Of a stretch of 64,000 nucleotides of DNA, positions 1 through 64,000 are shown one piece after another; positions within the stretch are counted from its first letter, which is position 1, and each line of letters opens with the position of its first letter. Source of the stretch: Alphaproteobacteria bacterium AO1-B (GTDB taxonomy: Bacteria; Pseudomonadota; Alphaproteobacteria; Rhizobiales; Stappiaceae); the NCBI GenBank assembly GCA_001890945.1, contig MLAX01000005.1:248001-312000 (forward strand), in the 5' to 3' direction. The notes beneath the pieces were generated by a model, which worked only from the letters and a program-made list of their open reading frames with translations, did no database searches and had not been told where the DNA came from. The position numbers and the translations under genes were made by a program.

Positions 1-2094
1 GCGGCCTTGGTCATCTCGGTCACCTTTTTCTTTCTCCTCAGTATCCGGGCAACCTTGATCCCGGCGATCGCAATTCCTGTCTCCCTCCTTGGGACCATGG
101 CGCTTATCTACGTGATTGGGTTCAGCGCCAACATGATCACGCTCTTTGCCATCGTGCTTGCGATCACGCTGGTGGTCGATGATGCGATTGTCATCATCGA
201 AAACACCGAACGGATCATGGAAGAGGATGGACTTGAGCCGCGCGAAGCCACGTTGAAGGCGATGAGCCAGGTGACGCGGCCGATCATCGCGACGACATTC
301 GTTCTGGCGGCGGTGTTTGTCCCGGTGTGCTTCTTTCCCGGGATCACGGGCGAGATTTACCTCCAGTTCGCTTTGACGATCACATTTGCTTTCGCGCTGT
401 CTGCCATCAATGCCCTGACGCTTGGGCCGGTGCTCTGTTCGTTGTTCCTGTCGCGCCGGACCGGGCATCCGAAAGGTCTTTTCCGCCTAATCCCGATGCT
501 GATCGACAAGCTTCGGGATGGCTACGTTGCCATTGTCAGGCTCATGCTCCGGTTCATTCCGGTCTCTTTGGCTGTGTTTGCGGGAGTTGTTGCTGCTACG
601 ATCTACATGTTTGAAACCACGCCGACCGGCTTCATTCCGCCGGAAGACAATGGCGTGTTGTTTGTCAGTATCGAGCTGCCGGATGGTGCCTCGCTCCAGC
701 GGACCCAAGAGGTGGTGCAAAACATCAGCGCAGAGGTTCAAAAGCACCCGGGCGTCGGAGCCATTACGTCTGTGGCCGGGTTCAGTTTGCTCGCTGGCAA
801 CAGGTCGAACGTTGGAATTCTGGTGTTGTTGCTGGACCCTTGGGATCAACGCAAGACGCGCGACACCCAATGGTGGGCCATCATGATGTCCTTGAACCGG
901 TCCCTGGCCGCGATCCCGGAAGCAACGTCCTTTGTGTTCCCATTGCCGACGATCCAGGGCGTTGGGTCAAGCGGCGGCTTGTCGGCGCAGCTCTTGGACT
1001 ACAAGGCCAACAACATTGAAGATTTCGACGCCGTTAAGACAGCATTCCTGTCGGCGCTGATGAAGGAACCTGAATTCCAGTCGGCCTTCAGCAGCTTTTC
1101 GGCCACGGCCCCCCAATACAGCTTGACGATCGACCGCGACCGCGCCGAAGCCCTGCAGGTGAAGGTCAGCGATATCTTTACGGCGCTGCAGGCGAGCTTT
1201 GGTTCGCTCTATGTGAACAATTTCGTCAAGGACGGCCGCGTCTACTGGGTGGTGATGTCGGCCGATGCGCAGTTCCGGCAGACGACCAGCCAGGTTCGGG
1301 GCATTTACGTCAAGAACGCTGCCGGTGAAGCCTTACCGCTGAGGACTTTCATCACCGCGGAGCCTGTGTTGGGCGCCCAGACGATCTACCGATACAACCT
1401 CTTCACTTCGGCCTCGATCAACGCCCAGCTTCAACCGGGCTTCAGTTCCGGTACTGGTATCCAGAAATTCGCAGAGGTCGCCCAAACATCCTTGCCGGAA
1501 GGCTATGGTTTTGACTGGACGGACATCACGCTTCAGGAGGTCGATGCCGGTGGTTTGGTCACCTACATCCTTATCCTGGCGGTGATTTTCGCCTATCTCT
1601 GCCTGGTGGCCCAATATGAAAGCTGGGTACTGCCTCTGTCCGTCATGGCATCGACCGTGTTTGCAGTGTTCGGCGCTCTGATCCCGCTGCAATTTATCCC
1701 GAACCTGAACAACAACATCTACGCCCAGATCGGCATGGTGTTGCTGATTGGGTTGGCTGCGAAGAAAGCAATCATGGTGGTTGAGTTCGCGAAGAACCTT
1801 CGGGAAGAGGGGCATAGCATTCAGGAGGCCGCGATTGAGGCAGCTCACATGCGGTTCCGGCCTGTGACCATGACAGGGTTGTGTTTCATTCTTGGTGTTC
1901 TCCCGCTGGTTCTGGCAAGCGGCGCGGGAGCTGCCGGGCGTGTGTCGATCGGCTTTCCCGTTTTCGTGGGGATGATCATCGACAGCACCCTCGGGCTTTT
2001 GATGATCCCGGTTCTTTATGTTGTCTTCCAGTCGATCAGTGAGCGGATCGCAGGATTTCGCGGCAAGCCTTCTCTCAAAAAGGAACCAGCCTGA
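1..2094 (+). CDS. RND (HAE1/AcrB-type) efflux permease, 5'-truncated by window edge
   Basis: The frame is open from base 1, so the first third or so of a protein usually near 1,040 residues lies outside the window. What remains begins in the TM2-TM4 region and ends with the cytoplasmic C-terminus. The TM4 proton-relay motif VVDDAIVIIENTERIMEE carries two adjacent Asp residues, and TM10 shows AAKKAIMVVEFAKNLREEG with the expected Lys. The second porter domain lies between them. By family this is the inner-membrane, proton-driven pump of a tripartite multidrug or solvent exporter; the membrane-fusion partner would be upstream. The substrate cannot be told. It ends one base from the convergent dnaE2 stop codon, with no terminator visible between them. 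Confidence 0.93.
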   Translation, partial: AALVISVTFFFLLSIRATLIPAIAIPVSLLGTMALIYVIGFSANMITLFAIVLAITLVVDDAIVIIENTERIMEEDGLEPREATLKAMSQVTRPIIATTFVLAAVFVPVCFFPGITGEIYLQFALTITFAFALSAINALTLGPVLCSLFLSRRTGHPKGLFRLIPMLIDKLRDGYVAIVRLMLRFIPVSLAVFAGVVAATIYMFETTPTGFIPPEDNGVLFVSIELPDGASLQRTQEVVQNISAEVQKHPGVGAITSVAGFSLLAGNRSNVGILVLLLDPWDQRKTRDTQWWAIMMSLNRSLAAIPEATSFVFPLPTIQGVGSSGGLSAQLLDYKANNIEDFDAVKTAFLSALMKEPEFQSAFSSFSATAPQYSLTIDRDRAEALQVKVSDIFTALQASFGSLYVNNFVKDGRVYWVVMSADAQFRQTTSQVRGIYVKNAAGEALPLRTFITAEPVLGAQTIYRYNLFTSASINAQLQPGFSSGTGIQKFAEVAQTSLPEGYGFDWTDITLQEVDAGGLVTYILILAVIFAYLCLVAQYESWVLPLSVMASTVFAVFGALIPLQFIPNLNNNIYAQIGMVLLIGLAAKKAIMVVEFAKNLREEGHSIQEAAIEAAHMRFRPVTMTGLCFILGVLPLVLASGAGAAGRVSIGFPVFVGMIIDSTLGLLMIPVLYVVFQSISERIAGFRGKPSLKKEPA

Positions 2095-2095
2095 T

Positions 2096-5000
2096 CTATT
2101 GAAAATTCCGCCCGCCGGGCAGAGCTTTCACTGTTTGCCGCTCAAGGGCGGCGGCCTTGTGTGGTTTGATCTGTGCGACATCCTTTCGAAGTTCTGGAAC
2201 ATCGCGGATCAGCTGGACCAGGCGGCTGGCCGGCTTGATCTTTTCGGTCAATTCAATCACGGGCCGTTTAACCTCATCCGCACGGGCAAGGCCGGCATCG
2301 TCCAGGGACTTGTCGGACAGATCGGACAGCAGCGCGGTGACGTCCTCGACATGATCTGCCACCACATGAATGACCCCGGCTTCATTCTGGACGCGCCCTG
2401 AAACCTTCAAAAAGCGGGCTCCCATCACCAGTGGCCGGTATTTTTCAAACACCTTTGGCCAGACGATGATGTTGGCGATGCCGCCTTCATCTTCCAGCGT
2501 GAGAAAAATGACGCCCTTCGCCGAGCCGGGCCGTTGGCGGACCAGCACCAGTCCGGCCACGGAAATCTGGCGGCCCTGGCGGATATCCGGCAGGTTCATA
2601 CAGGGCACAACATTCTGACGAGCGAGCGCGGGTCGGGCAAAAGCAACCGGATGGGCCTTCAAGGACAGGCTCAGGCTTTGGTAGTCGGCCATGACATGGG
2701 CGCCCGGCAGCATCGGCGGCAGGTCTGCGTCCGGTTCTGGCCGCAAGTCCCCAAAATCGGGAATATCAAACAGCGGCAGCCGGTCGCGCTGATTGCCAGC
2801 TTCCAGACCTTGCGCCGCCCAGACCGCCGCGCGCCGGTCAAGGCCGAGTGAGCGGAACGCATCGGCTTCGGCAAGGCGCAGGATCACCGGGCGGCTGAGG
2901 CCGGATCTCAGCCAAAGATCCCGGATGCTGTCATAGCCGTCGCCGCGGTGTTCGATCAGCTTGTCCATATCGTCCTGCTTGAGGCCTTTCACGGCCCGGA
3001 AACCGAACCGGACCGCATGATCGGTACGCACGATCTCCCTCATCTCCCGGTGGCGGGGGTGGAGATGCCGGGCTGCCTGCCAACCAGGTTCCAGTTTCGC
3101 ATCCCAGTCTGAAAGGTTGATATCAACCTCGCGCACATCCACACCATGTTCGCGCGCATCGCGGACCAGTTGTCCGGGGGCATAAAACCCCATGGGCTGG
3201 GAATTCAAAAGTGCGGCGCAAAAGACATCCGGGTAATAGGCCTTGATCCAGGACGAAGCATAAACGAGGAGCGCAAAACTTGCCGCATGGCTTTCGGGAA
3301 ACCCGTATTCACCAAAGCCCTCGATCTGGCGGAAGCAGCGCTCGGCAAAGTCCCGGTCGTAGCCGTTTTTTGCCATGCCCTCGATCATCTTGGTTTGGAA
3401 CGTGCCGATCGTGCCGACCCTTCGGAAGGTCGCCATGGCGCGGCGCAGCTTGTCGGCTTCGCCGGGTGTGAACCCGGCGGCTACAATGGCGATCTTCATC
3501 GCTTGTTCCTGAAACAGCGGCACACCCATGGTCTTGCCGAGAACGGCTTCCAGCTCCTTGCTCGGGTAACTGACCCGCTCCTTGCCCTGACGGCGGCGCA
3601 GGTAAGGGTGGACCATGTCGCCCTGGATTGGGCCAGGCCGGACGATGGCAACTTCGATGACGAGATCGTAGAACGCCCGTGGTCTGAGCCTCGGCAGCAT
3701 GGTCATCTGGGCCCGGCTTTCCACCTGGAAAACGCCGACAGAATCGGCCCGGCACAACATGTCATAGACGGGCGCCTCCTCAGCCGGGATGGTGGAGATG
3801 GTGAGATCCTGGCCATAGTTTTCCGACAGCATGGTGAGGGCCTTACGGATTGCGGTCAGCATGCCAAGTGCAAGGATGTCGATTTTCAGGATCCCGAGGG
3901 CATCCAGATCATCCTTGTCCCATTCCACCACGGTGCGGTCTTCCATGGCCGCGTTCTGGATCGGAATGACCTCGTCGAGCCGGCCACGGGTGATGACAAA
4001 GCCGCCAACATGCTGGGACAGGTGCCGGGGAAAACCGATCAGCGTGCGGGCCAGTTCCAGCATCTGTGTGATTAAGGGATCTGACGGATCCAGCCCGGCC
4101 TCGCGCACTTGGGCCTCTTCGGTTCCGGCCGAGGCGCGTCCCCAGACCGTCCCTGCAAGGGACGCTATCGCGTCTTCGGAAAGGCCGAACACCTTGCCGA
4201 CCTCCCGAAGGGCGGAGCGGGACCTATAGGTGATGACGGTGGCCGCAAGCCCGGCGCGTTCGCGGCCGTATTTGGCATAAATGTACTGGATGACCTCTTC
4301 CCGCCGCTCGTGCTCGAAGTCGACATCTATGTCCGGCGGCTCGCGCCGTTCGGGTGAGATGAAACGCTCAAACAGGAGATCTGCCTTGGTTGGGTCAACC
4401 TCGGTGATGCCAAGGCAGAAGCAGACTACGGAGTTTGCGGCCGAGCCTCTGCCCTGGCACAGGATGCCGCGTGTGCGGGCAAACCGGACAATGTCGTAGA
4501 CGGTCAAAAAATACGGCGCGTAGTCGAGGTCCGCGACCAGTTTCAGTTCATGATCAATGGTCGCCCGGATCTTGTCCGGAACACCCTCCGGATAACGCCG
4601 TTTGGCACCTTCCAAGGTCAGCCGCTCCAGTTCGGCCTGCGGGCTGGCACTCTCCCCGGCTGGTTCTTCCGGATACTCATAGCGAAGGTCATCCAGCGAG
4701 AACTGGACCTCTTGGAGGATCTTCAGGCTTTCATGCAAAGGCGCCGGATCGTTTTCAAAAAGACGCAGGATTTCTTCTGCTGGCTTCAAATGACGTTCGG
4801 CATTTTGCTGCAGTTGGCGGCCGGCACTCTCCAGCCGCTCATGCAGGCGGATGCAGGTTAGAACATCCTGTAAGGGGCGCCGGTCCGGCGCATGATAGAG
4901 CGTGTCGTTGATGGCGAGCATCGGCACACCCGCCGTCTGCGTTATGTTGCGGGCAAGGGCGAGCCGCCGCCGGTCTTCCGCCTTCCGGTGGAGGGCGACG

Positions 5001-5488
5001 GCAAGCCGGAGCGTACCTTCAAAGTGGCCTTTCAGCTGTTCCAAAACCTGCAGGACCGGGGCTGGATCCGGCAATCCCGGCGGCAAGATCAGGGCGGCTG
5101 GAGAACCCGGGGAAAGCAGGCTCACGTCATCCAGGGTCAGATGACAGGCGCCCTTTTCCGCCCGCCGGTTGCCGATGGTCAAAAGCCGGGTCAGGGTGCC
5201 ATAGGCCTCACGGTCTTTCGGCCAGTAAAGAAGATCTGGCGTGCCGTCGAGAAACGCCAGACGGCAACCGGGCACGAACTTCAATCCGGTCTCTTTTGCC
5301 GCCATATGTGCCCGAACCACACCGGCCATGGAATTGCGGTCACAAATGCCAAGGGCGGCCAGTTGCAAGTGCGCGCCTTGAAGTGCTAGCTCTTCTGGAT
5401 GTGAGGCACCATGAAGAAAGGAGAAATTGGTCGCAGCGCACAGCTCCGCATAAGCGGGCGGCTCCGTGATTAAAGGGCGCCATGTCAT
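2096..5488 (-). CDS. dnaE2: Error-prone DNA polymerase III alpha subunit DnaE2 (ImuC)
   Basis: This 1,130-residue C-family polymerase is the catalytic member of the SOS translesion mutasome. The N-terminal PHP domain starts with YAELCAATNFSFLHGASHP. The palm acidic residues lie in PDIDVDFEHERREE and near EWDKDDLDALGILKIDIL, with the helix-hairpin-helix region after them and a C-terminal OB fold (about residues 970-1070, GLVLVRQRPGSAKGVIFLTL). The length and the OB fold near the end suit DnaE2 better than replicative DnaE1. Its ATG overlaps the imuB stop as ATGA, which implies translational coupling. It is the last gene of imuA-imuB-dnaE2, which sits behind a LexA box, so DNA-damage induction is expected. 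In this family ImuB tethers the polymerase to the beta clamp. Confidence 0.96.
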   Translation of the reverse strand: MTWRPLITEPPAYAELCAATNFSFLHGASHPEELALQGAHLQLAALGICDRNSMAGVVRAHMAAKETGLKFVPGCRLAFLDGTPDLLYWPKDREAYGTLTRLLTIGNRRAEKGACHLTLDDVSLLSPGSPAALILPPGLPDPAPVLQVLEQLKGHFEGTLRLAVALHRKAEDRRRLALARNITQTAGVPMLAINDTLYHAPDRRPLQDVLTCIRLHERLESAGRQLQQNAERHLKPAEEILRLFENDPAPLHESLKILQEVQFSLDDLRYEYPEEPAGESASPQAELERLTLEGAKRRYPEGVPDKIRATIDHELKLVADLDYAPYFLTVYDIVRFARTRGILCQGRGSAANSVVCFCLGITEVDPTKADLLFERFISPERREPPDIDVDFEHERREEVIQYIYAKYGRERAGLAATVITYRSRSALREVGKVFGLSEDAIASLAGTVWGRASAGTEEAQVREAGLDPSDPLITQMLELARTLIGFPRHLSQHVGGFVITRGRLDEVIPIQNAAMEDRTVVEWDKDDLDALGILKIDILALGMLTAIRKALTMLSENYGQDLTISTIPAEEAPVYDMLCRADSVGVFQVESRAQMTMLPRLRPRAFYDLVIEVAIVRPGPIQGDMVHPYLRRRQGKERVSYPSKELEAVLGKTMGVPLFQEQAMKIAIVAAGFTPGEADKLRRAMATFRRVGTIGTFQTKMIEGMAKNGYDRDFAERCFRQIEGFGEYGFPESHAASFALLVYASSWIKAYYPDVFCAALLNSQPMGFYAPGQLVRDAREHGVDVREVDINLSDWDAKLEPGWQAARHLHPRHREMREIVRTDHAVRFGFRAVKGLKQDDMDKLIEHRGDGYDSIRDLWLRSGLSRPVILRLAEADAFRSLGLDRRAAVWAAQGLEAGNQRDRLPLFDIPDFGDLRPEPDADLPPMLPGAHVMADYQSLSLSLKAHPVAFARPALARQNVVPCMNLPDIRQGRQISVAGLVLVRQRPGSAKGVIFLTLEDEGGIANIIVWPKVFEKYRPLVMGARFLKVSGRVQNEAGVIHVVADHVEDVTALLSDLSDKSLDDAGLARADEVKRPVIELTEKIKPASRLVQLIRDVPELRKDVAQIKPHKAAALERQTVKALPGGRNFQ

Positions 5489-7191
5489 GCGAACAGACCC
5501 TGCAGATACCAGCGCGGGCGGCTGGTCTCGCGCTCATAAAGACCTTCCCGGTAGAGCCAAAACCGCCGGCCTTCGGTGTCTTCAATGCGGAAATAATCCC
5601 GGGTCACGCCCTCCTTGGCCCCTGAGGGCCGGTCGTTCGCGCCAATCCACCAGGGCGGGGCAATGCGTTCCGGACCTTCAGAGCGGACGACTTGGTAGAT
5701 GCCGCGGCGCCAGCGGAACCTTAGCGGCGGTCCGTCCGGCACCATGGCCAGAGCCTCGACTTCTTCTGCCGGTTCGATCAGCCGCAAGGGACGTGTCACC
5801 AGACCTTCCTGCCAGCTGGAGGTCTCTATCCCGCCAGCCGGACGGGTGTCTTCAGCAAACCCGAGTTGAGGACTGGATGAGGGGTGCGCGCGGTGAAGAT
5901 CGGGAGCGGCCGCGCCTTTTGAAAATCCGGACCAGACGAGCGCGTCTTGTTGGGCGAAGGCTGCCGGTACATACCCGGTCTGGCTTTCCGGCAGATGCCG
6001 GTCGACCGGCAAAAGCCGGGTAACACGCTCAGGGCCCAAGCGGGCACCCAACCGGTCCACCAGATCGTCCAGGCTCGCATCGGCTTCCGCTGCACCGTGT
6101 GCTGTCAACGCCGATTGAACGGCCGGGGCCTTGTCGGCGACCAGAACATCCAGGCGGACAAGGTCGTAGCCAAAGCCGGCATCAATTGCCCCTTCATCGG
6201 CCTTCAGTTTTTCGGCAAATAGCCGGAGAACGCGTTTGGGGTCGCGCAACGGGCTGCTGGTGCCGACGCGGAATTTTTGAACCGCGCCATCGACCCGAAA
6301 CAGGCTCAATTCGAAGACGCGGCCGCCTTCTACCCGGCGTTCCAGCGCCTTGGCGGCCTGACCGGCCAGAGAAAGCGCGACCGCCTTGACGTCATCGAGT
6401 TGTGAGATGGGATCGAAGAACCGTCGCTCTGCGGAAATCAGCGGAGCTTCGAACCGGGGAGAAATCGCTTCTCCTTGAAGCCCCAACGCCTGATCAAGCC
6501 GGAGGATGAGGTCTGCACCAAAACGGTTGGTGAGCGGCGCGCGCGGCCGGTCATACAGCTGACCAATGGTTTTCAAGCCAACCTGGTTCAGGCCGGAGAC
6601 AGCTTCAGGAGGCACCCGAAGAGCTGCAAGGGGCAAGGGGGCGAGGGCTTGCCGTTCTTGGCTGTCCGCCAAAACACCGCCGGAACCGAAGCGGGCGAGC
6701 GCCCAAGCCGTCGCTGCGGTTCCGGCGATCGCACCGGCAACGCAAAACCCCTGCCGGTGAAGCCTTTCCAAGGCATCGTTTAAAAGGGCCTCTTCTCCTT
6801 TGAAGAGGTGTGCGCAGCCTGTGATGTCGAGAAACAGCCCGTCCTTGCCGTCGAGCGCCACCAAAGGCGTGTAGCGGGCGCACCAATCCGCGACAGCGCC
6901 CAGCAAGGCAGCATCTTTTTCCGGATCGGCGTCTTCACACAAAAGATGCGGGATCCGGGCCCGCGCATCGGCTTCCGCCTCGCCGAGACGCAAGCCGCAG
7001 GCCCTTGCGGTTTCATTCAAGGAGACAATCCGGCGGGCGCCCCGGATTTTTTCCAAAACGGCGAGCGGCGGTTCAGCCTGCCGGGCGGAGGGTGTGGAGC
7101 TGACCCGCAGCCGGCGCAGGATCCGGTCGCAGGGAAGATCCGCGATCCAGAGCGAGAGGATGCGCTGGTGCGGCAAATGTTTGTCTCGCAT
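5485..7191 (-). CDS. imuB: ImuB, catalytically inactive Y-family polymerase-like protein
   Basis: The protein has 568 residues and opens with RILSLWIADLPCDRI, the position where active Y-family polymerases carry the first catalytic Asp in a DxD-type context. That acidic pattern is not conserved here, as expected for ImuB, which acts as a scaffold and clamp-binding hub rather than a polymerase. Palm, fingers and little-finger regions follow to about residue 380, then a C-terminal extension with the ImuB-type GIYQVVRSEGPERIAPPWW and DYFRIEDTEGRRFWLYREG motifs. The start overlaps the 3' end of imuA by 119 bp in another frame, and the stop overlaps dnaE2 by 4 bp. Together these form one co-expressed mutagenesis cassette. 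Confidence 0.94.
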   Translation of the reverse strand: MRDKHLPHQRILSLWIADLPCDRILRRLRVSSTPSARQAEPPLAVLEKIRGARRIVSLNETARACGLRLGEAEADARARIPHLLCEDADPEKDAALLGAVADWCARYTPLVALDGKDGLFLDITGCAHLFKGEEALLNDALERLHRQGFCVAGAIAGTAATAWALARFGSGGVLADSQERQALAPLPLAALRVPPEAVSGLNQVGLKTIGQLYDRPRAPLTNRFGADLILRLDQALGLQGEAISPRFEAPLISAERRFFDPISQLDDVKAVALSLAGQAAKALERRVEGGRVFELSLFRVDGAVQKFRVGTSSPLRDPKRVLRLFAEKLKADEGAIDAGFGYDLVRLDVLVADKAPAVQSALTAHGAAEADASLDDLVDRLGARLGPERVTRLLPVDRHLPESQTGYVPAAFAQQDALVWSGFSKGAAAPDLHRAHPSSSPQLGFAEDTRPAGGIETSSWQEGLVTRPLRLIEPAEEVEALAMVPDGPPLRFRWRRGIYQVVRSEGPERIAPPWWIGANDRPSGAKEGVTRDYFRIEDTEGRRFWLYREGLYERETSRPRWYLQGLFA

Positions 7192-8062
7192 GGTCCCACT
7201 CCACGGTCAGGCGGCCGGGACGGCCCTCCCGGTTCCGCGTCAGGTCGATGTGCCATGCTGGCGCTCCCAGGCCCGCATGGGGTGCTTTTTTCAAGAACTC
7301 CGGAGCCTTTGAGGCGGCCGGAGAAATCTGCCAGCGGGTGACGGCTGCGGTCGGTTCCTGTGCTGCTCCATGACGGAGCAAGATGACCGGGACCGTGCTG
7401 CGGTTGGCCCGCAGGGAAATACGGCGGCTTGCCGTGAGATCCACGAGACGTTCCCCGCCCTGGATTTCGCCGGCAACGGCGGCAAGGGCACTGCAGGACG
7501 CGCCTTCCTCAAGGCACCACAGAACGTCTTCCAGCTTTCTCGCCCGCACCACGATCAGCCGGGCCGGATCAATGCCGAAGTCCAGCAGCCCGGCGCCATG
7601 AAGCCGGCCGGATTCCTGAGTGGCCCGGATATCCTGGACCACCAGAACCGGCCCGGACCTTATGGCCAGAAGCCGTGCAAGAAGCGCAAGGCCGAAGCCA
7701 CTGAGTGCCCCGGCATTGCGGCTTTCGGAGCTGACCACCTCATGCAAGGCCCCCAATTTCAGTCCGCTGCCCGATAAGCTGTTGCCGGGCTGAAACAGCC
7801 GGTCGAGAGTCTCCAGTCCCAAGGGGCACCGGGCGGTGAGGTCATCTGGTCCGTCCTTTCCGGGCGGCTCAGCTTCGAAACCCTCAGCCTGCGTCCTGCC
7901 GTCTGCCGGACGGTCTTTCAAGAAACTGTCCGGCCCCTGCGGGTTGGCGGCGGTCGCAGGGGCCGGACCAAACTGCGTCTTAAAGGGGAGGCGACCCTCA
8001 AGATCCGCAATGCGGCGACGCAGCTCGGCAAGAGATGTGCTATGTTCGGATGCGGCGGACAT
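7073..8062 (-). CDS. imuA: ImuA, RecA-like SOS mutagenesis protein
   Basis: This is a 329-residue RecA/SulA-like protein that opens the imuA-imuB-dnaE2 cassette. The N-terminus has a short helical LAELRRRIADLEGRL segment. The core (GALHEVVSSESRNAGALSGF, then VLVVQDIRATQESGRLHGAG) resembles the RecA fold without a canonical Walker A, and the C-terminus ends in the typical PAWHIDLTRNREGRPGRLTVEW segment. The frame can be opened at a TTG at 8080, but the ATG at 8062 leaves room for the LexA box 32 bp upstream and is preferred. In the family it binds ImuB and RecA and supports damage-induced mutagenesis. The 119-bp overlap with imuB fits a polycistronic message. Confidence 0.93.
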   Translation of the reverse strand: MSAASEHSTSLAELRRRIADLEGRLPFKTQFGPAPATAANPQGPDSFLKDRPADGRTQAEGFEAEPPGKDGPDDLTARCPLGLETLDRLFQPGNSLSGSGLKLGALHEVVSSESRNAGALSGFGLALLARLLAIRSGPVLVVQDIRATQESGRLHGAGLLDFGIDPARLIVVRARKLEDVLWCLEEGASCSALAAVAGEIQGGERLVDLTASRRISLRANRSTVPVILLRHGAAQEPTAAVTRWQISPAASKAPEFLKKAPHAGLGAPAWHIDLTRNREGRPGRLTVEWDHARQTFAAPAHPLALDRGSSLRPDPAPAAGQLHTLRPAG

Positions 8063-8094
8063 TGTGCACGTTGATTCCAATCACGTTGGTTTTT

Positions 8095-8109
8095 GTTCTC
8101 TATTTGTTC
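8095..8109 (-). promoter_or_regulatory. LexA (SOS) box of the imuABC cassette
   Basis: The plus strand reads GTTC-TCTATTT-GTTC, an exact match to the alphaproteobacterial LexA operator GTTC-N7-GTTC. It lies 32 bp upstream of the imuA ATG, where it would overlap the promoter. The direct-repeat site works in either orientation. The gene context (translesion synthesis) makes this a strong assignment. Confidence 0.88.
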
Positions 8110-8588
8110 TTATTGATTCCGGAGAACGGGCAGAGAGTCAAGCAGCTTTTTGAAATGCCGTGCGTGTCCTTTGACCTTGCGTTAGTTTTCAGCGCCTTGT
8201 GTTGTCCTGAAGGTCCGGAAACACGCAAGTTAGTGACGCAGCATTGTCGAGCGGTGAGTGATCCTGAAATGCGGTCACCAAAGATCGCGTATTCCGGACA
8301 GATGGTTCCTCTGGGGTACAATGCGCAGACCTCTGCGGCCTGCCCCCGAGATAAACGGCAAGAATCCGCATGACAACGGCCCGAAAATCCTGTATACGCC
8401 CGCCCAAGTTGGATGAATGCTTGTCTTCCGACAGGAAGCCTTGTGTTCTGGGCGATGCTTTTACCGGGCACCGAACTCCATAAAATCCGGCGGATATGCA
8501 ACATGGCCCAAAGCTGGTGAACCCGTTCTTGGCACCTTTGATCCCAAGGACGCTCTGACCGCTTTGTAATTGAAAAGGGAAACATGCC
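8110..8588. other. Intergenic region upstream of rplS
   Basis: About 480 bp between the imuA operator and rplS with no convincing gene. Open frames here lack a ribosome-binding site or recognisable sequence. It presumably holds the rplS promoter and a long 5' leader. The immediate ribosome-binding region of rplS is the purine run AAAAGGGAAA shortly before the start codon. Confidence 0.5.
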
Positions 8589-9065
8589 ATGAATATCATC
8601 GAGCAGCTGAACGCTGAAGAAATGGCGAAAATCGAAGCTCAGCGTAAGCTTCCTGAATTTTCTCCGGGCGACACCGTCCGCGTTCTGGTGAAGGTCACCG
8701 AAGGCAACCGGACCCGTACACAGGCTTATGAAGGCGTATGCATTGCGCGTTCCGGCGGCGGCATCAACGAAAGCTTCACCGTCCGCAAGATTTCCTACGG
8801 CGAAGGCGTTGAGCGTGTCTTCCCGATTTACTCTCCGATGCTGGAAGGCGTAGAGGTTGTCCGCCGCGGTAAAGTCCGTCGTGCGAAGCTCTACTACCTG
8901 CGCGACCGCCGCGGTAAGTCTGCCCGTATCACAGAGAACACCAACGCCCGCTCCAAGCGCCTCAACGAAGACGCCCGCGCGGAAGCTGCTGCTGCAAAGG
9001 CAGCCAAGGCTGAAGCCAAAAAGGCCGAAGCAGAAGCAGCTGCTGCAGAGACCGCTGCCGAATAA
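8589..9065 (+). CDS. rplS: 50S ribosomal protein L19
   Basis: The 158-residue protein carries the L19 core [20 protein letters not shown] and [17 protein letters not shown], followed by [21 protein letters not shown]19 sits at the 30S-50S interface. The universal part ends near residue 120; beyond it is a low-complexity Ala/Glu/Lys tail of about 35 residues, compared with 115 residues in E. coli L19. It is a single-gene unit with its own terminator downstream. In many alphaproteobacteria rplS directly follows trmD, whereas here it lies upstream of ffh and about 4 kb before trmD. Confidence 0.97.
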
Positions 9066-9093
9066 GCAGCTCTCAAGACCCGTTTCGCAAGGC

Positions 9094-9130
9094 GGCTTCT
9101 GGAGTGATCCAGGAGCCGTTTTGTTGTTTT
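9094..9130 (+). terminator. Rho-independent terminator of rplS
   Basis: GGCTTCTGGA-GTGA-TCCAGGAGCC forms a 10-bp stem with one G-U pair, followed by the T-rich run GTTTTGTTGTTTT, 28 bp after the rplS stop. Confidence 0.85.
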
Positions 9131-9465
9131 GAAGCCATGGGGCGGTTTGTTGCGTGGTGTTTCTTTGTCCAGAGCAGCTTGATGCCGGAAAGGCAGACGG
9201 TGTCTGGCGCTGATAAAGACCAGAAATCCGCAGCCTTCCTTGACTCTCTTTCTTCTTTCCGGCATAAGCCCGCGAACTCCATATGAGTGACTGACATTTC
9301 AATCCGCCGACCGGGACCCGCAAAGGTATAAAGAGCGCCCGGAGGTTCCCACCCGACAGCGCGATGCGCCCTCGGGTGTTAAACTGCTTTGCGCCCTCGC
9401 ATTCGGTTGGATTTCAATGATGGTTCCCCATATGGTTCGGGAGATTTCCCGAAACGAATTGAGCC
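9131..9465. other. Intergenic region between rplS terminator and ffh
   Basis: About 335 bp without a supportable gene. Near its 3' end is an inverted repeat TTCGGGA-GAT-TTCCCGAA-like (about 9437-9453), about 25 bp before the ffh start, which could fold in the ffh leader. No promoter is assigned with confidence. Confidence 0.4.
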
Positions 9466-9477
9466 AAGGACCCTTTG

Positions 9478-11022
9478 ATGTTTGAAAGCCTGTCCGATCG
9501 ACTAAGCGGTATTTTCGACAAGCTCACCGGCCGCGGTGCGCTGTCGGAAAACGACGTCAACGAAGCGTTGCGCGAAATTCGCCGCGCGCTGATCGAGGCC
9601 GACGTCGCACTGCCGATCGTTCGCTCTTTCACCGACAAGGTCCGTCACCGTGCTGTTGGCGCGGAGGTCGTCAAATCAGTCACCCCAGGTCAGATGGTGG
9701 TGAAGATTGTTCACGACCAGCTTGTCGAAATGCTCGGTGAAGAAGGTCAACCGATTGACCTGAATGCACCGGCGCCGGTCGCGATCATGATGGTCGGCCT
9801 TCAAGGTTCCGGTAAAACCACCACCACGGCCAAGATTGCCCGCCGTTTCACCCAGCGCGACAAGCGCAAGGTGTTGATGGCCTCGCTCGACACCCGCCGT
9901 CCGGCTGCGCAAGAGCAGCTGAAAATCCTGGGTGAGCAAAACGACGTCGACACCCTGCCGATCATCGAAGGCCAGGGCCCGGTCGAGATTGCCAACCGGG
10001 CCATGTCCGCAGCCAAGCTCGGCGGCTATGACGTGGTTCTCCTCGACACCGCAGGCCGGATCCACATCGACGAGCCGCTGATGGTGGAAATGGCCGAGGT
10101 CAAGGCCGCCGCCAATCCGCATGAAATCATTCTTGTTGCCGACAGTTTGACCGGTCAGGACGCCGTCAATCTGGCTCAAAACTTTGACGAGCGCGTTGGC
10201 ATCACCGGTATTGCTCTGACCCGTATGGACGGTGACGGGCGCGGCGGGGCGGCCCTGTCCATGCAGGCGGTCACCGGCAAGCCGGTCAAACTGATCGGTA
10301 CGGGTGAAAAGTCCGACGCACTGGAAGACTTTCACCCAAAACGGATCGCCGACCGGATCCTCGGCATGGGCGACATTGTTTCGCTCGTCGAGAAAGCAGC
10401 CGAAGCCATTGATGCGGAACAAGCCGCAAAAATGGCGAAGAAGATGCAGAAGGGTCATTTCGACCTGGAAGATCTCGCCGAGCAGCTCAAGCAGATGGAA
10501 AAGCTGGGCGGAATGTCCGGCATGATGGGCATGTTGCCGGGCGTCGGCAAAATGAAAAAGCAGATCGACGCCGCCGGTCTCGACGACAAGATGTTCAAGC
10601 GCCAGATCGCGATCATCCAATCGATGACCCCGACCGAGCGCAAGAAGCCTGATCTCCTCAAGGCCAGCCGGAAAAAGCGCATCGCCAGTGGTTCCGGGGT
10701 TGAGGTGGCCGAGGTCAACAAGCTTTTGAAAATGCACCGCCAGATGGCGGACATGATGAAAAAGATGGGCAAGGGCAAAGGCATGCTCGGCAAGCTGATG
10801 GGCGGCATGGGCGGTGGTATGCCGGATGTCGATCCGAAGCAGCTGGAAGAGATGGCCAAGTCCGGCCAGATGCCAAGTGGCATGGACCTGCCAAAGGGAC
10901 TGCCGGGCGGAATGCCGGGTCTCGGTGGTCCGGGCCTTCCGCCAGGTATGCCGGGCCTGCCAGGCCTTGGCGGTCCGAAGATGCCGGGCCTTCCCGGCAT
11001 GGGGAAGGGTAAGAAACGATGA
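9478..11022 (+). CDS. ffh: Signal recognition particle protein Ffh
   Basis: This is the 514-residue SRP54-family GTPase. The N domain is at residues 1-90. The G domain has the P-loop GLQGSGKTTTTAKIA (about residue 108), DTAGRIHIDEPL and the TRMDGDGRGG guanine-specificity region. The Met-rich M domain follows residue 300 and ends in a Gly/Pro/Met tail (GLPPGMPGLPGLGGPKMPG). Ffh with 4.5S RNA and FtsY targets membrane proteins co-translationally. The ATG at 9478 is chosen because AAGGA lies 7 bp upstream; a TTG codon just before it would add one residue. The stop overlaps the next gene as ATGA, so the two are coupled. Confidence 0.97.
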   Translation: MFESLSDRLSGIFDKLTGRGALSENDVNEALREIRRALIEADVALPIVRSFTDKVRHRAVGAEVVKSVTPGQMVVKIVHDQLVEMLGEEGQPIDLNAPAPVAIMMVGLQGSGKTTTTAKIARRFTQRDKRKVLMASLDTRRPAAQEQLKILGEQNDVDTLPIIEGQGPVEIANRAMSAAKLGGYDVVLLDTAGRIHIDEPLMVEMAEVKAAANPHEIILVADSLTGQDAVNLAQNFDERVGITGIALTRMDGDGRGGAALSMQAVTGKPVKLIGTGEKSDALEDFHPKRIADRILGMGDIVSLVEKAAEAIDAEQAAKMAKKMQKGHFDLEDLAEQLKQMEKLGGMSGMMGMLPGVGKMKKQIDAAGLDDKMFKRQIAIIQSMTPTERKKPDLLKASRKKRIASGSGVEVAEVNKLLKMHRQMADMMKKMGKGKGMLGKLMGGMGGGMPDVDPKQLEEMAKSGQMPSGMDLPKGLPGGMPGLGGPGLPPGMPGLPGLGGPKMPGLPGMGKGKKR

Positions 11023-11342
11023 GCCAGGCTGAAACCCAACTGGGACAAAGCGCGGCTCTCGATGAGCTGAAGTCCTTGCGCGGTTCGATCGACAACATCG
11101 ATGCAGCGCTTATTCACATGCTCGCAGAGCGTTTCAAGTGTACCCAGAAGGTGGGTGTCTTGAAAGCCACAAACGACCTGCCGCCGGCTGATCCGGCGCG
11201 GGAAAAAATTCAGATCGAGCGGCTGCGGAAACTCGCAGCCGACGCCAATCTCGATCCTGACTTTGCCGAGAAATTTCTGAACTTCATCGTTCGCGAAGTG
11301 ATCCGGCACCATGAAGCCATTGCCGCTGAAGCCGGCAACTGA
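11019..11342 (+). CDS. Chorismate mutase, AroQ type
   Basis: This is a 107-residue all-alpha AroQ-class mutase. [20 protein letters not shown] matches the first helix (LxxLRxxID.ID..L..L), and [20 protein letters not shown] gives the active-site R/K-x2-x-G-x-x-K region. The C-terminal helix is [18 protein letters not shown]. It would convert chorismate to prephenate in Phe/Tyr synthesis. It is wedged between ffh and rpsP with a 4-bp overlap with ffh and 19 bp to rpsP, so it rides on a translation operon. A second, longer chorismate mutase lies in the Phe/Tyr operon near 37 kb, so this copy may be partly redundant. Confidence 0.88.
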
Positions 11343-11361
11343 AACACACTGGAGAAATAAA

Positions 11362-11748
11362 ATGGCTACGAAAATTCGCCTTGCACGTGGCGGTTCCAAG
11401 AAGCGCCCGTACTACCGCATCGTTGTTGCTGACATCCGCGCTCCGCGTGATGGCCGCTTTATCGAAAAAGTCGGTTCCTACAACCCGATGCTGCCGAAGG
11501 ATTCCGAAGAGCGCGTTCAGCTGAACGTTGAGCGGATCCAGTACTGGCTCGGCAACGGCGCACAGCCGACCGATCGTGTACACCGTTTCCTCGATGCTGC
11601 CGGTCTCCTGAAGCGCGAACCGCGCAACAACCCGAAAAAGGCCCAGCTCGGCCGCAAGGCGCAAGAGCGTCTCGACGAGAAGAAGGCTGCTGAAGAAGAA
11701 GCTGCTGCCGCTGCTGCCGAGGCTACAGAAGAAGCAGCTGCGGAATAA
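11362..11748 (+). CDS. rpsP: 30S ribosomal protein S16
   Basis: [20 protein letters not shown] and the [14 protein letters not shown] stretch identify S16, a 30S assembly protein. The start is the ATG preceded by GGAG 7 bp upstream; the frame is open further 5' but that part is not S16. The universal part ends near residue 85 and is followed by a charged Ala/Glu-rich tail to residue 128, compared with 82 residues in E. coli. It is followed 44 bp later by rimM, the usual partner. Confidence 0.97.
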
Positions 11749-11792
11749 GACTGCATACGCCGCATAGATATCCGGCTTGAGGGCCTTTTGAG

Positions 11793-12353
11793 ATGAGCTC
11801 CAAAGAGACACAAAAGGTGCTGATGGCCAAAATCGGCGCGGCGCATGGCGTTCGCGGGGAAGTGCGGGTCAAGCCGTTCGGCGATGACCCGCTTTCCTTC
11901 ACCGACTATGGTGTGCTGACCACAAAGGACGGCAAGCAGTCCTTTGAAGTGGTGAGTGCGCGAGTGCAAAAGACGGTTGTCGTCACGAAATTCAAGGAAG
12001 TGACCGACCGCAACAGGGCAGAAGAACTCAACGGTACCGAGCTTTACATCGACCGGGACCAGCTGCCTGAAACAGATGAAGACGAGTTCTACTATTCCGA
12101 CCTGAACGGGCTGGATGTGAAGGACCCGCAAGGTGAGCCGCTCGGTAAGATCGTGGCGGTGCAGGATTTTGGCGCAGGCGATCTCCTGGAGATCCGGCCG
12201 AAACGCGGTAAGACCTTCTATATTCCCTTCACCAAGGACTTTGTTCCGGAGATCAATCTAGACAGCGGATTTGTGGTTGCCGATCTTCCGGAAGATTATT
12301 TGTCGGATGAAAAGCCGGATCCGGAATCATCGACCGATTCGCCGGACAGATAA
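11793..12353 (+). CDS. rimM: 16S rRNA processing / 30S maturation factor RimM
   Basis: The 186-residue protein starts with the RimM N-domain motif MAKIGAAHGVRGEVRVKPFG and continues with DLNGLDVKDPQGEPLGKI and the PRC-barrel region FYIPFTKDFVPEI. RimM binds S19 and helps mature the 30S head. It follows rpsP directly. Its last 58 bp run antisense to the 3' end of the convergent VanZ-like gene, and the extra acidic tail after LPEDYL (about 20 residues) is exactly the overlapped part. Confidence 0.96.
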   Translation: MSSKETQKVLMAKIGAAHGVRGEVRVKPFGDDPLSFTDYGVLTTKDGKQSFEVVSARVQKTVVVTKFKEVTDRNRAEELNGTELYIDRDQLPETDEDEFYYSDLNGLDVKDPQGEPLGKIVAVQDFGAGDLLEIRPKRGKTFYIPFTKDFVPEINLDSGFVVADLPEDYLSDEKPDPESSTDSPDR

Positions 12354-12859
12354 CGGGTCGGCACGGGTTTCAAACCCATTTCCCCAAGATCAATGTCATC
12401 GGTTTCGTCACTCAACGCCTGTCGGGTTTCTGAGCGTATTAGCGCGATCAGAGCAACCACGAGCGACACGCCGATCGCGTTTGCGACAATATCCGGCACC
12501 GACATTTGGTGATGCGGCAGCATGCCCTGTACGATTTCGCCCAGGATGCCGAGGCTCATCGCGATAAAAGCGGAGATCCGCAGCCGGCAGCAAAACAGGG
12601 CATGAATCGATAGGGTCAAAAGCGCGAAAAACGCGATGTGGAGAACTTTATCGTACGGGTGACTAACGCCGGTCTCAAAGACGAGACCAACCAGAACACC
12701 AAAAGCAATCAGAGCTGCAAGCGGGAGAACCCGGCCGACAGACAGCTCAATAAAATGTGGGTCTTCCCGAAGAAGAAAGATGTCTGGAAGCTTGAATTTT
12801 ATCCTCGGAAAACGGCGCACGACAGACCACCTGATTGTTATCTCCTTGTCACTTAGCAC
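12296..12859 (-). CDS. VanZ-like integral membrane protein
   Basis: The 187-residue product has four predicted membrane segments (about residues 43-63, 70-90, 93-112 and 123-143). The VanZ-type signature is DKVLHIAFFALLTL followed by GILGEIVQGMLPHHQMSVPD. The function of this family is not settled; the founding member is linked to teicoplanin resistance. The longest frame starts with GTG and has no clear ribosome-binding site, while an internal AAGGAG lies near the 5' end, so the true start may be about 10 codons downstream. The 3' end overlaps rimM by 58 bp in antisense, and the gene splits rimM from trmD. Confidence 0.75.
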   Translation of the reverse strand: MLSDKEITIRWSVVRRFPRIKFKLPDIFLLREDPHFIELSVGRVLPLAALIAFGVLVGLVFETGVSHPYDKVLHIAFFALLTLSIHALFCCRLRISAFIAMSLGILGEIVQGMLPHHQMSVPDIVANAIGVSLVVALIALIRSETRQALSDETDDIDLGEMGLKPVPTRYLSGESVDDSGSGFSSDK

Positions 12860-12994
12860 AAGGACGATTAATCAGAGCTTTCAAACTCCTAAAGCGGGTA
12901 AACAGCAACAGAATTACCAATTTACTTGGTAAATGGATCGTTAAGGCTGACCCGGTGTAATCTTGACCCACTGCGGCAAACACACGGTGCTTTC

Positions 12995-13705
12995 ATGACC
13001 TTCAAGGCAACCATTCTCACGCTCTACCCTGACATGTTTCCAGGGCCACTTGGGCAAAGCCTGTCCGGCCGTGCGTTGGAGAAAGGTCTGTGGGACATTG
13101 AGACCAGCCAGATCCGGGATTTTGCGACCGATAAACACCGGTCCGTCGATGACACCCCTGCAGGTGGTGGTGCCGGCATGGTGCTGCGGGCCGACATTCT
13201 GGCGAAAGCCATTGATGCCGCGGCTCCGGCTGAAGATCCGCGCCCCCGCATTCTGATGAGCCCCCGCGGAAAACCGTTTACGCAAGCAAAAGCACATGAG
13301 CTGGCAGAAGGGGCTGGTGCCATCATCGTGTGCGGCCGGTTTGAGGGTATTGATCAGCGTGTCATCGATACGCGGAACCTGGAGGAAATCTCCATCGGGG
13401 ATTACATCCTGTCGGGCGGAGAGATCGGTGCCATTACCGTGCTGGATGCGATCGTTCGCCTGATCCCGGGTGTGATGGGTAACATGGAAAGCGCGGATAC
13501 GGAAAGCTTCGAAACTGGTCTTCTGGAGCATCCCCACTACACACGCCCGGCGGAGTTCGAAGGGCTGACCATCCCGGATGTCCTGACCTCCGGCAATCAC
13601 AAGAAAATCCACGAATGGCGTCTCGCTGAAGCTGAACGCTTGACCCGCGAACGGCGTCCGGATCTTTGGGATGCCTACATGTCTGACGATGACGACGTGG
13701 ATTGA
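12995..13705 (+). CDS. trmD: tRNA (guanine37-N1)-methyltransferase TrmD
   Basis: This 236-residue SPOUT methyltransferase makes m1G37 in tRNAs to prevent frameshifting. [16 protein letters not shown] opens the protein, and the trefoil-knot SAM site is seen as [16 protein letters not shown] and [15 protein letters not shown]. The start is the ATG opening MTFKATIL; the frame is open further upstream but has no TrmD sequence there. The usual rimM-trmD linkage is interrupted by the VanZ-like gene, so trmD probably has its own promoter in the roughly 135 bp before it. rplS, the normal downstream partner, is absent here. Confidence 0.96.
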
Positions 13706-14084
13706 GTGGTGCTTCCAGAGGTTAAGTCACCGGTGTCTGCCGATAGATACCACAAATGCCTTTGCGGTGTAGAAGCCCTTGTAATTCCATAATGAATATA
13801 CATCTCCATCGGAAATGAGGTCCTAATTTCCTAAAAGGGTCTGCCGGGCGGAGACAATGCATTTTTGAAGCCGTCTATTGCCCTGGGTGTTGCGCCTGTT
13901 CTGGTGAAACCGCTCGGAATTTTGTATAGGATTCTCGCGAGTTTCTTAGGGACAAGAATGGGGGAGAGGCTCTGTTCGCGTCCATTGCGGAACCTTTTGG
14001 GATGAAATGGCTTTTCTTCTCAAGGCGCCTGCAAACTATGTAGACCGGCGGCCGGCAAGACGCGGCGAGGCTGCCATGGATGCG
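13706..14084. other. Intergenic region upstream of acnA
   Basis: About 380 bp without a supportable gene between trmD and the acnA ribosome-binding site. It presumably carries the acnA promoter and leader. No confident promoter hexamers, terminator or RNA gene could be picked out. Confidence 0.4.
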
Positions 14085-14100
14085 AAGGAGACCACACGTC

Positions 14101-16803
14101 GTGACCCAGTCCCTCGACAGTTTCAACTGTAAGAAAACCCTCACCGCCGGTGGCAAGACCTACACCTATTTTTCCATTCCCGAGGCTGAGAAAAACGGTC
14201 TTGAGGGTGTTTCCAAGTTGCCGTTTTCACTGAAGGTTGTCTTGGAGAACCTGCTGCGTTTCGAAGATGGGCGCACGGTGACGAAAGACGACATTCTGGC
14301 CTGCGCCGAATGGCTGAAGACGCGCACATCAACGCACGAAATCTCCTACCGGCCAGCGCGCGTCCTGATGCAGGACTTTACCGGTGTTCCGGCTGTCGTT
14401 GACCTTGCCGCCATGCGCGATGCGGCAGTGAAGCTTGGCGGGGATCCGCAGAAGGTCAATCCGCAAGTGCCGGTGGATCTCGTGATCGACCACTCGGTCA
14501 TGGTTGACTATTTCGGCACCGGCGACGCGTTTCAGAAAAACGTGGAACTGGAATATGAGCGCAATGGCGAACGCTACGAGTTCCTGCGTTGGGGCCAATC
14601 CGCGTTTGATAACTTCCGAGCTGTGCCACCGGGTACCGGTATCTGCCATCAGGTGAACCTGGAATATCTCGCCCAGACCGTCTGGACGAAACAGGAAAAC
14701 GGCGAGGAAATCGCTTATCCGGACACGCTGGTCGGCACAGACAGCCACACCACCATGGTGAACGGCCTTGCCGTGCTCGGCTGGGGCGTTGGTGGTATCG
14801 AGGCGGAAGCTGCCATGCTCGGCCAGCCGATCTCCATGCTGATCCCGGAAGTCATAGGCTTCAAGCTGACCGGAAAGTTGAACGAGGGCATTACCGCCAC
14901 CGACCTGGTTCTGACCGTAGTACAGATGCTGCGCGCCAAGGGCGTGGTCGGCAAATTCGTGGAGTTCTATGGTCCGGGCCTCGACAACTTGTCCCTGGAA
15001 GATGCAGCGACCATCGCCAACATGGCGCCGGAATACGGCGCGACCTGCGGCTTCTTCCCAGTGGACAGTGACACGCTGAAATATCTGGAAGCAACCGGCC
15101 GAGACAAGGACCGCGTCGCGCTGGTGGAAGAATACGCCAAAGTCCAAGGCATGTTCCGGGAAGGTTCGGAAGAACCAGCCTTCACGGACACCCTGGAGCT
15201 CGATATCTCCACCGTCGTGCCTTCGCTTGCCGGCCCGAAGCGTCCGCAAGACCGGGTAACTTTGTCTGAAGCCGCACCGGAGTTTGCCAAAGCGCTGAAA
15301 GACATCAAGAGCGCGACAGCAACTGCCGGTGATGTGGCCGTGCTGGACAAGCCGGGTCAGCGCTATGCAGTTGAGGGGAAGGATTTCGATCTCGGCGAGG
15401 GCGACGTGGTGATTGCCGCGATCACTTCTTGCACCAATACCTCCAACCCATCTGTTCTGATCGGTGCCGGGCTGGTTGCCAGAAAGGCGCTGGAAAAAGG
15501 TCTCAAGGTGAAGCCGTGGGTAAAAACCTCGTTGGCCCCGGGCTCGCAAGTGGTTACCGACTATCTGGAAAAGGCCGATGTCCAGAAGGACCTGGATGCG
15601 CTCGGCTTCAACCTGACCGGCTATGGCTGCACCACCTGTATTGGCAATTCCGGCCCACTCGATCCGGCGATTTCCAAGACCATCAACGACAACGACCTGG
15701 TCGCCTGTTCTGTTCTGTCCGGCAACCGCAACTTCGAGGGTCGGGTGAACCCGGATGTGCGCGCCAACTATTTGGCCTCGCCGCCGCTGGTGGTCGCTTA
15801 CGCACTGGCCGGATCCATGCACATCAATGTTGCAGAGGACCCGCTCGGTGAAGACCGCGACGGCAACCCGGTCTATCTCAAGGATCTGTGGCCGACTACG
15901 GAAGAGATCACCGCGCTAATCCGCTCTTCGATCACCGAGGAAATGTTCCGTGAGCGCTATTCCGACGTCTTCAAGGGGGACGAGCACTGGCAGGCGATTA
16001 AGGTCGAGGGCGGCATGACTTATGGCTGGCCGGCCGGGTCAACCTATGTGCAGAACCCGCCTTATTTTGAAGGCATGACCATGGAGCCGAAGCCGCTTGA
16101 GGACATCGAGAACGCGGCGGTCATGGGGCTGTTCCTGGATTCGATTACAACCGACCACATCTCACCGGCCGGTGCTATCAAGGAAAACAGCCCGGCAGGT
16201 CAGTACCTTTCCGAGCATCAGGTCGCCCGCAAGGACTTTAACTCCTACGGCTCACGCCGAGGCAACCACCAGGTCATGATGCGTGGCACCTTCGCCAATA
16301 TTCGCATCAAGAACCAGATGGTTCCGGGCGTCGAAGGCGGCGTCACCATGAAGGACGGTCAGCAAAAGTGGATTTACGACGCCTGCATGGAATACCAGGA
16401 AGCGGGCCGTCCGCTGGTGGTGTTCGCCGGCAAGGAATACGGCACCGGTTCATCCCGCGACTGGGCCGCGAAAGGCACCAAGCTGTTGGGTGTGCGTGCC
16501 GTCATCGCCCAGTCCTTTGAGCGCATTCACCGTTCCAACCTTGTCGGAATGGGCGTCATCCCGCTGACCTTCAAAGAGGGAGAAAGCTGGCAGTCGCACA
16601 ACATCACCGGCAAGGAAAGCGTGACGATCAAGGGCATAGCCGACATCCAGCCGCGTCAGATGATGGATGTGGAAGTGACCTACGAGGACGGCACCACCAA
16701 AACCATCGAATGCCTGTGCCGCGTCGATACCGAAGACGAGCTGGAATACATCAAGGCCGGCGGTATCCTGCACTATGTCCTGCGGAACCTGGTAACATAC
16801 TGA
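14101..16803 (+). CDS. acnA: Aconitate hydratase A
   Basis: This is the 900-residue TCA-cycle enzyme that interconverts citrate and isocitrate through a [4Fe-4S] cluster. The cluster Cys residues lie in [11 protein letters not shown] (about residue 443) and [13 protein letters not shown] (about 507-510). [13 protein letters not shown] and [14 protein letters not shown] are further active-site landmarks, the latter in the swivelling C-terminal domain. The start is taken as GTG at 14101 because AAGGAG sits 10 bp upstream; upstream codons are not part of the family. It is monocistronic, closed by a strong bidirectional hairpin. Confidence 0.97.
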
Positions 16804-16860
16804 GATATCTGCATCCGGAGCGATCTCAGGGTCGCTCCGGCTCTCATAAATCGGACATGA

Positions 16861-16890
16861 AAAACCGGGCGCTTTTAAGCGCCCGGTTTT
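16861..16890. terminator. Bidirectional Rho-independent terminator (acnA / lytic transglycosylase)
   Basis: The 30-bp near-perfect palindrome has CCGGGCGC paired with GCGCCCGG, flanked by AAAA on one side and TTTT on the other. It can end transcription of acnA on the plus strand and of the convergent minus-strand gene. Confidence 0.9.
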
Positions 16891-16922
16891 ATTTGTTGAG
16901 GGTTATTGCGTCAGAACCAGGC

Positions 16923-17750
16923 TTATTGGTCGATCAAGCCAGCCGCATAGGCGATGGCGCGTTGATAGTTGCCGCTGTCGTTCCAGGTTGAGAGAACCCG
17001 GAAATTGGCAGACCCGTCCGCAAAAGACCGTCCGGCCCGCCACCCATTGCGGCGAAGCATGTTTGCTGCCGTTGCAAGCGCGTCGGCTGCATTGTTGGGA
17101 TCTGCACGGCCGTCGCGATTTCCGTCGACGGCAAAGCGTACCCAGTTGCCCGCCAGAAACTGCATGTGCCCGAGTTCACCTGACGGTCCGCCGCGGCTGT
17201 TGCCGGTGATCAAGCCCCGATCAACCAGTTGAAGCGCAGCGATGGCATCGTCCTCAAAGCGCGGATGACGACGGCAATAGGAGGCGAGGGTAACAGCGCC
17301 GCTGACAATAGGTGTGTTGCCGGTATACCCGCCCCAATTCGTTTCATATCCCCAGATTGCAACGAGGATAGATCCCGGGACCCCGTAACGTTGCTCAATA
17401 GACTTAAACAGTCTGGCGTTCTGCTGGAGTTTGCGTTTGGCGCCGGAAACAAACGTATTCACGCTTGAGAAGCGGCTCTTCAGGAACTGTTCAGGACTGC
17501 GATAGCGCATGCTGGATTGTGACGCTGGGTTTGATTCAAACCGCCATGTGATACCGGACAGCTTTGCCTGTTGCAGCGCTTGCAGACCGCGTTTCTTGAC
17601 ACCTGACGCTGCAGCTTGTTGGGCGAGTTGCTGTTTGTAGGCGCCAAATTGCCCCTTGCTGGTGATACAAGATGCGGCCAAGGCCGGTGTTGCCATCATC
17701 GCACCGGCAACAATCGCCACCATTCGCAGTGCGGCCCGTTTTGGTGTCAT
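16923..17750 (-). CDS. Periplasmic lytic murein transglycosylase, MltB family
   Basis: The 275-residue protein has a Sec signal (RAALRMVAIVAGAMMATPALAA). The SLT_2 domain carries the catalytic Glu in VAIWGYETNWG (about residue 140), then SYCRRHPRFEDDAIAAL, GPSGELGHMQFLAGNW and GRADPNNAADALATAANML. Enzymes of this family cleave peptidoglycan to 1,6-anhydromuropeptides. It ends soon after the catalytic domain, so it has no C-terminal peptidoglycan-binding module. The ATG at 17750 is preferred over upstream starts because GGAG lies 6 bp before it. It stands alone, convergent with acnA. Confidence 0.92.
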   Translation of the reverse strand: MTPKRAALRMVAIVAGAMMATPALAASCITSKGQFGAYKQQLAQQAAASGVKKRGLQALQQAKLSGITWRFESNPASQSSMRYRSPEQFLKSRFSSVNTFVSGAKRKLQQNARLFKSIEQRYGVPGSILVAIWGYETNWGGYTGNTPIVSGAVTLASYCRRHPRFEDDAIAALQLVDRGLITGNSRGGPSGELGHMQFLAGNWVRFAVDGNRDGRADPNNAADALATAANMLRRNGWRAGRSFADGSANFRVLSTWNDSGNYQRAIAYAAGLIDQ

Positions 17751-18180
17751 ATCAATCTCCATCAATCCGAATGATCCAAGGTCAAACTGCCAAACACGCT
17801 TACGTCATCGCATAAATATCACTGATACCATACTTGAAGCTGACTTACCCAAGTCTGACAGGAGACAATTCGCGATCGATTGTTTGCGATGTTCCTTGAC
17901 CGTCGGAAAGCAGACGTATTTTTTGGATTGCCGAGTTCGAAAATGCTCCGATCAGTCCAGTGGATACAGATACTTAGGTGTCTTTCGCAACGTCGGGATG
18001 ACGGCGGCTAAAATCGAGGGCTCTGTTCCGCGCACTGCCGGCTCCTGCCCGGATACCGAGATCCATACTGCTGTTCACCCCGAGCAAAGCTCCAAGAATT
18101 CCGCGAATCAGATCGCGTTCTTCCAATCAGGCGGATTGAGGAGCGGCTCGCCGGAGAGGTGACGGTTGGTTGATCGTTAT
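17751..18180. other. Intergenic region upstream of the lytic transglycosylase gene
   Basis: About 430 bp with no supportable gene. Plus-strand open frames here are not protein-like. The part near 17,820-17,960 is less GC-rich and may hold the minus-strand promoter. Confidence 0.4.
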
Positions 18181-18186
18181 GGTCGT

Positions 18187-18262
18187 GCCGTTGCTGTCCC
18201 GGCCTTGAGCCGGGACCAATTTATGGGTTGCCGATTGCGGATCGGGCCGGGACGGCAAAGCA
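18187..18262. repeat. REP-like intergenic palindromic element
   Basis: GTCCCGGC-CTTGA-GCCGGGAC (18196-18216) is a perfect 8-bp hairpin. The outer arms, GCCGTTGCTGTCCCGGCC and GGCCGGGACGGCAAAGC, form a larger imperfect inverted repeat around it. This layout is like the short palindromic repeats scattered between genes in alphaproteobacteria. It lies downstream of the convergently oriented DJ-1/PfpI gene end. Confidence 0.55.
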
Positions 18263-18294
18263 CAGATCGGATGTGTTTAAAGGCCAAACAACCG

Positions 18295-18963
18295 TCAGGC
18301 TGGTTCGCCAAGAAGGTCCAGCCGCTCCTTTCGGGAGTGCGCCATGCGTTTTCGTGCCTCGGCAATGATATTGGGTGCTGCTTCGTCCGGAGTGCCGGAT
18401 GAAAAGGGCGGGGCCGGAGCGTATTCAATCGCGAGCTGGACGGTGCGTGCCTCTTCTTCTCCGAGAAGCTCGGCAAGGATTTCCAGTCCGAAATCAATTC
18501 CAGAGGTGATACCGCCGGCCGTATAGAGGTTGCCGTCTTTCACCACCCGTTCCCGGACCGGGACGGCGCCCAGTTGTGGCAGGAAGTCGACGGCGTTCCA
18601 ATGGCTTGTCGCGCGTTTGCCTTTCAAAAGCCCGGCCCGGCCAAGAACCAGCGATCCGGTGCAAACGGAGGTGATGTATTGCGCGTTTGCCGCCGCGCGT
18701 CGTACGAATTCGAGCACTTCTTCGTCCTGCAGCAACGGATTGACGCCGCCGCCACCCGGGATGCACAGGACATCAAGGTTCGGGCATTCTGAAAACGTTG
18801 TATTGGCCCGGATTTCCATACCGCTGGTCGTTGTGATCGGGTCACAGTTTTTCCAGATCAGATGAACCTTCGCGCCCGGCACGGCAGCAAACGCATCGTT
18901 TGGTCCCGCAACATCCAGCAACTGAACATTTGGAAAGATAAGAATTCCGAAAGACAGGGTCAT
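18295..18963 (-). CDS. DJ-1/PfpI family protein (isonitrile hydratase-like)
   Basis: This 222-residue protein has the class I glutamine amidotransferase-like fold. The nucleophile-elbow Cys is in ITSVCTGSLVLGRAGLL, followed by GKRATSHWNAVDFLPQLGA and TAGGITSGIDFGLEIL. The acidic residue near VAGPNDAF matches the InhA/DJ-1 arrangement. Isonitrile hydratase is the closest characterised type I recall, but the substrate is not proven. The ATG at 18963 has GGAGG 5 bp upstream. It is divergent, with 79 bp between starts, from a GlxA-type regulator that has the same N-terminal fold, so regulator and enzyme probably share a control region. Confidence 0.85.
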   Translation of the reverse strand: MTLSFGILIFPNVQLLDVAGPNDAFAAVPGAKVHLIWKNCDPITTTSGMEIRANTTFSECPNLDVLCIPGGGGVNPLLQDEEVLEFVRRAAANAQYITSVCTGSLVLGRAGLLKGKRATSHWNAVDFLPQLGAVPVRERVVKDGNLYTAGGITSGIDFGLEILAELLGEEEARTVQLAIEYAPAPPFSSGTPDEAAPNIIAEARKRMAHSRKERLDLLGEPA

Positions 18964-19042
18964 GAGAGCCTCCATGTTGACAGGCCCGTGATAGCAGCCC
19001 ACCATCTGGCGATCTGGACAATTACCCCAAGGATTACGCCAA

Positions 19043-19999
19043 ATGACACGCCGCATTGAAATCCTTGCTTATGACGCGGTCCAGGTGCTGGACATCACCG
19101 GGCCGATGCAGGTGTTTGCCTCGGCCAATGAACAGCTGGTCGCGGCCGGAAAACCCGCAGCCTATGAAATTGAAACGGTGTCGGCGACTTCTCCGGTGAA
19201 GAGTTCCAGCGGTCTTGCTCTTCTCGCAAATCCGTTGCCGGAAGACGTCAGCGCCATCGATACGCTTCTGGTTCCAGGCGGATACGGGATCGACCGCCTG
19301 TGTGAAGACGCGGATATTCTCGGCTGGCTGACCGCTCGGGCCGCCAATGCCCGGAGGATTGCTTCCGTGTGCAGTGGTGCGTTTCTGCTGGCGACAGCCG
19401 GATTTCTAGATGGCAAACAGGCCGCAACGCATTGGCAGCGGTGTGCCGAGTTCAAACGTAGGTTTCCGGAAGTCCGGCTGAAAGCCGATCCGATCTATGT
19501 TCAGGACGGCAGCATTTGGACGTCTGCAGGCGTGACGGCCGGAATAGATCTTGCCCTTGCTCTGGTTCAAGAAGATCTCGGCCGGGAACTGGCACTGCAA
19601 GTTGCCAGGCAGTTGGTCGTGTTTTTGAAACGTCCTGGCGGGCAATCCCAATTCAGTGCCGCGTTAACACTTCAAAACGACAGTGGCCGCTTTGATCAGC
19701 TGCATTCCTGGATGATCGAGAACCTCCAGAACCCTATTACCCTGAATGACATGGCCGAACAGGCGGTCATGAGCCCGCGCACACTGTCCCGTCACTATAA
19801 AAAGGAAACCGGCCGCAGCCCGATGCGCACTTTAGAAGAGTTGCGGCTCGATCAGGCCCGTCAGCTGCTTGAGCAGGACCGCCCGGTTGCGCAAGCTGCA
19901 AGCCGCAGCGGTTTCGGTACGGAAGAAACCCTACGGCAGGCGTTCCAGCGCCGGTTTGGTGTCAGTCCCCAGGCCTACCGGGAGCGTTTTTCGGGCTAA
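19043..19999 (+). CDS. GlxA-type AraC family regulator (DJ-1-like sensor plus HTH)
   Basis: The 318-residue protein has an N-terminal DJ-1/PfpI-like domain (residues 1-200; IASVCSGAFLLATAGFLDGK with the Cys elbow, then AATHWQRCAEF). A C-terminal AraC/XylS DNA-binding domain follows (about 215-318; ITLNDMAEQAVMSPRTLSRH and RSGFGTEETLRQAFQRRFGV). Family members regulate small-metabolite genes, for example arginine or choline-related catabolism. The divergent DJ-1/PfpI neighbour is the obvious candidate target. The ligand is unknown. Confidence 0.92.
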   Translation: MTRRIEILAYDAVQVLDITGPMQVFASANEQLVAAGKPAAYEIETVSATSPVKSSSGLALLANPLPEDVSAIDTLLVPGGYGIDRLCEDADILGWLTARAANARRIASVCSGAFLLATAGFLDGKQAATHWQRCAEFKRRFPEVRLKADPIYVQDGSIWTSAGVTAGIDLALALVQEDLGRELALQVARQLVVFLKRPGGQSQFSAALTLQNDSGRFDQLHSWMIENLQNPITLNDMAEQAVMSPRTLSRHYKKETGRSPMRTLEELRLDQARQLLEQDRPVAQAASRSGFGTEETLRQAFQRRFGVSPQAYRERFSG

Positions 20000-20223
20000 A
20001 CAACCGGGACGCTTTGGCCACAATCATGGAAACATGACCGGGTGAATTCGGGAAACACATGGTTTTCCAACTTGGGAATCACTACCGGAAAATCGAAACG
20101 CAAAGTTTCAAGACGAGATTGTTGTTTCCACCACAATCCCCGTTTTTCGCCTGAAATGTCCTAAATTTGATCAAGCTGTTAACTTTTTGAGGGCGGAAAT
20201 GGCCGATTTCTGCGGACAAAAGG
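20000..20223. other. Intergenic region with promoter elements for the small gene at 20.3 kb
   Basis: No gene is seen in this stretch between the GlxA-type regulator and the small protein. It is less GC-rich than the surroundings and contains a TTAAC half-site at 20179-20183, about 40 bp before the full TTAA-N7-TTAA box. Confidence 0.45.
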
Positions 20224-20238
20224 TTAACGTCTCGTTAA
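20224..20238 (+). promoter_or_regulatory. CtrA-type box TTAA-N7-TTAA
   Basis: The sequence is TTAA-CGTCTCG-TTAA, an exact match to the CtrA consensus spacing. It ends 60 bp before the start codon of the small protein at 20299, so it would lie in its promoter. CtrA is the cell-cycle/polarity master regulator of alphaproteobacteria. A single sequence match is suggestive, not proof. Confidence 0.6.
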
Positions 20239-20298
20239 ACTGGCACATGAGTTGCGAGGTCAGAGTGAGAGCCGCGATAAGCGTGCCATTCTGAGACA

Positions 20299-20646
20299 AT
20301 GAGGCGTCGAAACGTGCGAGTGAACCCTGTTACATCAACCGGCCGTGCCAATGTGAGGCGCAAGCGTCCCTCTGTCGGTGAGACGGAGAGCGAACGCAGA
20401 ACGGCCTTTTCTTCGCATGTGCCGGTTCCGCTCGAGCCGGTTCTTGAACGCAAGCAGGATGCTTTTGCGGGCCGGTATCGCCCGAATTCGATTTTCCTCG
20501 CTCACTTGATCGCCACCCGCGATGGGGAGCTTCAGGCAAGGTCCGGCAGGCAGACAGAACCCCTCACCGGGGTCAACACCTACCGGGCGACCGCTGCCCT
20601 TCCCCGCCAGCGGGGGGCCGGTCACGTCCTGAAGACGGAGCGGTGA
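20299..20646 (+). CDS. Small basic protein of unknown function
   Basis: The 115-residue product is Arg-rich and probably partly disordered. Its only ordered-looking part is the hydrophobic YRPNSIFLAHLIATRDG near residue 65, followed by a polar tail ending in NTYRATAALPRQRG. I recall short Rhizobiales proteins with a similar Y-R-P-x-x-x-F-L-A-x-L-I-A-T core but cannot name a family. Support for a real gene comes from the CtrA-type box upstream and the strong terminator 36 bp after the stop. The start lacks a clear ribosome-binding site, so an internal start is possible. There is no signal peptide or membrane span. Confidence 0.6.
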   Translation: MRRRNVRVNPVTSTGRANVRRKRPSVGETESERRTAFSSHVPVPLEPVLERKQDAFAGRYRPNSIFLAHLIATRDGELQARSGRQTEPLTGVNTYRATAALPRQRGAGHVLKTER

Positions 20647-20681
20647 GGTTTGACGTTTCCAGACGTACCACTGGACACCTT

Positions 20682-20710
20682 GGCCCGGAGCTTTTGCTCC
20701 GGGCCTTTTT
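20682..20710 (+). terminator. Rho-independent terminator
   Basis: GGCCCGGAGC-TTTT-GCTCCGGGCC is a perfect 10-bp stem followed by TTTTT. It ends the transcript of the small gene at 20299-20646. Confidence 0.92.
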
Positions 20711-20871
20711 CGTTTTTGGGGCGCATGCAAGTGGATCTCAGCAGAACGGTAAACTGTGACTGAAAACACAGTTTCATTTCGGGACAGGGTCTATTGTGAC
20801 CTTGGTTCCGGACAGAGCCCGGACCTCCGAACAGATTGGCCATGGACTGGCCCAAACCGGAGAAGATGCAA

Positions 20872-21186
20872 ATGCAAGTTCAACCGATCATCGCCATTCG
20901 GCCACCGAAAATCCGCCAGCGTCCGGCGGCGGATGTTCCCGCGGCCGGCGATCGCGAAACACGCGCACAGCCGGAATTTATTCCAACCAGCACAGAAGCT
21001 ACGCCAGCGGCTGTTGCCACACCGGTCGAAACCAGGCCCCATGCTTATTCCGAGCGCACCGCGCATCTGCTGATTACCCATCAGGCATATGCCCAAACAG
21101 CGCTTGACCGGTCGAACCAGATGGAAAGTTATGCCGCCGCCAACCGCTCCGCGGGTTCGGTGCCGAGCGTCTCTTTTTCTGTCTGA
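20872..21186 (+). CDS. Small protein of unknown function
   Basis: The 104-residue product begins MQVQPIIAIRPPKIRQRP. It has a Pro/Ala/Thr-rich, probably disordered middle and then a helical YSERTAHLLITHQAYAQTAL stretch near residue 63. The core loosely resembles the AHLIATRD part of the small protein just upstream. The start is chosen at the ATG 9 bp after GGAG; another in-frame ATG lies two codons earlier. No function is assigned. It sits after the terminator of the previous small gene, so it needs its own promoter. It ends 12 bp from the convergent multicopper oxidase gene. Confidence 0.55.
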   Translation: MQVQPIIAIRPPKIRQRPAADVPAAGDRETRAQPEFIPTSTEATPAAVATPVETRPHAYSERTAHLLITHQAYAQTALDRSNQMESYAAANRSAGSVPSVSFSV

Positions 21187-21198
21187 TCTTTCAGTGAC

Positions 21199-22584
21199 CT
21201 AGTCTTGAATTCTCAAGAAGCCGCCAAGCCCGGTTTTCTGGTGTTCGATCACGTGGCAATGAAAGGCCCAGTCGCCGGGATTGTCCGCGACAAGCGCGAC
21301 CTCCATCGTTTCTTCCTCAAGCAACAGAGCCGTGTCTGTGACGAGCGGCGGGAGTTTGCGTTTGTTGGATCGAAGCAGCTGAAACGAGACGCCGTGCAGG
21401 TGGATCGGATGCGCATTGGGCGATTCATTGCGCAACCGCAAGACATAGGATTTGCCGAGTTTCATCCGGGCCAACGGGTCTAGCGACCCCGGCACATCGC
21501 CTGGCCAGGCCTCGCGGTTGATCGACCAGAAGGTAAAGCCGAGAGACCCGCAAATACTCGCTTGAGGGGCATCCCCTTCTGGTGACCAGCCAAAGACAAA
21601 ATCGATGACTTCTGCATTGGCAAGGTCCGGTCTCGGGACCGGATTGGCTGGTAGAGCTTTGAGATCTGCCAGCTGGCGGTTGGCGCTTGTGCCCGTCGCC
21701 CTGAAGCGTGCCAGTGCCTTGTCACCATTCGGCCGGTGCAAGAACAGCGTGACGTCTTGGCCCTCCTCATCGGGAACCCTTAAGGCGACGTCGGCCCGCT
21801 GACCTGGAGACAACAGAATATTTTCTGCGGACATTGGTCCGGGGAGCGGATTGGAATCAAGCGCGATCACGTGAGCCACACCGCCTTCAACACCGAACGT
21901 TCCGACCCGCGTGACATCGGTCACGGCCAATCTCAGTCGCACCAGACTGCCTGCCGGCACCTCATAAACCGGATCAATCTGCCAATTGACCGTGGAGACT
22001 GTCCCATAGGTGCCGCCGCGCGCGGCGTTGCGGGCCTTGAACATTTCGATGAATTGACCATCACCGCCAAGACGGAAATCCCGGATATTGAGCGGAAGAT
22101 CCAGATCGAACCCCGGATCTTTCTCTTCTTCAACGATCAGGACACCGGTCAGGCCCCGGCCCATCTGCTCCAATGTGTTGCAATGCGGGTGGTACCAGAA
22201 GGTGCCTGCATCCGGCGGGGTAAGTTCATATCGAAAGGTTTGCCCGGCTTCGATCGGATGCTGAGTCAGATACGGCACGCCGTCCATCGCGTTGGCAATC
22301 CTGAGGCCGTGCCAGTGCACGATGCTTGCCTCATCCAGAGTGTTCTGAACGTCAATGACGGCCTTCTCGCCCCGTCGCATCCGCAAGACAGGCGGCGGAC
22401 CATCCGGAGCAAAACTCATCATGTCACGGGTGACGGTTCCCGGCAGAAGGCTGTGTTCATAGGGAGAGATGGTCAGCGTGTGATCTGGGCTACTGGAAGC
22501 GCGCGCTGCCAGTCCGCCAGCTGCAAAGGCCGCACTTGTCGCCGCTGATCCAAGCAGCAGCTCGCGCCGGGAAAGTCCCAACAT
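21199..22584 (-). CDS. Multicopper oxidase, Tat-exported
   Basis: The 461-residue laccase-like enzyme has a twin-arginine signal (SRRELLLGSAATSAAFAAGG). The copper sites are HWHG (about residue 90), FWYHPHC (about 130), HPIHLHG (about 405) and FHCHVIEHQKTGLGG near the end. The last motif supplies the T1 Cys and His with Leu in the axial position, as in higher-potential sites. There is no Met-rich insert, so it is unlike CueO. The substrate is unknown. The start is the second ATG of the frame, which has GGAG 8 bp upstream; the longer form would begin at 22605. It lies downstream of the codirectional gamma-glutamyltransferase. Confidence 0.92.
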   Translation of the reverse strand: MLGLSRRELLLGSAATSAAFAAGGLAARASSSPDHTLTISPYEHSLLPGTVTRDMMSFAPDGPPPVLRMRRGEKAVIDVQNTLDEASIVHWHGLRIANAMDGVPYLTQHPIEAGQTFRYELTPPDAGTFWYHPHCNTLEQMGRGLTGVLIVEEEKDPGFDLDLPLNIRDFRLGGDGQFIEMFKARNAARGGTYGTVSTVNWQIDPVYEVPAGSLVRLRLAVTDVTRVGTFGVEGGVAHVIALDSNPLPGPMSAENILLSPGQRADVALRVPDEEGQDVTLFLHRPNGDKALARFRATGTSANRQLADLKALPANPVPRPDLANAEVIDFVFGWSPEGDAPQASICGSLGFTFWSINREAWPGDVPGSLDPLARMKLGKSYVLRLRNESPNAHPIHLHGVSFQLLRSNKRKLPPLVTDTALLLEEETMEVALVADNPGDWAFHCHVIEHQKTGLGGFLRIQD

Positions 22585-22616
22585 CTTAGAATCTCCAAAA
22601 GTCATTGGCGCGTCCA

Positions 22617-22632
22617 GGTGCAGTTCTGCACC
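22617..22632. promoter_or_regulatory. Perfect inverted repeat upstream of multicopper oxidase
   Basis: GGTGCAG-TT-CTGCACC lies 33 bp before the oxidase start, in the 108-bp gap after the gamma-glutamyltransferase gene. It could be an operator or a small hairpin. No T-run follows on either strand, so it is not a standard terminator. Confidence 0.4.
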
Positions 22633-22692
22633 CGGACCGTGTTTCGCTCAAGGAGATTTACTGACGCAGGCTGCCCAGAGACATGCTCTGGA

Positions 22693-24288
22693 TCAATACC
22701 CTGCCGCGTGACCGTCTTTCCGCGGATCGGATCCTGCGGTGAGAACATGGCGTGCCTTGTCGATCATGATCGCCTGACTGCCGCCAATCGCGCCTTGGGC
22801 TGGTACAACCGTATGTCCAAGCGCCTTCAGGCCCTCAATTGTGGACGGCGGAACGAGCCGCTCGGCTTGCAAGGCGTGGGTTTCCAGATCGAAGAACATG
22901 CGGGGGAAGTCGATCGCCGCCTGCACATCCATGCCGTAATCGATGATGTTGGTCAGCAAATGCGCATGACCGCAGGCTTGATAATGGCCGCCCATGACGC
23001 CGAACGAGAGCCATGGAGCACCGTTTTTCAAGGCCACGGCTGGAATGATCGTGTGCATCGGACGCTTGCCGCCAGCGATGGAGTTGGCAAAGCCTGGTTG
23101 CGCTTTGAACGAGCGGCCTCGGCAATGCAGAAGGACGCCGCTTTCCGGTGCGACGATGCCGCTGCCGAAATCGCTGAACAGGGAATTGATGAAGGAGACC
23201 GACAATCCGTCCTTGTCGACAATGCTGAGGTAGATCGTGTCGGTCTGCGGCGCGAGGCTGGTCTCGGCAATGTCGGTCTGTCGTTTGTCGATGGAAATAC
23301 GCTGCGCAAGCTGATCGATGTAGTCTTCACCGATTAACCGGGTATGGCAGATGTCCATGTAGCCCGGGTCGGTAACATAGTGATCACGGACCGCATAGGC
23401 GAGGCGGGCGGCTTCCATTTCCAGGTGGAAGCGCTCGGTCCCGAACGGGTCGAGATTTTCAAGATGAAAGCGCTCCAGAATGCCCAGCATGATGAGCGCG
23501 ATGACGCCTTGACCGTTGGGCGGCAGCTCTGCAATCGCGTGGCCCTTGTACTCGCGGACAACCGGAGAAACGGCCGTTGTGTGGCAGGCGGCAAGGTCAT
23601 CGGTTGTCATGATGCCACCCTTGGCGGCCAGCGCACCAACGATGTCTTCTGCAATCGCGCCGGAATAGAAAGCGTCTGCCCCTTCATCGCCAATGGCTTC
23701 GAGTGTTGCCGCGAGATGCGGGTATTTCAGAACCTGGCCAATTTCGGGCGCGGCGCCCTTGACCAGATACCGGGCTGCGGAGACCGGATCAGCGGCCAGT
23801 TTGTCAACGTTCTTTAGCCAGTCGCTTGCAACGCGCGGTGCGACGGGGAAGCCATCCCGCGCATAGTCGATCGCCCGCTTGAACAGGGATTTGAACTGGC
23901 GGGTGCCGTGGGCTTTCAGGAGCGTTTCCCAAGCCCGGATTGCGCCCGGTACCGTGACTGCATGCGGCGAGGTGTCGGTGATTTCAGAAACGCCCAGCTC
24001 TGCAAGTTTTTCAGGGCTGGCTGCGCGCGGCGCCGCGCCAGAACCGTTGAAGCCGGTGAGCCGGCCGTCCGGCTCGGTGACGAGTGCAAAGCAATCACCG
24101 CCAATACCGGTCATATGTGGTTCAACAACAGCTTGGACGGCCGCAGCCGCAATGGCTGCATCAACGGCATTGCCACCATCTTGCAGTACTTCGATCGCGG
24201 CGCTAGTCGCCAGCGGATGGGAGGTCGCAACAGCAGCTTCTCGTGCAAATACCGGTGATCTGCCTGGTGCTTGAAAGTCCCGCTTCAC
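22693..24288 (-). CDS. Gamma-glutamyltransferase family protein
   Basis: The 531-residue Ntn-hydrolase begins with AREAAVATSHPLATSAAIEV and has GGNAVDAAIAAAAVQAVVEP. The autoprocessing site and nucleophile Thr fall in TDTIYLSIVDKDGLSVSFIN (about residue 357), followed by the GGKRPMHTIIPA and GVMGGHYQACGH regions of the small subunit. There is no signal peptide, so it looks cytoplasmic, as in the YwrD-like branch. It would hydrolyse or transfer gamma-glutamyl groups from glutathione or related amides. The GTG start follows GGGGGG by 6 bp. It may be cotranscribed with the oxidase downstream. Confidence 0.9.
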   Translation of the reverse strand: MKRDFQAPGRSPVFAREAAVATSHPLATSAAIEVLQDGGNAVDAAIAAAAVQAVVEPHMTGIGGDCFALVTEPDGRLTGFNGSGAAPRAASPEKLAELGVSEITDTSPHAVTVPGAIRAWETLLKAHGTRQFKSLFKRAIDYARDGFPVAPRVASDWLKNVDKLAADPVSAARYLVKGAAPEIGQVLKYPHLAATLEAIGDEGADAFYSGAIAEDIVGALAAKGGIMTTDDLAACHTTAVSPVVREYKGHAIAELPPNGQGVIALIMLGILERFHLENLDPFGTERFHLEMEAARLAYAVRDHYVTDPGYMDICHTRLIGEDYIDQLAQRISIDKRQTDIAETSLAPQTDTIYLSIVDKDGLSVSFINSLFSDFGSGIVAPESGVLLHCRGRSFKAQPGFANSIAGGKRPMHTIIPAVALKNGAPWLSFGVMGGHYQACGHAHLLTNIIDYGMDVQAAIDFPRMFFDLETHALQAERLVPPSTIEGLKALGHTVVPAQGAIGGSQAIMIDKARHVLTAGSDPRKDGHAAGY

Positions 24289-24424
24289 TGAATTCCCCCC
24301 ATGGCGGCTGGCGATTGTTTCCTATTGGCCGCAAATGCTTGTTGAATAAACACTCTATTCCATGCCGGGCTGCTCTGTTAGCAAGCTAGCAATCTTGGCC
24401 CGCACCTTAAGGAGAACGAGCTCA

Positions 24425-24856
24425 ATGCGCAAACTCACACTTTCAACCGCAGAGACCATCATTTCTGCCGCATTCGAAAAAGCAGCAGAACTTAGCCTGA
24501 AGCCATTGACGGTGGTGGTTCTGGATGCGGGCGGTCATGCGATTGCGCTGAAACGCCAAGACGGATCTTCCATCATGCGTCCGCAGATCGCAACCGGCAA
24601 AGCGGTTGGTGCACTGGCGGTGGGCACAGGCACACGCTGGCTCAACGCCAACGCAGAAACCCGTCCGCATTTTGTGAATGCCCTGAACGGGGCCTCCGGC
24701 GGAGCGATCATTCCGGTGCCGGGTGGCGTGCTGGTGAAAAACGAAGACGGTGAAACCCTCGGCGCCGTCGGCATCACCGGTGATACGTCCGAAAACGATG
24801 AAGCCTGTGCGGTCGCCGGCATTGAGGCCGTCAAACTTGTCGCAGACTGCGGCTGA
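24425..24856 (+). CDS. GlcG/HbpS family heme-binding-like protein
   Basis: This is a 143-residue single-domain protein of the GlcG/HbpS (DUF336) fold. LTVVVLDAGGHAIALKRQDG, then RPQIATGKAVGALAVG and GGAIIPVPGGVLVKNEDGE are hallmarks, and LGAVGITGDTSENDEACAVAGIEA is close to the C-terminus. Members bind heme or cobalamin, or occur in catabolic clusters without a proven role. GGAG lies 10 bp before the ATG; the longer frame upstream is not family sequence. It is divergent from the gamma-glutamyltransferase gene. Confidence 0.88.
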   Translation: MRKLTLSTAETIISAAFEKAAELSLKPLTVVVLDAGGHAIALKRQDGSSIMRPQIATGKAVGALAVGTGTRWLNANAETRPHFVNALNGASGGAIIPVPGGVLVKNEDGETLGAVGITGDTSENDEACAVAGIEAVKLVADCG

Positions 24857-24867
24857 TCAGATAAGCA

Positions 24868-24899
24868 AAAGCGGCAGTTCAGATGGACCGCCGCTTTTT
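24868..24899. terminator. Rho-independent terminator between the GlcG-like gene and phaR
   Basis: AAAGCGGC and GCCGCTTT flank a 14-base loop and are followed by TTTTTC on the plus strand; AAAA on the other side gives a weaker U-run for the convergent phaR. Confidence 0.7.
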
Positions 24900-24919
24900 C
24901 GTTTCAGAAAGAGATCCGA

Positions 24920-25504
24920 TCAGGGCTTGTCAGTCAGTTTGCTGATCGTCTTCTGCATTTCTTCCAGCTGCCGTTTCATGTCGTCCAGGTCGCTGGATTC
25001 TGGCTGCGCAGGTTTCTTGTCTGAACCCGCCGCTGCAGCTGCCGAACCTTCACCAGTCGGAAACGGCATGAACATTTTCATCGCCCGCTCAAACATTTCC
25101 GTATTGCGCTTGACCTGATCTTCAATGGCGTCGAAGGCGGTCGCGCCGAAAGCTTCACTCATCTGGGCGCGCAGTTTTTCCTGTTCCTTGGTCAGCGAAG
25201 TCATGGAGTATTCCAGATAGCTGGGCACGAGGCCCTGCATGCTGTCTCCATAAAATCCGATCAGCTGCCGAAGGAAGGATACAGGCAGAAGGTTCGTTCC
25301 TTTTGCTTCTTGCTCAAATATGATCTGGGTCAGAACAGACCGGGTGATGTCGTCCCCGGACTTGGCATCATAAACGACAAAATCTTCCTCCCCCTTCACC
25401 ATCACCGCAAGATCCTCAAGGGTCACATAGGTGCTGGTGCCGGTATTGTAGAGCCGCCGGTTGGCGTATTTCTTGATGATTGTCGGCTCGCTGGTCTTGG
25501 CCAT
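24920..25504 (-). CDS. phaR: Polyhydroxyalkanoate synthesis repressor PhaR
   Basis: The 194-residue protein has the PHB/PHA regulator DNA-binding domain at its N-terminus (IIKKYANRRLYNTGTSTYVT, then LEDLAVMVKGEEDFVVYDAK), the PHB accumulation region (ILEQ-like ITRSVLTQIIFEQEAKG; FLRQLIGFYGDSMQ) and an Ala-rich linker before a C-terminal helix. PhaR binds PHB granules and represses phasin and its own gene until polymer forms. It is divergent from phaA-phaB, which supports joint control of PHB metabolism. The PHB synthase gene phaC is not in the window. Confidence 0.96.
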   Translation of the reverse strand: MAKTSEPTIIKKYANRRLYNTGTSTYVTLEDLAVMVKGEEDFVVYDAKSGDDITRSVLTQIIFEQEAKGTNLLPVSFLRQLIGFYGDSMQGLVPSYLEYSMTSLTKEQEKLRAQMSEAFGATAFDAIEDQVKRNTEMFERAMKMFMPFPTGEGSAAAAAGSDKKPAQPESSDLDDMKRQLEEMQKTISKLTDKP

Positions 25505-25818
25505 CGGATGGTTCCGCCTTTCATTCCGCAGCTGCGCGCCTGCAGTGGCTGTTTATCTATTGACGACAATGTCTTCGCAGACCTGTCATCTCCTCCGACT
25601 ATGAGACTAAGCCAATCGTATTGTCTCGTGCCAGCCTTTTTATGTGCAGTGACGAAAGGATAATGCCGCAACAGCGAAAACAACACCGTCATAGGGGTTG
25701 TCACGGTTGACACACTACCCGCTGCAAGTTCTAGTCCCTTCATCGTCACGGTTCAGGGAGGCCGTGAAAGAGGTCACCCATCCAAGGCCAACAGACGGCC
25801 AGAAGTTTGGAGAGTAAT
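25505..25818. promoter_or_regulatory. phaR-phaA divergent control region with TGC/GCA palindromes
   Basis: The 314-bp gap has no gene. Close to the phaR start are GCAGCTGC (25528-25535) and CTGCAG (25540-25545), which together place CTGC and GCAG elements in the phaR 5' region. PhaR proteins of alphaproteobacteria bind TGC-rich CTGC/GCAG-type sites, so this is a candidate autoregulatory operator. The phaA ribosome-binding site GGAGAG is at 25809-25814. Confidence 0.4.
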
Positions 25819-27000
25819 ATGAGCGCTTCCACCGACGTTGTTATTGTCAGTGCGACCCGCACCCCGGTTGGGTCTTTCAATGGATCTTTCGCAAACACGC
25901 CAGCACATGAGCTTGGAGCGCATGTCATCAAGGCTGCTCTGGAGCAGGCCAAGGTCGATGGCGCGGATGTGGATGAGGTTGTGTTCGGACAGGTTCTGAC
26001 CGCCGGACAGGGCCAAAACCCGGCGCGGCAGGCTGCGATTGCCGCTGGCATTCCCGACGGCGCAACAGCGTGGGGCCTCAATCAGGTGTGCGGTTCAGGT
26101 CTTCGCACCGTTGCGATTGCAGCGCAGCAAATCCAGACCGGTGATGCGACCGTCATGATCGCAGGTGGTCAGGAAAACATGACTATGTCGCCGCACTGCG
26201 CTCCGATGCGTGCCGGCTACAAAATGGGCGACTACAAGATGGTCGACACCATGATCAAGGACGGCTTGTGGGACGCGTTCAACGGCTACCATATGGGCCA
26301 GACCGCAGAGAACGTTGCCGAGAAATGGCAGATCACGCGTGAGCAGCAGGACGAGTTCGCCGTTGCCTCCCAGAACAAGGCGGAAGCTGCCCAGAAGGCC
26401 GGCAAGTTCAAGGACGAGATCACCCCGTTCACTGTGAAGACCCGCAAGGGCGACATCGTTGTCGAGGATGACGAGTACATCCGCCATGGGGCGACAATCG
26501 ACGCCATGCAAAAGCTTCGCCCGGCCTTTAACAAGGAAGGCACCGTGACCGCTGCGAACGCGTCGGGCATCAATGACGGCGCCGCAGCCCTTGTTGTCAT
26601 GAGCGCTGCGGAAGCTGAAAAGCGCGGCCTCACCCCGCTTGCCAAGATCGCCTCTTGGGCCACAGCCGGTGTTGACCCGACCATCATGGGCTCCGGTCCG
26701 ATCCCGGCCTCGCGCAAAGCGCTGGAAAAAGCCGGCTGGTCCGCGGAAGAGCTGGATCTGGTGGAAGCCAATGAAGCGTTCGCTGCTCAGGCATGTGCGG
26801 TCAACAAGGACATGGGCTGGAACCCGGACATCGTCAACGTCAACGGCGGTGCCATCGCGATCGGTCACCCGATCGGAGCGTCCGGTGCCCGCATTCTCTG
26901 CACCTTGCTGCACGAGATGGTACGCCGCGACGCCAAGAAAGGCCTTGCCACGCTCTGCATCGGCGGCGGCATGGGCGTTGCCATGTGCCTGGAGCGCTAA
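25819..27000 (+). CDS. phaA: Acetyl-CoA acetyltransferase (beta-ketothiolase) PhaA
   Basis: The 393-residue thiolase condenses two acetyl-CoA to acetoacetyl-CoA. The acyl-accepting Cys is in [20 protein letters not shown] (about residue 90), the His in [19 protein letters not shown] (about 349) and the second Cys in [11 protein letters not shown] (about 379). The start is the ATG with GGAGAG 4 bp upstream; four codons of open frame precede it. It is followed 157 bp later by phaB and divergent from phaR, which marks it as the PHB biosynthetic thiolase. Confidence 0.97.
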
Positions 27001-27157
27001 GACGGCTTACCCGAAAGTCTGAAACCATAGAGAGGTTTCTTTGACATTGGTCATGGTTGGGCAGGAGGCGCCCTGCCATGACTACATCCCGGAATAGACT
27101 TGTAATGAACTCAAACGTGCCGGAAAGGCCGTAGAGGGGAAACCAGGAGGGGAATAC

Positions 27158-27880
27158 ATGAGCAAGGTGGCATTGGTTACCGGAGGCACCCGCGGTATTG
27201 GCGAGGCAATCTCACGCGGATTGAAGGAAGCGGGTTACACCGTGGCGGCCACTTACGCCGGCAACACCGAGAAGGCTGAAGCCTTCAAGGCAGAGACCGG
27301 CATTCATGTTTACAAGTGGGACGTTTCCGATCCGGACGCTTGCGCTGCCGGCATTGCCCAGGTGGAAAGCGATCTCGGTCCAGTTGAAGTTCTGGTCAAC
27401 AACGCCGGCATCACGCGTGACGGCATGTTCCACAAGATGGACTTCGATCAATGGCGGGCCGTGATGTCCACCAACCTTGATTCCATGTTCACCATGACGC
27501 ACCCGGTGATCAACGGCATGCGCAGCCGGGGCTCCGGACGTATCATCAACATCTCGTCCATCAACGGCCAAAAGGGTCAGATGGGCCAGACCAACTACTC
27601 CGCCGCAAAAGCCGGTGTGATCGGCTTTACAAAGGCGCTGGCTCAGGAAAACGCCTTCAAGGGCATCACCGTCAACTGCGTGTGCCCGGGCTACATCGGC
27701 ACCGACATGGTTGCAGCCATGCCGGAGAAGGTCCTGGAATCCATCGTTGGCGGTATCCCGGTTGGCCGACTTGGCAAACCGGAAGAAATTGCAGAGACAG
27801 TTGTCTATCTGGCTTCCGACAAGGCCGGTTTCATGACAGGCGCTGTTATGACCATCAACGGTGGCCAGTACATGGCTTAA
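27158..27880 (+). CDS. phaB: Acetoacetyl-CoA reductase PhaB
   Basis: The 240-residue SDR enzyme has the cofactor motif VTGGTRGIGEAISRGL at the N-terminus, NNAGITRDGMFHKM, and the Ser-Tyr-Lys triad in NISSINGQKGQMGQTNYSAA. It reduces acetoacetyl-CoA to (R)-3-hydroxybutyryl-CoA, the PHB monomer, with NADPH. AGGAGGGG lies just before the ATG. It is followed by a strong terminator, closing the phaA-phaB unit. Confidence 0.97.
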   Translation: MSKVALVTGGTRGIGEAISRGLKEAGYTVAATYAGNTEKAEAFKAETGIHVYKWDVSDPDACAAGIAQVESDLGPVEVLVNNAGITRDGMFHKMDFDQWRAVMSTNLDSMFTMTHPVINGMRSRGSGRIINISSINGQKGQMGQTNYSAAKAGVIGFTKALAQENAFKGITVNCVCPGYIGTDMVAAMPEKVLESIVGGIPVGRLGKPEEIAETVVYLASDKAGFMTGAVMTINGGQYMA

Positions 27881-27902
27881 AGCCTGACGGTTCAATCTGA
27901 CG

Positions 27903-27927
27903 AAAAGGCGCCTGCGGGCGCCTTTTT
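27903..27927. terminator. Rho-independent terminator after phaB
   Basis: AAAAGGCGCC-TGCG-GGCGCCTTTTT is a compact perfect hairpin with T-run on the plus strand and A-run on the other side, so it can also serve the convergent DUF3299 gene. Confidence 0.92.
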
Positions 27928-27937
27928 GCTGTTAAGG

Positions 27938-28681
27938 CTACCGTGTGAAGGAGCGGAAGCCGCGGTCCCCGACATCTCTTTTTTGCGGCTCCAGCGCCCG
28001 GATATCGGTCACGTCCATGTCGAAGGATGCGGTGATTGTCACATCGCCATCCAGAAGATTGATTGTCTGTCTTGAGACACTCAGATCCAGGCGGCCCTGC
28101 AGAAGAACGGGTTTATAGAGTTCGGCCTCTGCCCAATCTTCTTCGAGCCTGTAGAAGATGATCTGGTTGGGCGCAGGTGCCGGGACATGACTGCACATGC
28201 CATAGCCAGAAACGAGATAGCCGTATTTCGCAGCGCCCGTTTCATCCAAGACCGGGATCATGTAGCCGGTGATTGCAACATCTTTGCCTGCGAGATCCGA
28301 ATTGCCCTTCAAACGCGCTTCGGCTCTTTTCCTGGCGACCTCATCGCGCTGGGCGAGAAGCTGATCGGTCTGGATCCCTGCGGCGGCAAGTTTGGCCTCC
28401 TCATCCTTCAGGCGGCGCTCCAGCTTGGCGCGCTCCTCAAGGGTCAGCCCACCGCTCTTCAGCCCATTTCGGATCCTGTAAACTGCTGCAAGTGACCTGA
28501 GTTCGGAAAGGTAGAGCGCTTCGAAAGGGTCCTCATACCGGGCGGCAGCCGGGTCCTTGAGATCAGGCCAGTCAATCGGTGTGACGGCCGCTGCCGGACC
28601 GACCGCAATCGCAAAAGTCAGCGCCGCGTAGACAAAGGCAGTTGCAGGGCGGCGCAAACCTGTTGGCGTGCTCCCAGCCAT
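27938..28681 (-). CDS. DUF3299 periplasmic protein
   Basis: The 247-residue protein has a signal peptide (LRRPATAFVYAALTFAIAVG, cleavage after AAA). A charged coiled-coil follows (about residues 70-135, ERAKLERRLKDEEAKLAAAG), then the DUF3299 domain: GYMIPVLDETGAAKYGYLVS and GMCSHVPAPAPNQIIFY. The Cys-x-His-Val-Pro motif is the family hallmark; the function is unknown, and members resemble periplasmic lipoprotein-transport accessory proteins. The ATG at 28681 is chosen for the signal peptide position. It is divergent from the methyltransferase at 28757. Confidence 0.85.
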   Translation of the reverse strand: MAGSTPTGLRRPATAFVYAALTFAIAVGPAAAVTPIDWPDLKDPAAARYEDPFEALYLSELRSLAAVYRIRNGLKSGGLTLEERAKLERRLKDEEAKLAAAGIQTDQLLAQRDEVARKRAEARLKGNSDLAGKDVAITGYMIPVLDETGAAKYGYLVSGYGMCSHVPAPAPNQIIFYRLEEDWAEAELYKPVLLQGRLDLSVSRQTINLLDGDVTITASFDMDVTDIRALEPQKRDVGDRGFRSFTR

Positions 28682-28756
28682 AAGAAGATAATCCCTTGCG
28701 CGCGCAACTCTCACTTGCAATGATTGCCTTATACGTTTTATGGGCGGCGGTGATTT

Positions 28757-29581
28757 ATGAAATTCCTTGCGCAAGCTTACCAGAATGCAGACGCGTTTTC
28801 CGGTTCGGAGTTGGAAAATCTGGAAGGCCTCTTACACCTGATGGCTGCGCATCCAGGTTTTCAGGCCTACAAGGAGGTCTCGTATGGACTATTGGAGCTG
28901 TCGCCCGAGAGCCACGTTGCAGATGTTGCCTGTGGCCTTGGTTTCGACCTGCCGCATCTGAAAGCGCTGGTTCCAAGAGGAGCGGTGACAGGGTTTGACC
29001 TGAGCGCCAAGTTTCTCGCCTCGGCAAAGGCGCGCATTCAGACCGCAGCACGCGGCATCGATGCCTCCATCCACTTCCAGCAAAGCGACATCAAGGCCTT
29101 GGCCGCTGACACAGGTGCCTTTGATGCCGTTCGCATTGACCGGTCTCTGCAACACATCCCGGAGCCCGAGGTGGCGATTGCCGAGATGCTCCGGATCGTC
29201 AGGCCCGGCGGCATCCTCTGCGCGGCCGAGCCGGATTGGGGAAGTTTTGTGATTGCCTCGAGCGCCCCGGAGATCGCAACAAAGGTTGCCGCAGTTTATG
29301 CCTGTGCCCTGGTCAATCCGCGGATTGGCCGGGACCTTGTGGATTTGATCGGAACGCAAACGGAGTTGACCCACCACAGTGTGCATTCCCTGTTGTTCGA
29401 GAGTTTGGCCGACCTCAACCGCATGTGCGTCCTTGGCGATATTACGGCCCGCAGTGTCGAAGCAGGCGTCATCACGTCATCGGAAAACGCAAGGTTCTGG
29501 CAGGATCTTGAAGAGCGGGACCGTGCTGGCCGGTGTTTTGCCAACTTGAATATCCATTTGGTTTCGGGGCGAAAACCTTGA
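28757..29581 (+). CDS. Class I SAM-dependent methyltransferase
   Basis: The 274-residue Rossmann methyltransferase has motif I VADVACGLGFDLPHL (about residue 54), motif II VTGFDLSAKFLASAKARI, motif IV AFDAVRIDRSLQHIPEPE and post-motif RIVRPGGILCAAEPDW. The substrate cannot be told; the fold resembles UbiE/Methyltransf_11 types. It is divergent (75 bp) from the DUF3299 gene and about 106 bp upstream of yciB. Confidence 0.82.
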   Translation: MKFLAQAYQNADAFSGSELENLEGLLHLMAAHPGFQAYKEVSYGLLELSPESHVADVACGLGFDLPHLKALVPRGAVTGFDLSAKFLASAKARIQTAARGIDASIHFQQSDIKALAADTGAFDAVRIDRSLQHIPEPEVAIAEMLRIVRPGGILCAAEPDWGSFVIASSAPEIATKVAAVYACALVNPRIGRDLVDLIGTQTELTHHSVHSLLFESLADLNRMCVLGDITARSVEAGVITSSENARFWQDLEERDRAGRCFANLNIHLVSGRKP

Positions 29582-29687
29582 CCATGGTGTCTTTCCGGAC
29601 GGTTTGAGCGCTTTATCGCGCCCCAAGCCTTGACCGGCCGCCCCGGTTATCCCTATTTCCGGGACAGCTGAGCACCGGAGAGACTTT

Positions 29688-30329
29688 ATGGAATTGGAAC
29701 GCGCCCCGAATGACCCGTCCCGCAAGGAACTGTCGCCGCTTTTGAAGCTGGCCTTGGAGTTGGGACCGCTCGGCGTTTTCTTTCTCTTTAATTCCAGGGG
29801 CGAACAAATCGCGGAGAGTTTTCCGGTCCTCCAGGCGGTAGGTGAACCGATCTTTCTGGCAACGGCCGCATTCATGGTGGCGATCACCATCTCGCTGGTT
29901 GTCTCACTCTCTCTGACGAAGCGTTTGCCGATCATGCCGCTGGTCTCCGGCGTGGTCGTGATCGTGTTCGGTGCACTGACCTTGTGGCTCCACGATGAGC
30001 TTTTCATCAAGTTGAAGCCGACCATCGTCAACAGCCTGTTCGGGGCCATCCTGCTTGGAGGTCTGTTCTTCGGCAAGGCCCTGCTCGGGTATGTGTTCGA
30101 CAGCGCGTTCAAATTGACCGACGAAGGCTGGCGCAAGCTGACCTTCCGCTGGGGCGTCTTTTTCTTTGTCTTGGCGGCGATCAACGAGATCGTCTGGCGC
30201 AGTTTCTCGACCGACTTCTGGGTCAGCTTCAAGGTTTTCGGGGTCATGCCGATCACCCTGATTTTTACCCTTACCCAGCTTCCCCTGATTCAGAAACATG
30301 CGATTGTCGAGGACGAAGAAGAGGCTTGA
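29688..30329 (+). CDS. yciB: Inner membrane-spanning protein YciB (septation protein A family)
   Basis: The 213-residue protein has five to six membrane spans. The YciB signature is visible as [18 protein letters not shown] near the N-terminus, then [40 protein letters not shown] and [19 protein letters not shown]. YciB is involved in envelope integrity and cell division in enterobacteria; the precise role here is not known. The stop codon lies inside a perfect 16-bp palindrome (AGGCTTGATCAAGCCT, 30323-30338), which may act as a small hairpin toward the convergent gene. Confidence 0.92.
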
Positions 30330-30365
30330 TCAAGCCTTCGATAATCGCTGCTGTTTCTAGTTGAA

Positions 30366-30788
30366 TTAATGCATCTCACCGTGGCCGAAGGCGACGTCGC
30401 GGCGGGCGCCGGTGATGGAGATTGAAAAACCTGCGATGACATCGATCAGGGCAATCACCATCAAGATGAAGAACACGGACGTTGCCGCCTGCGGAATAAT
30501 CAGGAACTCCACCAGGAAGGCAACGAACACCAGCACGGACAGCATGTGATCGACGACGGCGGCTTTACCGATCCGTGTGGCTTTCAGGATTTCGATAAAC
30601 AAGAAAAACAGGCCCGCCGTGATCAGGAGATCGCTGGCGAGCAGCTGAAAGTCGGCACCGGAGACCATTACGATCGAGAGGACCGGCGTTGACCAGAAAT
30701 TCGGGTCCGCCGCGCCTGCGGTGAACGCAAAGCCGTTGTAGATCAAAAGAGCGAACAGTGTGAACGGAAGAGCGGATAACAGGCGCAT
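30366..30788 (-). CDS. Small four-span membrane protein of unknown function
   Basis: The 140-residue product has four hydrophobic helices (about residues 5-25, 45-65, 80-100 and 103-125). The motif ASDLLITAGLFFLFIEILKA in the second span and a short polar C-terminus (RRDVAFGHGEMH) are notable. I recall no named family. It is convergent with yciB, 36 bp apart, and has no neighbour on its own strand close enough to form an operon. Confidence 0.7.
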   Translation of the reverse strand: MRLLSALPFTLFALLIYNGFAFTAGAADPNFWSTPVLSIVMVSGADFQLLASDLLITAGLFFLFIEILKATRIGKAAVVDHMLSVLVFVAFLVEFLIIPQAATSVFFILMVIALIDVIAGFSISITGARRDVAFGHGEMH

Positions 30789-31171
30789 CAGGCGGCTCCG
30801 GTGTGAAACAAGAAGATCCTCGCAGAAGGTCTAGCAACTTCGGCCCGGAAAGTCTCTGTGGAAGTCTGTGGGTACGCCTGTTTCAGTTGGTCCGCGCTGC
30901 ACTCAGCAAGAAGCCGCCAACAGCATTTTCGTCGTTCAGTGCGAAGCGTTGTCTAGATCCGCGGGCGCTAAACCGGCAACGGTTTCGCGCCTAAAGCTGA
31001 TCGCTTTTGAAGTGGTCGAGTATCTTTGGGTGTTTGTTCTAAAACGACCCATGTAGAAACTCGAGGGTGTGGCGGGAGGACGTGACCCCTCGCGGCCGCA
31101 TTTGGCCGGCACCATCGACTTTGCGCCGCCACAGCGGCACTCTAGTGTTTTTTGCAGTATGCCCCAAAAAG
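30789..31171. other. Intergenic region
   Basis: About 380 bp upstream of the small membrane protein gene and downstream of rpmF. No supportable gene, tRNA or repeat was found. The open frames present lack ribosome-binding sites and protein-like composition. Confidence 0.45.
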
Positions 31172-31204
31172 AAAAAGGCCGACCTGTCGGAACAAGGTCA
31201 GCCT
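31172..31204 (-). terminator. Rho-independent terminator of rpmF
   Basis: On the minus strand GGCTGACCT and AGGTCGGCC form a 9-bp stem with one G-U pair around a 9-base loop and run into TTTTTC. It lies 75 bp after the rpmF stop. Confidence 0.82.
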
Positions 31205-31278
31205 CAATCTTGTTTTGCCATACGGCGATCCAGCCTGATTACGGCTGCTTTCAGGACCAGCCCGAAAGCATGTCCGTC

Positions 31279-31464
31279 TTAGGCGTCGTCCTTAGCGGAC
31301 AGGATCTGACGGCCCCGGTACATGCCAGTCTTCAGATCAACGTGATGCGGGCGACGCAGTTCGCCCGAATCCTTGTCTTCGACATAGGTCGGCTGTTTCA
31401 GGGCGTCCGAAGAACGGCGAAAACCGCGCTTCATGCGCGAGGTTTTTCTCTTTGGAACGGCCAT
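31279..31464 (-). CDS. rpmF: 50S ribosomal protein L32
   Basis: The 61-residue protein is recognisable by [20 protein letters not shown] and [19 protein letters not shown]. It lacks the four Cys zinc ribbon of C+ L32, as is usual in alphaproteobacteria. It is monocistronic with its own terminator; mtgA lies 181 bp upstream on the same strand. Confidence 0.97.
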
Positions 31465-31645
31465 TTTGTTTTTCTCCGTGGTCCATACCCATGCGGCCCG
31501 GACCGGGAAAGCCCGGGGCGTGGCTGCACGCAGGTGTTCGAATGCGCGGCGTTATACAGGCAACGCCGACGTTTTGCCACCCCATTGATGAAATTTTCTT
31601 TTGACCTGATAGGCGGGATGCCGGCCAGCGGATAGGGGCTTGTGA

Positions 31646-32377
31646 TTATTTCCCCAGAACACATTTGAAAATTGGCCCGGCGCTGCGGACGCGGGCGACG
31701 TTCTTGGACGCCAGGCGCTGGTGTCCTGCTGACGGTTTGGCCGGGTTGCGGCCAAGCGGATTGGGTAGAGCAGTTGCCAGCCGGGCTGCCTCTCGTCTGC
31801 TCAAGTCTTTGGCAGGTTTGCCAAACCAGGCGTGGGCAGCTGCCTCTGCCCCAAAAATTCCCTCACCCCACTCGGCGATATTCAAATAGATTTCCAGGAT
31901 CCGTTTTTTGGTCAGGATCGCGTCCAGCATGAGCGCGAGCGGAATTTCCAGGCCCTTGCGGATGTAGGACCGGTCATTCCACAAAAAGAGGTTCTTGGCC
32001 GTCTGCATGGTGATGGTGCTGGCGCCCCGCGGACGCTCCCCCTCACTCAACGCCTCGACCTGTTCCCGCAAGGCGCCCCAGTCTACCCCGTGACTGATGC
32101 AAAACCTGCCGTCTTCCGACGCAATAACCGAGCGGATCAGATTGGGCGATATGTCTTCCAGCGGAACCCATTGCCTGTCCACCCAGAGAAATTGCACATA
32201 ACGGGCGAGCATCAAAGTGCTGACCGGTGGCACAACAGAGTAGATCACGGTCAGGACCGGCGGCACCAATAAGAGAACCACGAGAAGCTGCACCAGCCGC
32301 CTGCGGAAACCCTTCCAGGTCAAGATCCCATGTTCGGACCTTCGGGTCTTGTCCGTTTTGGCCTCAGCCCGTGGCAT
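31646..32377 (-). CDS. mtgA: Monofunctional peptidoglycan glycosyltransferase MtgA
   Basis: The 243-residue GT51 enzyme has a single N-terminal membrane anchor (about residues 27-50). The catalytic Glu motif is IASEDGRFCISHGVDWGAL (about residue 87), followed by GASTITMQTAKNLFLWNDRS, KKRILEIYLNIAEWGEGIFG and RREAARLATALPNP. It polymerises lipid II glycan strands without a transpeptidase domain. Its start overlaps the stop of the upstream cfa-type gene by 14 bp, so the two are translationally linked. Confidence 0.95.
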   Translation of the reverse strand: MPRAEAKTDKTRRSEHGILTWKGFRRRLVQLLVVLLLVPPVLTVIYSVVPPVSTLMLARYVQFLWVDRQWVPLEDISPNLIRSVIASEDGRFCISHGVDWGALREQVEALSEGERPRGASTITMQTAKNLFLWNDRSYIRKGLEIPLALMLDAILTKKRILEIYLNIAEWGEGIFGAEAAAHAWFGKPAKDLSRREAARLATALPNPLGRNPAKPSAGHQRLASKNVARVRSAGPIFKCVLGK

Positions 32378-33584
32378 TCATTTCCCGTTCGTTGTCGACG
32401 ATAAAGTCCCGGATGATCGGCACGGCGTCGCGCTCTTTCGACAAAAGCAACTGCATCACCATGTTCGATCCGTGCAGGAACCCGAGCTCCGCCGCACACA
32501 GATAGAATTCCCACATTCGGCAGAAGCGTTCGTCGTAAAGATCGGCTGCTTCCTGCCACTTGTCCAGGAACCGCACCCGCCAATCCCGGCAGGTATAATA
32601 GTAGTGCAGACGCAGGATTTCTGCGTCGCACACCCATAGCCCAAGGCGTTCGGTCGATGCAAAGACTTCCGAGAGCGCCGGCACATAGCCGCCGGGAAAA
32701 ATGTACTTGCGGAAGAACGGACCGGTGGTTCCTGGAGGGGTCATGCGGCCGATCGAGTGGATCACGGCAAAGCCGTTGTCGGTCAGGCACTCCTTCACCT
32801 TGGCGAAATACTCATCCTGGTGACCGATCCCGACATGCTCCATCATGCCAACGGAAATCACCCGATCAAACTGGCCTTCAAATTCCCGGTAATCCTTGAG
32901 GACAAACGTGACCTTGTCTTCAACGCCGGCTTCGCGAACGCGTTCCTCGGCGATCTTTACCTGCTCAGGCGATACATTCAGCGAGGTGACCTTGGCGCCG
33001 GCCTTCGCTATTTGGATCGCGAGCGATCCCCAGCCGCCGCCGATTTCCAGTACCTCCATGCCCGGCTTTAGGTCGAGCTTTGCGACCAAATGGGTCAGTT
33101 TGGCCGCCTGGGCGTCCTCAAGGCTTTCGTCGGGGCTCGTGTAATAGGCGCAGGAGTAATTCATCCCGTCATCAAGAAACAGGCGGTAGAGGTCGGTTGA
33201 GAGATCATAGTGATGCCGCGCCTGTTTCTTGGCTTTGTCGACGCTGTTGGCTTGCTGGCGGCGGCGGAAAGCCTTCCAGCCCTTGCGAAGGAGCCCCTGG
33301 ACCGGATGCGCTCCCAAAGGTGCCCGGTTGATCGAAAACAGAAACAAGAAATCGTAGCAGGTCGACCCTTCCTCCATGGTGAGCGTGCCGTCCATGTAGG
33401 CTTCGCCTGCTGCCAGCTCCGGATTGAGAAACAGCGACGTGTAAAGTTTTTTGTCATGCAGCCTGATTGTGACAGTCGGTCCGTTCTCGCCGGATCCGAA
33501 TTCATGCAACCCACCGGACACATCATAAACGCGCATCCGTCCGTTCTTGATGAAGGTGCGGAGCAAGCTGGACAGCAATTTCAT
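32364..33584 (-). CDS. cfa: Cyclopropane-fatty-acyl-phospholipid synthase family methyltransferase
   Basis: The 406-residue enzyme has an N-terminal lipid-binding part. The CFA motif ARHHYDLSTDLYRLFLDDGM is followed by NYSCAYYTSPDESLEDAQ, the SAM site LEIGGGWGSLAIQIAKAGA (about residue 185), SVGMMEHVGIGHQDEYF and IGRMTPPGTTGPFFRKYIFP. It would methylenate unsaturated fatty acyl chains of membrane phospholipids. The ATG is set at 33584 with GGAG 9 bp upstream; 15 further codons are open. It leads a two-gene unit with mtgA. Confidence 0.93.
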   Translation of the reverse strand: MKLLSSLLRTFIKNGRMRVYDVSGGLHEFGSGENGPTVTIRLHDKKLYTSLFLNPELAAGEAYMDGTLTMEEGSTCYDFLFLFSINRAPLGAHPVQGLLRKGWKAFRRRQQANSVDKAKKQARHHYDLSTDLYRLFLDDGMNYSCAYYTSPDESLEDAQAAKLTHLVAKLDLKPGMEVLEIGGGWGSLAIQIAKAGAKVTSLNVSPEQVKIAEERVREAGVEDKVTFVLKDYREFEGQFDRVISVGMMEHVGIGHQDEYFAKVKECLTDNGFAVIHSIGRMTPPGTTGPFFRKYIFPGGYVPALSEVFASTERLGLWVCDAEILRLHYYYTCRDWRVRFLDKWQEAADLYDERFCRMWEFYLCAAELGFLHGSNMVMQLLLSKERDAVPIIRDFIVDNEREMNATG

Positions 33585-33728
33585 ATGTAAATTCTCCAAG
33601 GGATTGCGGCCGGTGCGGCGGGTAGGCAAAAGCGGACTAATTCCAAAGACAAGCCTTGACGATACAGCGATTTCGCTTCAGGGAAACCCCATTGGCAAAG
33701 ACTGTAAACCCGGCTCTGGAGCCCTCGT

Positions 33729-34634
33729 GTGACATTTGACCTGAAATCCCATCTGGCGGCGCAGGCCGGACGCATCGAGACGGCTCTGACCAGCCTGCTG
33801 CAGAACCACCCGAGCGATGGCGAAATTTCCCGTCCGGAGCGGCTCGCGAATGCCATGCGTCATGGCGCGCTTAACGGCGGCAAACGTCTGCGCCCGGTGC
33901 TGGTCATGGATGCGGCAGGGCTTTTCGGCCGGGCAGATGAAGGGGTGGTGCAGGCGGGCTGTGCCCTGGAACTCATCCATTGTTATTCGCTGGTTCATGA
34001 TGACCTGCCAGCCATGGATGATGATGATCTGCGCCGTGGGCAACCGACGGTGCACAAGGCCTATGATGATGCGACCGCCATTCTTGCAGGTGACGCTCTT
34101 TTGACGCTGGCTTTTGATGTCATCACCGATGAGGCGGTGCATCCGGAGGCAGGAACCCGGTTAAGATTATGCCGCGAGCTTGCCCGGGCGTCCGGCATTG
34201 GCGGCATGGCCGGGGGGCAGATGCTGGATTTGGAATCGGAGCACCGGGACCGGTCCGAAGCTGAGATCCGCCACCTTCAATCGATGAAGACCGGTGCGCT
34301 TTTGCGCTATGCCTGCCGGGCAGGCGCCATTTTGGGCGATGCTTCAGATGCCGATGTGGACCGCTTGACCCGCTTTGGAGAAATCATCGGCCTCGCCTTT
34401 CAGCTGGCAGATGATCTTCTGGACGTGGAAGCAAGTCCGGAAGCCATGGGCAAGGCAACGGGCAAGGACGCGGAAGCCGGCAAGGCAACGCTTGTCGGTC
34501 TGATGGGCATAGACAAGACCCGCGCTGAGTTGCGGGGGCTTCTTCAGGAAGCCCATGGCCTGATGGCGCCTTATGGGAGCAAGGCCACTGCGCTCAACGC
34601 ATTGGCAGACTACATCGTCACACGCTCAAATTAA
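33729..34634 (+). CDS. ispA: Short-chain polyprenyl diphosphate synthase (farnesyl diphosphate synthase)
   Basis: The 301-residue trans-prenyltransferase has the first Asp-rich motif in LVHDDLPAMDDDDLRRGQPT (about residue 93) and the second in FQLADDLLDVEASPEA (about 233). The GGKRLRPVL motif is near residue 50. The residue pattern before the first motif (CALELIHCYS, with Tyr then Ser just before LVHDD) fits a C15-forming enzyme. It makes farnesyl diphosphate for ubiquinone, undecaprenyl and hopanoid pathways. The GTG start follows GGAG by about 8 bp. It is divergent from the cfa gene; no xseB or dxs is adjacent. Confidence 0.92.
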   Translation: MTFDLKSHLAAQAGRIETALTSLLQNHPSDGEISRPERLANAMRHGALNGGKRLRPVLVMDAAGLFGRADEGVVQAGCALELIHCYSLVHDDLPAMDDDDLRRGQPTVHKAYDDATAILAGDALLTLAFDVITDEAVHPEAGTRLRLCRELARASGIGGMAGGQMLDLESEHRDRSEAEIRHLQSMKTGALLRYACRAGAILGDASDADVDRLTRFGEIIGLAFQLADDLLDVEASPEAMGKATGKDAEAGKATLVGLMGIDKTRAELRGLLQEAHGLMAPYGSKATALNALADYIVTRSN

Positions 34635-34657
34635 TAGGTCCTGACCCTAGAGCCCAG

Positions 34658-35581
34658 TCAGTCGCCCGAATGGCGTCCGAAGTCCGGCGCATCGGTTTCC
34701 TGACCCGCTTCAATGATCGAGCGGCGGATGCTGCGGGTTCGCTCAAACATATCGAACAACTTGTCGCCGTCGCCCCAACGGATGGCCCTTTGCAGGGCCG
34801 ATAGATCTTCTGAAAACCGTGCCAGCATCTCCAGGATGGCGTCCTTGTTGTTCAGACACACATCCCGCCACATGGTCGGGTCAGACGCTGCAAGACGTGT
34901 GAAGTCCCGGAAACCGGAGGCCGAATACTTGATTACCTCTGATTTCGTGACCGCTTCCAGATCGTCGGCCGTGCCAACGATGTTGTAGGCAATGACATGC
35001 GGCAGGTGAGACACGATCGCGAGCACGAGGTCGTGGTGCTTGGGATCCATCAGATCGACATCAGAACCGCAGCCCTGCCAGAAAGCCTTCAGCTTTTCCA
35101 GCGCGTCCGGGTCGGTGTTTTCCGGCGGTGTCAGAATGCACCAGCGCTGATCAAACAGGGTTGGAAAGCCGGCATCCGGACCGGACTGTTCAGTACCCGC
35201 GATCGGATGGCCCGGGATGAAATGCACACCTTCCGGCACATGCGGCGCGACCTGCTCGACAACAGACCCTTTGGTCGAGCCGGCGTCTGTCAGGATTGCC
35301 CCCTTTTTCAAGGCGGGAGCAATCCATTTTGCGATCGCTTCATTTGCCCCAACCGGCACGCAGAGGATGACAAGGTCTGCCCCTTCGACCGCAACAGCGG
35401 CATCGACCGAATAGCTGTCTCCAAGCCCCAACTCCTCAGCCCGCTGTAGCGTCGCTTCGGAGCGGGTGGAGATTGCGATTTCTTTCACAAGGCCGCGCTG
35501 GCGGGCAACCTGGGCAAGGGATGACCCGATCAGGCCAATCCCGATCAGGGCCATGCGCTCAAAAATGGGGGCGTTGGTCAT
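34658..35581 (-). CDS. tyrC: Prephenate/arogenate (cyclohexadienyl) dehydrogenase
   Basis: The 307-residue enzyme starts with the NAD-binding motif MALIGIGLIGSSLAQVARQR. The active-site region shows DAGSTKGSVVEQVAPHVPEG, HFIPGHPIAGTEQSGP and the HHDLVLAIVSHLPHVIAYN helix. It oxidatively decarboxylates prephenate or arogenate toward tyrosine. No ACT domain is present. It is the last gene of the chorismate mutase-hisC-tyrC operon (14 bp after hisC), which gives the full chorismate-to-Tyr route here. Confidence 0.94.
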   Translation of the reverse strand: MTNAPIFERMALIGIGLIGSSLAQVARQRGLVKEIAISTRSEATLQRAEELGLGDSYSVDAAVAVEGADLVILCVPVGANEAIAKWIAPALKKGAILTDAGSTKGSVVEQVAPHVPEGVHFIPGHPIAGTEQSGPDAGFPTLFDQRWCILTPPENTDPDALEKLKAFWQGCGSDVDLMDPKHHDLVLAIVSHLPHVIAYNIVGTADDLEAVTKSEVIKYSASGFRDFTRLAASDPTMWRDVCLNNKDAILEMLARFSEDLSALQRAIRWGDGDKLFDMFERTRSIRRSIIEAGQETDAPDFGRHSGD

Positions 35582-35595
35582 AAGGTCTTTTTATT

Positions 35596-36738
35596 TTAGG
35601 CTTGCGCCAGAAAATCCTTCAGATGCGCAACCACGGTGCGGTTGGCCTCTTCGCTGCCAATGGTCATGCGAATTGCGTTCGGCAGGCCGTAATTGCCGAC
35701 CAAGCGCAGAACACAGCCGCGTTCCAGAAGATAGGCATCCGCATCTGTTGCCCGTTTGCCATCAACGTCCGGGAAATGGACCAGAACGAAATTGCCAACA
35801 CTAGGAGTGACAGTCAGGCCGAGTTTTTCCAGTTCGGACGTCACCCACGGCAGCCATTTTTCGTTGTGTTCAACCGATGCGGTTACGAAAGCCCGGTCGT
35901 GGACAGCAGCTGCGCCTGCGGCAATCGCAACCCCGGATACGTTGAACGGCCCGCGGATGCGGTTCATCGCGTCAATCACGTGCGCCGGGCCGAAGCCCCA
36001 ACCGAGACGCAGGTTGGCAAGGCCGTAGATCTTCGAAAAAGTCCGGGTCATGACAACGTTGTCGGCAGTCGCCGCCAGCTCGATCCCGCTTTCATAATCG
36101 TTCCGGCGGACGTATTCGCCGTAAGCGGCATCCAGCACGAGAAGAACATGCGGCGGCAAAGCCTGATGCAGGCGCTTGACTTCCTCAAACGGGATGTAGG
36201 TGCCGGTCGGATTGTTCGGATTGGCCAGGAACACCATCTTTGTCTTGCTGGTCACCCGTTCCAGGATCGCGTCCACATCGGTGGTGAAGTCTTTTTCCGG
36301 CGCAACGACCGGTGTTGCCCCAGCGGCGCGGATTGCGATCTCGTATACGAGAAAGCCGTGTTCAGAATAGATCGCCTCATCACCTTCATCGAGATAGGTG
36401 TTGGCGAGCATGCTCAGGATTTCATCCGAACCTGCACCGCAAATGATGCGATCCGGATTGAGGCCGTAAACATCCCCGATCGCGGCCCGCAATTCGGTCG
36501 CCCCGCCGTCCGGATAGAGCTCCAAAGACTTTGCAACGCCTTCGATTGCTTGGGACACCGCGTCGCTGAAACCAAGCGGCGTTTCATTTGACGAGAGTTT
36601 ATGAAGCGTCTTGCCATGCGAGCCCTTGGATTTGCCCGGAACATAGGGGGCAATATCCAACACGCCTTGTTTCGGCTGCGGGCGGCTCTGAACGGCCGTC
36701 TGATCGACTTCAGTCACTGCAATCGTCATGTCATTCAT
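35596..36738 (-). CDS. hisC: Histidinol-phosphate / aromatic aminotransferase HisC
   Basis: The 380-residue fold-type I PLP enzyme has [57 protein letters not shown] and the PLP Lys in [19 protein letters not shown] (about residue 235). Its position between chorismate mutase and TyrC suggests it serves as an aromatic (Tyr/Phe) aminotransferase as well as, or instead of, histidine synthesis. The start overlaps the chorismate mutase stop as ATGA, so they are coupled. Confidence 0.93.
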
Positions 36739-37607
36739 CCCAAGTCCCCTGCATCTGCAGGGTCAAACACATCATCTGGATCGCTGGCCCCGTCAATTGG
36801 CGCTGCATACCCGCCAACTGCCTTCAAGACGTCTGGTGCGGCACCTGCTTCCAGGCAAGCTGCCAGGACAGCGTCCTCCGGCAGATCGCCGGAAACGGCA
36901 AGCAGTGCATCCACACCGGTCGCCGAGCGGTAGAAGCTTAGAACTTCGATCCCCTGGTCCATCAATTTGCCGGGCAAACGGTCAGACCAACGCGCGTCAT
37001 AAACCGCAATTTCCGGCTTGTCGATGATCCTGTCGGATTTGGCAAGAACCAGCGCCGGCAAATCTGCCGGTCGTTCATCAACAAGAACGAGGGGCAAGCG
37101 GGCCTGGATCTGAGCACCGTTCTCATTCAGTCCGCGCCACCAAGGCAAATCCGCCCGGTCGGTCAAGGCCACTAGTCCAATGTCTGAGACGGCATCGCTT
37201 ACAGCACCGGCAACATCCGCGGCATCGCTTCCCGGCACAAGGTCCGCCGAAAACCCGAAATAGTAACGGGCAAGATCCAGCATGCCCACGAGATCACCGC
37301 TGCCGTCCAGATGAATCGCGGACCCAGCGGGCGGGTATAAGCTTGTTGAGAGGATTGCGCGCCAGATTTCTTCAAGGGCAACCAACGGCAATGCGCCTTG
37401 ATTGAGCTCTGCCAATGACCGGATAAGGTCGGTATCACGGTCAAAGTCTGGGGCTCGGGAGGAGGTGTCTGCGCCCTCGTGCAGAGCGGCGAGATTGGTC
37501 TCTGTTTGGTAACGTTCCACCAGCGCATCGTGAATGCGCGCATCGATTTCGGCGAGACGGGCGCGGGCGGTATCGATTGATGCGCCGTTATCCGGGCTCC
37601 GGGTCAT
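36735..37607 (-). CDS. Chorismate mutase with degenerate prephenate dehydratase-like extension
   Basis: This 290-residue protein has an N-terminal AroQ helix ([20 protein letters not shown]) and [20 protein letters not shown] as the linker toward a second domain. From about residue 100 it reads like the start of a P-protein dehydratase domain ([20 protein letters not shown], then [18 protein letters not shown]), but the family's catalytic T-R-F motif and an ACT domain are not visible. It is therefore probably a mutase with a degenerate or repurposed dehydratase-like domain. It heads the operon with hisC and tyrC, overlapping hisC by 4 bp. Confidence 0.75.
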
Positions 37608-37695
37608 TCAAAAATTCCTCAAAACAAGCGTGTGCAGGCGCGGCCCAGTCATAGGCATCTGTCAGAGCAAAGGCAAAAGAATTCCGGATGTGGCG

Positions 37696-38463
37696 CTACT
37701 GCTCCGACCGTTCCCGACGCACTGGTTTCAACCCGGTCGCTGCACCATCTGGAATGAACACGGGGCGCAGAACCCGGAGGCGGCTCTTCTTGCCATCGAC
37801 CGGCAAACTGCGGAACACCAGCTTTTCCGCTTCAAGGATCAGGATGCCGGCGAATGCCGGCCAGAATCGGCGCCCAAGGTTCTCCCAGGTCCGCGCCGTT
37901 CTCTGTATGCTGACCGCCCGCGATGGCGGCATGAAGAGGGCTTCAGAATCGCTCAAGACATTGAACTGGCAGTTCTTCATGAGTTCCTTCAGCTGGCTTC
38001 CCGAATACGGCCGGCCATAGCCGAATGGGGAGAGTTCCGAGCGGGCCCACAAACCGCGCCGGTTGGGCACAACAACGATCACTCGGCCGCCCGGGGCGAG
38101 CACGCGCCACACTTCCCGGAGCATCGCCGATGGATCGGAACAATGATCCAGTGCGTGCACCAGCATGATCCGGTCGAAAGTCGCGCCGGAAAACGGCAAA
38201 GCCTCATCTTCGACCAGGGCGCAGGAATTGGCATGTTCCCGTGGCCAGTGGATGGCGCCTTGGGGGGCCGGCATGGCGGAGACCACCCGTTCGGCCGATC
38301 CATGATACCGGCGCATAAACGGACCTGCATACCCGAGACCCAACAGGCTTTGCCCTTGAAGATCCGGCCACATCTGCGCGACCGGTGCGCCGATCAAGCC
38401 TCGCAGCAACTGCCCAAGTGGAAGATCATAAAAGGCCCGCAAATGAACGACGTCGAGATACAT
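37696..38463 (-). CDS. Class I SAM-dependent methyltransferase
   Basis: The 255-residue protein begins MYLDVVHLRAFYDLPLGQLL. It has a SAM motif GQSLLGLGYAGPFMRRYHG, the acidic/aromatic DRIMLVHALDHCSDPSAML stretch and VWRVLAPGGRVIVVVPNRRG. The start at 38463 is chosen because family similarity begins there; the 60 upstream codons overlap the divergent promoter region. It resembles the uncharacterised methyltransferase usually found divergent from gloB in Rhizobiales. The substrate is unknown. Confidence 0.82.
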   Translation of the reverse strand: MYLDVVHLRAFYDLPLGQLLRGLIGAPVAQMWPDLQGQSLLGLGYAGPFMRRYHGSAERVVSAMPAPQGAIHWPREHANSCALVEDEALPFSGATFDRIMLVHALDHCSDPSAMLREVWRVLAPGGRVIVVVPNRRGLWARSELSPFGYGRPYSGSQLKELMKNCQFNVLSDSEALFMPPSRAVSIQRTARTWENLGRRFWPAFAGILILEAEKLVFRSLPVDGKKSRLRVLRPVFIPDGAATGLKPVRRERSEQ

Positions 38464-38623
38464 AAAATTCGCCTGATGGAAGCTCGGACGGCGATTGAAC
38501 AGGGAACTGTTGTGGAGCGCAAGACTTGAAATCCCGCCAAGCGGATACACCTCAATGGCTTGCCCGCAGCGCCGGTCTTTGCCACTGTGGCGCGCATTCC
38601 GATCCCCGGCCGAGGAGCTTCTC

Positions 38624-39406
38624 ATGTCTTTAAGCGACACCACCGAAATTCATCAGTTTGCCTGCCTGGACGACAATTTTGGTGTTCTCATACATGACCG
38701 AGAGAGCGGCACGACAGTGGCTGTCGATGTGCCGGATGCCGCAGCCTATGAGGCGGCCTTGGCGGAAACCGGCTGGAAACTCAGCCATATCCTGATCACC
38801 CACCATCATTGGGATCACGTGCAGGGGCTCGGAGAGTTGAAGACCAAAACCGGTGCGGTGGTGATCGGTCCGGAGCGGTCACGTCAAAAGATCTCAGAGC
38901 TCGACCGGACCGTCGAGGACGGCGATGATGTCTTGTGTGGGCCTTATGAGGTCAAGGCCATTGCAACGCCTGGCCACACGCTGGATCAGATTTCCTGGTA
39001 CATTCCCTCAATCAAGGTTGCCCATACCGGCGATACACTGTTTGCGCTGGGCTGCGGCCGGGTGTTTGAAGGCGACAAGGAGATGATGTGGGCCTCGCTA
39101 TCTCATCTTATGCACCGGCTGCCGGATGAAACCACGATCTACTGCGGACATGAATATACCGAGGCCAATGCGAAGTTTGCCTTGACCATCGAGCCGGGCA
39201 ATGAAGCCTTGCAGGCACGCGCCAAGGAGATCGCCGACATCCGCGCTCTGGGCAAGCCGACATTGCCGACGACAATGGCAGCGGAAAAGGCAACCAACCC
39301 GTTTCTTCGCGCAGGTGAAGCGTCGGTCGCAGACGCGCTGGGCATGGCGGGGCAGTCGGCAGAGGCTGTGTTCACTGAAATCCGTACGCGCAAAGACAAT
39401 GCCTGA
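38624..39406 (+). CDS. gloB: Hydroxyacylglutathione hydrolase (glyoxalase II)
   Basis: The 260-residue metallo-beta-lactamase-fold enzyme has the binuclear zinc motif ILITHHHWDHVQGLGE (about residue 58), ATPGHTLDQISWYIP, HTGDTLFALGCGRVFEG and the glutathione-binding C-terminal helices with TIYCGHEYTEANAKFAL. It hydrolyses S-lactoylglutathione to lactate in methylglyoxal detoxification. GAGGAG lies 7 bp before the ATG; the longer open frame upstream is not GloB sequence. Glutathione synthase (gshB) is also in this window. Confidence 0.95.
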   Translation: MSLSDTTEIHQFACLDDNFGVLIHDRESGTTVAVDVPDAAAYEAALAETGWKLSHILITHHHWDHVQGLGELKTKTGAVVIGPERSRQKISELDRTVEDGDDVLCGPYEVKAIATPGHTLDQISWYIPSIKVAHTGDTLFALGCGRVFEGDKEMMWASLSHLMHRLPDETTIYCGHEYTEANAKFALTIEPGNEALQARAKEIADIRALGKPTLPTTMAAEKATNPFLRAGEASVADALGMAGQSAEAVFTEIRTRKDNA

Positions 39407-39546
39407 TCGTAGAGCAGTGTCTTGACGCTGCATTCACCACCCGCCTGATGGTGCGGCTCGATCAAGAAACTTTGACCGGACCGCTAAAAACGCAGGCCAA
39501 CCGCTCCTATATCCAAGTCGTTGTGATCCTGTAAGGGGCAGAAACC
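39407..39546. other. Intergenic region after gloB
   Basis: 140 bp with no gene or terminator seen. With the small gene and the hairpin that follow, it fills the 449 bp between gloB and the cupin gene. Confidence 0.4.
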
Positions 39547-39765
39547 ATGAAGACTGACAGGTCTTTAGACCCATCCGGACGGACTCCGGAACAACGCGCC
39601 CAGGATGTGGTGCAGAGAATTGCAAGCCAGGCCGAACCCATTCCACTCACCCACGGCGGTGGCCACCGCCTCGATATGCAAGTGCTCTACGAAGAAATCG
39701 TCGCCGCTCTCCGGGAAACCGTCGATGACATCGCGTTTTGCACTGAGTCCAAACCCAATCACTGA
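39547..39765 (+). CDS. Possible small protein of unknown function
   Basis: The 72-residue frame begins MKTDRSLDPSGRTPEQRAQD with GGGG 8 bp before the ATG. It is polar, with a single amphipathic helix near MQVLYEEIVAALRETVDD, and no signal peptide or membrane span. The composition is protein-like rather than a shadow, and there is no competing frame on the other strand. No family is recognised. Confidence 0.45.
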   Translation: MKTDRSLDPSGRTPEQRAQDVVQRIASQAEPIPLTHGGGHRLDMQVLYEEIVAALRETVDDIAFCTESKPNH

Positions 39766-39802
39766 CATTATTGTCCAACTCCCAACAATTCTCCGGCGCG
39801 GA

Positions 39803-39832
39803 TTGGAAACACCTGTTATTCAGGTGTTCCAA
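39803..39832. repeat. Long bulged inverted repeat
   Basis: TTGGAAACACCTG and CAGGTGTTCCAA pair over 12 bp with one bulged A around the loop TTATT. It lies 24 bp before the cupin gene start. There is no U-run after it, so it may be a leader structure or operator rather than a terminator. Confidence 0.6.
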
Positions 39833-39855
39833 TTGCCTTAGACCACGGGACTGGT

Positions 39856-40299
39856 ATGCCGGTTGATCCAACTCTTTCCGCCGACAACATCGTTGACCTC
39901 CTGAAGATGCAGCCGCATCCGGAGGGTGGGTTTTATGCGGAAACCTTTCGTGATGATGTCACGGACGCGCAAGGGCGTGCGGCCTCCACGCTGATCTATT
40001 TCCTGTTGCCAGACGGCATCGTATCCCGCTGGCACAAGGTGGACGCCGTGGAGACCTGGCATTGGTATGCCGGTGCGGCGCTGGAACTGTCCATAAGCGC
40101 GGATGGCACCAGTACGCAGGTGGTCCGCCTCGGCAATGACTTGGTTGGCGGAGAGCGCCCGCAAGGAATTGTGCCGCGTGAGGCCTGGCAGCAAGCCCGC
40201 TCACTCGGAGCATGGACACTCGTCGGCTGTACCGTCGCGCCGGGATTTCAGTTCGAAGGATTTGAAATGGCGCCAGAAGGGTGGGAACCGGGGGCGTAA
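39856..40299 (+). CDS. Cupin family protein, DUF985 type
   Basis: The 147-residue protein has the DUF985 layout: MQPHPEGGFYAETFRDD, then STLIYFLLPDGIVSRWHKVD, ETWHWYAGAALELSI and the C-terminal GAWTLVGCTVAPGFQFEGFE. This is a single RmlC-like cupin barrel with the metal-site His residues reduced or relocated; the function is unknown. It is convergent with the DUF533 gene, 33 bp apart. Confidence 0.88.
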   Translation: MPVDPTLSADNIVDLLKMQPHPEGGFYAETFRDDVTDAQGRAASTLIYFLLPDGIVSRWHKVDAVETWHWYAGAALELSISADGTSTQVVRLGNDLVGGERPQGIVPREAWQQARSLGAWTLVGCTVAPGFQFEGFEMAPEGWEPGA

Positions 40300-40332
40300 A
40301 GCACGCCCCGGATCCCCCAGCGACTGAAGGTG

Positions 40333-41088
40333 TTACCCGGCCATCTCCGCTTCGCGGACCGCCATTTCGATTTCCTGCACCAGACCCTCTTCGAGGCCAA
40401 GCCGGGCGGCCAGCATCTGGAGATATGCTTTTTCCGCTGGATGGTCTGGGTCAATGGCGAGCCGGGACGCGGCGTAGATCTCGGCGGCCGTTTCCGGACA
40501 AGTTGCGCTGGCAACGACCTTGTCGAGATCAAGCGGTGAACGCAGCTCATCCATCAGAAACGCCTTAGCTTCGCTATCGAGACCGGCTTCATCAATCTTT
40601 TCAAAGATCCGGTCCTGCTCGTCCCGGTCGATATGGCCGTCAGCCTTGGCGGCTGAAATCATGGCAGTCAGAAGGTTGACTGCGAACTGATTTTCGCCGC
40701 CCGGCTGCTGCGCCGGGTCGAAGGCGGTGCCGCGCGGGGCTTCCAGCGGGATCGGCTCGTCTTGCGGATAGTGCGGACGTGGTGCGTTTTGCTTGTTGGC
40801 CTGATGGCCCTGATAAGCCTTGTAAGCAAGACCTGCGACCAGCGCCAAGCCGCCATAAGTGACCGCTTTTTTGCCCATTTTCCGGCCGGACTTTGAGCCA
40901 AGCATCAACCCGGCAAGGCTGCCAAGCGCCAGGCCGCCACCTTGTGAGGACAGAAAATCCTTGCCTTGGGAGAGAAGATCACCGGATCCGCCACGCTGGT
41001 TCTGACCAGGATATTGGCCGCCTTGCCCGCCGGGGGCGCCGCCCTGGCTACCCAAAAACTGATCCAGCAAGGATTTTGCATCAAACAT
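40333..41088 (-). CDS. DUF533 / TerB-like protein (YebE-type)
   Basis: The 251-residue product has a Gly/Gln-rich N-terminus, a hydrophobic glycine-zipper-like segment (GGLALGSLAGLMLGSKSGRK and YGGLALVAGLAYKAYQGHQA) and a C-terminal TerB-like helical domain (AVNLLTAMISAAKADGHIDR, then DEQDRIFEKIDEAGLDSEAK). The Asp-rich DGHIDRDEQD segment looks EF-hand-like and could bind metal. The family is widespread and uncharacterised; the hydrophobic part suggests membrane association. It is divergent from nothing close by and reads toward the cupin gene. Confidence 0.88.
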   Translation of the reverse strand: MFDAKSLLDQFLGSQGGAPGGQGGQYPGQNQRGGSGDLLSQGKDFLSSQGGGLALGSLAGLMLGSKSGRKMGKKAVTYGGLALVAGLAYKAYQGHQANKQNAPRPHYPQDEPIPLEAPRGTAFDPAQQPGGENQFAVNLLTAMISAAKADGHIDRDEQDRIFEKIDEAGLDSEAKAFLMDELRSPLDLDKVVASATCPETAAEIYAASRLAIDPDHPAEKAYLQMLAARLGLEEGLVQEIEMAVREAEMAG

Positions 41089-41224
41089 GTTTGGCTCCCT
41101 ATGTCCGCCGAGGACGAAATCATCGTTCTTCAGATGGGGTTTTTGCGCCCGGTCGCAAGGTTATGCCGTTATTCATAGCCGTTTTTCATCAAACAGTTTG
41201 GGTCAGCGACCGTCGTGTCGATAT

Positions 41225-41692
41225 TCACGTCAAAGGCAACAGGTTGTCGTCCTTCAACGTGTCCATCGCAATGGAGGACTTCACGTGCTGGACAGCTTCT
41301 TGGGGCAAGAGCTCGTCGTTGACGATCCGGCTGAGAGCTTTCAGGTCCCGGACGACCACTTTCAGCATGTAATCGACATCCCCGGTGAGCGTATGGGCCT
41401 CCTGAACTTCCGGCATGGCGGTGACCATGTTGCGGAATTTTCGGGCGTTCTCCCGGCTGTGGGCGCCCAAGGTCACCCCAACAAAGGCTGTCACGGTAAA
41501 GCCCAGGGCCTCGGGATTAAGGGCCGCCCGATACCGGCGGATGATGCCGGTGTCCTCCAGTTTCTGCCGGCGCCGGGAGACCTGGCTGGCAGACAAGCCG
41601 ATCGTTTCGCCAATCTCCGCATTGGTTGCGGCTGAATTTTCCTGAAGGGCGGCGAGCAACTTCACATCAAAGCTGTCTAGTGCAATTTGCAT
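41225..41692 (-). CDS. Lrp/AsnC family transcriptional regulator
   Basis: The 155-residue protein has the N-terminal HTH (LDSFDVKLLAALQENSAATN, IGETIGLSASQVSRRRQKLE) and a C-terminal RAM domain (FVGVTLGAHSRENARKFRNM, EAHTLTGDVDYMLKVVVRDL). Lrp-type regulators sense amino acids. It is divergent from hppD with 127 bp between starts, so control of tyrosine catabolism through HppD by an aromatic amino acid is a reasonable inference. Confidence 0.93.
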   Translation of the reverse strand: MQIALDSFDVKLLAALQENSAATNAEIGETIGLSASQVSRRRQKLEDTGIIRRYRAALNPEALGFTVTAFVGVTLGAHSRENARKFRNMVTAMPEVQEAHTLTGDVDYMLKVVVRDLKALSRIVNDELLPQEAVQHVKSSIAMDTLKDDNLLPLT

Positions 41693-41819
41693 GCTGATTT
41701 TTCTCTAACTGCGCACGAAACACGCATCACTATACGGCAAATCACGCAGATTGCACACACCCTGCGCGCGGTCCCGGGCATTCTGGACGTAAAGTTTGCA
41801 CTTTCCAGGAGGATCCGCC

Positions 41820-42932
41820 ATGGGACCGTTCCCGCACGATGCGCCGCCGGCGCAAATCACCCCGCAGAACCCGGCCGGCACGGACGGTTTTGAATTCGTC
41901 GAATTCGCGCATCCGGAGCCGGAAAAACTCGACACCTTGTTCCGCAAAATGGGCTATGTGCCAGTCGCGAAACACAAGACCAAAGAGATTACGCTCTACC
42001 GTCAGGGTGACATTACTTATGTTCTGAATTCGGAGCCTGGCAGCCACGCCACGCGTTTCGTTGAAGATCACGGACCGTGTGCCCCATCCATGGCATGGCG
42101 GGTGGTCGATGCGCAAAAGGCTTATGACCACGCCATTTCCAAAGGGGCGGAGCCTTATGCCGACAATGACAAGACCCTGAACGTTCCCGCCATCAAGGGC
42201 ATCGGCGGCTCGCTGCTGTATTTCATTGAAGCCTACGGCGACAAGGGATCAGCTTATTCTGCGGAATTTAACTGGCTTGGGGACGTGGATCCGAAACCGG
42301 AAGGGGTCGGCTTCTATTACCTCGATCACCTGACGCACAACGTCTACCGCGGCAATATGGACAAGTGGTGGGATTTTTACCGCGACCTCTTCAACTTCAA
42401 ACAGATCCATTTCTTCGACATTGATGGCCGGATCACAGGCCTTGTCAGCCGGGCGATTACTTCGCCGTGCGGCAAGATCCGCATTCCGTTGAACGAATCC
42501 AAGGATGATACCAGCCAGATCGAAGAGTATCTGCGCAAGTACAAGGGCGAAGGTATTCAGCACATCGCGGTTGGCTCGGACGACATCTACACCAGCACGG
42601 ACAAGCTGGCAGATAACGAGCTGAAGTTCATGCCGGGCCCGCCGGACACTTACTACGAGATGTCCCGTGACCGGGTGCACGGTCATGATGAACCGATCGA
42701 GCGGATGAAGCGTCACGGCATCCTGATCGATGGCGAAGGCGTCATCGATGGCGGCATGACCAAGATCCTTCTGCAGATTTTTTCCAAAACCGTCATCGGT
42801 CCTATCTTCTTTGAATTCATTCAAAGAAAAGGCGATGAAGGCTTCGGCGAAGGAAATTTCCGGGCGCTTTTTGAATCGATCGAGGAAGATCAGATCCGCC
42901 GGGGTGTGTTGGCAACAGACGCTGCCGAATAA
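41820..42932 (+). CDS. hppD: 4-hydroxyphenylpyruvate dioxygenase
   Basis: The 370-residue enzyme converts 4-hydroxyphenylpyruvate to homogentisate in Tyr/Phe degradation. The N-terminal half-barrel contains FEFVEFAHPEPEKLDTLFRK. The catalytic half shows the Fe(II) ligands in YLDHLTHNVYRGNMDKWW (His), GIQHIAVGSDDIY (His) and IFFEFIQRKGDEGFGEGNF (Glu). The ATG has AGGAGG 7 bp upstream. No homogentisate dioxygenase gene is adjacent. The divergent Lrp gene probably regulates it. It ends in a strong hairpin terminator. Confidence 0.96.
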   Translation: MGPFPHDAPPAQITPQNPAGTDGFEFVEFAHPEPEKLDTLFRKMGYVPVAKHKTKEITLYRQGDITYVLNSEPGSHATRFVEDHGPCAPSMAWRVVDAQKAYDHAISKGAEPYADNDKTLNVPAIKGIGGSLLYFIEAYGDKGSAYSAEFNWLGDVDPKPEGVGFYYLDHLTHNVYRGNMDKWWDFYRDLFNFKQIHFFDIDGRITGLVSRAITSPCGKIRIPLNESKDDTSQIEEYLRKYKGEGIQHIAVGSDDIYTSTDKLADNELKFMPGPPDTYYEMSRDRVHGHDEPIERMKRHGILIDGEGVIDGGMTKILLQIFSKTVIGPIFFEFIQRKGDEGFGEGNFRALFESIEEDQIRRGVLATDAAE

Positions 42933-42951
42933 CGGCGGTACCTAAAGAAAA

Positions 42952-42980
42952 GCCCCCTCAGGCCGAGCGCCTGAGGGGGC
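42952..42980. terminator. Strong hairpin terminator between hppD and the beta-barrel gene
   Basis: GCCCCCTCAGGC-CGAGC-GCCTGAGGGGGC is a perfect 12-bp stem. The better U-run is on the minus strand (TTTTCTTTA), after the convergent porin-like gene; on the plus strand CTCCTTGTCC follows. Confidence 0.85.
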
Positions 42981-42999
42981 CTCCTTGTCCGATATCCAA

Positions 43000-43806
43000 T
43001 CAAAAACGGTAGTTCACGCCGAGGCGCGCGAGAAAGCCTGTGTTGTCGGATTCTGCAGCATAATCGATGCCATCCAGCGCGCCGACCGAACGCACAGCTG
43101 CATTCCCGGTGGCTGTGACATTGCTGTCTTCCAGATCGTAGTAGAGACCATCAAGCTTCATTGAGATGTTGTCGGTGACTTTGACTTCCGCACCGCCGCC
43201 AAGGGTCCAGCCGAATTTCAACTCATCATCGCTGCCGTTCCATGCAAGTGCGGGCGCATCGACACCGTTGACGGACGTCTCCAGTTCAACCTGACCCATG
43301 GCCAGGCCGCCTGTTGCAAAGACCAAAAACCGGTCGGACGCCGCGTAGCCGAGACGTCCGCGCACGGTGCTGAAAAAGCTCATCCGCTTCTTTGCGGATG
43401 TTGTAAGGCGGGTTCCGAGAACTGCAGCGCCTGTAAACGAGCTGCTTTTGTTGATGTCAGCCCAGGAAATGTCGCCTTCGAGACCGGCCACAAAATTGTT
43501 GATCTGATAATCATAACCAGCGGTTAGACCGCCCAGGACCCCATTTCCCGAGAGGCCAAGGGAAGAGGGGACAATCGTGGTGCCAAGGGATTGAAAGCCG
43601 CTCGTGCCTGTTGTGGTCGCATCGTCATCGGACCATCCCCAGCCCAAGAACGCGCCAGCATAAAAGCCAGTCCAGCTGCTGACGGGAGGAACCTCAATAA
43701 TTGGTTCCAATGTTGGAAAGTCTGCCGCATTCACGGAGTATGGAATCAGGGTTCCGGCGACTATGGCAGCGGCACTCAGTATTTTAACATGATGCTGACC
43801 GGGCAT
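43000..43806 (-). CDS. Outer-membrane beta-barrel protein, Omp25/RopB-like
   Basis: The 268-residue product has a signal peptide (LSAAAIVAGTLIPYSVNAA). Alternating beta-strand segments follow: SSWTGFYAGAFLGWGW, GGLTAGYDYQINNFVAGLEG, FSTVRGRLGYAASDRFLVFA and GWTLGGGAEVKVTDNISMKL, ending in LARLGVNYRF with the terminal Phe typical of BamA substrates. Proteins of this type are abundant, structural outer-membrane proteins of Rhizobiales. GGAG lies 5 bp before the ATG. The gene shares the strong hairpin with hppD. Confidence 0.92.
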   Translation of the reverse strand: MPGQHHVKILSAAAIVAGTLIPYSVNAADFPTLEPIIEVPPVSSWTGFYAGAFLGWGWSDDDATTTGTSGFQSLGTTIVPSSLGLSGNGVLGGLTAGYDYQINNFVAGLEGDISWADINKSSSFTGAAVLGTRLTTSAKKRMSFFSTVRGRLGYAASDRFLVFATGGLAMGQVELETSVNGVDAPALAWNGSDDELKFGWTLGGGAEVKVTDNISMKLDGLYYDLEDSNVTATGNAAVRSVGALDGIDYAAESDNTGFLARLGVNYRF

Positions 43807-44254
43807 GTCGTCTCCATGGATCGTGAGTTGTGATATTCAAATCAACTGGGTTCAGATCTTACTCTGCGTCATCTATTTCAATTACGCTAATTTTTCTTGG
43901 TTAACAAAACTTTTCCGCTAACGGTTTAGCAACGGTCTTGTTCTCGTTTATTCTTTTTTGGCAGTGAGTAATTCAGCTAAACTGTTCCGCATCGACCTGC
44001 GGCGGTTTGTGTCTTGCCGTATGTAGGAGATGGTCAGCCCAAACAGGAATTCGCGTCACATTCGGGAAAAACGACTCAGTTCAGTCCTTAAATGCACGCG
44101 GGCCGCGGTTTGCCCGAATCGTGAAACGCGACATGGGAAATGCGAACCGCAAACTTTTTTGGATTAAAGAAGGAATAACCAATTCATCCGGGTGTTTTAG
44201 ACACAGAGGCTCCTGAACAGGCCCTCTATTGCATTGTCTAAGCACACACTTCAG
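43807..44254. other. Intergenic region, possibly encoding a small RNA
   Basis: About 450 bp that is AT-richer than its surroundings and has no convincing gene; a 69-codon frame at 44007-44216 has no ribosome-binding site and no recognisable sequence. It ends directly in a textbook plus-strand terminator that no annotated gene accounts for, so an unannotated plus-strand transcript (small RNA or short peptide) is likely. Confidence 0.45.
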
Positions 44255-44283
44255 CCCTCACACTTTGGTGTGAGGGTTTTTTT
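44255..44283 (+). terminator. Orphan Rho-independent terminator
   Basis: CCCTCACAC-TTTG-GTGTGAGGG is a perfect 9-bp stem followed by TTTTTTT on the plus strand. No plus-strand gene ends nearby and gshB runs the other way, so it must terminate an unannotated transcript. Confidence 0.9.
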
Positions 44284-44310
44284 CTAGCTGCTGCAGCCCC
44301 GGACTGCGGT

Positions 44311-45255
44311 TCAGCCCGTGATTTTTTGCTCCAGGACATCCCAGATTTTTGCCGCGACATCCGGGCCGCCGAGGTTCTGGATAGCGCGGATGCCGGTTGG
44401 GGCGGTGACGTTGATTTCCGTCAACATGCCGTCGATCACATCAATGCCGACCAGGATCAGGCCTTTTTCGCGCAGAGACGGTCCGAGGCGGGCGCAGATT
44501 TCCCGTTCCCGTTCTGTCAGATCACTGTCTGTCGGCGCGCCGCCACGCACCATGTTGGAGCGGAGATCGCCCGCCGCCGGGACACGGTTCACCGCACCGG
44601 CAAACTCACCGTTGACCAAGAGAATGCGTTTGTCGCCGTGTTTGACGTTCGGCAGGAACTGCTGAATGACCCAGGGTTCGCGGAATGTGGCGGCAAAGAA
44701 GTCGTACAGAGATCCGTAGTTCAGATCATCTTTTGTGATCCGGAACACCGCCGCGCCGCCATGGCCGAAGAGCGGCTTCATGACGATATCGCCGTATTCC
44801 TCGCGGAAAAGATCGATTTCCGCCCGGTCCTTGGTGATCAGGGTCGGCGGCATCAAATCCGGAAATTCGGTGACGAACAGTTTTTCCGGCGCGTTGCGTA
44901 CTTCCGTTGGATCGTTCACCACCAGAGTGTCCGGGTGGATCTTGTCCAAGATGTGCGTTGCCGCGATATAGGACAGATCGAACGGCGGGTCCTGCCGCAT
45001 CAGCACCACATCGATCTCGCGCATGTTGGTGCGCGTCCGCTCACCGAGCGTGAAGTGGTTGCCCTTTTCATCGCGCACTGTGACAGGCTCAAGCGCGCAA
45101 AAGACCTCATCCCCACGCATTGCCAGCCGGTCCGGTGTGTAGTGATAGAGTTCGTGGCCGCGCTTTTGGGCCTCCAGCATCATTGCAAAGGCGCTGTCGC
45201 CGGCAATGTTGATGGATTCGATATGGTCCATCTGGACCGCGACTTTTATCGGCAT
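44311..45255 (-). CDS. gshB: Glutathione synthase
   Basis: The 314-residue ATP-grasp ligase joins gamma-glutamylcysteine and glycine. It opens with [20 protein letters not shown] and has [38 protein letters not shown] (ATP site), [19 protein letters not shown] at the C-terminus and [18 protein letters not shown] in between. It is third in the rsmI-yraN-gshB order, 108 bp after yraN, an arrangement common in Rhizobiales. Glutathione also feeds gloB and possibly the gamma-glutamyltransferase in this window. Confidence 0.96.
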
Positions 45256-45363
45256 GAGGCCACTCCCGGCGGGGCGCCATCCGTTTGAAACGGTGCGCTT
45301 GGGGCAAAAGACTGTTCGCGGCAGATATGCGGTCCGGGACAGGGTTTGTCTAGAGGCCTGGTG

Positions 45364-45750
45364 TCAGTCTCTCGCCTCAAAGGCGTTCACGATCCGCTCA
45401 GGCAGGGCCCACGGGCGAATGATCATGACGTCGAATCGGAGTGTGAAAAAGCCGGCTTTCGGATGTTCTGCAACGAAGATCTTTGCGGCCCGGACGATCC
45501 GCTGTTGGCTGGCCGGGGTCACAGCTTCAAGTGCGGCTTGCCGGGATTTACGAGCCTTGACCTCGATAAAGGCGACGGTCGTGCGTTTCTTGGCGATCAA
45601 GTCGATTTCGCCCGCCTTCGTCTTGTAGCGTTGCTTCAGGATGCGCCAACCGGTCAGGCGCAAGTACCAAGCAGCAAAATTTTCGGCAGAAAGACCACGC
45701 GTATGAGCTTTGCGGCGGCTTTCTGTTCCGTGGCTGTCGCGCTTTGCCAC
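45364..45750 (-). CDS. yraN: YraN family (UPF0102) nuclease-like protein
   Basis: The 128-residue protein has the restriction-endonuclease-like core: GLSAENFAAWYLRLTGWRIL, then YKTKAGEIDLIAKKRTTVAF and IEVKARKSRQAALEAVTP, which gives the E-x(n)-D-x(n)-ExK metal site. The family is distantly related to archaeal Holliday junction resolvases; its cellular role is unsettled. It starts 2 bp after the rsmI stop, so the two are cotranscribed. Confidence 0.95.
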   Translation of the reverse strand: MAKRDSHGTESRRKAHTRGLSAENFAAWYLRLTGWRILKQRYKTKAGEIDLIAKKRTTVAFIEVKARKSRQAALEAVTPASQQRIVRAAKIFVAEHPKAGFFTLRFDVMIIRPWALPERIVNAFEARD

Positions 45751-45752
45751 GG

Positions 45753-46664
45753 TCAGCTACCTGCCTTGAGTTCGAGCGCGCGTTTGTAGACCTCGCTGCG
45801 ATCCAGACCCGTTGCCTTGGAAACCTGTTTAGCGGCTGCGCTGACGGGCATATCCGAGAGCGCTTCCCGGAGCAGGGTGTCGAGGTCTTCTGCATCTGCT
45901 TCCGGTTTTTCCTCTGGCGGTCCCACCAGAATGACGATCTCGCCCTTCACCGTTTGATCTGCGAACCGGTTGCCAAGCTCTTGCAGCGTTCCCCGCTCAA
46001 AGGTCTCAAAGCGTTTGGTGAGCTCGCGCGCGACCACCGCCTCTCGCTTTCCGCCGAAAACCGTTGCCATGAGTTCCAGGGTTGCCGCAGTCCGATGGGG
46101 CGATTCAAAGAAAATCAGTGTCGCCGGTGTTTTGGCAAGCTCTTCAAGACGCTTGGTCTTGGGGCCACCTTTTTGCGGCAGAAAACCGGCAAACAGAACC
46201 GTGTCGCTGGGGAGCCCGGACGCAACCAGACCTGCGAGGGGGGCGGAAGCGCCTGGGATCGGGAACACCTTGTATCCGGCGGCCACAACGTCCCGGACCA
46301 ACCGGTAGCCGGGGTCCGACACCAGCGGCGTGCCGGCATCGGACACAAGGGCAACCGCGTTGCCAGCTTCAAGTTCTCCGAGAATTTTCAGTCGCTGCTT
46401 ATCGGCGTTGTGCTCGTGGTAAGGAAGAAGCGGGGTCTTGAGGCCGAATTTCTGCGTAAGCGTCGACGTGATCCGCGTATCTTCGCACGCGATCATGCTC
46501 GCAGCCGCGAGTGTTTCCAGTGCCCGCACAGTGATGTCGCCGAGGTTTCCGATCGGCGTGGAGACAATGTACAGCGCCGGTTCCAAATTGGGCGCCGTGA
46601 AGGCGTGTTCCGACAAGCTGTAACGGTTTTTGGAACCTGTTTGTCCGCCACCTGGCTCTGTCAT
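45753..46664 (-). CDS. rsmI: 16S rRNA (cytidine1402-2'-O)-methyltransferase RsmI
   Basis: The 303-residue tetrapyrrole-methylase-fold enzyme has ALYIVSTPIGNLGDITVRAL near its N-terminus, CEDTRITSTLTQKFGLKTPL, VALVSDAGTPLVSDPGYRLV and FESPHRTAATLELMATVFGG. It 2'-O-methylates C1402 of 16S rRNA at the P site. The ATG at 46664 is preferred because AAGGG sits about 9 bp upstream. It is divergent from the PBP activator gene with a 176-bp gap, the same arrangement seen around lpoA/rsmI in other proteobacteria. Confidence 0.95.
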   Translation of the reverse strand: MTEPGGGQTGSKNRYSLSEHAFTAPNLEPALYIVSTPIGNLGDITVRALETLAAASMIACEDTRITSTLTQKFGLKTPLLPYHEHNADKQRLKILGELEAGNAVALVSDAGTPLVSDPGYRLVRDVVAAGYKVFPIPGASAPLAGLVASGLPSDTVLFAGFLPQKGGPKTKRLEELAKTPATLIFFESPHRTAATLELMATVFGGKREAVVARELTKRFETFERGTLQELGNRFADQTVKGEIVILVGPPEEKPEADAEDLDTLLREALSDMPVSAAAKQVSKATGLDRSEVYKRALELKAGS

Positions 46665-46840
46665 CAGGGATCCCTTCACCTTAATTCAAACACTCGGTTC
46701 CGATCTCAAGGATGTCCCGATTTTCTTGCGCTACCTGCCCGAAACACGCAATGCAAGGCAAATCCACCATTCATGCCGCGTTGCGCGGCTGAAAACTGGA
46801 CAGCGCATTCGTTAATCCTTAAGTCTGGGGCAAAGGGTGG

Positions 46841-48073
46841 ATGGAAATCAGACACATGGACGAAACGGACGCCGTTGTTCGGCATCGCCGACGCACATTC
46901 TTGAAAACCGCTTTGGCCGGTGCCAGCACACTGGCGCTTGGGGGCTGTTTGGGCTCATCCCTAGGAACGTTGCCCGGCGAACAGATCCAGCCGGGCGCCC
47001 AACCGCAGGTGACCGGTGAAACAATCGGCACTGGTGCGGTCCGGGTCGGACTTATGCTGCCGCTGTCCTCAAGTGGGGGCAATGCGTCGATTGGAACTGT
47101 TTTCAAAAACTCCGCTGCGCTGGCGCTTCAAAACTTTCCAAATTCGGATGTGCAGCTTCTGGTGAAAGACACCGGAGGGACGACGGAAGGGGGCCGTGCT
47201 GCCGCGCAACAGGCGATCTCTGAAGGCGCAGAGCTGATCCTTGGTCCCGTCTTTGCGCCGGGAGTGTCAGGTGCCGGTTCAGCTGCAAGGGCGGCGGGTG
47301 TTCCGGTTATTGCGTTTTCGACAGATACGTCAGTTGCCGCGCGCGGCATCTACCTGTTGAGCTTCCTTCCGGAAAGCGATGTGAAGCGCATTATTGGGTA
47401 TGCCAGCAGCCAGCAGAAGCGCTCTTATGCAGCCCTCCTGCCGAACGATTCTTATGGCAGTGTGGTTGAGGCGGCGTTCCGTCAGGAAGTCGGCCGCACC
47501 GGAGGACGGATTGCAACGATCCAGCGCTACAACGTCAGTGGTTCGGACACGTCCGACCTGGTCGCCAAAGCCAACGCCCTTCAGTCTTCTTTGACCAGCA
47601 TCGACGCTCTCTTTGTCCCGGCGGGCGGACCTGTGCCGGGCCTCGTGATGCAGACATTGATGGGGCTGAATGCCGAGATCGGCAACATCAAGTTGCTTGG
47701 CTCGGGCCAGTGGGATACGCCGCAGGTCAAGAACAACCCCACACTGACCGGATCCTGGTTTGCGGGTCCTGAAGACAGCGGGTTCCGCGGGTTTGCGCAG
47801 CGCTATCAACAGACCTACGGCGCGCCACCGCCGCGGAACGCCAGCCTTGTCTATGACGGCGTCACACTGGCGGCGGGCCTGATCCGCTCCGCTGGGCCGC
47901 AACGGTTCCAGCAGAGCATCCTGACAAACCGGGACGGATTCCTTGGAATTGACGGCTTGTTCCGCTTCAAGCCGAATGGTCTTAATGAACGCGGTCTTGC
48001 GGTGTATCAGGTGACGGGTTCCGGCAGTCAGGTTGTGTCCGCTGCTCCGCGCGATTTCCGTTCCGGTTTCTGA
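46841..48073 (+). CDS. Penicillin-binding protein activator, lipoprotein (LpoA-like)
   Basis: The 410-residue protein has a twin-arginine-like RRRTFLKTALAG followed by a lipobox LALGGC, so a lipid-anchored export signal. The rest is a type I periplasmic-binding fold (VGLMLPLSSSGGNASIGTVF, LILGPVFAPGVSGAGSAAR, VIAFSTDTSVAARGIYLLSF, YAALLPNDSYGSVVEAAFR). It corresponds to the PBP-activator domain of LpoA without the TPR part, and would stimulate a peptidoglycan synthase. Divergence from rsmI supports the assignment. An ABC solute-binding role is the alternative. Confidence 0.88.
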   Translation: MEIRHMDETDAVVRHRRRTFLKTALAGASTLALGGCLGSSLGTLPGEQIQPGAQPQVTGETIGTGAVRVGLMLPLSSSGGNASIGTVFKNSAALALQNFPNSDVQLLVKDTGGTTEGGRAAAQQAISEGAELILGPVFAPGVSGAGSAARAAGVPVIAFSTDTSVAARGIYLLSFLPESDVKRIIGYASSQQKRSYAALLPNDSYGSVVEAAFRQEVGRTGGRIATIQRYNVSGSDTSDLVAKANALQSSLTSIDALFVPAGGPVPGLVMQTLMGLNAEIGNIKLLGSGQWDTPQVKNNPTLTGSWFAGPEDSGFRGFAQRYQQTYGAPPPRNASLVYDGVTLAAGLIRSAGPQRFQQSILTNRDGFLGIDGLFRFKPNGLNERGLAVYQVTGSGSQVVSAAPRDFRSGF

Positions 48074-48103
48074 CCTCCATCGCCTCCTGGGAGTATAGTT
48101 CCG

Positions 48104-49336
48104 ATGCTTGCCGGCAAAGAGATTGTGCTGATCATTAGCGGCGGCATCGCCGCATACAAATCTCTGGACCTGGTCCGGCGGCTCAAAGAACGGGGCGCTC
48201 GGGTTGTCCCGATCATGACGGATGGTGCGCAGGAGTTCGTGACGCCGCTGGCGGTGGGGGCCTTAAGCGCTGAAAAGGTGTTCACCAACCTGTTCGACAG
48301 GGAAGCGGAGCATGATGTGGGTCACATCCGCTTGGCCCGGGATCATGATCTGATCCTTGTCGCGCCCGCAACGGCCAATCTGATGGCCAAGATGGCCCAT
48401 GGCATTGCCGATGATCTTGCGACGGCCGTTTTACTTGCAACTGACAAACCGGTTTTGCTTGCGCCGGCGATGAACCCGAAGATGTGGCAAAACCCGGCAA
48501 CACTAAAAAATGCCGACACCTTGCGGGAGCGCGGCATTGCGTTCATCGGCCCTGCCAGCGGTGAAATGGCCGAAAGAGGAGAAGCCGGGGTCGGCCGTAT
48601 GAGCGAGCCTCTGGACATTGCCGCAGCAGCTGAGCTTCTCTTGCGGGATCAGGCGATTGCAGCCGAGGAACTGCCGTTGGCGGGAAGGCATGTCCTGATC
48701 ACGTCCGGGCCGACACATGAGCCGATCGACCCGGTGCGCTATATCGCGAACCGGTCTTCTGGCAAGCAGGGTCATGCGCTTGCCGAAGCCGCATTCGCAG
48801 CTGGGGCGCGGGTGACACTGGTTTCTGGTCCGGTGACGATCCCCGACCCGGGTCATGTTACGACGATCCACGTTGAATCCGCGGCAGAGATGATGGCAGC
48901 TGTTGAGCAGAACCTGCCTGCTGATATCGCAATCATGGCTGCAGCTGTCGCTGACTGGCGCGTTGTCTCGGAAGGCGATCAGAAGATCAAGAAAGACGGC
49001 AGTGGCAAACCGCCTGGCTTGGAACTCACTGAGAATCCGGACATTTTGAAGACCGTCGGGCACCACGAAACGCTGCGGCCATCACTTCTGATCGGCTTTG
49101 CCGCCGAAACCCAGGACCTCATCAAAAACGCGACCTCGAAGTTGGAGCGAAAACGGGCCGATTGGATCGTCGCCAACGATGTCAGCCCTGCAACGGGCAT
49201 CATGGGTGGCGACGCTAACACAATCAGATTGGTCAGCGCCAACGGTGTGGAAGACTGGCCGGCGATGGACAAGAAAGATGTTGCTCGCCAGCTGATTGCC
49301 CGGGCTGCAGAGAAACTGGGCCTAGAGCCAGAGTGA
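48104..49336 (+). CDS. coaBC: Bifunctional phosphopantothenoylcysteine decarboxylase / phosphopantothenate-cysteine ligase CoaBC
   Basis: The 410-residue enzyme has an N-terminal flavin-dependent decarboxylase (IVLIISGGIAAYKSLDLVRR; active-site His in DVGHIRLARDHDLI; VLLAPAMNPKMW) and a C-terminal CTP-dependent ligase (LPLAGRHVLITSGPTHEPID, RYIANRSSGKQGHALAEAA, MAAAVADWRVVSEGDQKIKK, GFAAETQDL). It carries out two successive steps of CoA synthesis. dut, which often follows directly, is separated here by three minus-strand genes. Confidence 0.96.
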   Translation: MLAGKEIVLIISGGIAAYKSLDLVRRLKERGARVVPIMTDGAQEFVTPLAVGALSAEKVFTNLFDREAEHDVGHIRLARDHDLILVAPATANLMAKMAHGIADDLATAVLLATDKPVLLAPAMNPKMWQNPATLKNADTLRERGIAFIGPASGEMAERGEAGVGRMSEPLDIAAAAELLLRDQAIAAEELPLAGRHVLITSGPTHEPIDPVRYIANRSSGKQGHALAEAAFAAGARVTLVSGPVTIPDPGHVTTIHVESAAEMMAAVEQNLPADIAIMAAAVADWRVVSEGDQKIKKDGSGKPPGLELTENPDILKTVGHHETLRPSLLIGFAAETQDLIKNATSKLERKRADWIVANDVSPATGIMGGDANTIRLVSANGVEDWPAMDKKDVARQLIARAAEKLGLEPE

Positions 49337-49380
49337 GGGCGGCGGCAGCTCTATTCAAGTTCAGCTGTGTCGTGGGCGGA

Positions 49381-50166
49381 TCACTGGAACCGATAGTAAC
49401 TCATGCTGATTGAGCCGTACTCGTAGCTCCGGTGCAGGAGCTCTGGTTTTTTTCCTTCGCCGGCAGCGCCAAACGGGAAGAACAGCGGCAACAGGTGCTC
49501 TTCTGTCGGGTGGTTCTGCCGAAAATTCGGTGCAGCTTCCAAATTGTCGAAGTAGCTCAATTGCCCTGCATCCAGTCCCTTGTCGAGCCAGGCATCAAAT
49601 CCCGTTGCCCAGTCGGGAACCTGCGATCCATCCGGCCCAATGGCTCTTAAATTGTGGGTGGTGCTGCCGGAACCGGCGATCAGGACACCTTTTTCCGACA
49701 GCGGTGCCACGGCCGCTCCAAGCGCGTAGATCGTTTCCGGAGAACTGTCGTTTGGAAGCGAAATCTGAATAACAGGGATTTCTGCGTCCGGGAAGGCCAG
49801 TGACAAGGGCACCCAGGCCCCATGATCGAGACCCCATTCAGCGTCTTGCTCAGGCTCCAGTCCGGTAGTCTTTAGGACAGAAATCACCTCTTCAACTGCG
49901 CTGGCATCCGCTGATGCAGGATAGGAGATTTCATAAAGCTCGTCCGGAAAGCCTCGGAAATCGTGATAAGTGCGCAAGGGTCCTGGAGCCGAGATCTTGA
50001 GTCCTTCGGTTTCCCAATGCGCGGACAGGATCAAAATGAAGCGCGGCTGTTGCATGTTCTTGCCGAAACTCTTCAAGAAGCGGCTCGCCGGTGTGTCCCG
50101 CACGGCCAGTGTCGGCGCGCCATGGGCGAAGAAAACAGGAGGTATTGGCGTTTGATGATCCGGCAT
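49381..50166 (-). CDS. ygiD: DODA-type extradiol dioxygenase family protein (YgiD-like)
   Basis: The 261-residue class III extradiol dioxygenase fold is seen from PVFFAHGAPTLAVRDTPAS (metal His), FILILSAHWETEGLKISAPG (His), GLDHGAWVPLSLAFPDAEIP and GSGSTTHNLRAIGPDG. Bacterial YgiD opens L-DOPA at the 4,5 position; other catechols are possible. It is inserted in antisense between coaBC and dut. No biosynthetic partner is adjacent. Confidence 0.9.
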   Translation of the reverse strand: MPDHQTPIPPVFFAHGAPTLAVRDTPASRFLKSFGKNMQQPRFILILSAHWETEGLKISAPGPLRTYHDFRGFPDELYEISYPASADASAVEEVISVLKTTGLEPEQDAEWGLDHGAWVPLSLAFPDAEIPVIQISLPNDSSPETIYALGAAVAPLSEKGVLIAGSGSTTHNLRAIGPDGSQVPDWATGFDAWLDKGLDAGQLSYFDNLEAAPNFRQNHPTEEHLLPLFFPFGAAGEGKKPELLHRSYEYGSISMSYYRFQ

Positions 50167-50336
50167 TGGTCTACTCCATGCTTACGGCCATGTTGGCCTC
50201 ATCATAGAAATAAACCGTTCGAGACTTTTCTGAAGATCAGAGCTGCTTGACACATTGTTCATTAAAGTCAAACAACGAGCGCGAAATATCGAAATTAGAT
50301 ATTTTGAATGACGTAATCAGACGTGCGGCACATGGT

Positions 50337-50363
50337 AGTGCGGGCGCTGAGCACCCGCACCAC
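50337..50363 (-). terminator. Possible stem-loop after the OmpA-family gene
   Basis: GTGCGGG and CCCGCAC pair with an inner GCT/AGC pairing, immediately downstream of the minus-strand OmpA-family gene. No U-run follows, so it may be a transcript-stabilising hairpin rather than an intrinsic terminator. Confidence 0.4.
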
Positions 50364-50369
50364 TATAAC

Positions 50370-50951
50370 TTAGTTATAGCCCATATTGATGAGCTGCACC
50401 CGGCGATTCACGGCGGCAAACGGGTCTGCCGGATCGCGCAATTGCTCTTCGCCAAGACCAACCGAGAAGAGGGTGGAGCCCGGTACCTGGAATGTCGTCA
50501 CCAGGGCCTCACGAATGGCTTGGGCGCGCCGCTGAGATAGTTCCAGATTGTATGTCCGGTCCCCTTTGGCGTCGGTATGTCCGACGATGAAGAACGTCTG
50601 GCCTTGGAGATACGGCGTATGCAGTGCATCGGCAATCAATCCGACGGCCTCATAGGATTCTGGCCGGATACGCGCAGAATCGAAGTCAAACGTGATTTCG
50701 ATGTTGAACTGACGCAAGGACGCGAGCTGCTGATACATCGGGATGGTTTGCGGTGAATCCGCACCCGGATACTTCTGGATGTTTTCCAGAGCGGCGCGCT
50801 GAAGCGCATCCGCGCTCACTTCCACCTTCTGTTGGGCGCCTTGAAGCGAGTTGATGATCTGATTGCGGCTTAGTTCAGTTTGAGCGCTGGCAACTGTTAC
50901 CGAGAAGCAAAGTGCACATGCAGCCGCGCTAGCAAAAAACAGGTTTTTCAT
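50370..50951 (-). CDS. OmpA family peptidoglycan-associated protein
   Basis: The 193-residue secreted protein has a signal peptide (FFASAAACALCFSVTVASA) without a lipobox at the cleavage site. A C-terminal OmpA domain follows: IEITFDFDSARIRPESYEAV, then FFIVGHTDAKGDRTYNLELS and RRAQAIREALV, with the diaminopimelate-binding Asp/Arg in HTDAKGD and the NRRVQLI end. It probably anchors something to peptidoglycan. It lies 21 bp after the Cys-rich secreted protein gene on the same strand, so the two form an operon. Confidence 0.9.
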   Translation of the reverse strand: MKNLFFASAAACALCFSVTVASAQTELSRNQIINSLQGAQQKVEVSADALQRAALENIQKYPGADSPQTIPMYQQLASLRQFNIEITFDFDSARIRPESYEAVGLIADALHTPYLQGQTFFIVGHTDAKGDRTYNLELSQRRAQAIREALVTTFQVPGSTLFSVGLGEEQLRDPADPFAAVNRRVQLINMGYN

Positions 50952-50972
50952 GAAAAATCTCCTTAACCCGGC

Positions 50973-51392
50973 TTAGCGGTATCCGGCGAGGTCAATCGCG
51001 GTGTTGCACTTCTCGCTGACCGATGGTTGTGCCTTGAGTAGGCAGCGCAGGATGTGACCGGCACCAGGTTTGACGCCTTTGCAATACTGGGTGGCATCGC
51101 GTGCGCAGATCTCCGGCGCAGCGGCTTGAGCGGCCAGCCGTTCTGCAATAAGGCCGGCCACAACGGCCCGGTCTGCATTACATTTTTGCGAGACCTTGGC
51201 CTGGTTTTGATCAAGGCACTGGCCAATTCCGTTGTTGGCAAGGGTCGCAGACTTGCAATACTTGTCGATGTCTGCGCCGCAGCTGACGGCGAGGATCTTG
51301 ATGGCATCGGCAAACCCGACGGTCTGCGCCTGTGCCGTCATGCCGGCGGCGAAAATCACTCCCGCGGCAATCGCGCTTAGCAAATACTTCAT
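50973..51392 (-). CDS. Secreted protein with two Cys-rich (GLG1-type) repeats
   Basis: The 139-residue protein has a signal peptide (LLSAIAAGVIFAAGMTAQA) and two tandem units of about 58 residues, each with the pattern C-x7-C-x12-C-x10-C: CGADIDKYC, then QCLDQNQAKVSQKC; CARDATQYC, then RCLLKAQPSVSEKC. This resembles the Cys-rich repeat first named in Golgi apparatus protein 1. Eight Cys suggest four disulfides in the periplasm. The function is unknown; the operon with an OmpA-domain protein points to the envelope. Confidence 0.85.
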   Translation of the reverse strand: MKYLLSAIAAGVIFAAGMTAQAQTVGFADAIKILAVSCGADIDKYCKSATLANNGIGQCLDQNQAKVSQKCNADRAVVAGLIAERLAAQAAAPEICARDATQYCKGVKPGAGHILRCLLKAQPSVSEKCNTAIDLAGYR

Positions 51393-51565
51393 TCTTAAGG
51401 TCTCCCAGCTCGAAAAACTTTCCGATACGGCAGATAGTTTCAGGACAGCGTGACGGCTTCAAGTAGCCTTTTGATATTTTTCGCTTATCCGCTTCATGGC
51501 CGAGCTGTGCTTGACAGGTTCCTGCGAATGTCGTCAACCGTTGCCAAACGAAATGGGACGGCTGC

Positions 51566-52015
51566 ATGACCATCAAGCTTGAAATCAAACGCCTCGATCA
51601 TGGGCAGGATTTGCCTCTACCGGCCTATCAAAGTGATTTGGCCGCAGGCCTGGATCTGCTTGCAGCCGTGGACGACGATCTGACGCTGCAACCTGGAAAC
51701 CGGGCGCTGGTGCCGACGGGCCTGGCGATGTCATTGCCGGCCGGCTTTGAAGCCCAGGTTCGTCCCCGGTCCGGTCTTGCCGCGAAAAACGGCGTAACGG
51801 TGCTGAACACACCGGGTACAATTGATGCGGATTACCGCGGCGAAGTTAAAGTGATCCTGATCAATCTCGGTAATACGGCGTTTGAGATTTCGCGTGGTGA
51901 TCGCATAGCCCAGATGGTGATCGCGCCCGTGCTGCAGGCTGAAATTGAAGAAGTCGAGATCCTGTCCGAAACAAGCCGGGGAACCGGTGGTTTCGGGTCG
52001 ACTGGACAGCGCTAG
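51566..52015 (+). CDS. dut: dUTP diphosphatase
   Basis: The 149-residue trimeric dUTPase has the five classic motifs: [51 protein letters not shown] and the P-loop-like [11 protein letters not shown] at the C-terminus. It removes dUTP and provides dUMP for thymidylate. It is followed 25 bp later by a HAD phosphatase on the same strand, so they are likely cotranscribed. Confidence 0.97.
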
Positions 52016-52039
52016 GACTGAGACACAAGGGACTTCACC

Positions 52040-52699
52040 ATGAATCCGAAACTTGTCATTTTCGATTGCGACGGTGTTCTGGTGGACACCGAGCGGATGG
52101 TGAATGCCAGTCTTGCGGAGATGGTGACGGAACTCGGGTTTCCGATCACCGGTCCAGAGTGCCAGCAGCGCTTCATGGGCCGGACCCTGGAAAACGTCAA
52201 AGAGATGGTTGAGGCTTTGATCGGCCGTGACTTGCCAGACGATTGGCCCGATCAGGTGCGAAAACGCGATCTGGAAGTATTCGCGGCGGGCGTTCCCGCG
52301 ATCACCGGCGTCGCTGATGTTTTGGACGAGCTGGACCGGCGCAACCTGCCTTTTTGTGTCGGCTCGTCCGGCAAATACGCCAAGATGCGGACTACACTTG
52401 GCAGTTCAGGGCTGTTGCCCCGTCTTGAGGGCAAGCTGTTTTCCGCAGAAGACTGCGTCAACGGCAAACCGGCACCCGATGTGTTTCTTCTTGCAGCAAG
52501 TACGATGGGATATCCGCCGGAAGACTGTGTTGTCATTGAAGACAGTTTGCCGGGCGTGCAGGCGGCGCGGTCCGCCGGTATGGCTGTTTATGCGTATGTC
52601 GAAGATCCAGCCTGCGACCGTGAAGCGCTGTCTGATGCCGGTGCGCATCTCTTCGACGACATGGCCGCACTTCCAGGTTTGCTGTTTTCTAAGCCGTGA
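52040..52699 (+). CDS. HAD-superfamily phosphatase (subfamily IA)
   Basis: The 219-residue protein has motif I LVIFDCDGVLVDTERMVN with the nucleophile Asp, motif II PFCVGSSGKYAKMRTTLG and motif III/IV GKPAPDVFLLAASTMGY followed by CVVIEDSLPGVQAARSAG. The alpha-helical cap fits the beta-phosphoglucomutase/GS1-like group. The substrate is unknown; a role with dut in nucleotide clean-up is only suggested by cotranscription. Confidence 0.88.
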   Translation: MNPKLVIFDCDGVLVDTERMVNASLAEMVTELGFPITGPECQQRFMGRTLENVKEMVEALIGRDLPDDWPDQVRKRDLEVFAAGVPAITGVADVLDELDRRNLPFCVGSSGKYAKMRTTLGSSGLLPRLEGKLFSAEDCVNGKPAPDVFLLAASTMGYPPEDCVVIEDSLPGVQAARSAGMAVYAYVEDPACDREALSDAGAHLFDDMAALPGLLFSKP

Positions 52700-52841
52700 G
52701 CCTTTCGTGAAAAGGCATTTTACGGAGGGCGCGCTCTCTAGGGGTTCTTCCCCTTATATCTCCCGCGGTGCCGTACTATCTTGAAGTCACAATTTAGAAA
52801 GGTGCGATTGGCACTGCATTCGTTTTAGCTGGGAGACTTCC

Positions 52842-53801
52842 ATGACAATCAAGACGCACGGACGCGGTAAGATCTACTCCTCGATCACGGACACCATCGG
52901 TGACACGCCGTTGGTTCGTTTGGATCGTCTAGCGGATGCTCATGGTGTCAAGGCAACTCTTCTCGGCAAGCTGGAGTTCTTCAATCCGATCGCCAGCGTC
53001 AAAGACCGTATTGGCGTTGCGATGATCGATGCTATGGAACGCAACGGCAAGATTGAAGCGGGCAAGACGACCCTTGTGGAGCCGACGTCCGGGAACACCG
53101 GGATCGCGCTCGCCTTTGTGGCGGCGGCCAAGGGATATCGGCTTATCCTGGTCATGCCGGAAACCATGTCTGTGGAACGCCGCAAGATGTTCAAGATCCT
53201 GGGCGCTGAGCTGGAACTTACAGAAGGGGCCAAGGGCATGAAGGGTGCGATCGCCCGGGCGGAAGAACTCTTGTCCGAGATCGATGGTGCTGTCATGCCG
53301 CAACAGTTCGAGAATCCGGCCAACCCGGAAATCCACCGGAACACCACGGCGGAAGAGATCTGGAACGACACCAGTGGCACGGTTGATGTCTTTGTTTCCG
53401 GAATTGGAACCGGCGGCACTATCACCGGGGTTTCGCAGACCCTAAAGGAACGCAAGCCGGACCTTCATGTGGTGGCTGTCGAGCCGGAAGACAGCCCGAT
53501 CCTCTCCGGAGGCCAGCCGGGTCCGCACAAGATCCAGGGAATTGGTGCGGGTTTTGTGCCGGGTGTGCTGGATACCGGTGTCTTCGATGAGATTGCCAAA
53601 GTAAGTAATGAGGACGCCTTTGCCATGGCCCGCGAAGTCGCGAAAACCGAGGGAATTCCGGTCGGCATCTCTTCCGGCGCGGCACTCTCTGCAGCCATCA
53701 AGGTCGGTCAGCGGGATGATATGGCTGGCAAAACCATTGTTGTCATTATTCCCTCTTTTGCAGAACGCTATCTCTCAACTGCGCTTTTTGAAGGGCTTTG
53801 A
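52842..53801 (+). CDS. cysK: Cysteine synthase A
   Basis: The 319-residue PLP enzyme makes cysteine from O-acetylserine and sulfide. The PLP Lys lies in [19 protein letters not shown] (about residue 51), the substrate loop is [20 protein letters not shown], the phosphate loop is [18 protein letters not shown], and [19 protein letters not shown] comes near the end. GGGAG lies 8 bp before the ATG. It is transcribed alone, with a bidirectional terminator shared with rplT. Confidence 0.96.
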
Positions 53802-53817
53802 GCGTAGCGCCCCTTTA

Positions 53818-53900
53818 GCGTCATGTCGGGACGTGTTCCGAACATCCATAAGTTATCCGAAACATGGCTCCTCGGCATTTTGCCGAGGATGACGCGGAGA
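53818..53900. repeat. Probable REP-like intergenic repeat
   Basis: The stretch holds CCTCGGCA-TTT-TGCCGAGG (8-bp stem, about 53872-53890) preceded by a GTCGGGACGTGTTCCGAACAT-like imperfect hairpin and followed by ATGACGCGG. This composition is typical of short palindromic intergenic repeats in alphaproteobacteria and is distinct from the terminator just downstream. Confidence 0.5.
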
Positions 53901-53926
53901 GGAATGAGGCTTTTCTTCAAAAGAAA

Positions 53927-53957
53927 AGCGCGGTCCCGAAAGACCGCGCTTTTTTTA
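53927..53957. terminator. Bidirectional Rho-independent terminator (cysK / rplT)
   Basis: AGCGCGGTC-CCGAAA-GACCGCGCT is a perfect 9-bp stem with TTTTTTT on the plus strand and a U-rich TTTTCTTTTG on the minus strand, so it serves the convergent rplT as well. Confidence 0.92.
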
Positions 53958-53979
53958 TTCCGTTTAAGTTCGATCGAAC

Positions 53980-54339
53980 TTATGCAGCCAGGGCGCCCTG
54001 AGCCTTGTCAACCAGTGCCTTGAAGGCATCCGGCTGGCTGATGGCGAGGTCGGACAGAACCTTGCGGTCGACTTCTACGCCAGCCTTGTTCAGGCCGTTG
54101 ATGAAGTTGCCGTAGGTCATGCCGTGCTGGCGGGTTGCCGCGTTGATGCGCTGGATCCACAAAGAGCGGAAATTGCGCTTCTTGGCCTTACGGTCGCGAT
54201 AAGCGTATTGACCCGCTTTCTCGACGGCCTGCTTGGCGACGCGGATGGTGTTCTTGCGGCGGCCGTAGTAACCTTTAGCAGCCTTCAAAACTTTTTTGTG
54301 ACGAGCGTGGGCGGTAACGCCCCTTTTGACGCGTGACAT
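53980..54339 (-). CDS. rplT: 50S ribosomal protein L20
   Basis: The 119-residue protein shows [40 protein letters not shown] and [21 protein letters not shown]20 is an early 23S assembly protein and, in other bacteria, a translational autoregulator of its operon. It follows rpmI by 27 bp on the minus strand and ends at a strong terminator. Confidence 0.97.
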
Positions 54340-54366
54340 CTAGGTGATCTCCTTAAAAGGCTGGCG

Positions 54367-54564
54367 TTAGGCGTATGGCAGAAACTGCTTCACGATCTTT
54401 GCATCCTGATCGCTCAGCGTGGTGGTGCCACGGGCGTTCCGGATGAATTTGTTCGTGCGCTTGATCATGCCATGGCGCTTGCCGGCCTGTGCGGTTTTCA
54501 CCTTGCCGGTTGCAGTCACCTTGAAGCGCTTTTTAGCGCCGGACTTCGTCTTCAACTTGGGCAT
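54367..54564 (-). CDS. rpmI: 50S ribosomal protein L35
   Basis: The 65-residue protein is [20 protein letters not shown] and [20 protein letters not shown], then the usual LPYA end. AAAGGA lies 7 bp before the ATG; the frame is open far upstream but that part is leader. infC does not precede it here, so rpmI-rplT form their own unit with a long leader. Confidence 0.96.
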
Positions 54565-54739
54565 TTTGCATCCTTTCTTTGGTGTGCCTGCAAGCAGACA
54601 CTTCATTGTTGGTGCATTCAGAGCCAACACGGCATGCCCTTGGTTGTTTTGAAAGGTCCTGCGCATGAACGCAAAAATCCAGTCCAAAACGAGCCGGACG
54701 ACTCTGGACCGGGCGCTTATATGGGAGGTTTCTGGGAAA
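54565..54739. other. Leader of rpmI-rplT (minus strand)
   Basis: No gene is seen. It belongs to the roughly 220-base region between the candidate attenuator hairpins and the rpmI start and probably forms the 5' untranslated region. Confidence 0.4.
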
Positions 54740-54784
54740 AGCAACCGGAAAGGGTTGCTGTTTTCGCAAGTCCGGCGAGGACTT
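54740..54784 (-). promoter_or_regulatory. Candidate attenuator hairpins upstream of rpmI
   Basis: Read on the minus strand, AAGTCC-TCGCC-GGACTT (54768-54784) is followed by AGCAACC-CTTTCC-GGTTGCT (54740-54759), which runs into TTTTCCC. The second hairpin looks like a weak intrinsic terminator inside the leader, so it could control entry into rpmI-rplT. Whether the promoter lies upstream of it is not known. Confidence 0.4.
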
Positions 54785-55036
54785 TTTGTGCCAACGCAGT
54801 CACGTACCTTGGCCACAACTTTTCACAGAAAGAGACTAGCGATAGCCAAATCGGAGAGCAGAACTCTACACATAGTTGAAAAGAACGAGTGTTCAGATAT
54901 TTCGTAATATTGTAATTAATATCAATATTATAATATTTATTCTTCTATAAGTTGTTTATATTGGCGGAAAAATCTATCATAGATAGTGTTTAATTGTATT
55001 TTGTACGCATGTTGATCAAATTGGTGATTCATAGAT
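54785..55036. other. AT-rich region with inverted repeat, upstream of sulfotransferase
   Basis: The base composition drops sharply here; 54890-55000 is almost entirely A and T. It contains the perfect 8-bp inverted repeat TAATATTG and CAATATTA (54905-54912, 54923-54930). This is typical of xenogeneic promoter DNA. No gene is seen. Confidence 0.6.
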
Positions 55037-55666
55037 ATGCCGCAACCAACACTTGCCTTTAAATCACTCCGAAATCCAAACATCTGTGACAAACGAAAAC
55101 TGATTTTTGTCCATAACCCAAAGGCCGCAGGGAAAAGTTTTCGAAAGTGGTTGGGGTTTGAGGGGCGAATAAATCATGGGTTTCCGAGTTATGACACACC
55201 GGTCAATCTTTGGGACGAATACACAGTAATTGTATGCGTCCGTGAACCGATAAAACGTGCATTGTCACTCTATAAATTTATGACGCATGAATCATATCAA
55301 GGAACAATGTTAAAGGCGTTCCCCGACATCCATTCCTATGATCCGCTAACTTTTTTCACCACGATATTGGCCCGTCAGCGACTGTTTCTAGCCAAGCAAT
55401 ACAAATACACTCATCATTTTGGATCGAACAAAGAGCCAGACTATGTTTTGCGAGTTGAAGATCTGGATGTTAGCGAGATCGCCGAGCGTTTTAGCATTTC
55501 CAGCCCCTTCCCATGGGAAAATTCGGGCAAGAACTCAGAGCCAGTTGAGCTTGGAGAAGATCTGTACTGGTATTTAGTGAACCATTTTAAGGCTGATTAT
55601 TTCTTCTTTGGGTATCGGCCGAAACCGTATGACGAATTCATGGACACTCAAAAACTTGCCGCCTGA
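55037..55666 (+). CDS. Sulfotransferase family protein (probably acquired)
   Basis: The 209-residue protein has the two PAPS-binding elements of sulfotransferases: the 5'-phosphosulfate loop FVHNPKAAGKSFRKWLG (about residue 25) and the 3'-phosphate element VIVCVREPIKRALSLYKF (about 68), so it probably transfers sulfate to a carbohydrate or other surface substrate. The C-terminal part is not recognised. Codon use is markedly AT-rich compared with the genes on both sides, and the upstream region is almost pure A/T, so horizontal acquisition is likely. It stands alone without any polysaccharide gene next to it. Confidence 0.8.
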   Translation: MPQPTLAFKSLRNPNICDKRKLIFVHNPKAAGKSFRKWLGFEGRINHGFPSYDTPVNLWDEYTVIVCVREPIKRALSLYKFMTHESYQGTMLKAFPDIHSYDPLTFFTTILARQRLFLAKQYKYTHHFGSNKEPDYVLRVEDLDVSEIAERFSISSPFPWENSGKNSEPVELGEDLYWYLVNHFKADYFFFGYRPKPYDEFMDTQKLAA

Positions 55667-55812
55667 GGTTAATGGGTTGGGCATTAGCAGTTGAAAGTTT
55701 GCTCGTCTTCCTGCGACTTTCCAGCAAAAATGTAATTGCTGCGAAGAGTTGTTAAAGACTTGGGACCAGCTTGGGTTTTAGACAATACCGTGCGTGGTAT
55801 CCTGGCGCTGTT

Positions 55813-56393
55813 TTATCGCTCTTCGACATCGCCAGGAGTGCTTGTTGCTGTGCCTTGGACATTTATGCACTCGACATCTTCAGATCTCAGAAATGCCAGC
55901 AGGAGTGTTAGATGGGGCTGAACGAAGTTCGCAACTCAGAACGGTTCAGTAGAGTGGTAGCCTTCCGCGCCGTATGTGCGACAACAATCGCACGTCTTGC
56001 TTTCACCAATCCCTGGAATCCGTTTTCGTCCATGGCAAATGTGTGTCCGATGCGGCAGATCTGGTCCACCCAAGCCTTGAGGGCTTCCGGAATGGTGAAG
56101 TTGTATATCGGAACCGCAAGCAACAGCGTATCCGATGCTTGAATTTCGGCGATCAGCTTATCAGACAAGGCTGTCGCCGCTTTTTGGTCTCCCGACAGTT
56201 TTTCTTGAGGAGCATAGAACCCTTCTATGGTTGATTGGGCGATGAAAGGAATGGAACCATTTGCGACATTTCTTGTGATGCCAGTGCAGGCCGGATGTTT
56301 TGCGCGAAAACCGGCTTCAAATGCATCTGCTATCGCGGCTGAATGAGAACCGGTTAAGCGTGAACTGGAGTTGATGCGGAGCAATTGTGTCAT
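55813..56393 (-). pseudogene. Broken FMN-dependent NADH-azoreductase (AzoR-like)
   Basis: The intact frame gives 161 codons, of which the first 138 or so match a flavodoxin-like azoreductase (TLLLAVPIYNFTIPEALKAW, then DQICRIGHTFAMDENGFQGL). After RRAIVVA a one-base deletion shifts the frame. In the shifted frame one reads TYGAEGYHSTEPF, a TGA stop at 55936-55938, then VANFVQPHLTLLLAFLRSED and VECINVQGTATS before a final TAA at 55813. That tail is the expected azoreductase C-terminus, so the gene has one frameshift (about 55978) and one nonsense change. The LysR gene next to it is intact and divergent. Confidence 0.85.
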
Positions 56394-56491
56394 GACTTTG
56401 CCTCCTTCTTGTCTGGCAAAGGAGACTTAATTTCATGCGCCAACTCGAAAAATAGGTCGCTGATCACTGAAGTCGTGCGTATTGTGCATGA

Positions 56492-57397
56492 ATGGATCTT
56501 GCAGCCCTTAAAACCGCATTGCTCGTTCGGGACCTAGGAAGTTTTGCAGCCGCCGCACGGATCTTGGATCTCGACGCCTCCAGCGTTTCTCGTGTCATTG
56601 CCCAGCTGGAACAGGATATTGGATTCCGTTTGTTCCAGCGCAGCACCCGCAGTCTCGCGGCAACAGGTGAGGGTGAACTCTACCTCAATCGAATCGCGCC
56701 ACTGGTTGAAGAGTTGGAGGCAGCAGGCGATGAAGCTCGGACAACCGCTGTGTCGCCACGTGGCACTTTGCGAATGACAGCAAGTATTTCGTTCGTACAA
56801 GAGTGCCTGGTGCCGGTTCTCCCGGAGTTTCGGGACAGATTTCCTGATATTGAGATCGAACTCCTGGCTTCTGACGCCAATCTGGATCTTCGTGCCGACA
56901 GTATTGATCTGGCCGTCCGGTTCGGATCCATGCCTAAGGGCGACTGGATTGTCAGCAAGTTGATGACGACACGCTACCGGGTCGTTGCGTCTCCGGAATA
57001 CCTGGAACGTAAGGGGCGCGTTGATGATCCAAACGATCTCTCCGACCGGGATTGTATTCGGTTCGCTATTCCCGGTTTCCGCACGTTGTGGCAATTCAAA
57101 AAAGGCAACGATGAGCCGTTCAATGTGCCGGTTGGCGGTGCAACGGTGATCTCAAATGCCTTGTCGATTCGGTCTGCAGCACGTCTTGGAATGGGGGTCG
57201 CGCTGTTGCCGATCATGCTCGTTGAGAGAGATTTGAAGCGGGGGAGCCTAATCGATCTCTTTCCTGACTATGCCTGTGCAGCGGCATCCTTTGAGACAGC
57301 GGCCTGGCTGGTTTACCCGAGTCGCTCGTACCTGCCTCAAAAGGTTCGGGTGATGATCGACTTTCTACGGGAGAAATATGGGCGGCCAGAAACCTAG
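56492..57397 (+). CDS. LysR family transcriptional regulator
   Basis: The 301-residue protein has the N-terminal winged HTH (LVRDLGSFAAAARILDLDAS, SSVSRVIAQLEQDIGFRLFQ) and a C-terminal substrate-binding domain (LRADSIDLAVRFGSMPKGDW, SNALSIRSAARLGMGVALLP). It is divergent from the azoreductase pseudogene (98-bp gap), the usual arrangement of a LysR gene and its target, so its original target is now broken. It reads toward the acuI operon and ends 14 bp from acuI. Confidence 0.93.
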   Translation: MDLAALKTALLVRDLGSFAAAARILDLDASSVSRVIAQLEQDIGFRLFQRSTRSLAATGEGELYLNRIAPLVEELEAAGDEARTTAVSPRGTLRMTASISFVQECLVPVLPEFRDRFPDIEIELLASDANLDLRADSIDLAVRFGSMPKGDWIVSKLMTTRYRVVASPEYLERKGRVDDPNDLSDRDCIRFAIPGFRTLWQFKKGNDEPFNVPVGGATVISNALSIRSAARLGMGVALLPIMLVERDLKRGSLIDLFPDYACAAASFETAAWLVYPSRSYLPQKVRVMIDFLREKYGRPET

Positions 57398-57411
57398 CCG
57401 CCCGATGTCTC

Positions 57412-58404
57412 TTATGCGTTCACGTCGACGACAACACGGCCTTTGACCTGGCCTTTCAGGATGTCCTTGCCGAGGCCCGGCAAGTCTTCAAGGGTCGCCG
57501 GGTGGATCATTCCGTGCAGCTTGTCGAGCGGCAGGTCCTTGGCGATCCTTTGCCAGGCGCGGACACGGTCATCATAAGGACGCATGACGCTGTCGATGCC
57601 GAGGAGGTTTACACCGCGCAGGATGAACGGGATGACGCTGGCTGGAAGGTTTGCCCCACCGGCAAGACCGATGGTGGCGACCGAGCAGCCGTATTTCATC
57701 TGTCCCAGGATGCGGGCGAGCATGTCACCGCCAACGGCATCAATCGCGCCGGCCCAGACCTCTTTCTCCAATGGTCGCTTGATGGTTTCGGCGACATCAT
57801 CCCGCGGAACAATGGCGCTGGCGCCGAGGGATTTCAGGTAGTCCCAGGTGCTTTCGCGGCCGGTAACGGCATGCACTTCATAGCCAAGGTAGGCCAAGAT
57901 CGCGACCGCGACAGAGCCGACACCGCCCGCAGCACCCGTGACCAGAACCGGACCGTTTTCCGGCTTCAAACCATGGTCTTCCAGTGCCATGACGGCGAGC
58001 ATCGCGGTGAAACCGGCTGTGCCGACCGCCATTGCATCGCGGGTTGTGAGGCCATCCGGCAATGGCACCAGCCATTCGCCCTTGACGCTGGCCTTTTGGG
58101 CATAGCCGCCCCACCAAACTTCTCCGACGCGCCAGCCGGTCAAAACGACCTTGTCGCCTGGCTTGTACCATTCGTCAGAGGATTCTTCGACGGTGCCGGC
58201 AAAATCGATGCCCGGGACATGCGGATAGTCCTTGACCAGACCGCCGCCCGGTCCAACACAAAGGCCGTCCTTGTAATTCAGGGTCGAGTACTCAACCGCA
58301 ACCGTGACATTGCCGTCCGGCAGTTGGTTCTCGTCGATTTCCTTGACGGCGGCGCTGGTTTTGCCGTCTTCGTTCTTGTCGACAACAAGTGCTTTGAAAG
58401 TCAT
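57412..58404 (-). CDS. acuI: Acrylyl-CoA reductase AcuI (MDR superfamily)
   Basis: The 330-residue zinc-independent medium-chain reductase begins with FKALVVDKNEDGKTSAAVKE. It has EYSTLNYKDGLCVGPGGGLV, GIDFAGTVEESSDEWYKPGD, the NADPH motif VTGAAGGVGSVAVAILAYLG and LLGIDSVMRPYDDRVRAWQR, all close to the YhdH/AcuI group. It reduces toxic acrylyl-CoA to propionyl-CoA. It is last in the operon behind dmdA and an acyl-CoA ligase (14-bp gap), the context in which acuI serves DMSP and acrylate catabolism in marine alphaproteobacteria. Confidence 0.9.
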   Translation of the reverse strand: MTFKALVVDKNEDGKTSAAVKEIDENQLPDGNVTVAVEYSTLNYKDGLCVGPGGGLVKDYPHVPGIDFAGTVEESSDEWYKPGDKVVLTGWRVGEVWWGGYAQKASVKGEWLVPLPDGLTTRDAMAVGTAGFTAMLAVMALEDHGLKPENGPVLVTGAAGGVGSVAVAILAYLGYEVHAVTGRESTWDYLKSLGASAIVPRDDVAETIKRPLEKEVWAGAIDAVGGDMLARILGQMKYGCSVATIGLAGGANLPASVIPFILRGVNLLGIDSVMRPYDDRVRAWQRIAKDLPLDKLHGMIHPATLEDLPGLGKDILKGQVKGRVVVDVNA

Positions 58405-58418
58405 GTGAAATATCCCTG

Positions 58419-60053
58419 TTATGCGGTTTCACTTGAGAGTGTCCGGGCCTCTTGCCGCAGGACAAATTTCTGGATTTTGCCGGTGGCCGTTTTCGGCAAC
58501 TCCGTAAAGATGATTTTCTTGGGCCGCTTGAACCCGGCCATGTTCTCCCGGCAAAAGGCGATCAGGCTGTCTTCGGTTGCCTGGCTACCTTCTTTGAGCT
58601 CGACAAAGGCGCAAGGGACTTCGCCCCATTTCTCGTCGGGCAGGGCGACAACAGCCGCAAGGACCACATCCGGATGGCGGTGCAGTACTCCTTCGACCTC
58701 GACGGACGAGATGTTTTCGCCCCCTGAAATGATGACATCCTTCAGTCGGTCACGGATCTGCACATAGCCGTTTTCGTGCCGTACGGCGGCGTCGCCGGAC
58801 TTGAAATGACCGCCGGAAAAGGCCTCATCCGTCGCGTCCCGGTTCTTGTAGTAGCCTTTCATGACCGTGTTGCCGCGAATGACGATCTCGCCCTGCGTTT
58901 CCCCATCCCATGGCACCGGTTCGCCGGTCTCGCGATCAATGACATCAACGCTCTCGGTCATTGGGAAGCCAACGCCTTGCCAGGACTGAAGCTCGGCCTG
59001 TTCGTCGGAGGAAAGGTCGTCCCATTCCTCCCGCCACAGGCATTGGGCGACATGACCATAGGTCTCGGTAAGGCCATAGACCTGCATCACTTCAAAACCG
59101 AGCGCCTTGGTGGCGGCCAGAACCGCTGCTGGCGGCGGAGCGCCGGCGGTCATGATTTTCACTGGGCCAGGCAGGGGTTTCCGGTCTGCCTCTGGTGTGT
59201 TGACCAGCATGGAGAGCACAATGGGCGCGCCGCCCAAATGGCTCACTTGGTGCTTGGCGATCAGGTCGAAGACGGCAGCGCCAGTCACCTGCCGGATGCA
59301 AATGATCGTGCCGGCCATCAAAGTCATGGTCCAGGCATGGCACCAGCCGTTACAGTGGAACATGGGCACGGAATAGAGATAGACCGGATGGCGCGGTAGC
59401 TCCCATGCGATTGGCGTCCCCATCGCCATGAGATAAGCGCCGCGATGGTGGTAGACGACGCCTTTCGGTCGGCCTGACGTGCCGGACGTGTAGTTCAGCG
59501 CCAGCGCTTGCCATTCATCGGCCGGACCTTGCCAGGGAAACGCCGGATCGCCCCTTTGGACCAGATCTTCGAATACCTCGTCACCGATCAACGCGCCGCC
59601 GGGGCCGTCCGGGTCGGCAATGTTGATGATCGGCAGAGCCTTGCCGTTTATGTCGAACGCTTGAGAGATCACGCCGGAAAAGGCGGTGTCCGCGATCACC
59701 AGTTTGGCATCGCTGTGCTCAAGGATATAGGCGACTGTTTCCGGTTCGAGGCGGGTGTTGATCGTGTTCAGCACCGCGCCGGTCAACGGGACTGCATAGT
59801 GGAGCTCAAACAGCTCGGGTGTGTTCGCCGCCATCACAGAGACTGTGTCGCCAAGCCCGATGCCGCGCTGCTTTAAGCTCGAAGCGATCCGGCGTACCCG
59901 CTCCAGAACATCGTACCAAGTGTAGTGGCGGTCGTTGTATACAACAGCCAGCCGATCCGGGAACAATGCTGCTGTCCGCGCCAGAAAAGAAAGCGGTGAT
60001 AGCGGAACGTGGTTGGCGGTTTGCGGCGGTGGGGCCTCGTAATGGTCTCTCAC
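58419..60053 (-). CDS. AMP-forming acyl-CoA ligase (DmdB-like candidate)
   Basis: The 544-residue adenylate-forming ligase has the P-loop LNYTSGTSGRPKGVVYHHRG (about residue 190), the A5 motif QVYGLTETYGHVAQCLW, GEIVIRGNTVMKGYYKN, and the C-terminal A8/A10 motifs RDRLKDVIISGGENISSVEV and KTATGKIQKFVLR. Between dmdA (1-bp gap) and acuI (14-bp gap) it is best explained as the MMPA-CoA ligase DmdB, or as a ligase making acrylyl-CoA; a general short/medium-chain fatty acid ligase cannot be excluded. The GTG start follows GGGGGG by 5 bp. Confidence 0.85.
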   Translation of the reverse strand: MRDHYEAPPPQTANHVPLSPLSFLARTAALFPDRLAVVYNDRHYTWYDVLERVRRIASSLKQRGIGLGDTVSVMAANTPELFELHYAVPLTGAVLNTINTRLEPETVAYILEHSDAKLVIADTAFSGVISQAFDINGKALPIINIADPDGPGGALIGDEVFEDLVQRGDPAFPWQGPADEWQALALNYTSGTSGRPKGVVYHHRGAYLMAMGTPIAWELPRHPVYLYSVPMFHCNGWCHAWTMTLMAGTIICIRQVTGAAVFDLIAKHQVSHLGGAPIVLSMLVNTPEADRKPLPGPVKIMTAGAPPPAAVLAATKALGFEVMQVYGLTETYGHVAQCLWREEWDDLSSDEQAELQSWQGVGFPMTESVDVIDRETGEPVPWDGETQGEIVIRGNTVMKGYYKNRDATDEAFSGGHFKSGDAAVRHENGYVQIRDRLKDVIISGGENISSVEVEGVLHRHPDVVLAAVVALPDEKWGEVPCAFVELKEGSQATEDSLIAFCRENMAGFKRPKKIIFTELPKTATGKIQKFVLRQEARTLSSETA

Positions 60054-60054
60054 T

Positions 60055-61176
60055 CTAGCCCCCCTGGTTGCAGAACGGGGTTTCCCAAACGGTCGCGCTG
60101 CGCATACCGTGCGGCGTGTCGACCTGAACCCTCGTGCCGTCGTCCCAATGGGTCATGCGGACCATGCCGATCGCGACATTGGTTCTGAAATCCGGGGAGT
60201 AGGCGGCCGAACTGATTGTCCCAACCTGCCGGCCACCACCGATGATGGGCCATAACTCGTTACAAGGCGGTACGGGATCGCCATCAATCGCCACACTGCG
60301 GATCTGGCGGACAGGTCCTTCGACCGCAACACGGAGCAGCGCGTCCCGGCCGACACAGCCGATCGCTTGCTGTGTCTGACAGAACTTTCCAAGTCCACAT
60401 TCGTGCGGCGTGTTGTTGCGGGTCATGTCGTTGCCGTAGGACAGAAGTTGCCCCTCGATCCGCTCGATCAGGTTGGGGCACCCGGCCCGGACATCCATGT
60501 CCGCTCCCGCTTCCATGAAGGCATCCCAGACGGGTTCGCCCCATTTGCTGCCATCGACATAGAGCTCAAACCCGCCCTGCTTTGAGTAGCCGGAACGCGC
60601 CAGCACCATGCGCTGCCCCTCAAACTCCACATAGTCATAGTGAAAGAACCGTATGGATCGGATGCGTTCTCCGAAGACCCGGGCGACAAGGTCCTCAGCT
60701 TTGGGGCCCTGAATGGCAAAAGGCGAAACGTCCGGCTCATCAACATCGACTTCCAGGCGGAACGCGTGCGCAAGCCCCTTGATCCAGAACAGAAGATCAC
60801 TGTCGGCAACTGAAACCCAGTATTTGTCTTCAGCAAGTTTCGTTGTGACCGGATCGTTCAGCATTCCCCCGGTCTCATCGACCATCGGCGTGTAGTAGCA
60901 CCGGTTGAGTGCCATGTCCGACAGGTCCCGCGGTGTCAGCATTTGCGCCAGACGCCCGGCGTCCGGGCCCCAGAGTTCGACCTGGCGTTCGCAGGACACG
61001 TCCCAGATCTGAACCCTTGATTTCAGATGCTTATAGTCCTCTTCCACCGACTCAAAGACAGTCGGAAGAAGCATATGGTTGTAGACGGTGTAGGCTTTAA
61101 CACCGGCTTCCTGGACACGGCGCGAAAACGGTGTCTTGCGCGTGCGCCGGGAGATGGACAGAGACGGGACCTGCAT
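60055..61176 (-). CDS. dmdA: Dimethylsulfoniopropionate demethylase DmdA (GcvT-like)
   Basis: The 373-residue glycine-cleavage-T-fold protein starts with RRTRKTPFSRRVQEAGVKAY, followed by TVYNHMLLPTVFESVEEDY and VQIWDVSCERQVELWGPDAG. Further marks are CYYTPMVDETGGMLNDPVTT, DVSPFAIQGPKAEDLVARVF, FFHYDYVEFEGQRMVLARSG, RAGCPNLIERIEGQLLSYGN and DMTRNNTPHECGLGKFC. These agree closely with DmdA as I recall it and differ from GcvT proper, so it should transfer a methyl group from DMSP to tetrahydrofolate, giving methylmercaptopropionate. GGAGGA precedes the ATG. Gene neighbours support this. Confidence 0.88.
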   Translation of the reverse strand: MQVPSLSISRRTRKTPFSRRVQEAGVKAYTVYNHMLLPTVFESVEEDYKHLKSRVQIWDVSCERQVELWGPDAGRLAQMLTPRDLSDMALNRCYYTPMVDETGGMLNDPVTTKLAEDKYWVSVADSDLLFWIKGLAHAFRLEVDVDEPDVSPFAIQGPKAEDLVARVFGERIRSIRFFHYDYVEFEGQRMVLARSGYSKQGGFELYVDGSKWGEPVWDAFMEAGADMDVRAGCPNLIERIEGQLLSYGNDMTRNNTPHECGLGKFCQTQQAIGCVGRDALLRVAVEGPVRQIRSVAIDGDPVPPCNELWPIIGGGRQVGTISSAAYSPDFRTNVAIGMVRMTHWDDGTRVQVDTPHGMRSATVWETPFCNQGG

Positions 61177-61188
61177 GCCGGGTCCTCC

Positions 61189-61815
61189 CTATGCGGCCTG
61201 TTCGACGGCTGGGCCGGACCAGTCGATCTGACAGATTTCGGCGCTGCGGCCGTCAAAGTCCCAAACACGGCCATAGGCACGGACACGGCCCTGAGTGGCG
61301 GTTGCGACCGTGATGTCCGAGCCCATCCAGTACTCGGTGTTTGTGACCACGATATCCTGGTCCGGATCAGATCCGCCAACCGGAACGACTTCGCCCTTGA
61401 TTGCCTTGCCAACAATCAGGCGGCGCTTCTTGCCTTCGTTTTCGTAAGTCACAGGCGCGCGTTCAGCGCCGAGGAATTCGCTCACCAGGACCTTGAAGAG
61501 ACCTGTTGTGCCCTTGGCCTGACCGGAGAAGATCTTCAAAAGGCCATCATAGGCGGCTTCCGAAGCGCGTTCGTCGATATAGGCAGCGGCTTTCCAATTC
61601 CCGCGGGCCATCAGACCAGGGATTTCGAGGACAAGGCCGACATTCAAACCGGACAGATCTTCGCCCATATAATGACCTTCATCGATCCGGACACCAGCCC
61701 AGGCCTGGCAGTAGCCCTCTGTCGGCGCGTGTTTTCCAAGCGAAACGACGCACGGGCAGAAAACGGTGCAATTGCAGTTGAGGATCAATTCCCCTCGGAT
61801 GGCCCATCCAGTCAT
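61189..61815 (-). CDS. DUF1326 protein with N-terminal Cys cluster
   Basis: The 208-residue protein opens with GELILNCNCTVFCPCVVSLG, a CNC-x3-CPC cluster that looks like a metal site, then KHAPTEGYCQAWAGVRIDEG and LVLEIPGLMARGNWKAAAYI. The rest is a predicted beta-rich domain without known catalytic motifs. The family commonly travels with DUF2182 membrane proteins, as here (11 bp after it). It starts 12 bp before dmdA. The role is unknown; binding of copper or another soft metal is an inference from the Cys pattern. Confidence 0.85.
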   Translation of the reverse strand: MTGWAIRGELILNCNCTVFCPCVVSLGKHAPTEGYCQAWAGVRIDEGHYMGEDLSGLNVGLVLEIPGLMARGNWKAAAYIDERASEAAYDGLLKIFSGQAKGTTGLFKVLVSEFLGAERAPVTYENEGKKRRLIVGKAIKGEVVPVGGSDPDQDIVVTNTEYWMGSDITVATATQGRVRAYGRVWDFDGRSAEICQIDWSGPAVEQAA

Positions 61816-61826
61816 TCTTGTCTCCG

Positions 61827-62615
61827 TTATAGATGTTTTATGAGTTCGATAATGAGGATCGCAGCTGCAGATCCCAGAAGTGCAAAACCGACAGGCACGG
61901 TCAGGTAACGGCCGAGCTGTGGGAGTTTTTCAAAGGTCATCAGCAGCATTGCGAGGCCCATGAAGGCGAGGTTCATGGTGCCGGCAACAAAGGCGAGCAG
62001 CATGAGGGCCCAGCAACAGCCGAGGCAGATCGCGCCAAGGTGCAATCCCATCCGGAAAGCGCCCGAAAGCCCATCTTGCCATTTGCCCATGAAGAACATC
62101 AGCGGGCTCTGGCATTGGTTGAGACAGGCTTCTTTCAGTCGGCTGAACTGGTACGCTCCGGCAAGCGCCAAAAGGCCCGCGGTCAAATAGACTTCGGAAC
62201 TGCGGCCGAAGGGGTCCAGCCAGCCTTGTGTGTCCAGCGCAGCCTGCAGAAGAGCTGCCGGAACCGAAAAGCCGATCCAGACGAGCAGGTAGCCGGCAAG
62301 CAGCGCTGAGAAACCGGCGATTGTGGCACCTTGCGTATGGGTGAGATCGAGATAGGTTTTCAGTGCGGGCGCAACGGTTGGCGCCATCATTGCAAGGGAC
62401 ATCAAGCCCCACATTGCGATCAATCCGGCAAGGCTTGTGTCTGCGGCCGGACGGCAGAGAGATGCCAGGTAATCTAGGCCGAGCGCTTGCCAGCCCGCGG
62501 GCAGATCGAGATCCGGTTGCATCAGGAAAAGAGCTGCCCACGCGCCAAGAACCGCGACAAAAAACGCGATCCAGGCGGCTTGGCGCCGGTCAACTAATTG
62601 AAGGGCGATCTGCAC
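61827..62615 (-). CDS. DUF2182 integral membrane protein with Cys motifs
   Basis: The 262-residue protein has about seven membrane segments. The DUF2182 signature shows as MWGLMSLAMMAPTVAPALKT (about residue 64), FSRLKEACLNQCQSPLMFFM (about 157) and HLGAICLGCCWALMLLAFVA (about 191), with Cys pairs in the last two. It is described as a predicted metal-binding membrane protein family. The start is taken at GTG 62615, which has GGAGG 7 bp upstream; ATG 62630 is possible. It is the first gene of the operon with DUF1326, dmdA, the ligase and acuI, and divergent from a GntR regulator. Confidence 0.85.
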   Translation of the reverse strand: MQIALQLVDRRQAAWIAFFVAVLGAWAALFLMQPDLDLPAGWQALGLDYLASLCRPAADTSLAGLIAMWGLMSLAMMAPTVAPALKTYLDLTHTQGATIAGFSALLAGYLLVWIGFSVPAALLQAALDTQGWLDPFGRSSEVYLTAGLLALAGAYQFSRLKEACLNQCQSPLMFFMGKWQDGLSGAFRMGLHLGAICLGCCWALMLLAFVAGTMNLAFMGLAMLLMTFEKLPQLGRYLTVPVGFALLGSAAAILIIELIKHL

Positions 62616-62679
62616 CCAATGTCCTCCCATATCGTTGAGAAAAGGCTGAGCGCATCTGTTGCAAAAGTCAAATAATTAA

Positions 62680-62690
62680 TTGTCTGACAT
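62680..62690. promoter_or_regulatory. Candidate FadR-type GntR operator
   Basis: TTGTCTGACAT contains the perfect 9-bp palindrome TGTCTGACA and fits the GT-N3-AC core of FadR-subfamily operators. It is in the divergent gap between the dmdA operon and the FadR-type regulator, a natural site for joint control. Confidence 0.55.
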
Positions 62691-62704
62691 TTAAAATAAT
62701 TGCA

Positions 62705-62734
62705 TTGACCCTGTTCCAGAGCCGGGCCTAGTCT
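62705..62734 (+). promoter_or_regulatory. Possible sigma-70 promoter of the GntR gene
   Basis: TTGACC (62705-62710) and TAGTCT (62729-62734) are separated by 18 bp, 44 bp before the regulator start. The match to consensus is moderate. It lies just downstream of the candidate operator, so binding there could affect it. Confidence 0.4.
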
Positions 62735-62777
62735 TGTAGAGAGGCACCGGGGACGGGTGCGTGCAAAGGAGACACCA

Positions 62778-63515
62778 TTGGCAATCGAGTATCAGGCGAT
62801 CCGCAAGGAGGGTTTGTCGACCCAGATTGCCAATGCGATCCGTAAGGCCATTCTCGACGGCGCGTTGAGCGTAGAAGAGCGTTTGCCGAGTGAAACAGAG
62901 CTCGCTGATCGGTTCGGGGTGTCCCGGGCAACTGTGCGCGAAGCGATGAAGCGTCTTGCGGCCCAAAACCTTATTCGTTCTGAAAGGGGTGCGTCCGGCG
63001 GCGCTTTCGTCAACCGTATTACGTTTGATGAGGCCCGTGGTGATCTCGTGGGCACGACCCGGCTTCTCATCGGCATGAATAACATCCCGTTTGAAGATGC
63101 CATCGAAGCCCGTTACCTTCTGGAGTCTTCTTGCCTGGCACTCGCGTGCGAAAACCGCAGCGAAGACGATCTGACCGCAATGGCCCGGGAGATCAGCCTT
63201 CAAAGCGGGGATCTGTCGGACGAAGACTTCTGCGATTCAGATGTCCGGTTTCACTCGGTCATTGCCAAGGCAACCGGAAACCCGTTGCTGATGTTTCAGG
63301 TCTCGGGCGCGATCGAAGCCATGCAGCCCTTGATGAACATGCTGGTCTACCGGCTTCGCGACAAGAAGCACATTGCCGGCCTTCATGACCGTCTTCGCGA
63401 CGCGCTGGGCAATCGTGATAGTGTGGCGGCGCAGACGGTTTTGGAAGAAATCGCTGCTTATACCCGGCAACTGGCGGAGCTGCGACGCGCTCCAAAGGAA
63501 GAGCCGGCAAACTGA
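62778..63515 (+). CDS. FadR-subfamily GntR transcriptional regulator
   Basis: The 245-residue protein has the N-terminal winged HTH (QIANAIRKAILDGALSVEER, then LPSETELADRFGVSRATVRE, AMKRLAAQNLIRSERGASGG) and a C-terminal all-helical FCD domain (IEARYLLESSCLALACENRS, DVRFHSVIAKATGNPLLMFQ) with the Asp/His metal site pattern. The start is the TTG with AAAGGAG 6 bp upstream; the open frame begins seven codons earlier. Divergence from the dmdA operon suggests it controls DMSP demethylation, as a GntR-type regulator beside dmdA-acuI is known in roseobacters; the effector would be a pathway intermediate. Confidence 0.9.
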   Translation: MAIEYQAIRKEGLSTQIANAIRKAILDGALSVEERLPSETELADRFGVSRATVREAMKRLAAQNLIRSERGASGGAFVNRITFDEARGDLVGTTRLLIGMNNIPFEDAIEARYLLESSCLALACENRSEDDLTAMAREISLQSGDLSDEDFCDSDVRFHSVIAKATGNPLLMFQVSGAIEAMQPLMNMLVYRLRDKKHIAGLHDRLRDALGNRDSVAAQTVLEEIAAYTRQLAELRRAPKEEPAN

Positions 63516-63607
63516 CCGGAATGCCCTTGACGACCATTGAGCCAGAGTTGGAAGTTCAGGGAACGGGGTGTGCCGCCGGCATGCCGATTTCCTGAAAGGA
63601 CTTCCTC

Positions 63608-64000
63608 TTGGACAATGCGCATATTCCAATCATCGACCTGGGCGGTTTGGTGGACAGTGCGCCCGGCGGGCTTGAGCAAGCCGCACGAGAGATCGGCCAG
63701 GCGGCCCGGGAGACTGGGTTCTTCTATGTTAAGAACCATGGCATTGAAGCGGACCTGATTGCCGCAATCAATGTGGCTGCCCACGCCGTGTTTACTCTGC
63801 CTGACGTCGACAAACTGGCGCTGACGAAGAACTTCCATAAAACCAACCGCGGCTATGTTCCGATGGAGGGTGAAAACCTTGATCCATCCAAACCGGCGGA
63901 TCTGAAGGAAGCTTTTAATGTCGGCCTTGAACTCGCGCCGGATGATCCGCGTATTTTGGACGGAGAGCCTTTCCGGGCAATAAACCAATGGCCGGATCTA
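63608..64000 (+). CDS. 2-oxoglutarate/Fe(II)-dependent oxygenase (IPNS-like), 3'-truncated by window edge
   Basis: 131 residues are visible and the frame is open at the window end. They read as the N-terminal non-haem dioxygenase (DIOX_N) domain: IPIIDLGGLVDSAPGGLEQA, QAARETGFFYVKNHGIEADL, VFTLPDVDKLALTKNFHKTN and RGYVPMEGENLDPSKPADLK. The catalytic HxD...H lies outside. The start is a TTG with AAAGGA 7 bp upstream; no ATG or GTG with a better ribosome-binding site exists nearby. It follows the GntR gene by 92 bp on the same strand and may be cotranscribed with it. Confidence 0.85.
   Translation, partial: MDNAHIPIIDLGGLVDSAPGGLEQAAREIGQAARETGFFYVKNHGIEADLIAAINVAAHAVFTLPDVDKLALTKNFHKTNRGYVPMEGENLDPSKPADLKEAFNVGLELAPDDPRILDGEPFRAINQWPDL

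Follow-up and report, generated by a model that had tools for sequence, protein, structure and literature searches.

The window considered here, meaning the whole stretch of 64,000 nucleotides that was analysed, contains at 57412..62615 five codirectional minus-strand genes in the order DUF2182-DUF1326-dmdA-ligase-acuI, separated by gaps of 11, 12, 1 and 14 bp, a layout described in an earlier note on this DNA and confirmed by gene calls and family matches (Table 1). The DUF2182 gene is taken to start at a GTG (62615) preceded by GGGAGGA, with an alternative in-frame ATG at 62630, and its stop ends at 61827. The terminator-like hairpin that follows acuI counts for little by itself, since 9 such hairpins are observed across the region against 5.5 (sd 2.9) in shuffles; a sigma-70 promoter scan found none, 1.7 being expected by chance. 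Taken together, the layout, the upstream palindrome and the 3' hairpin make the five-gene operon well supported. The five genes would be co-transcribed, separate transcription being unlikely given the layout, and a single promoter/operator region serving all of them is likewise supported.

Table 1. Features of the DMSP/acrylate locus and its flanks, in window coordinates.
Feature	Position	Strand	Evidence or remark
Terminator-like hairpin 3' of acuI	57380..57403	-	10 pairs, 8 G-C
AcuI, acrylyl-CoA reductase	57412..58404	-	TIGR02823, 453.5 bits (cut-off 297.25)
AMP-binding acyl-CoA ligase, PRK08162 type	58419..60053	-	NF006020, 839.7 bits (cut-off 677)
DmdA, DMSP demethylase (activity predicted)	60055..61176	-	NF009133, 631.6 bits (cut-off 410); 3TFH (E 5.8e-110); tree
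DUF1326 Cys-rich protein, type I	61189..61815	-	PF07040, E 2.2e-51, 174.9 bits (gathering cut-off 25); no hydrophobic segment (hydropathy)
DUF2182/PpoB2-family membrane protein	61827..62615	-	PF09948, E 8.1e-62, 208.9 bits (gathering cut-off 28.7); 262 aa from GTG
Putative GntR operator TTGTCTGACAT, consensus TTGTCnGACAA	62680..62690	.	Conserved between GntR gene and DUF2182
GntR/FCD-type regulator, divergent from operon	62757..63515	+	PF00392 + PF07729

The identification of dmdA made in the earlier note stands: the protein passes the NCBIfam equivalog NF009133, has a solved relative (3TFH) and, in a quick tree built without bootstrap, falls within the Roseibium clade, next to Kiloniellaceae and roseobacter DmdA and away from low-scoring GcvT-like rows. 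Six rows of that tree lie under the NF009133 cut-off, five of them outside the DmdA group and one (L151) inside it on a branch of 1.67. Judged by sequence, the DmdA of the window is genuine, and DMSP demethylase activity is predicted for it. The ligase, which had been assigned to DMSP/MMPA and acrylate metabolism, reaches 312 bits against the DmdB model NF005426 (cut-off 822) and by this comparison is not of the DmdB type; the best match to that model in this genome, a closer DmdB relative encoded at another site, also stays below the cut-off at 728 bits, so that none passes. The enzyme may be an acrylate-CoA (or MMPA-CoA) ligase; for PF00501 ligases adjoining acuI in three metagenomic clones, the portion of the report drawn on here proposes acrylate as the substrate (PMC4029986). 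AcuI exceeds the cut-off of the TIGR02823 acrylyl-CoA reductase family and scores 439.3 bits against the 440 of NF051456, a cut-off reached in only 12 of 120 genomes of family f25 (see below), 108 of which have matches at E < 1e-80.

Both DUF proteins pass their Pfam gathering cut-offs, and PF09948, formerly DUF2182, is now named PpoB2 in Pfam, a copper-chaperone family. The model of the DUF2182 protein is all-helical (pLDDT 85); no solved structure was matched by sequence at E up to 1, and the best E in a fold search was 0.73. Its C169, C173, C202, C205 and C206 (numbered from the ATG) are invariant in 134/134 rows, with Met also among the invariant residues, and C14, C16, C20, C22 and C36 of DUF1326 are invariant in 148/148. 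These Cys/Met sets hold across both subtypes, type I and type II, which are separated by a profile (at least 280 bits for type I) made from matches in these same loci. The suggestion that the Cys-rich DUF proteins handle a metal gains support as a copper theme: PF09948 and the invariant Cys and Met residues support a copper-themed metal pair, copper being suggested by analogy with one studied PF09948 member, and copper transfer by DUF2182 to a client enzyme is predicted on the same analogy.

DUF1326 could instead catalyse a step of the pathway as an enzyme that depends on a metal or a thiol; it would then have a barrel like that of acetoacetate decarboxylase and an acrylate, acyl-CoA or thiol intermediate as its substrate, with DUF2182 as its metal supplier or membrane partner. 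By sequence, no solved structure matched DUF1326 convincingly (best E 0.27); for its model (pLDDT 85), Foldseek ranks acetoacetate decarboxylases first among solved structures (E 1.7e-5, probability 1.00), yet TM is only 0.33-0.43 for all 13 matches with E < 0.001. An enzymatic role would also suit the residues retained in type I and missing in type II (H29, W39, W163, M164, C195) and the position of type I pairs ahead of acyl-CoA enzymes (AcuI, the ligase and, in L225, crotonyl-CoA carboxylase/reductase). Acetoacetate decarboxylase, however, works through a catalytic Schiff-base lysine, which is missing in DUF1326, since none of the fully or almost fully conserved columns of its alignment (A1) is a Lys, and the five common Cys resemble a metal or redox site. 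We regard the enzyme as an unlikely, if still credible, reading, and prefer that of a metal-handling pair.

Co-occurrence was surveyed across 120 genera, each represented by a single genome, of family f25, to which genome G022 belongs. We take this family to be Rhodobacteraceae, since its DmdA rows are interspersed with those of named roseobacters in the tree. DUF1326 lies within 5 kb of 37 of the 54 dmdA genes of this family, on the same strand in 37/37 cases, which indicates an association above chance; the pair is present in 37/49 dmdA-bearing genomes, and DUF1326 is within 5 kb of 33 of the 37 dmdA-linked acuI genes. Both DUFs are found at 65 of the 80 nearest named dmdA loci, these being the best 80 of 325 and hence biased to relatives of the window. 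Class-wide, the pair accompanies only 6 of 34 dmdA genes, some of the 28 loci without it being on short contigs, and a Phaeobacter/Pseudophaeobacter group (7 rows) has dmdA without the pair. The co-occurrence count proposed in the earlier note thus comes out positive in one clade. Within the clade the loci are rearranged: a DinB gene sits between DUF1326 and dmdA in 38 of the named loci (best 80 of 325), and the ligase precedes dmdA in L064, L066, L096 and L103. Genes of fetched loci are the longest ORFs, with rough starts and some rough overlaps (L106 and L112 appear reversed for that reason), and the sample holds near-duplicates (L061/L063; L049/L118). That a general metal unit was set once before dmdA-acuI in an ancestor and inherited with no functional tie would agree with the pair-less loci of the class and with the confinement of nearly all pair-bearing dmdA to one DmdA clade (89 rows, SH-aLRT 82), but seems quite improbable, given that type I DUF1326 forms one clade accompanied by DmdA, AcuI or ligase in most sampled loci while DUF1326-DmdA linkage changes 13 times over the whole tree, likewise a quick one built without bootstrap (a count that omits DmdA rows L107, L138 and L144, whose upstream flank is short), that the exception, L137, has the same pair arrangement with a distant DmdA, and that the pair keeps its head position despite the rearrangements.

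The palindrome TTGTCnGACAA, with at most one mismatch, occurs between the GntR gene and DUF2182 in 42 of the 61 named loci and is absent at that tolerance from 19/61. In a wider set it occurs in 54/74 regions against 0.48 expected from mononucleotide shuffles; this set repeats some loci (the window and L273, L049 and L118), for which reason the recount used the 61 named loci, and in both counts the motif had been noticed in the same data beforehand and the regions scored are related. Each of 19 other half-site permutations of the palindrome was found in at most 1/74 regions. In 71 of the 80 named loci (best 80 of 325) dmdA has a GntR gene no more than 5 kb away, and the palindrome also precedes dmdA in 7 of 8 named loci having GntR-dmdA-acuI without the DUF pair, which places the pair in the dmdA-acuI regulon. 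The divergent GntR/FCD protein is, from its sequence and position, likely the operon's regulator. A genome-wide search with the looser WTGTCNGACAW yields 60 sites, where the reversed control yields 7, and with so many no regulon can be named.

The pair is also found away from dmdA. In family f25 it stands beside acuI without an adjacent intact dmdA in 11 genomes, and its ties therefore extend beyond demethylation; in another family, four loci combine the pair with a ligase but lack an adjacent dmdA, and six loci of genus g398, from the window's order, carry a type I pair where no known DMSP gene was seen in the vicinity. Among neighbours of type II pairs (42 scanned, picked by eye from 156), no family was common to more than two members. 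The earlier proposal of a role linked to the demethylation products is thus not supported where it is tied only to these, the more so as the pair does not track methanethiol oxidase among dmdA carriers (below).

Our leading reading, held tentatively and at somewhat less than an even chance, is that of a GntR-controlled DMSP/acrylate unit headed by a soft-metal, most likely Cu(I)/thiol-handling, module. The GntR protein would probably bind the palindrome until a catabolite, for instance acrylate or acryloyl-CoA, releases it. DmdA would take one methyl group off DMSP, the ligase would most likely join acrylate (or MMPA) to CoA, and AcuI would reduce toxic acryloyl-CoA. In the membrane, DUF2182/PpoB2 would supply Cys and Met ligands, and in the cytoplasm DUF1326 would supply a five-Cys site. 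Induced with the pathway, the pair may have a protective role, keeping copper and thiols in order at a time when thiols (methanethiol, MMPA-derived) and the thiol-reactive electrophile acryloyl-CoA are being formed; it could do so by binding Cu(I), by exporting it or by handing it to a copper enzyme.

As to such an enzyme, the pair might load copper into MtoX, the copper-dependent methanethiol oxidase (SBP56 family) that uses up the methanethiol formed further along the pathway from DmdA. In the part of the account used here, MtoX contains copper and mtoX often adjoins SCO1/SenC copper chaperones (PMC5739008); the host genome encodes SBP56 (584.6 bits), in G449 and G427 its gene is adjacent or close to dmdA, and among f25 genomes without dmdA SBP56 shows a weak link to the pair, occurring in 4/10 with pair and acuI against 7/61 others (p 0.04, uncorrected, and as for all co-occurrence p values here with no kinship correction). 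Among f25 dmdA carriers, however, the pair does not follow SBP56 (23/37 with the pair against 7/12 without, p 1.0; strong matches only, 19/37 against 7/12, p 0.75), 14 of the 37 carriers of the pair lack any SBP56 match, and the chaperones reported beside mtoX are of the SCO1 type; MtoX was rejected as the client, and we hold this reading to be distinctly doubtful. Cupin DMSP lyases (PF16867, over the cut-off in 49/120 f25 genomes) were likewise rejected as clients, being present in 23/37 dmdA carriers with the pair and 6/12 without (p 0.51), with no link in genomes lacking dmdA (3/10 with pair and acuI against 17/61). Beyond the Cu(I)/thiol-handling module proposed above, a bolder idea, to which we give a small chance, is that the type I pair, with the DinB-family protein often adjacent to it, supplies a part that the scheme of bacterial DMSP breakdown has lacked, either a step or a protection system that is dedicated to it and depends on copper, and that would let roseobacters run DMSP/acrylate catabolism, including those without methanethiol oxidase.

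The gene dmdA opens the DMSP demethylation route, by which sulfur is retained in the sea instead of escaping as DMS. Should a copper/thiol module indeed stand at the head of the operon in the majority of genera with dmdA in a large marine family (37/49 genomes), the route may be limited or shaped by the supply of copper, and surveys that count dmdA alone would overlook part of the system. The pair is thus a conserved and testable feature of an important marine pathway, heading DMSP-breakdown genes in many marine bacteria, for which neither a printed description nor an experiment was found in the open-licence PMC literature.

Among known systems, the closest likeness is with Ruegeria pomeroyi DSS-3, where, in the portion of the account considered, dmdA is followed by acuI, the two are likely co-transcribed and are induced by acrylate and DMSP, and no mention of a DUF2182-DUF1326 pair was found (PMC3338564); the window adds two genes before dmdA and a ligase between dmdA and acuI. 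With the mtoX-SCO1-mauG cluster (PMC5739008, as excerpted) it shares the placing of copper-handling genes beside sulfur-compound catabolism, but the protein families are different and the pair does not co-occur with SBP56 among dmdA carriers. With PpoB2 of Marinomonas mediterranea (COG5486), for which PF09948 is named, it shares a membrane protein family with evidence of copper transfer; the client there, according to the part of the report drawn on, is a tyrosinase to which copper is passed (PMC2855505), whereas the protein of the window is encoded next to DUF1326, in a DMSP/acrylate operon.

In family f25 (taken as Rhodobacteraceae) and in Roseibium, the pair of Cys-rich proteins DUF2182 (PF09948) and DUF1326 (PF07040) is part of a DMSP/acrylate setting. 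The five-gene codirectional unit described in the earlier note was read again from the sequence with the same gene order and gaps, 11, 12, 1 and 14 bp separating the minus-strand genes for DUF2182, DUF1326, DmdA (DMSP demethylase), an AMP-binding ligase and AcuI (acrylyl-CoA reductase); DUF2182 could start at a GTG at 62615, the start chosen earlier and preceded by GGGAGGA, or at an in-frame ATG at 62630. The window resembles Roseibium/Labrenzia DNA, with a DmdA 99% identical to the Labrenzia sp. R4_2 DmdA. This DmdA is genuine, as had been claimed: it reaches 631.6 bits with NCBIfam NF009133 (cut-off 410; next model 164), and matches the solved structure 3TFH over residues 5-356 (E 5.8e-110). 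Within a tree of 122 DmdA and DmdA-like rows it belongs to the Roseibium clade, with the DmdA of Kiloniellaceae and of roseobacters close by, and not with non-DMSP GcvT-like proteins; five of the six below-cut-off rows lie outside, and the sixth (locus L151) lies inside on a branch of 1.67. The ligase scores 839.7 bits with PRK08162, whereas the DmdB model gives it just 312 (cut-off 822), and the closest DmdB relative in the window's genome is encoded at another site (728 bits, below the 822 cut-off). Because of this low DmdB score, and because acrylate has been proposed as substrate of PF00501 ligases adjoining acuI in three metagenomic clones (PMC4029986, in the part consulted), we infer by analogy an acrylate-CoA ligase first and an MMPA-CoA ligase second.

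The pair is common near dmdA in f25. One genome from each of 120 genera of this family, whose DmdA rows fall among roseobacter DmdA in the tree, yielded 54 dmdA genes in 49 genomes and 66 DUF1326 genes in 57 genomes. DUF1326 lay within 5 kb of 37 of the 54 dmdA genes, on the same strand in all 37, and the pair was found in 37 of the 49 dmdA-bearing genomes. Counted by genome, 39 carried dmdA and DUF1326, 10 only dmdA, 18 only DUF1326 and 53 neither (Fisher p 4e-9, a test that ignores kinship). Likewise, the best 80 of 325 named dmdA loci contained type I DUF1326 (66), DUF2182 (65), both (65), AcuI (69) and GntR (71), two of the loci scored as lacking the pair (L102, L107) having flanks too short to judge. 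Across the class, however, only 6 of the 34 dmdA genes over the cut-off in 385 genomes had the pair (the window, L113, L114, L115, L118 and L137), some of the pair-less loci sitting on short contigs; the enrichment on which the earlier note had staked its proposal therefore holds in one large clade and not class-wide. The link marks a single DmdA clade (89 rows, SH-aLRT 82) plus the distant DmdA of L137. This clade has members without the pair, including a Phaeobacter/Pseudophaeobacter group of 7 rows, and pair status changes 12 times across 119 scored DmdA rows. At L137 (genome G193, 5082-9142) the order pair-DmdA-ligase is that of the window, with a long-branched DmdA from another family, an arrangement that suggests transfer or independent assembly.

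DUF1326 was split into two kinds by our own profile, type I being defined by 280 bits or more; it forms one clade (66 of 108 rows, SH-aLRT 99), and across the full tree of 108 rows DUF1326 switches 13 times between being linked and not linked to DmdA. DUF1326 was found within 5 kb of 33 of the 37 acuI genes near dmdA, versus 11 of the 74 not near dmdA, and 10 of these 11 genomes had no dmdA above the search threshold genome-wide. One of the eleven, locus L236 (G398, 6337-7438), retains the pair and acuI, with just two pieces of dmdA seen between DUF1326 and acuI; at L223, another of the eleven, acuI is on the opposite strand. Four loci from one family other than f25 (L249, L252, L256, L258) have the pair and the ligase with no dmdA adjoining; the genome of L258 carries dmdA at another site (566.7 bits), and at L249 a DddP-like M24 protein comes next (394.7 bits, cut-off 600). 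At L225 the pair precedes a crotonyl-CoA carboxylase/reductase (544.8 bits, cut-off 378.55). Furthermore, six loci of genus g398, from the window's order and perhaps rhizobial, hold a type I pair (L297-L302, 288-294 bits); the next same-strand gene begins about 650 bp beyond the pair at L297 and L301, and at L301, the one annotated, the pair is followed by genes for a quinone reductase and an ABC transporter, and no gene known from DMSP metabolism was seen by it. Since pairs linked to acuI, to the ligase or found in g398 occur without adjacent dmdA, the pair is not confined to demethylation, and beyond f25 and Roseibium its setting is not clearly DMSP. The link to a DMSP operon thus stood in one large clade, and the proposed tie to demethylation products alone did not. 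All eight g398 genomes with a match carry the type I-like form (about 290 bits).

Mapped features of the window and of a named dmdA locus (L052)
Feature	Position	Remark
Palindrome	62680-62690	TTGTCTGACAT
GntR/FCD regulator	start 62757	divergent from the operon
Terminator-like hairpin	57403-57380	directly past acuI; such hairpins only mildly above chance in the region
LysR gene	end 57397	facing the operon
DinB-family gene, L052	7411-7920	PF05163

Of 61 named loci, 42 have an operator-like palindrome, TTGTCnGACAA, between GntR and DUF2182 when one mismatch is allowed, and 55 when two are allowed. At the one-mismatch limit it was present in 54 of a wider set of 74 GntR/DUF2182 regions, which repeats some loci, against 0.48 in mononucleotide shuffles, and none of the 19 other half-site permutations occurred in more than 1 of the 74. 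Among the 80 named loci, eight combine GntR, dmdA and acuI but lack the pair; in seven of these (the exception is L072) the palindrome, with at most one mismatch, stands ahead of dmdA. The regulon thus also occurs without the pair, which is placed within it. Acrylate and DMSP each induce dmdA-acuI in R. pomeroyi, according to the part of PMC3338564 consulted; no paper on the regulator of that operon was found in the open-licence literature.

PF09948 is currently named PpoB2, copper chaperone, after a Marinomonas PpoB2 reported in copper transfer to tyrosinase (PMC2855505, in part). Five cysteines are invariant across both types, albeit among rows that include near-duplicates, in DUF2182 (C169, C173, C202, C205, C206; 134/134 rows) and in DUF1326 (C14, C16, C20, C22, C36; 148/148); several Met of DUF2182 also recur in nearly all rows of both types, and H29, W39, W163, M164 and C195 of DUF1326 are found in 90-100% of type I versus 0-5% of type II. 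Hydropathy gives five hydrophobic segments for DUF2182 and none for DUF1326 (predicted structures, pLDDT 85 each). All this fits a soft-metal unit that pairs a membrane protein with a cytoplasmic one, type I being specialised; by analogy with one family member, the metal is probably Cu(I). A second PpoB2-family gene of the window's genome (G000:C11:698393-698965; L002, L146) has no DUF1326 in the surrounding 19 kb.

Less probably, the pair could serve methanethiol oxidase (SBP56), which needs copper (PMC5739008, in part) and is encoded in the window's genome: among f25 genomes without dmdA, SBP56 occurs in 4/10 with pair and acuI versus 7/61 others (p 0.04, uncorrected), but among dmdA carriers in 23/37 with the pair versus 7/12 without. 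SBP56 was also seen directly downstream of a pair-less dmdA (L231, about 7450-8646) and on its strand, at G449:C1:190712-192088, and within 3 kb of DUF1326, on the opposite strand, in a DUF2182-DUF1326-dmdA-acuI cluster (L237; G427:C11:633000-650000). Alternatively, DUF1326 may be an enzyme, its model being weakly like acetoacetate decarboxylases (E 1.7e-5), although the TM is only 0.33-0.43 and no conserved lysine was seen in its alignment columns. Cupin DMSP lyases were rejected as clients, showing no link with pair presence in f25 genomes.

In 38 of the 80 named loci (best 80 of 325), DUF1326 and dmdA are separated by a DinB-family gene. DinB-family members elsewhere are metal-dependent thiol transferases, and this neighbour is compatible with a thiol/electrophile theme. 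Downstream of acuI, L052 and L053 show representatives of the class V aminotransferase, BCCT transporter and photolyase families, which recur no more than 8 kb from a type I DUF1326 gene at 33, 32 and 28 of 89 loci, respectively. While no description of the pair heading a dmdA operon was found in the open-licence literature, as far as its accessible parts go, the dmdA-acuI operon itself is already known.
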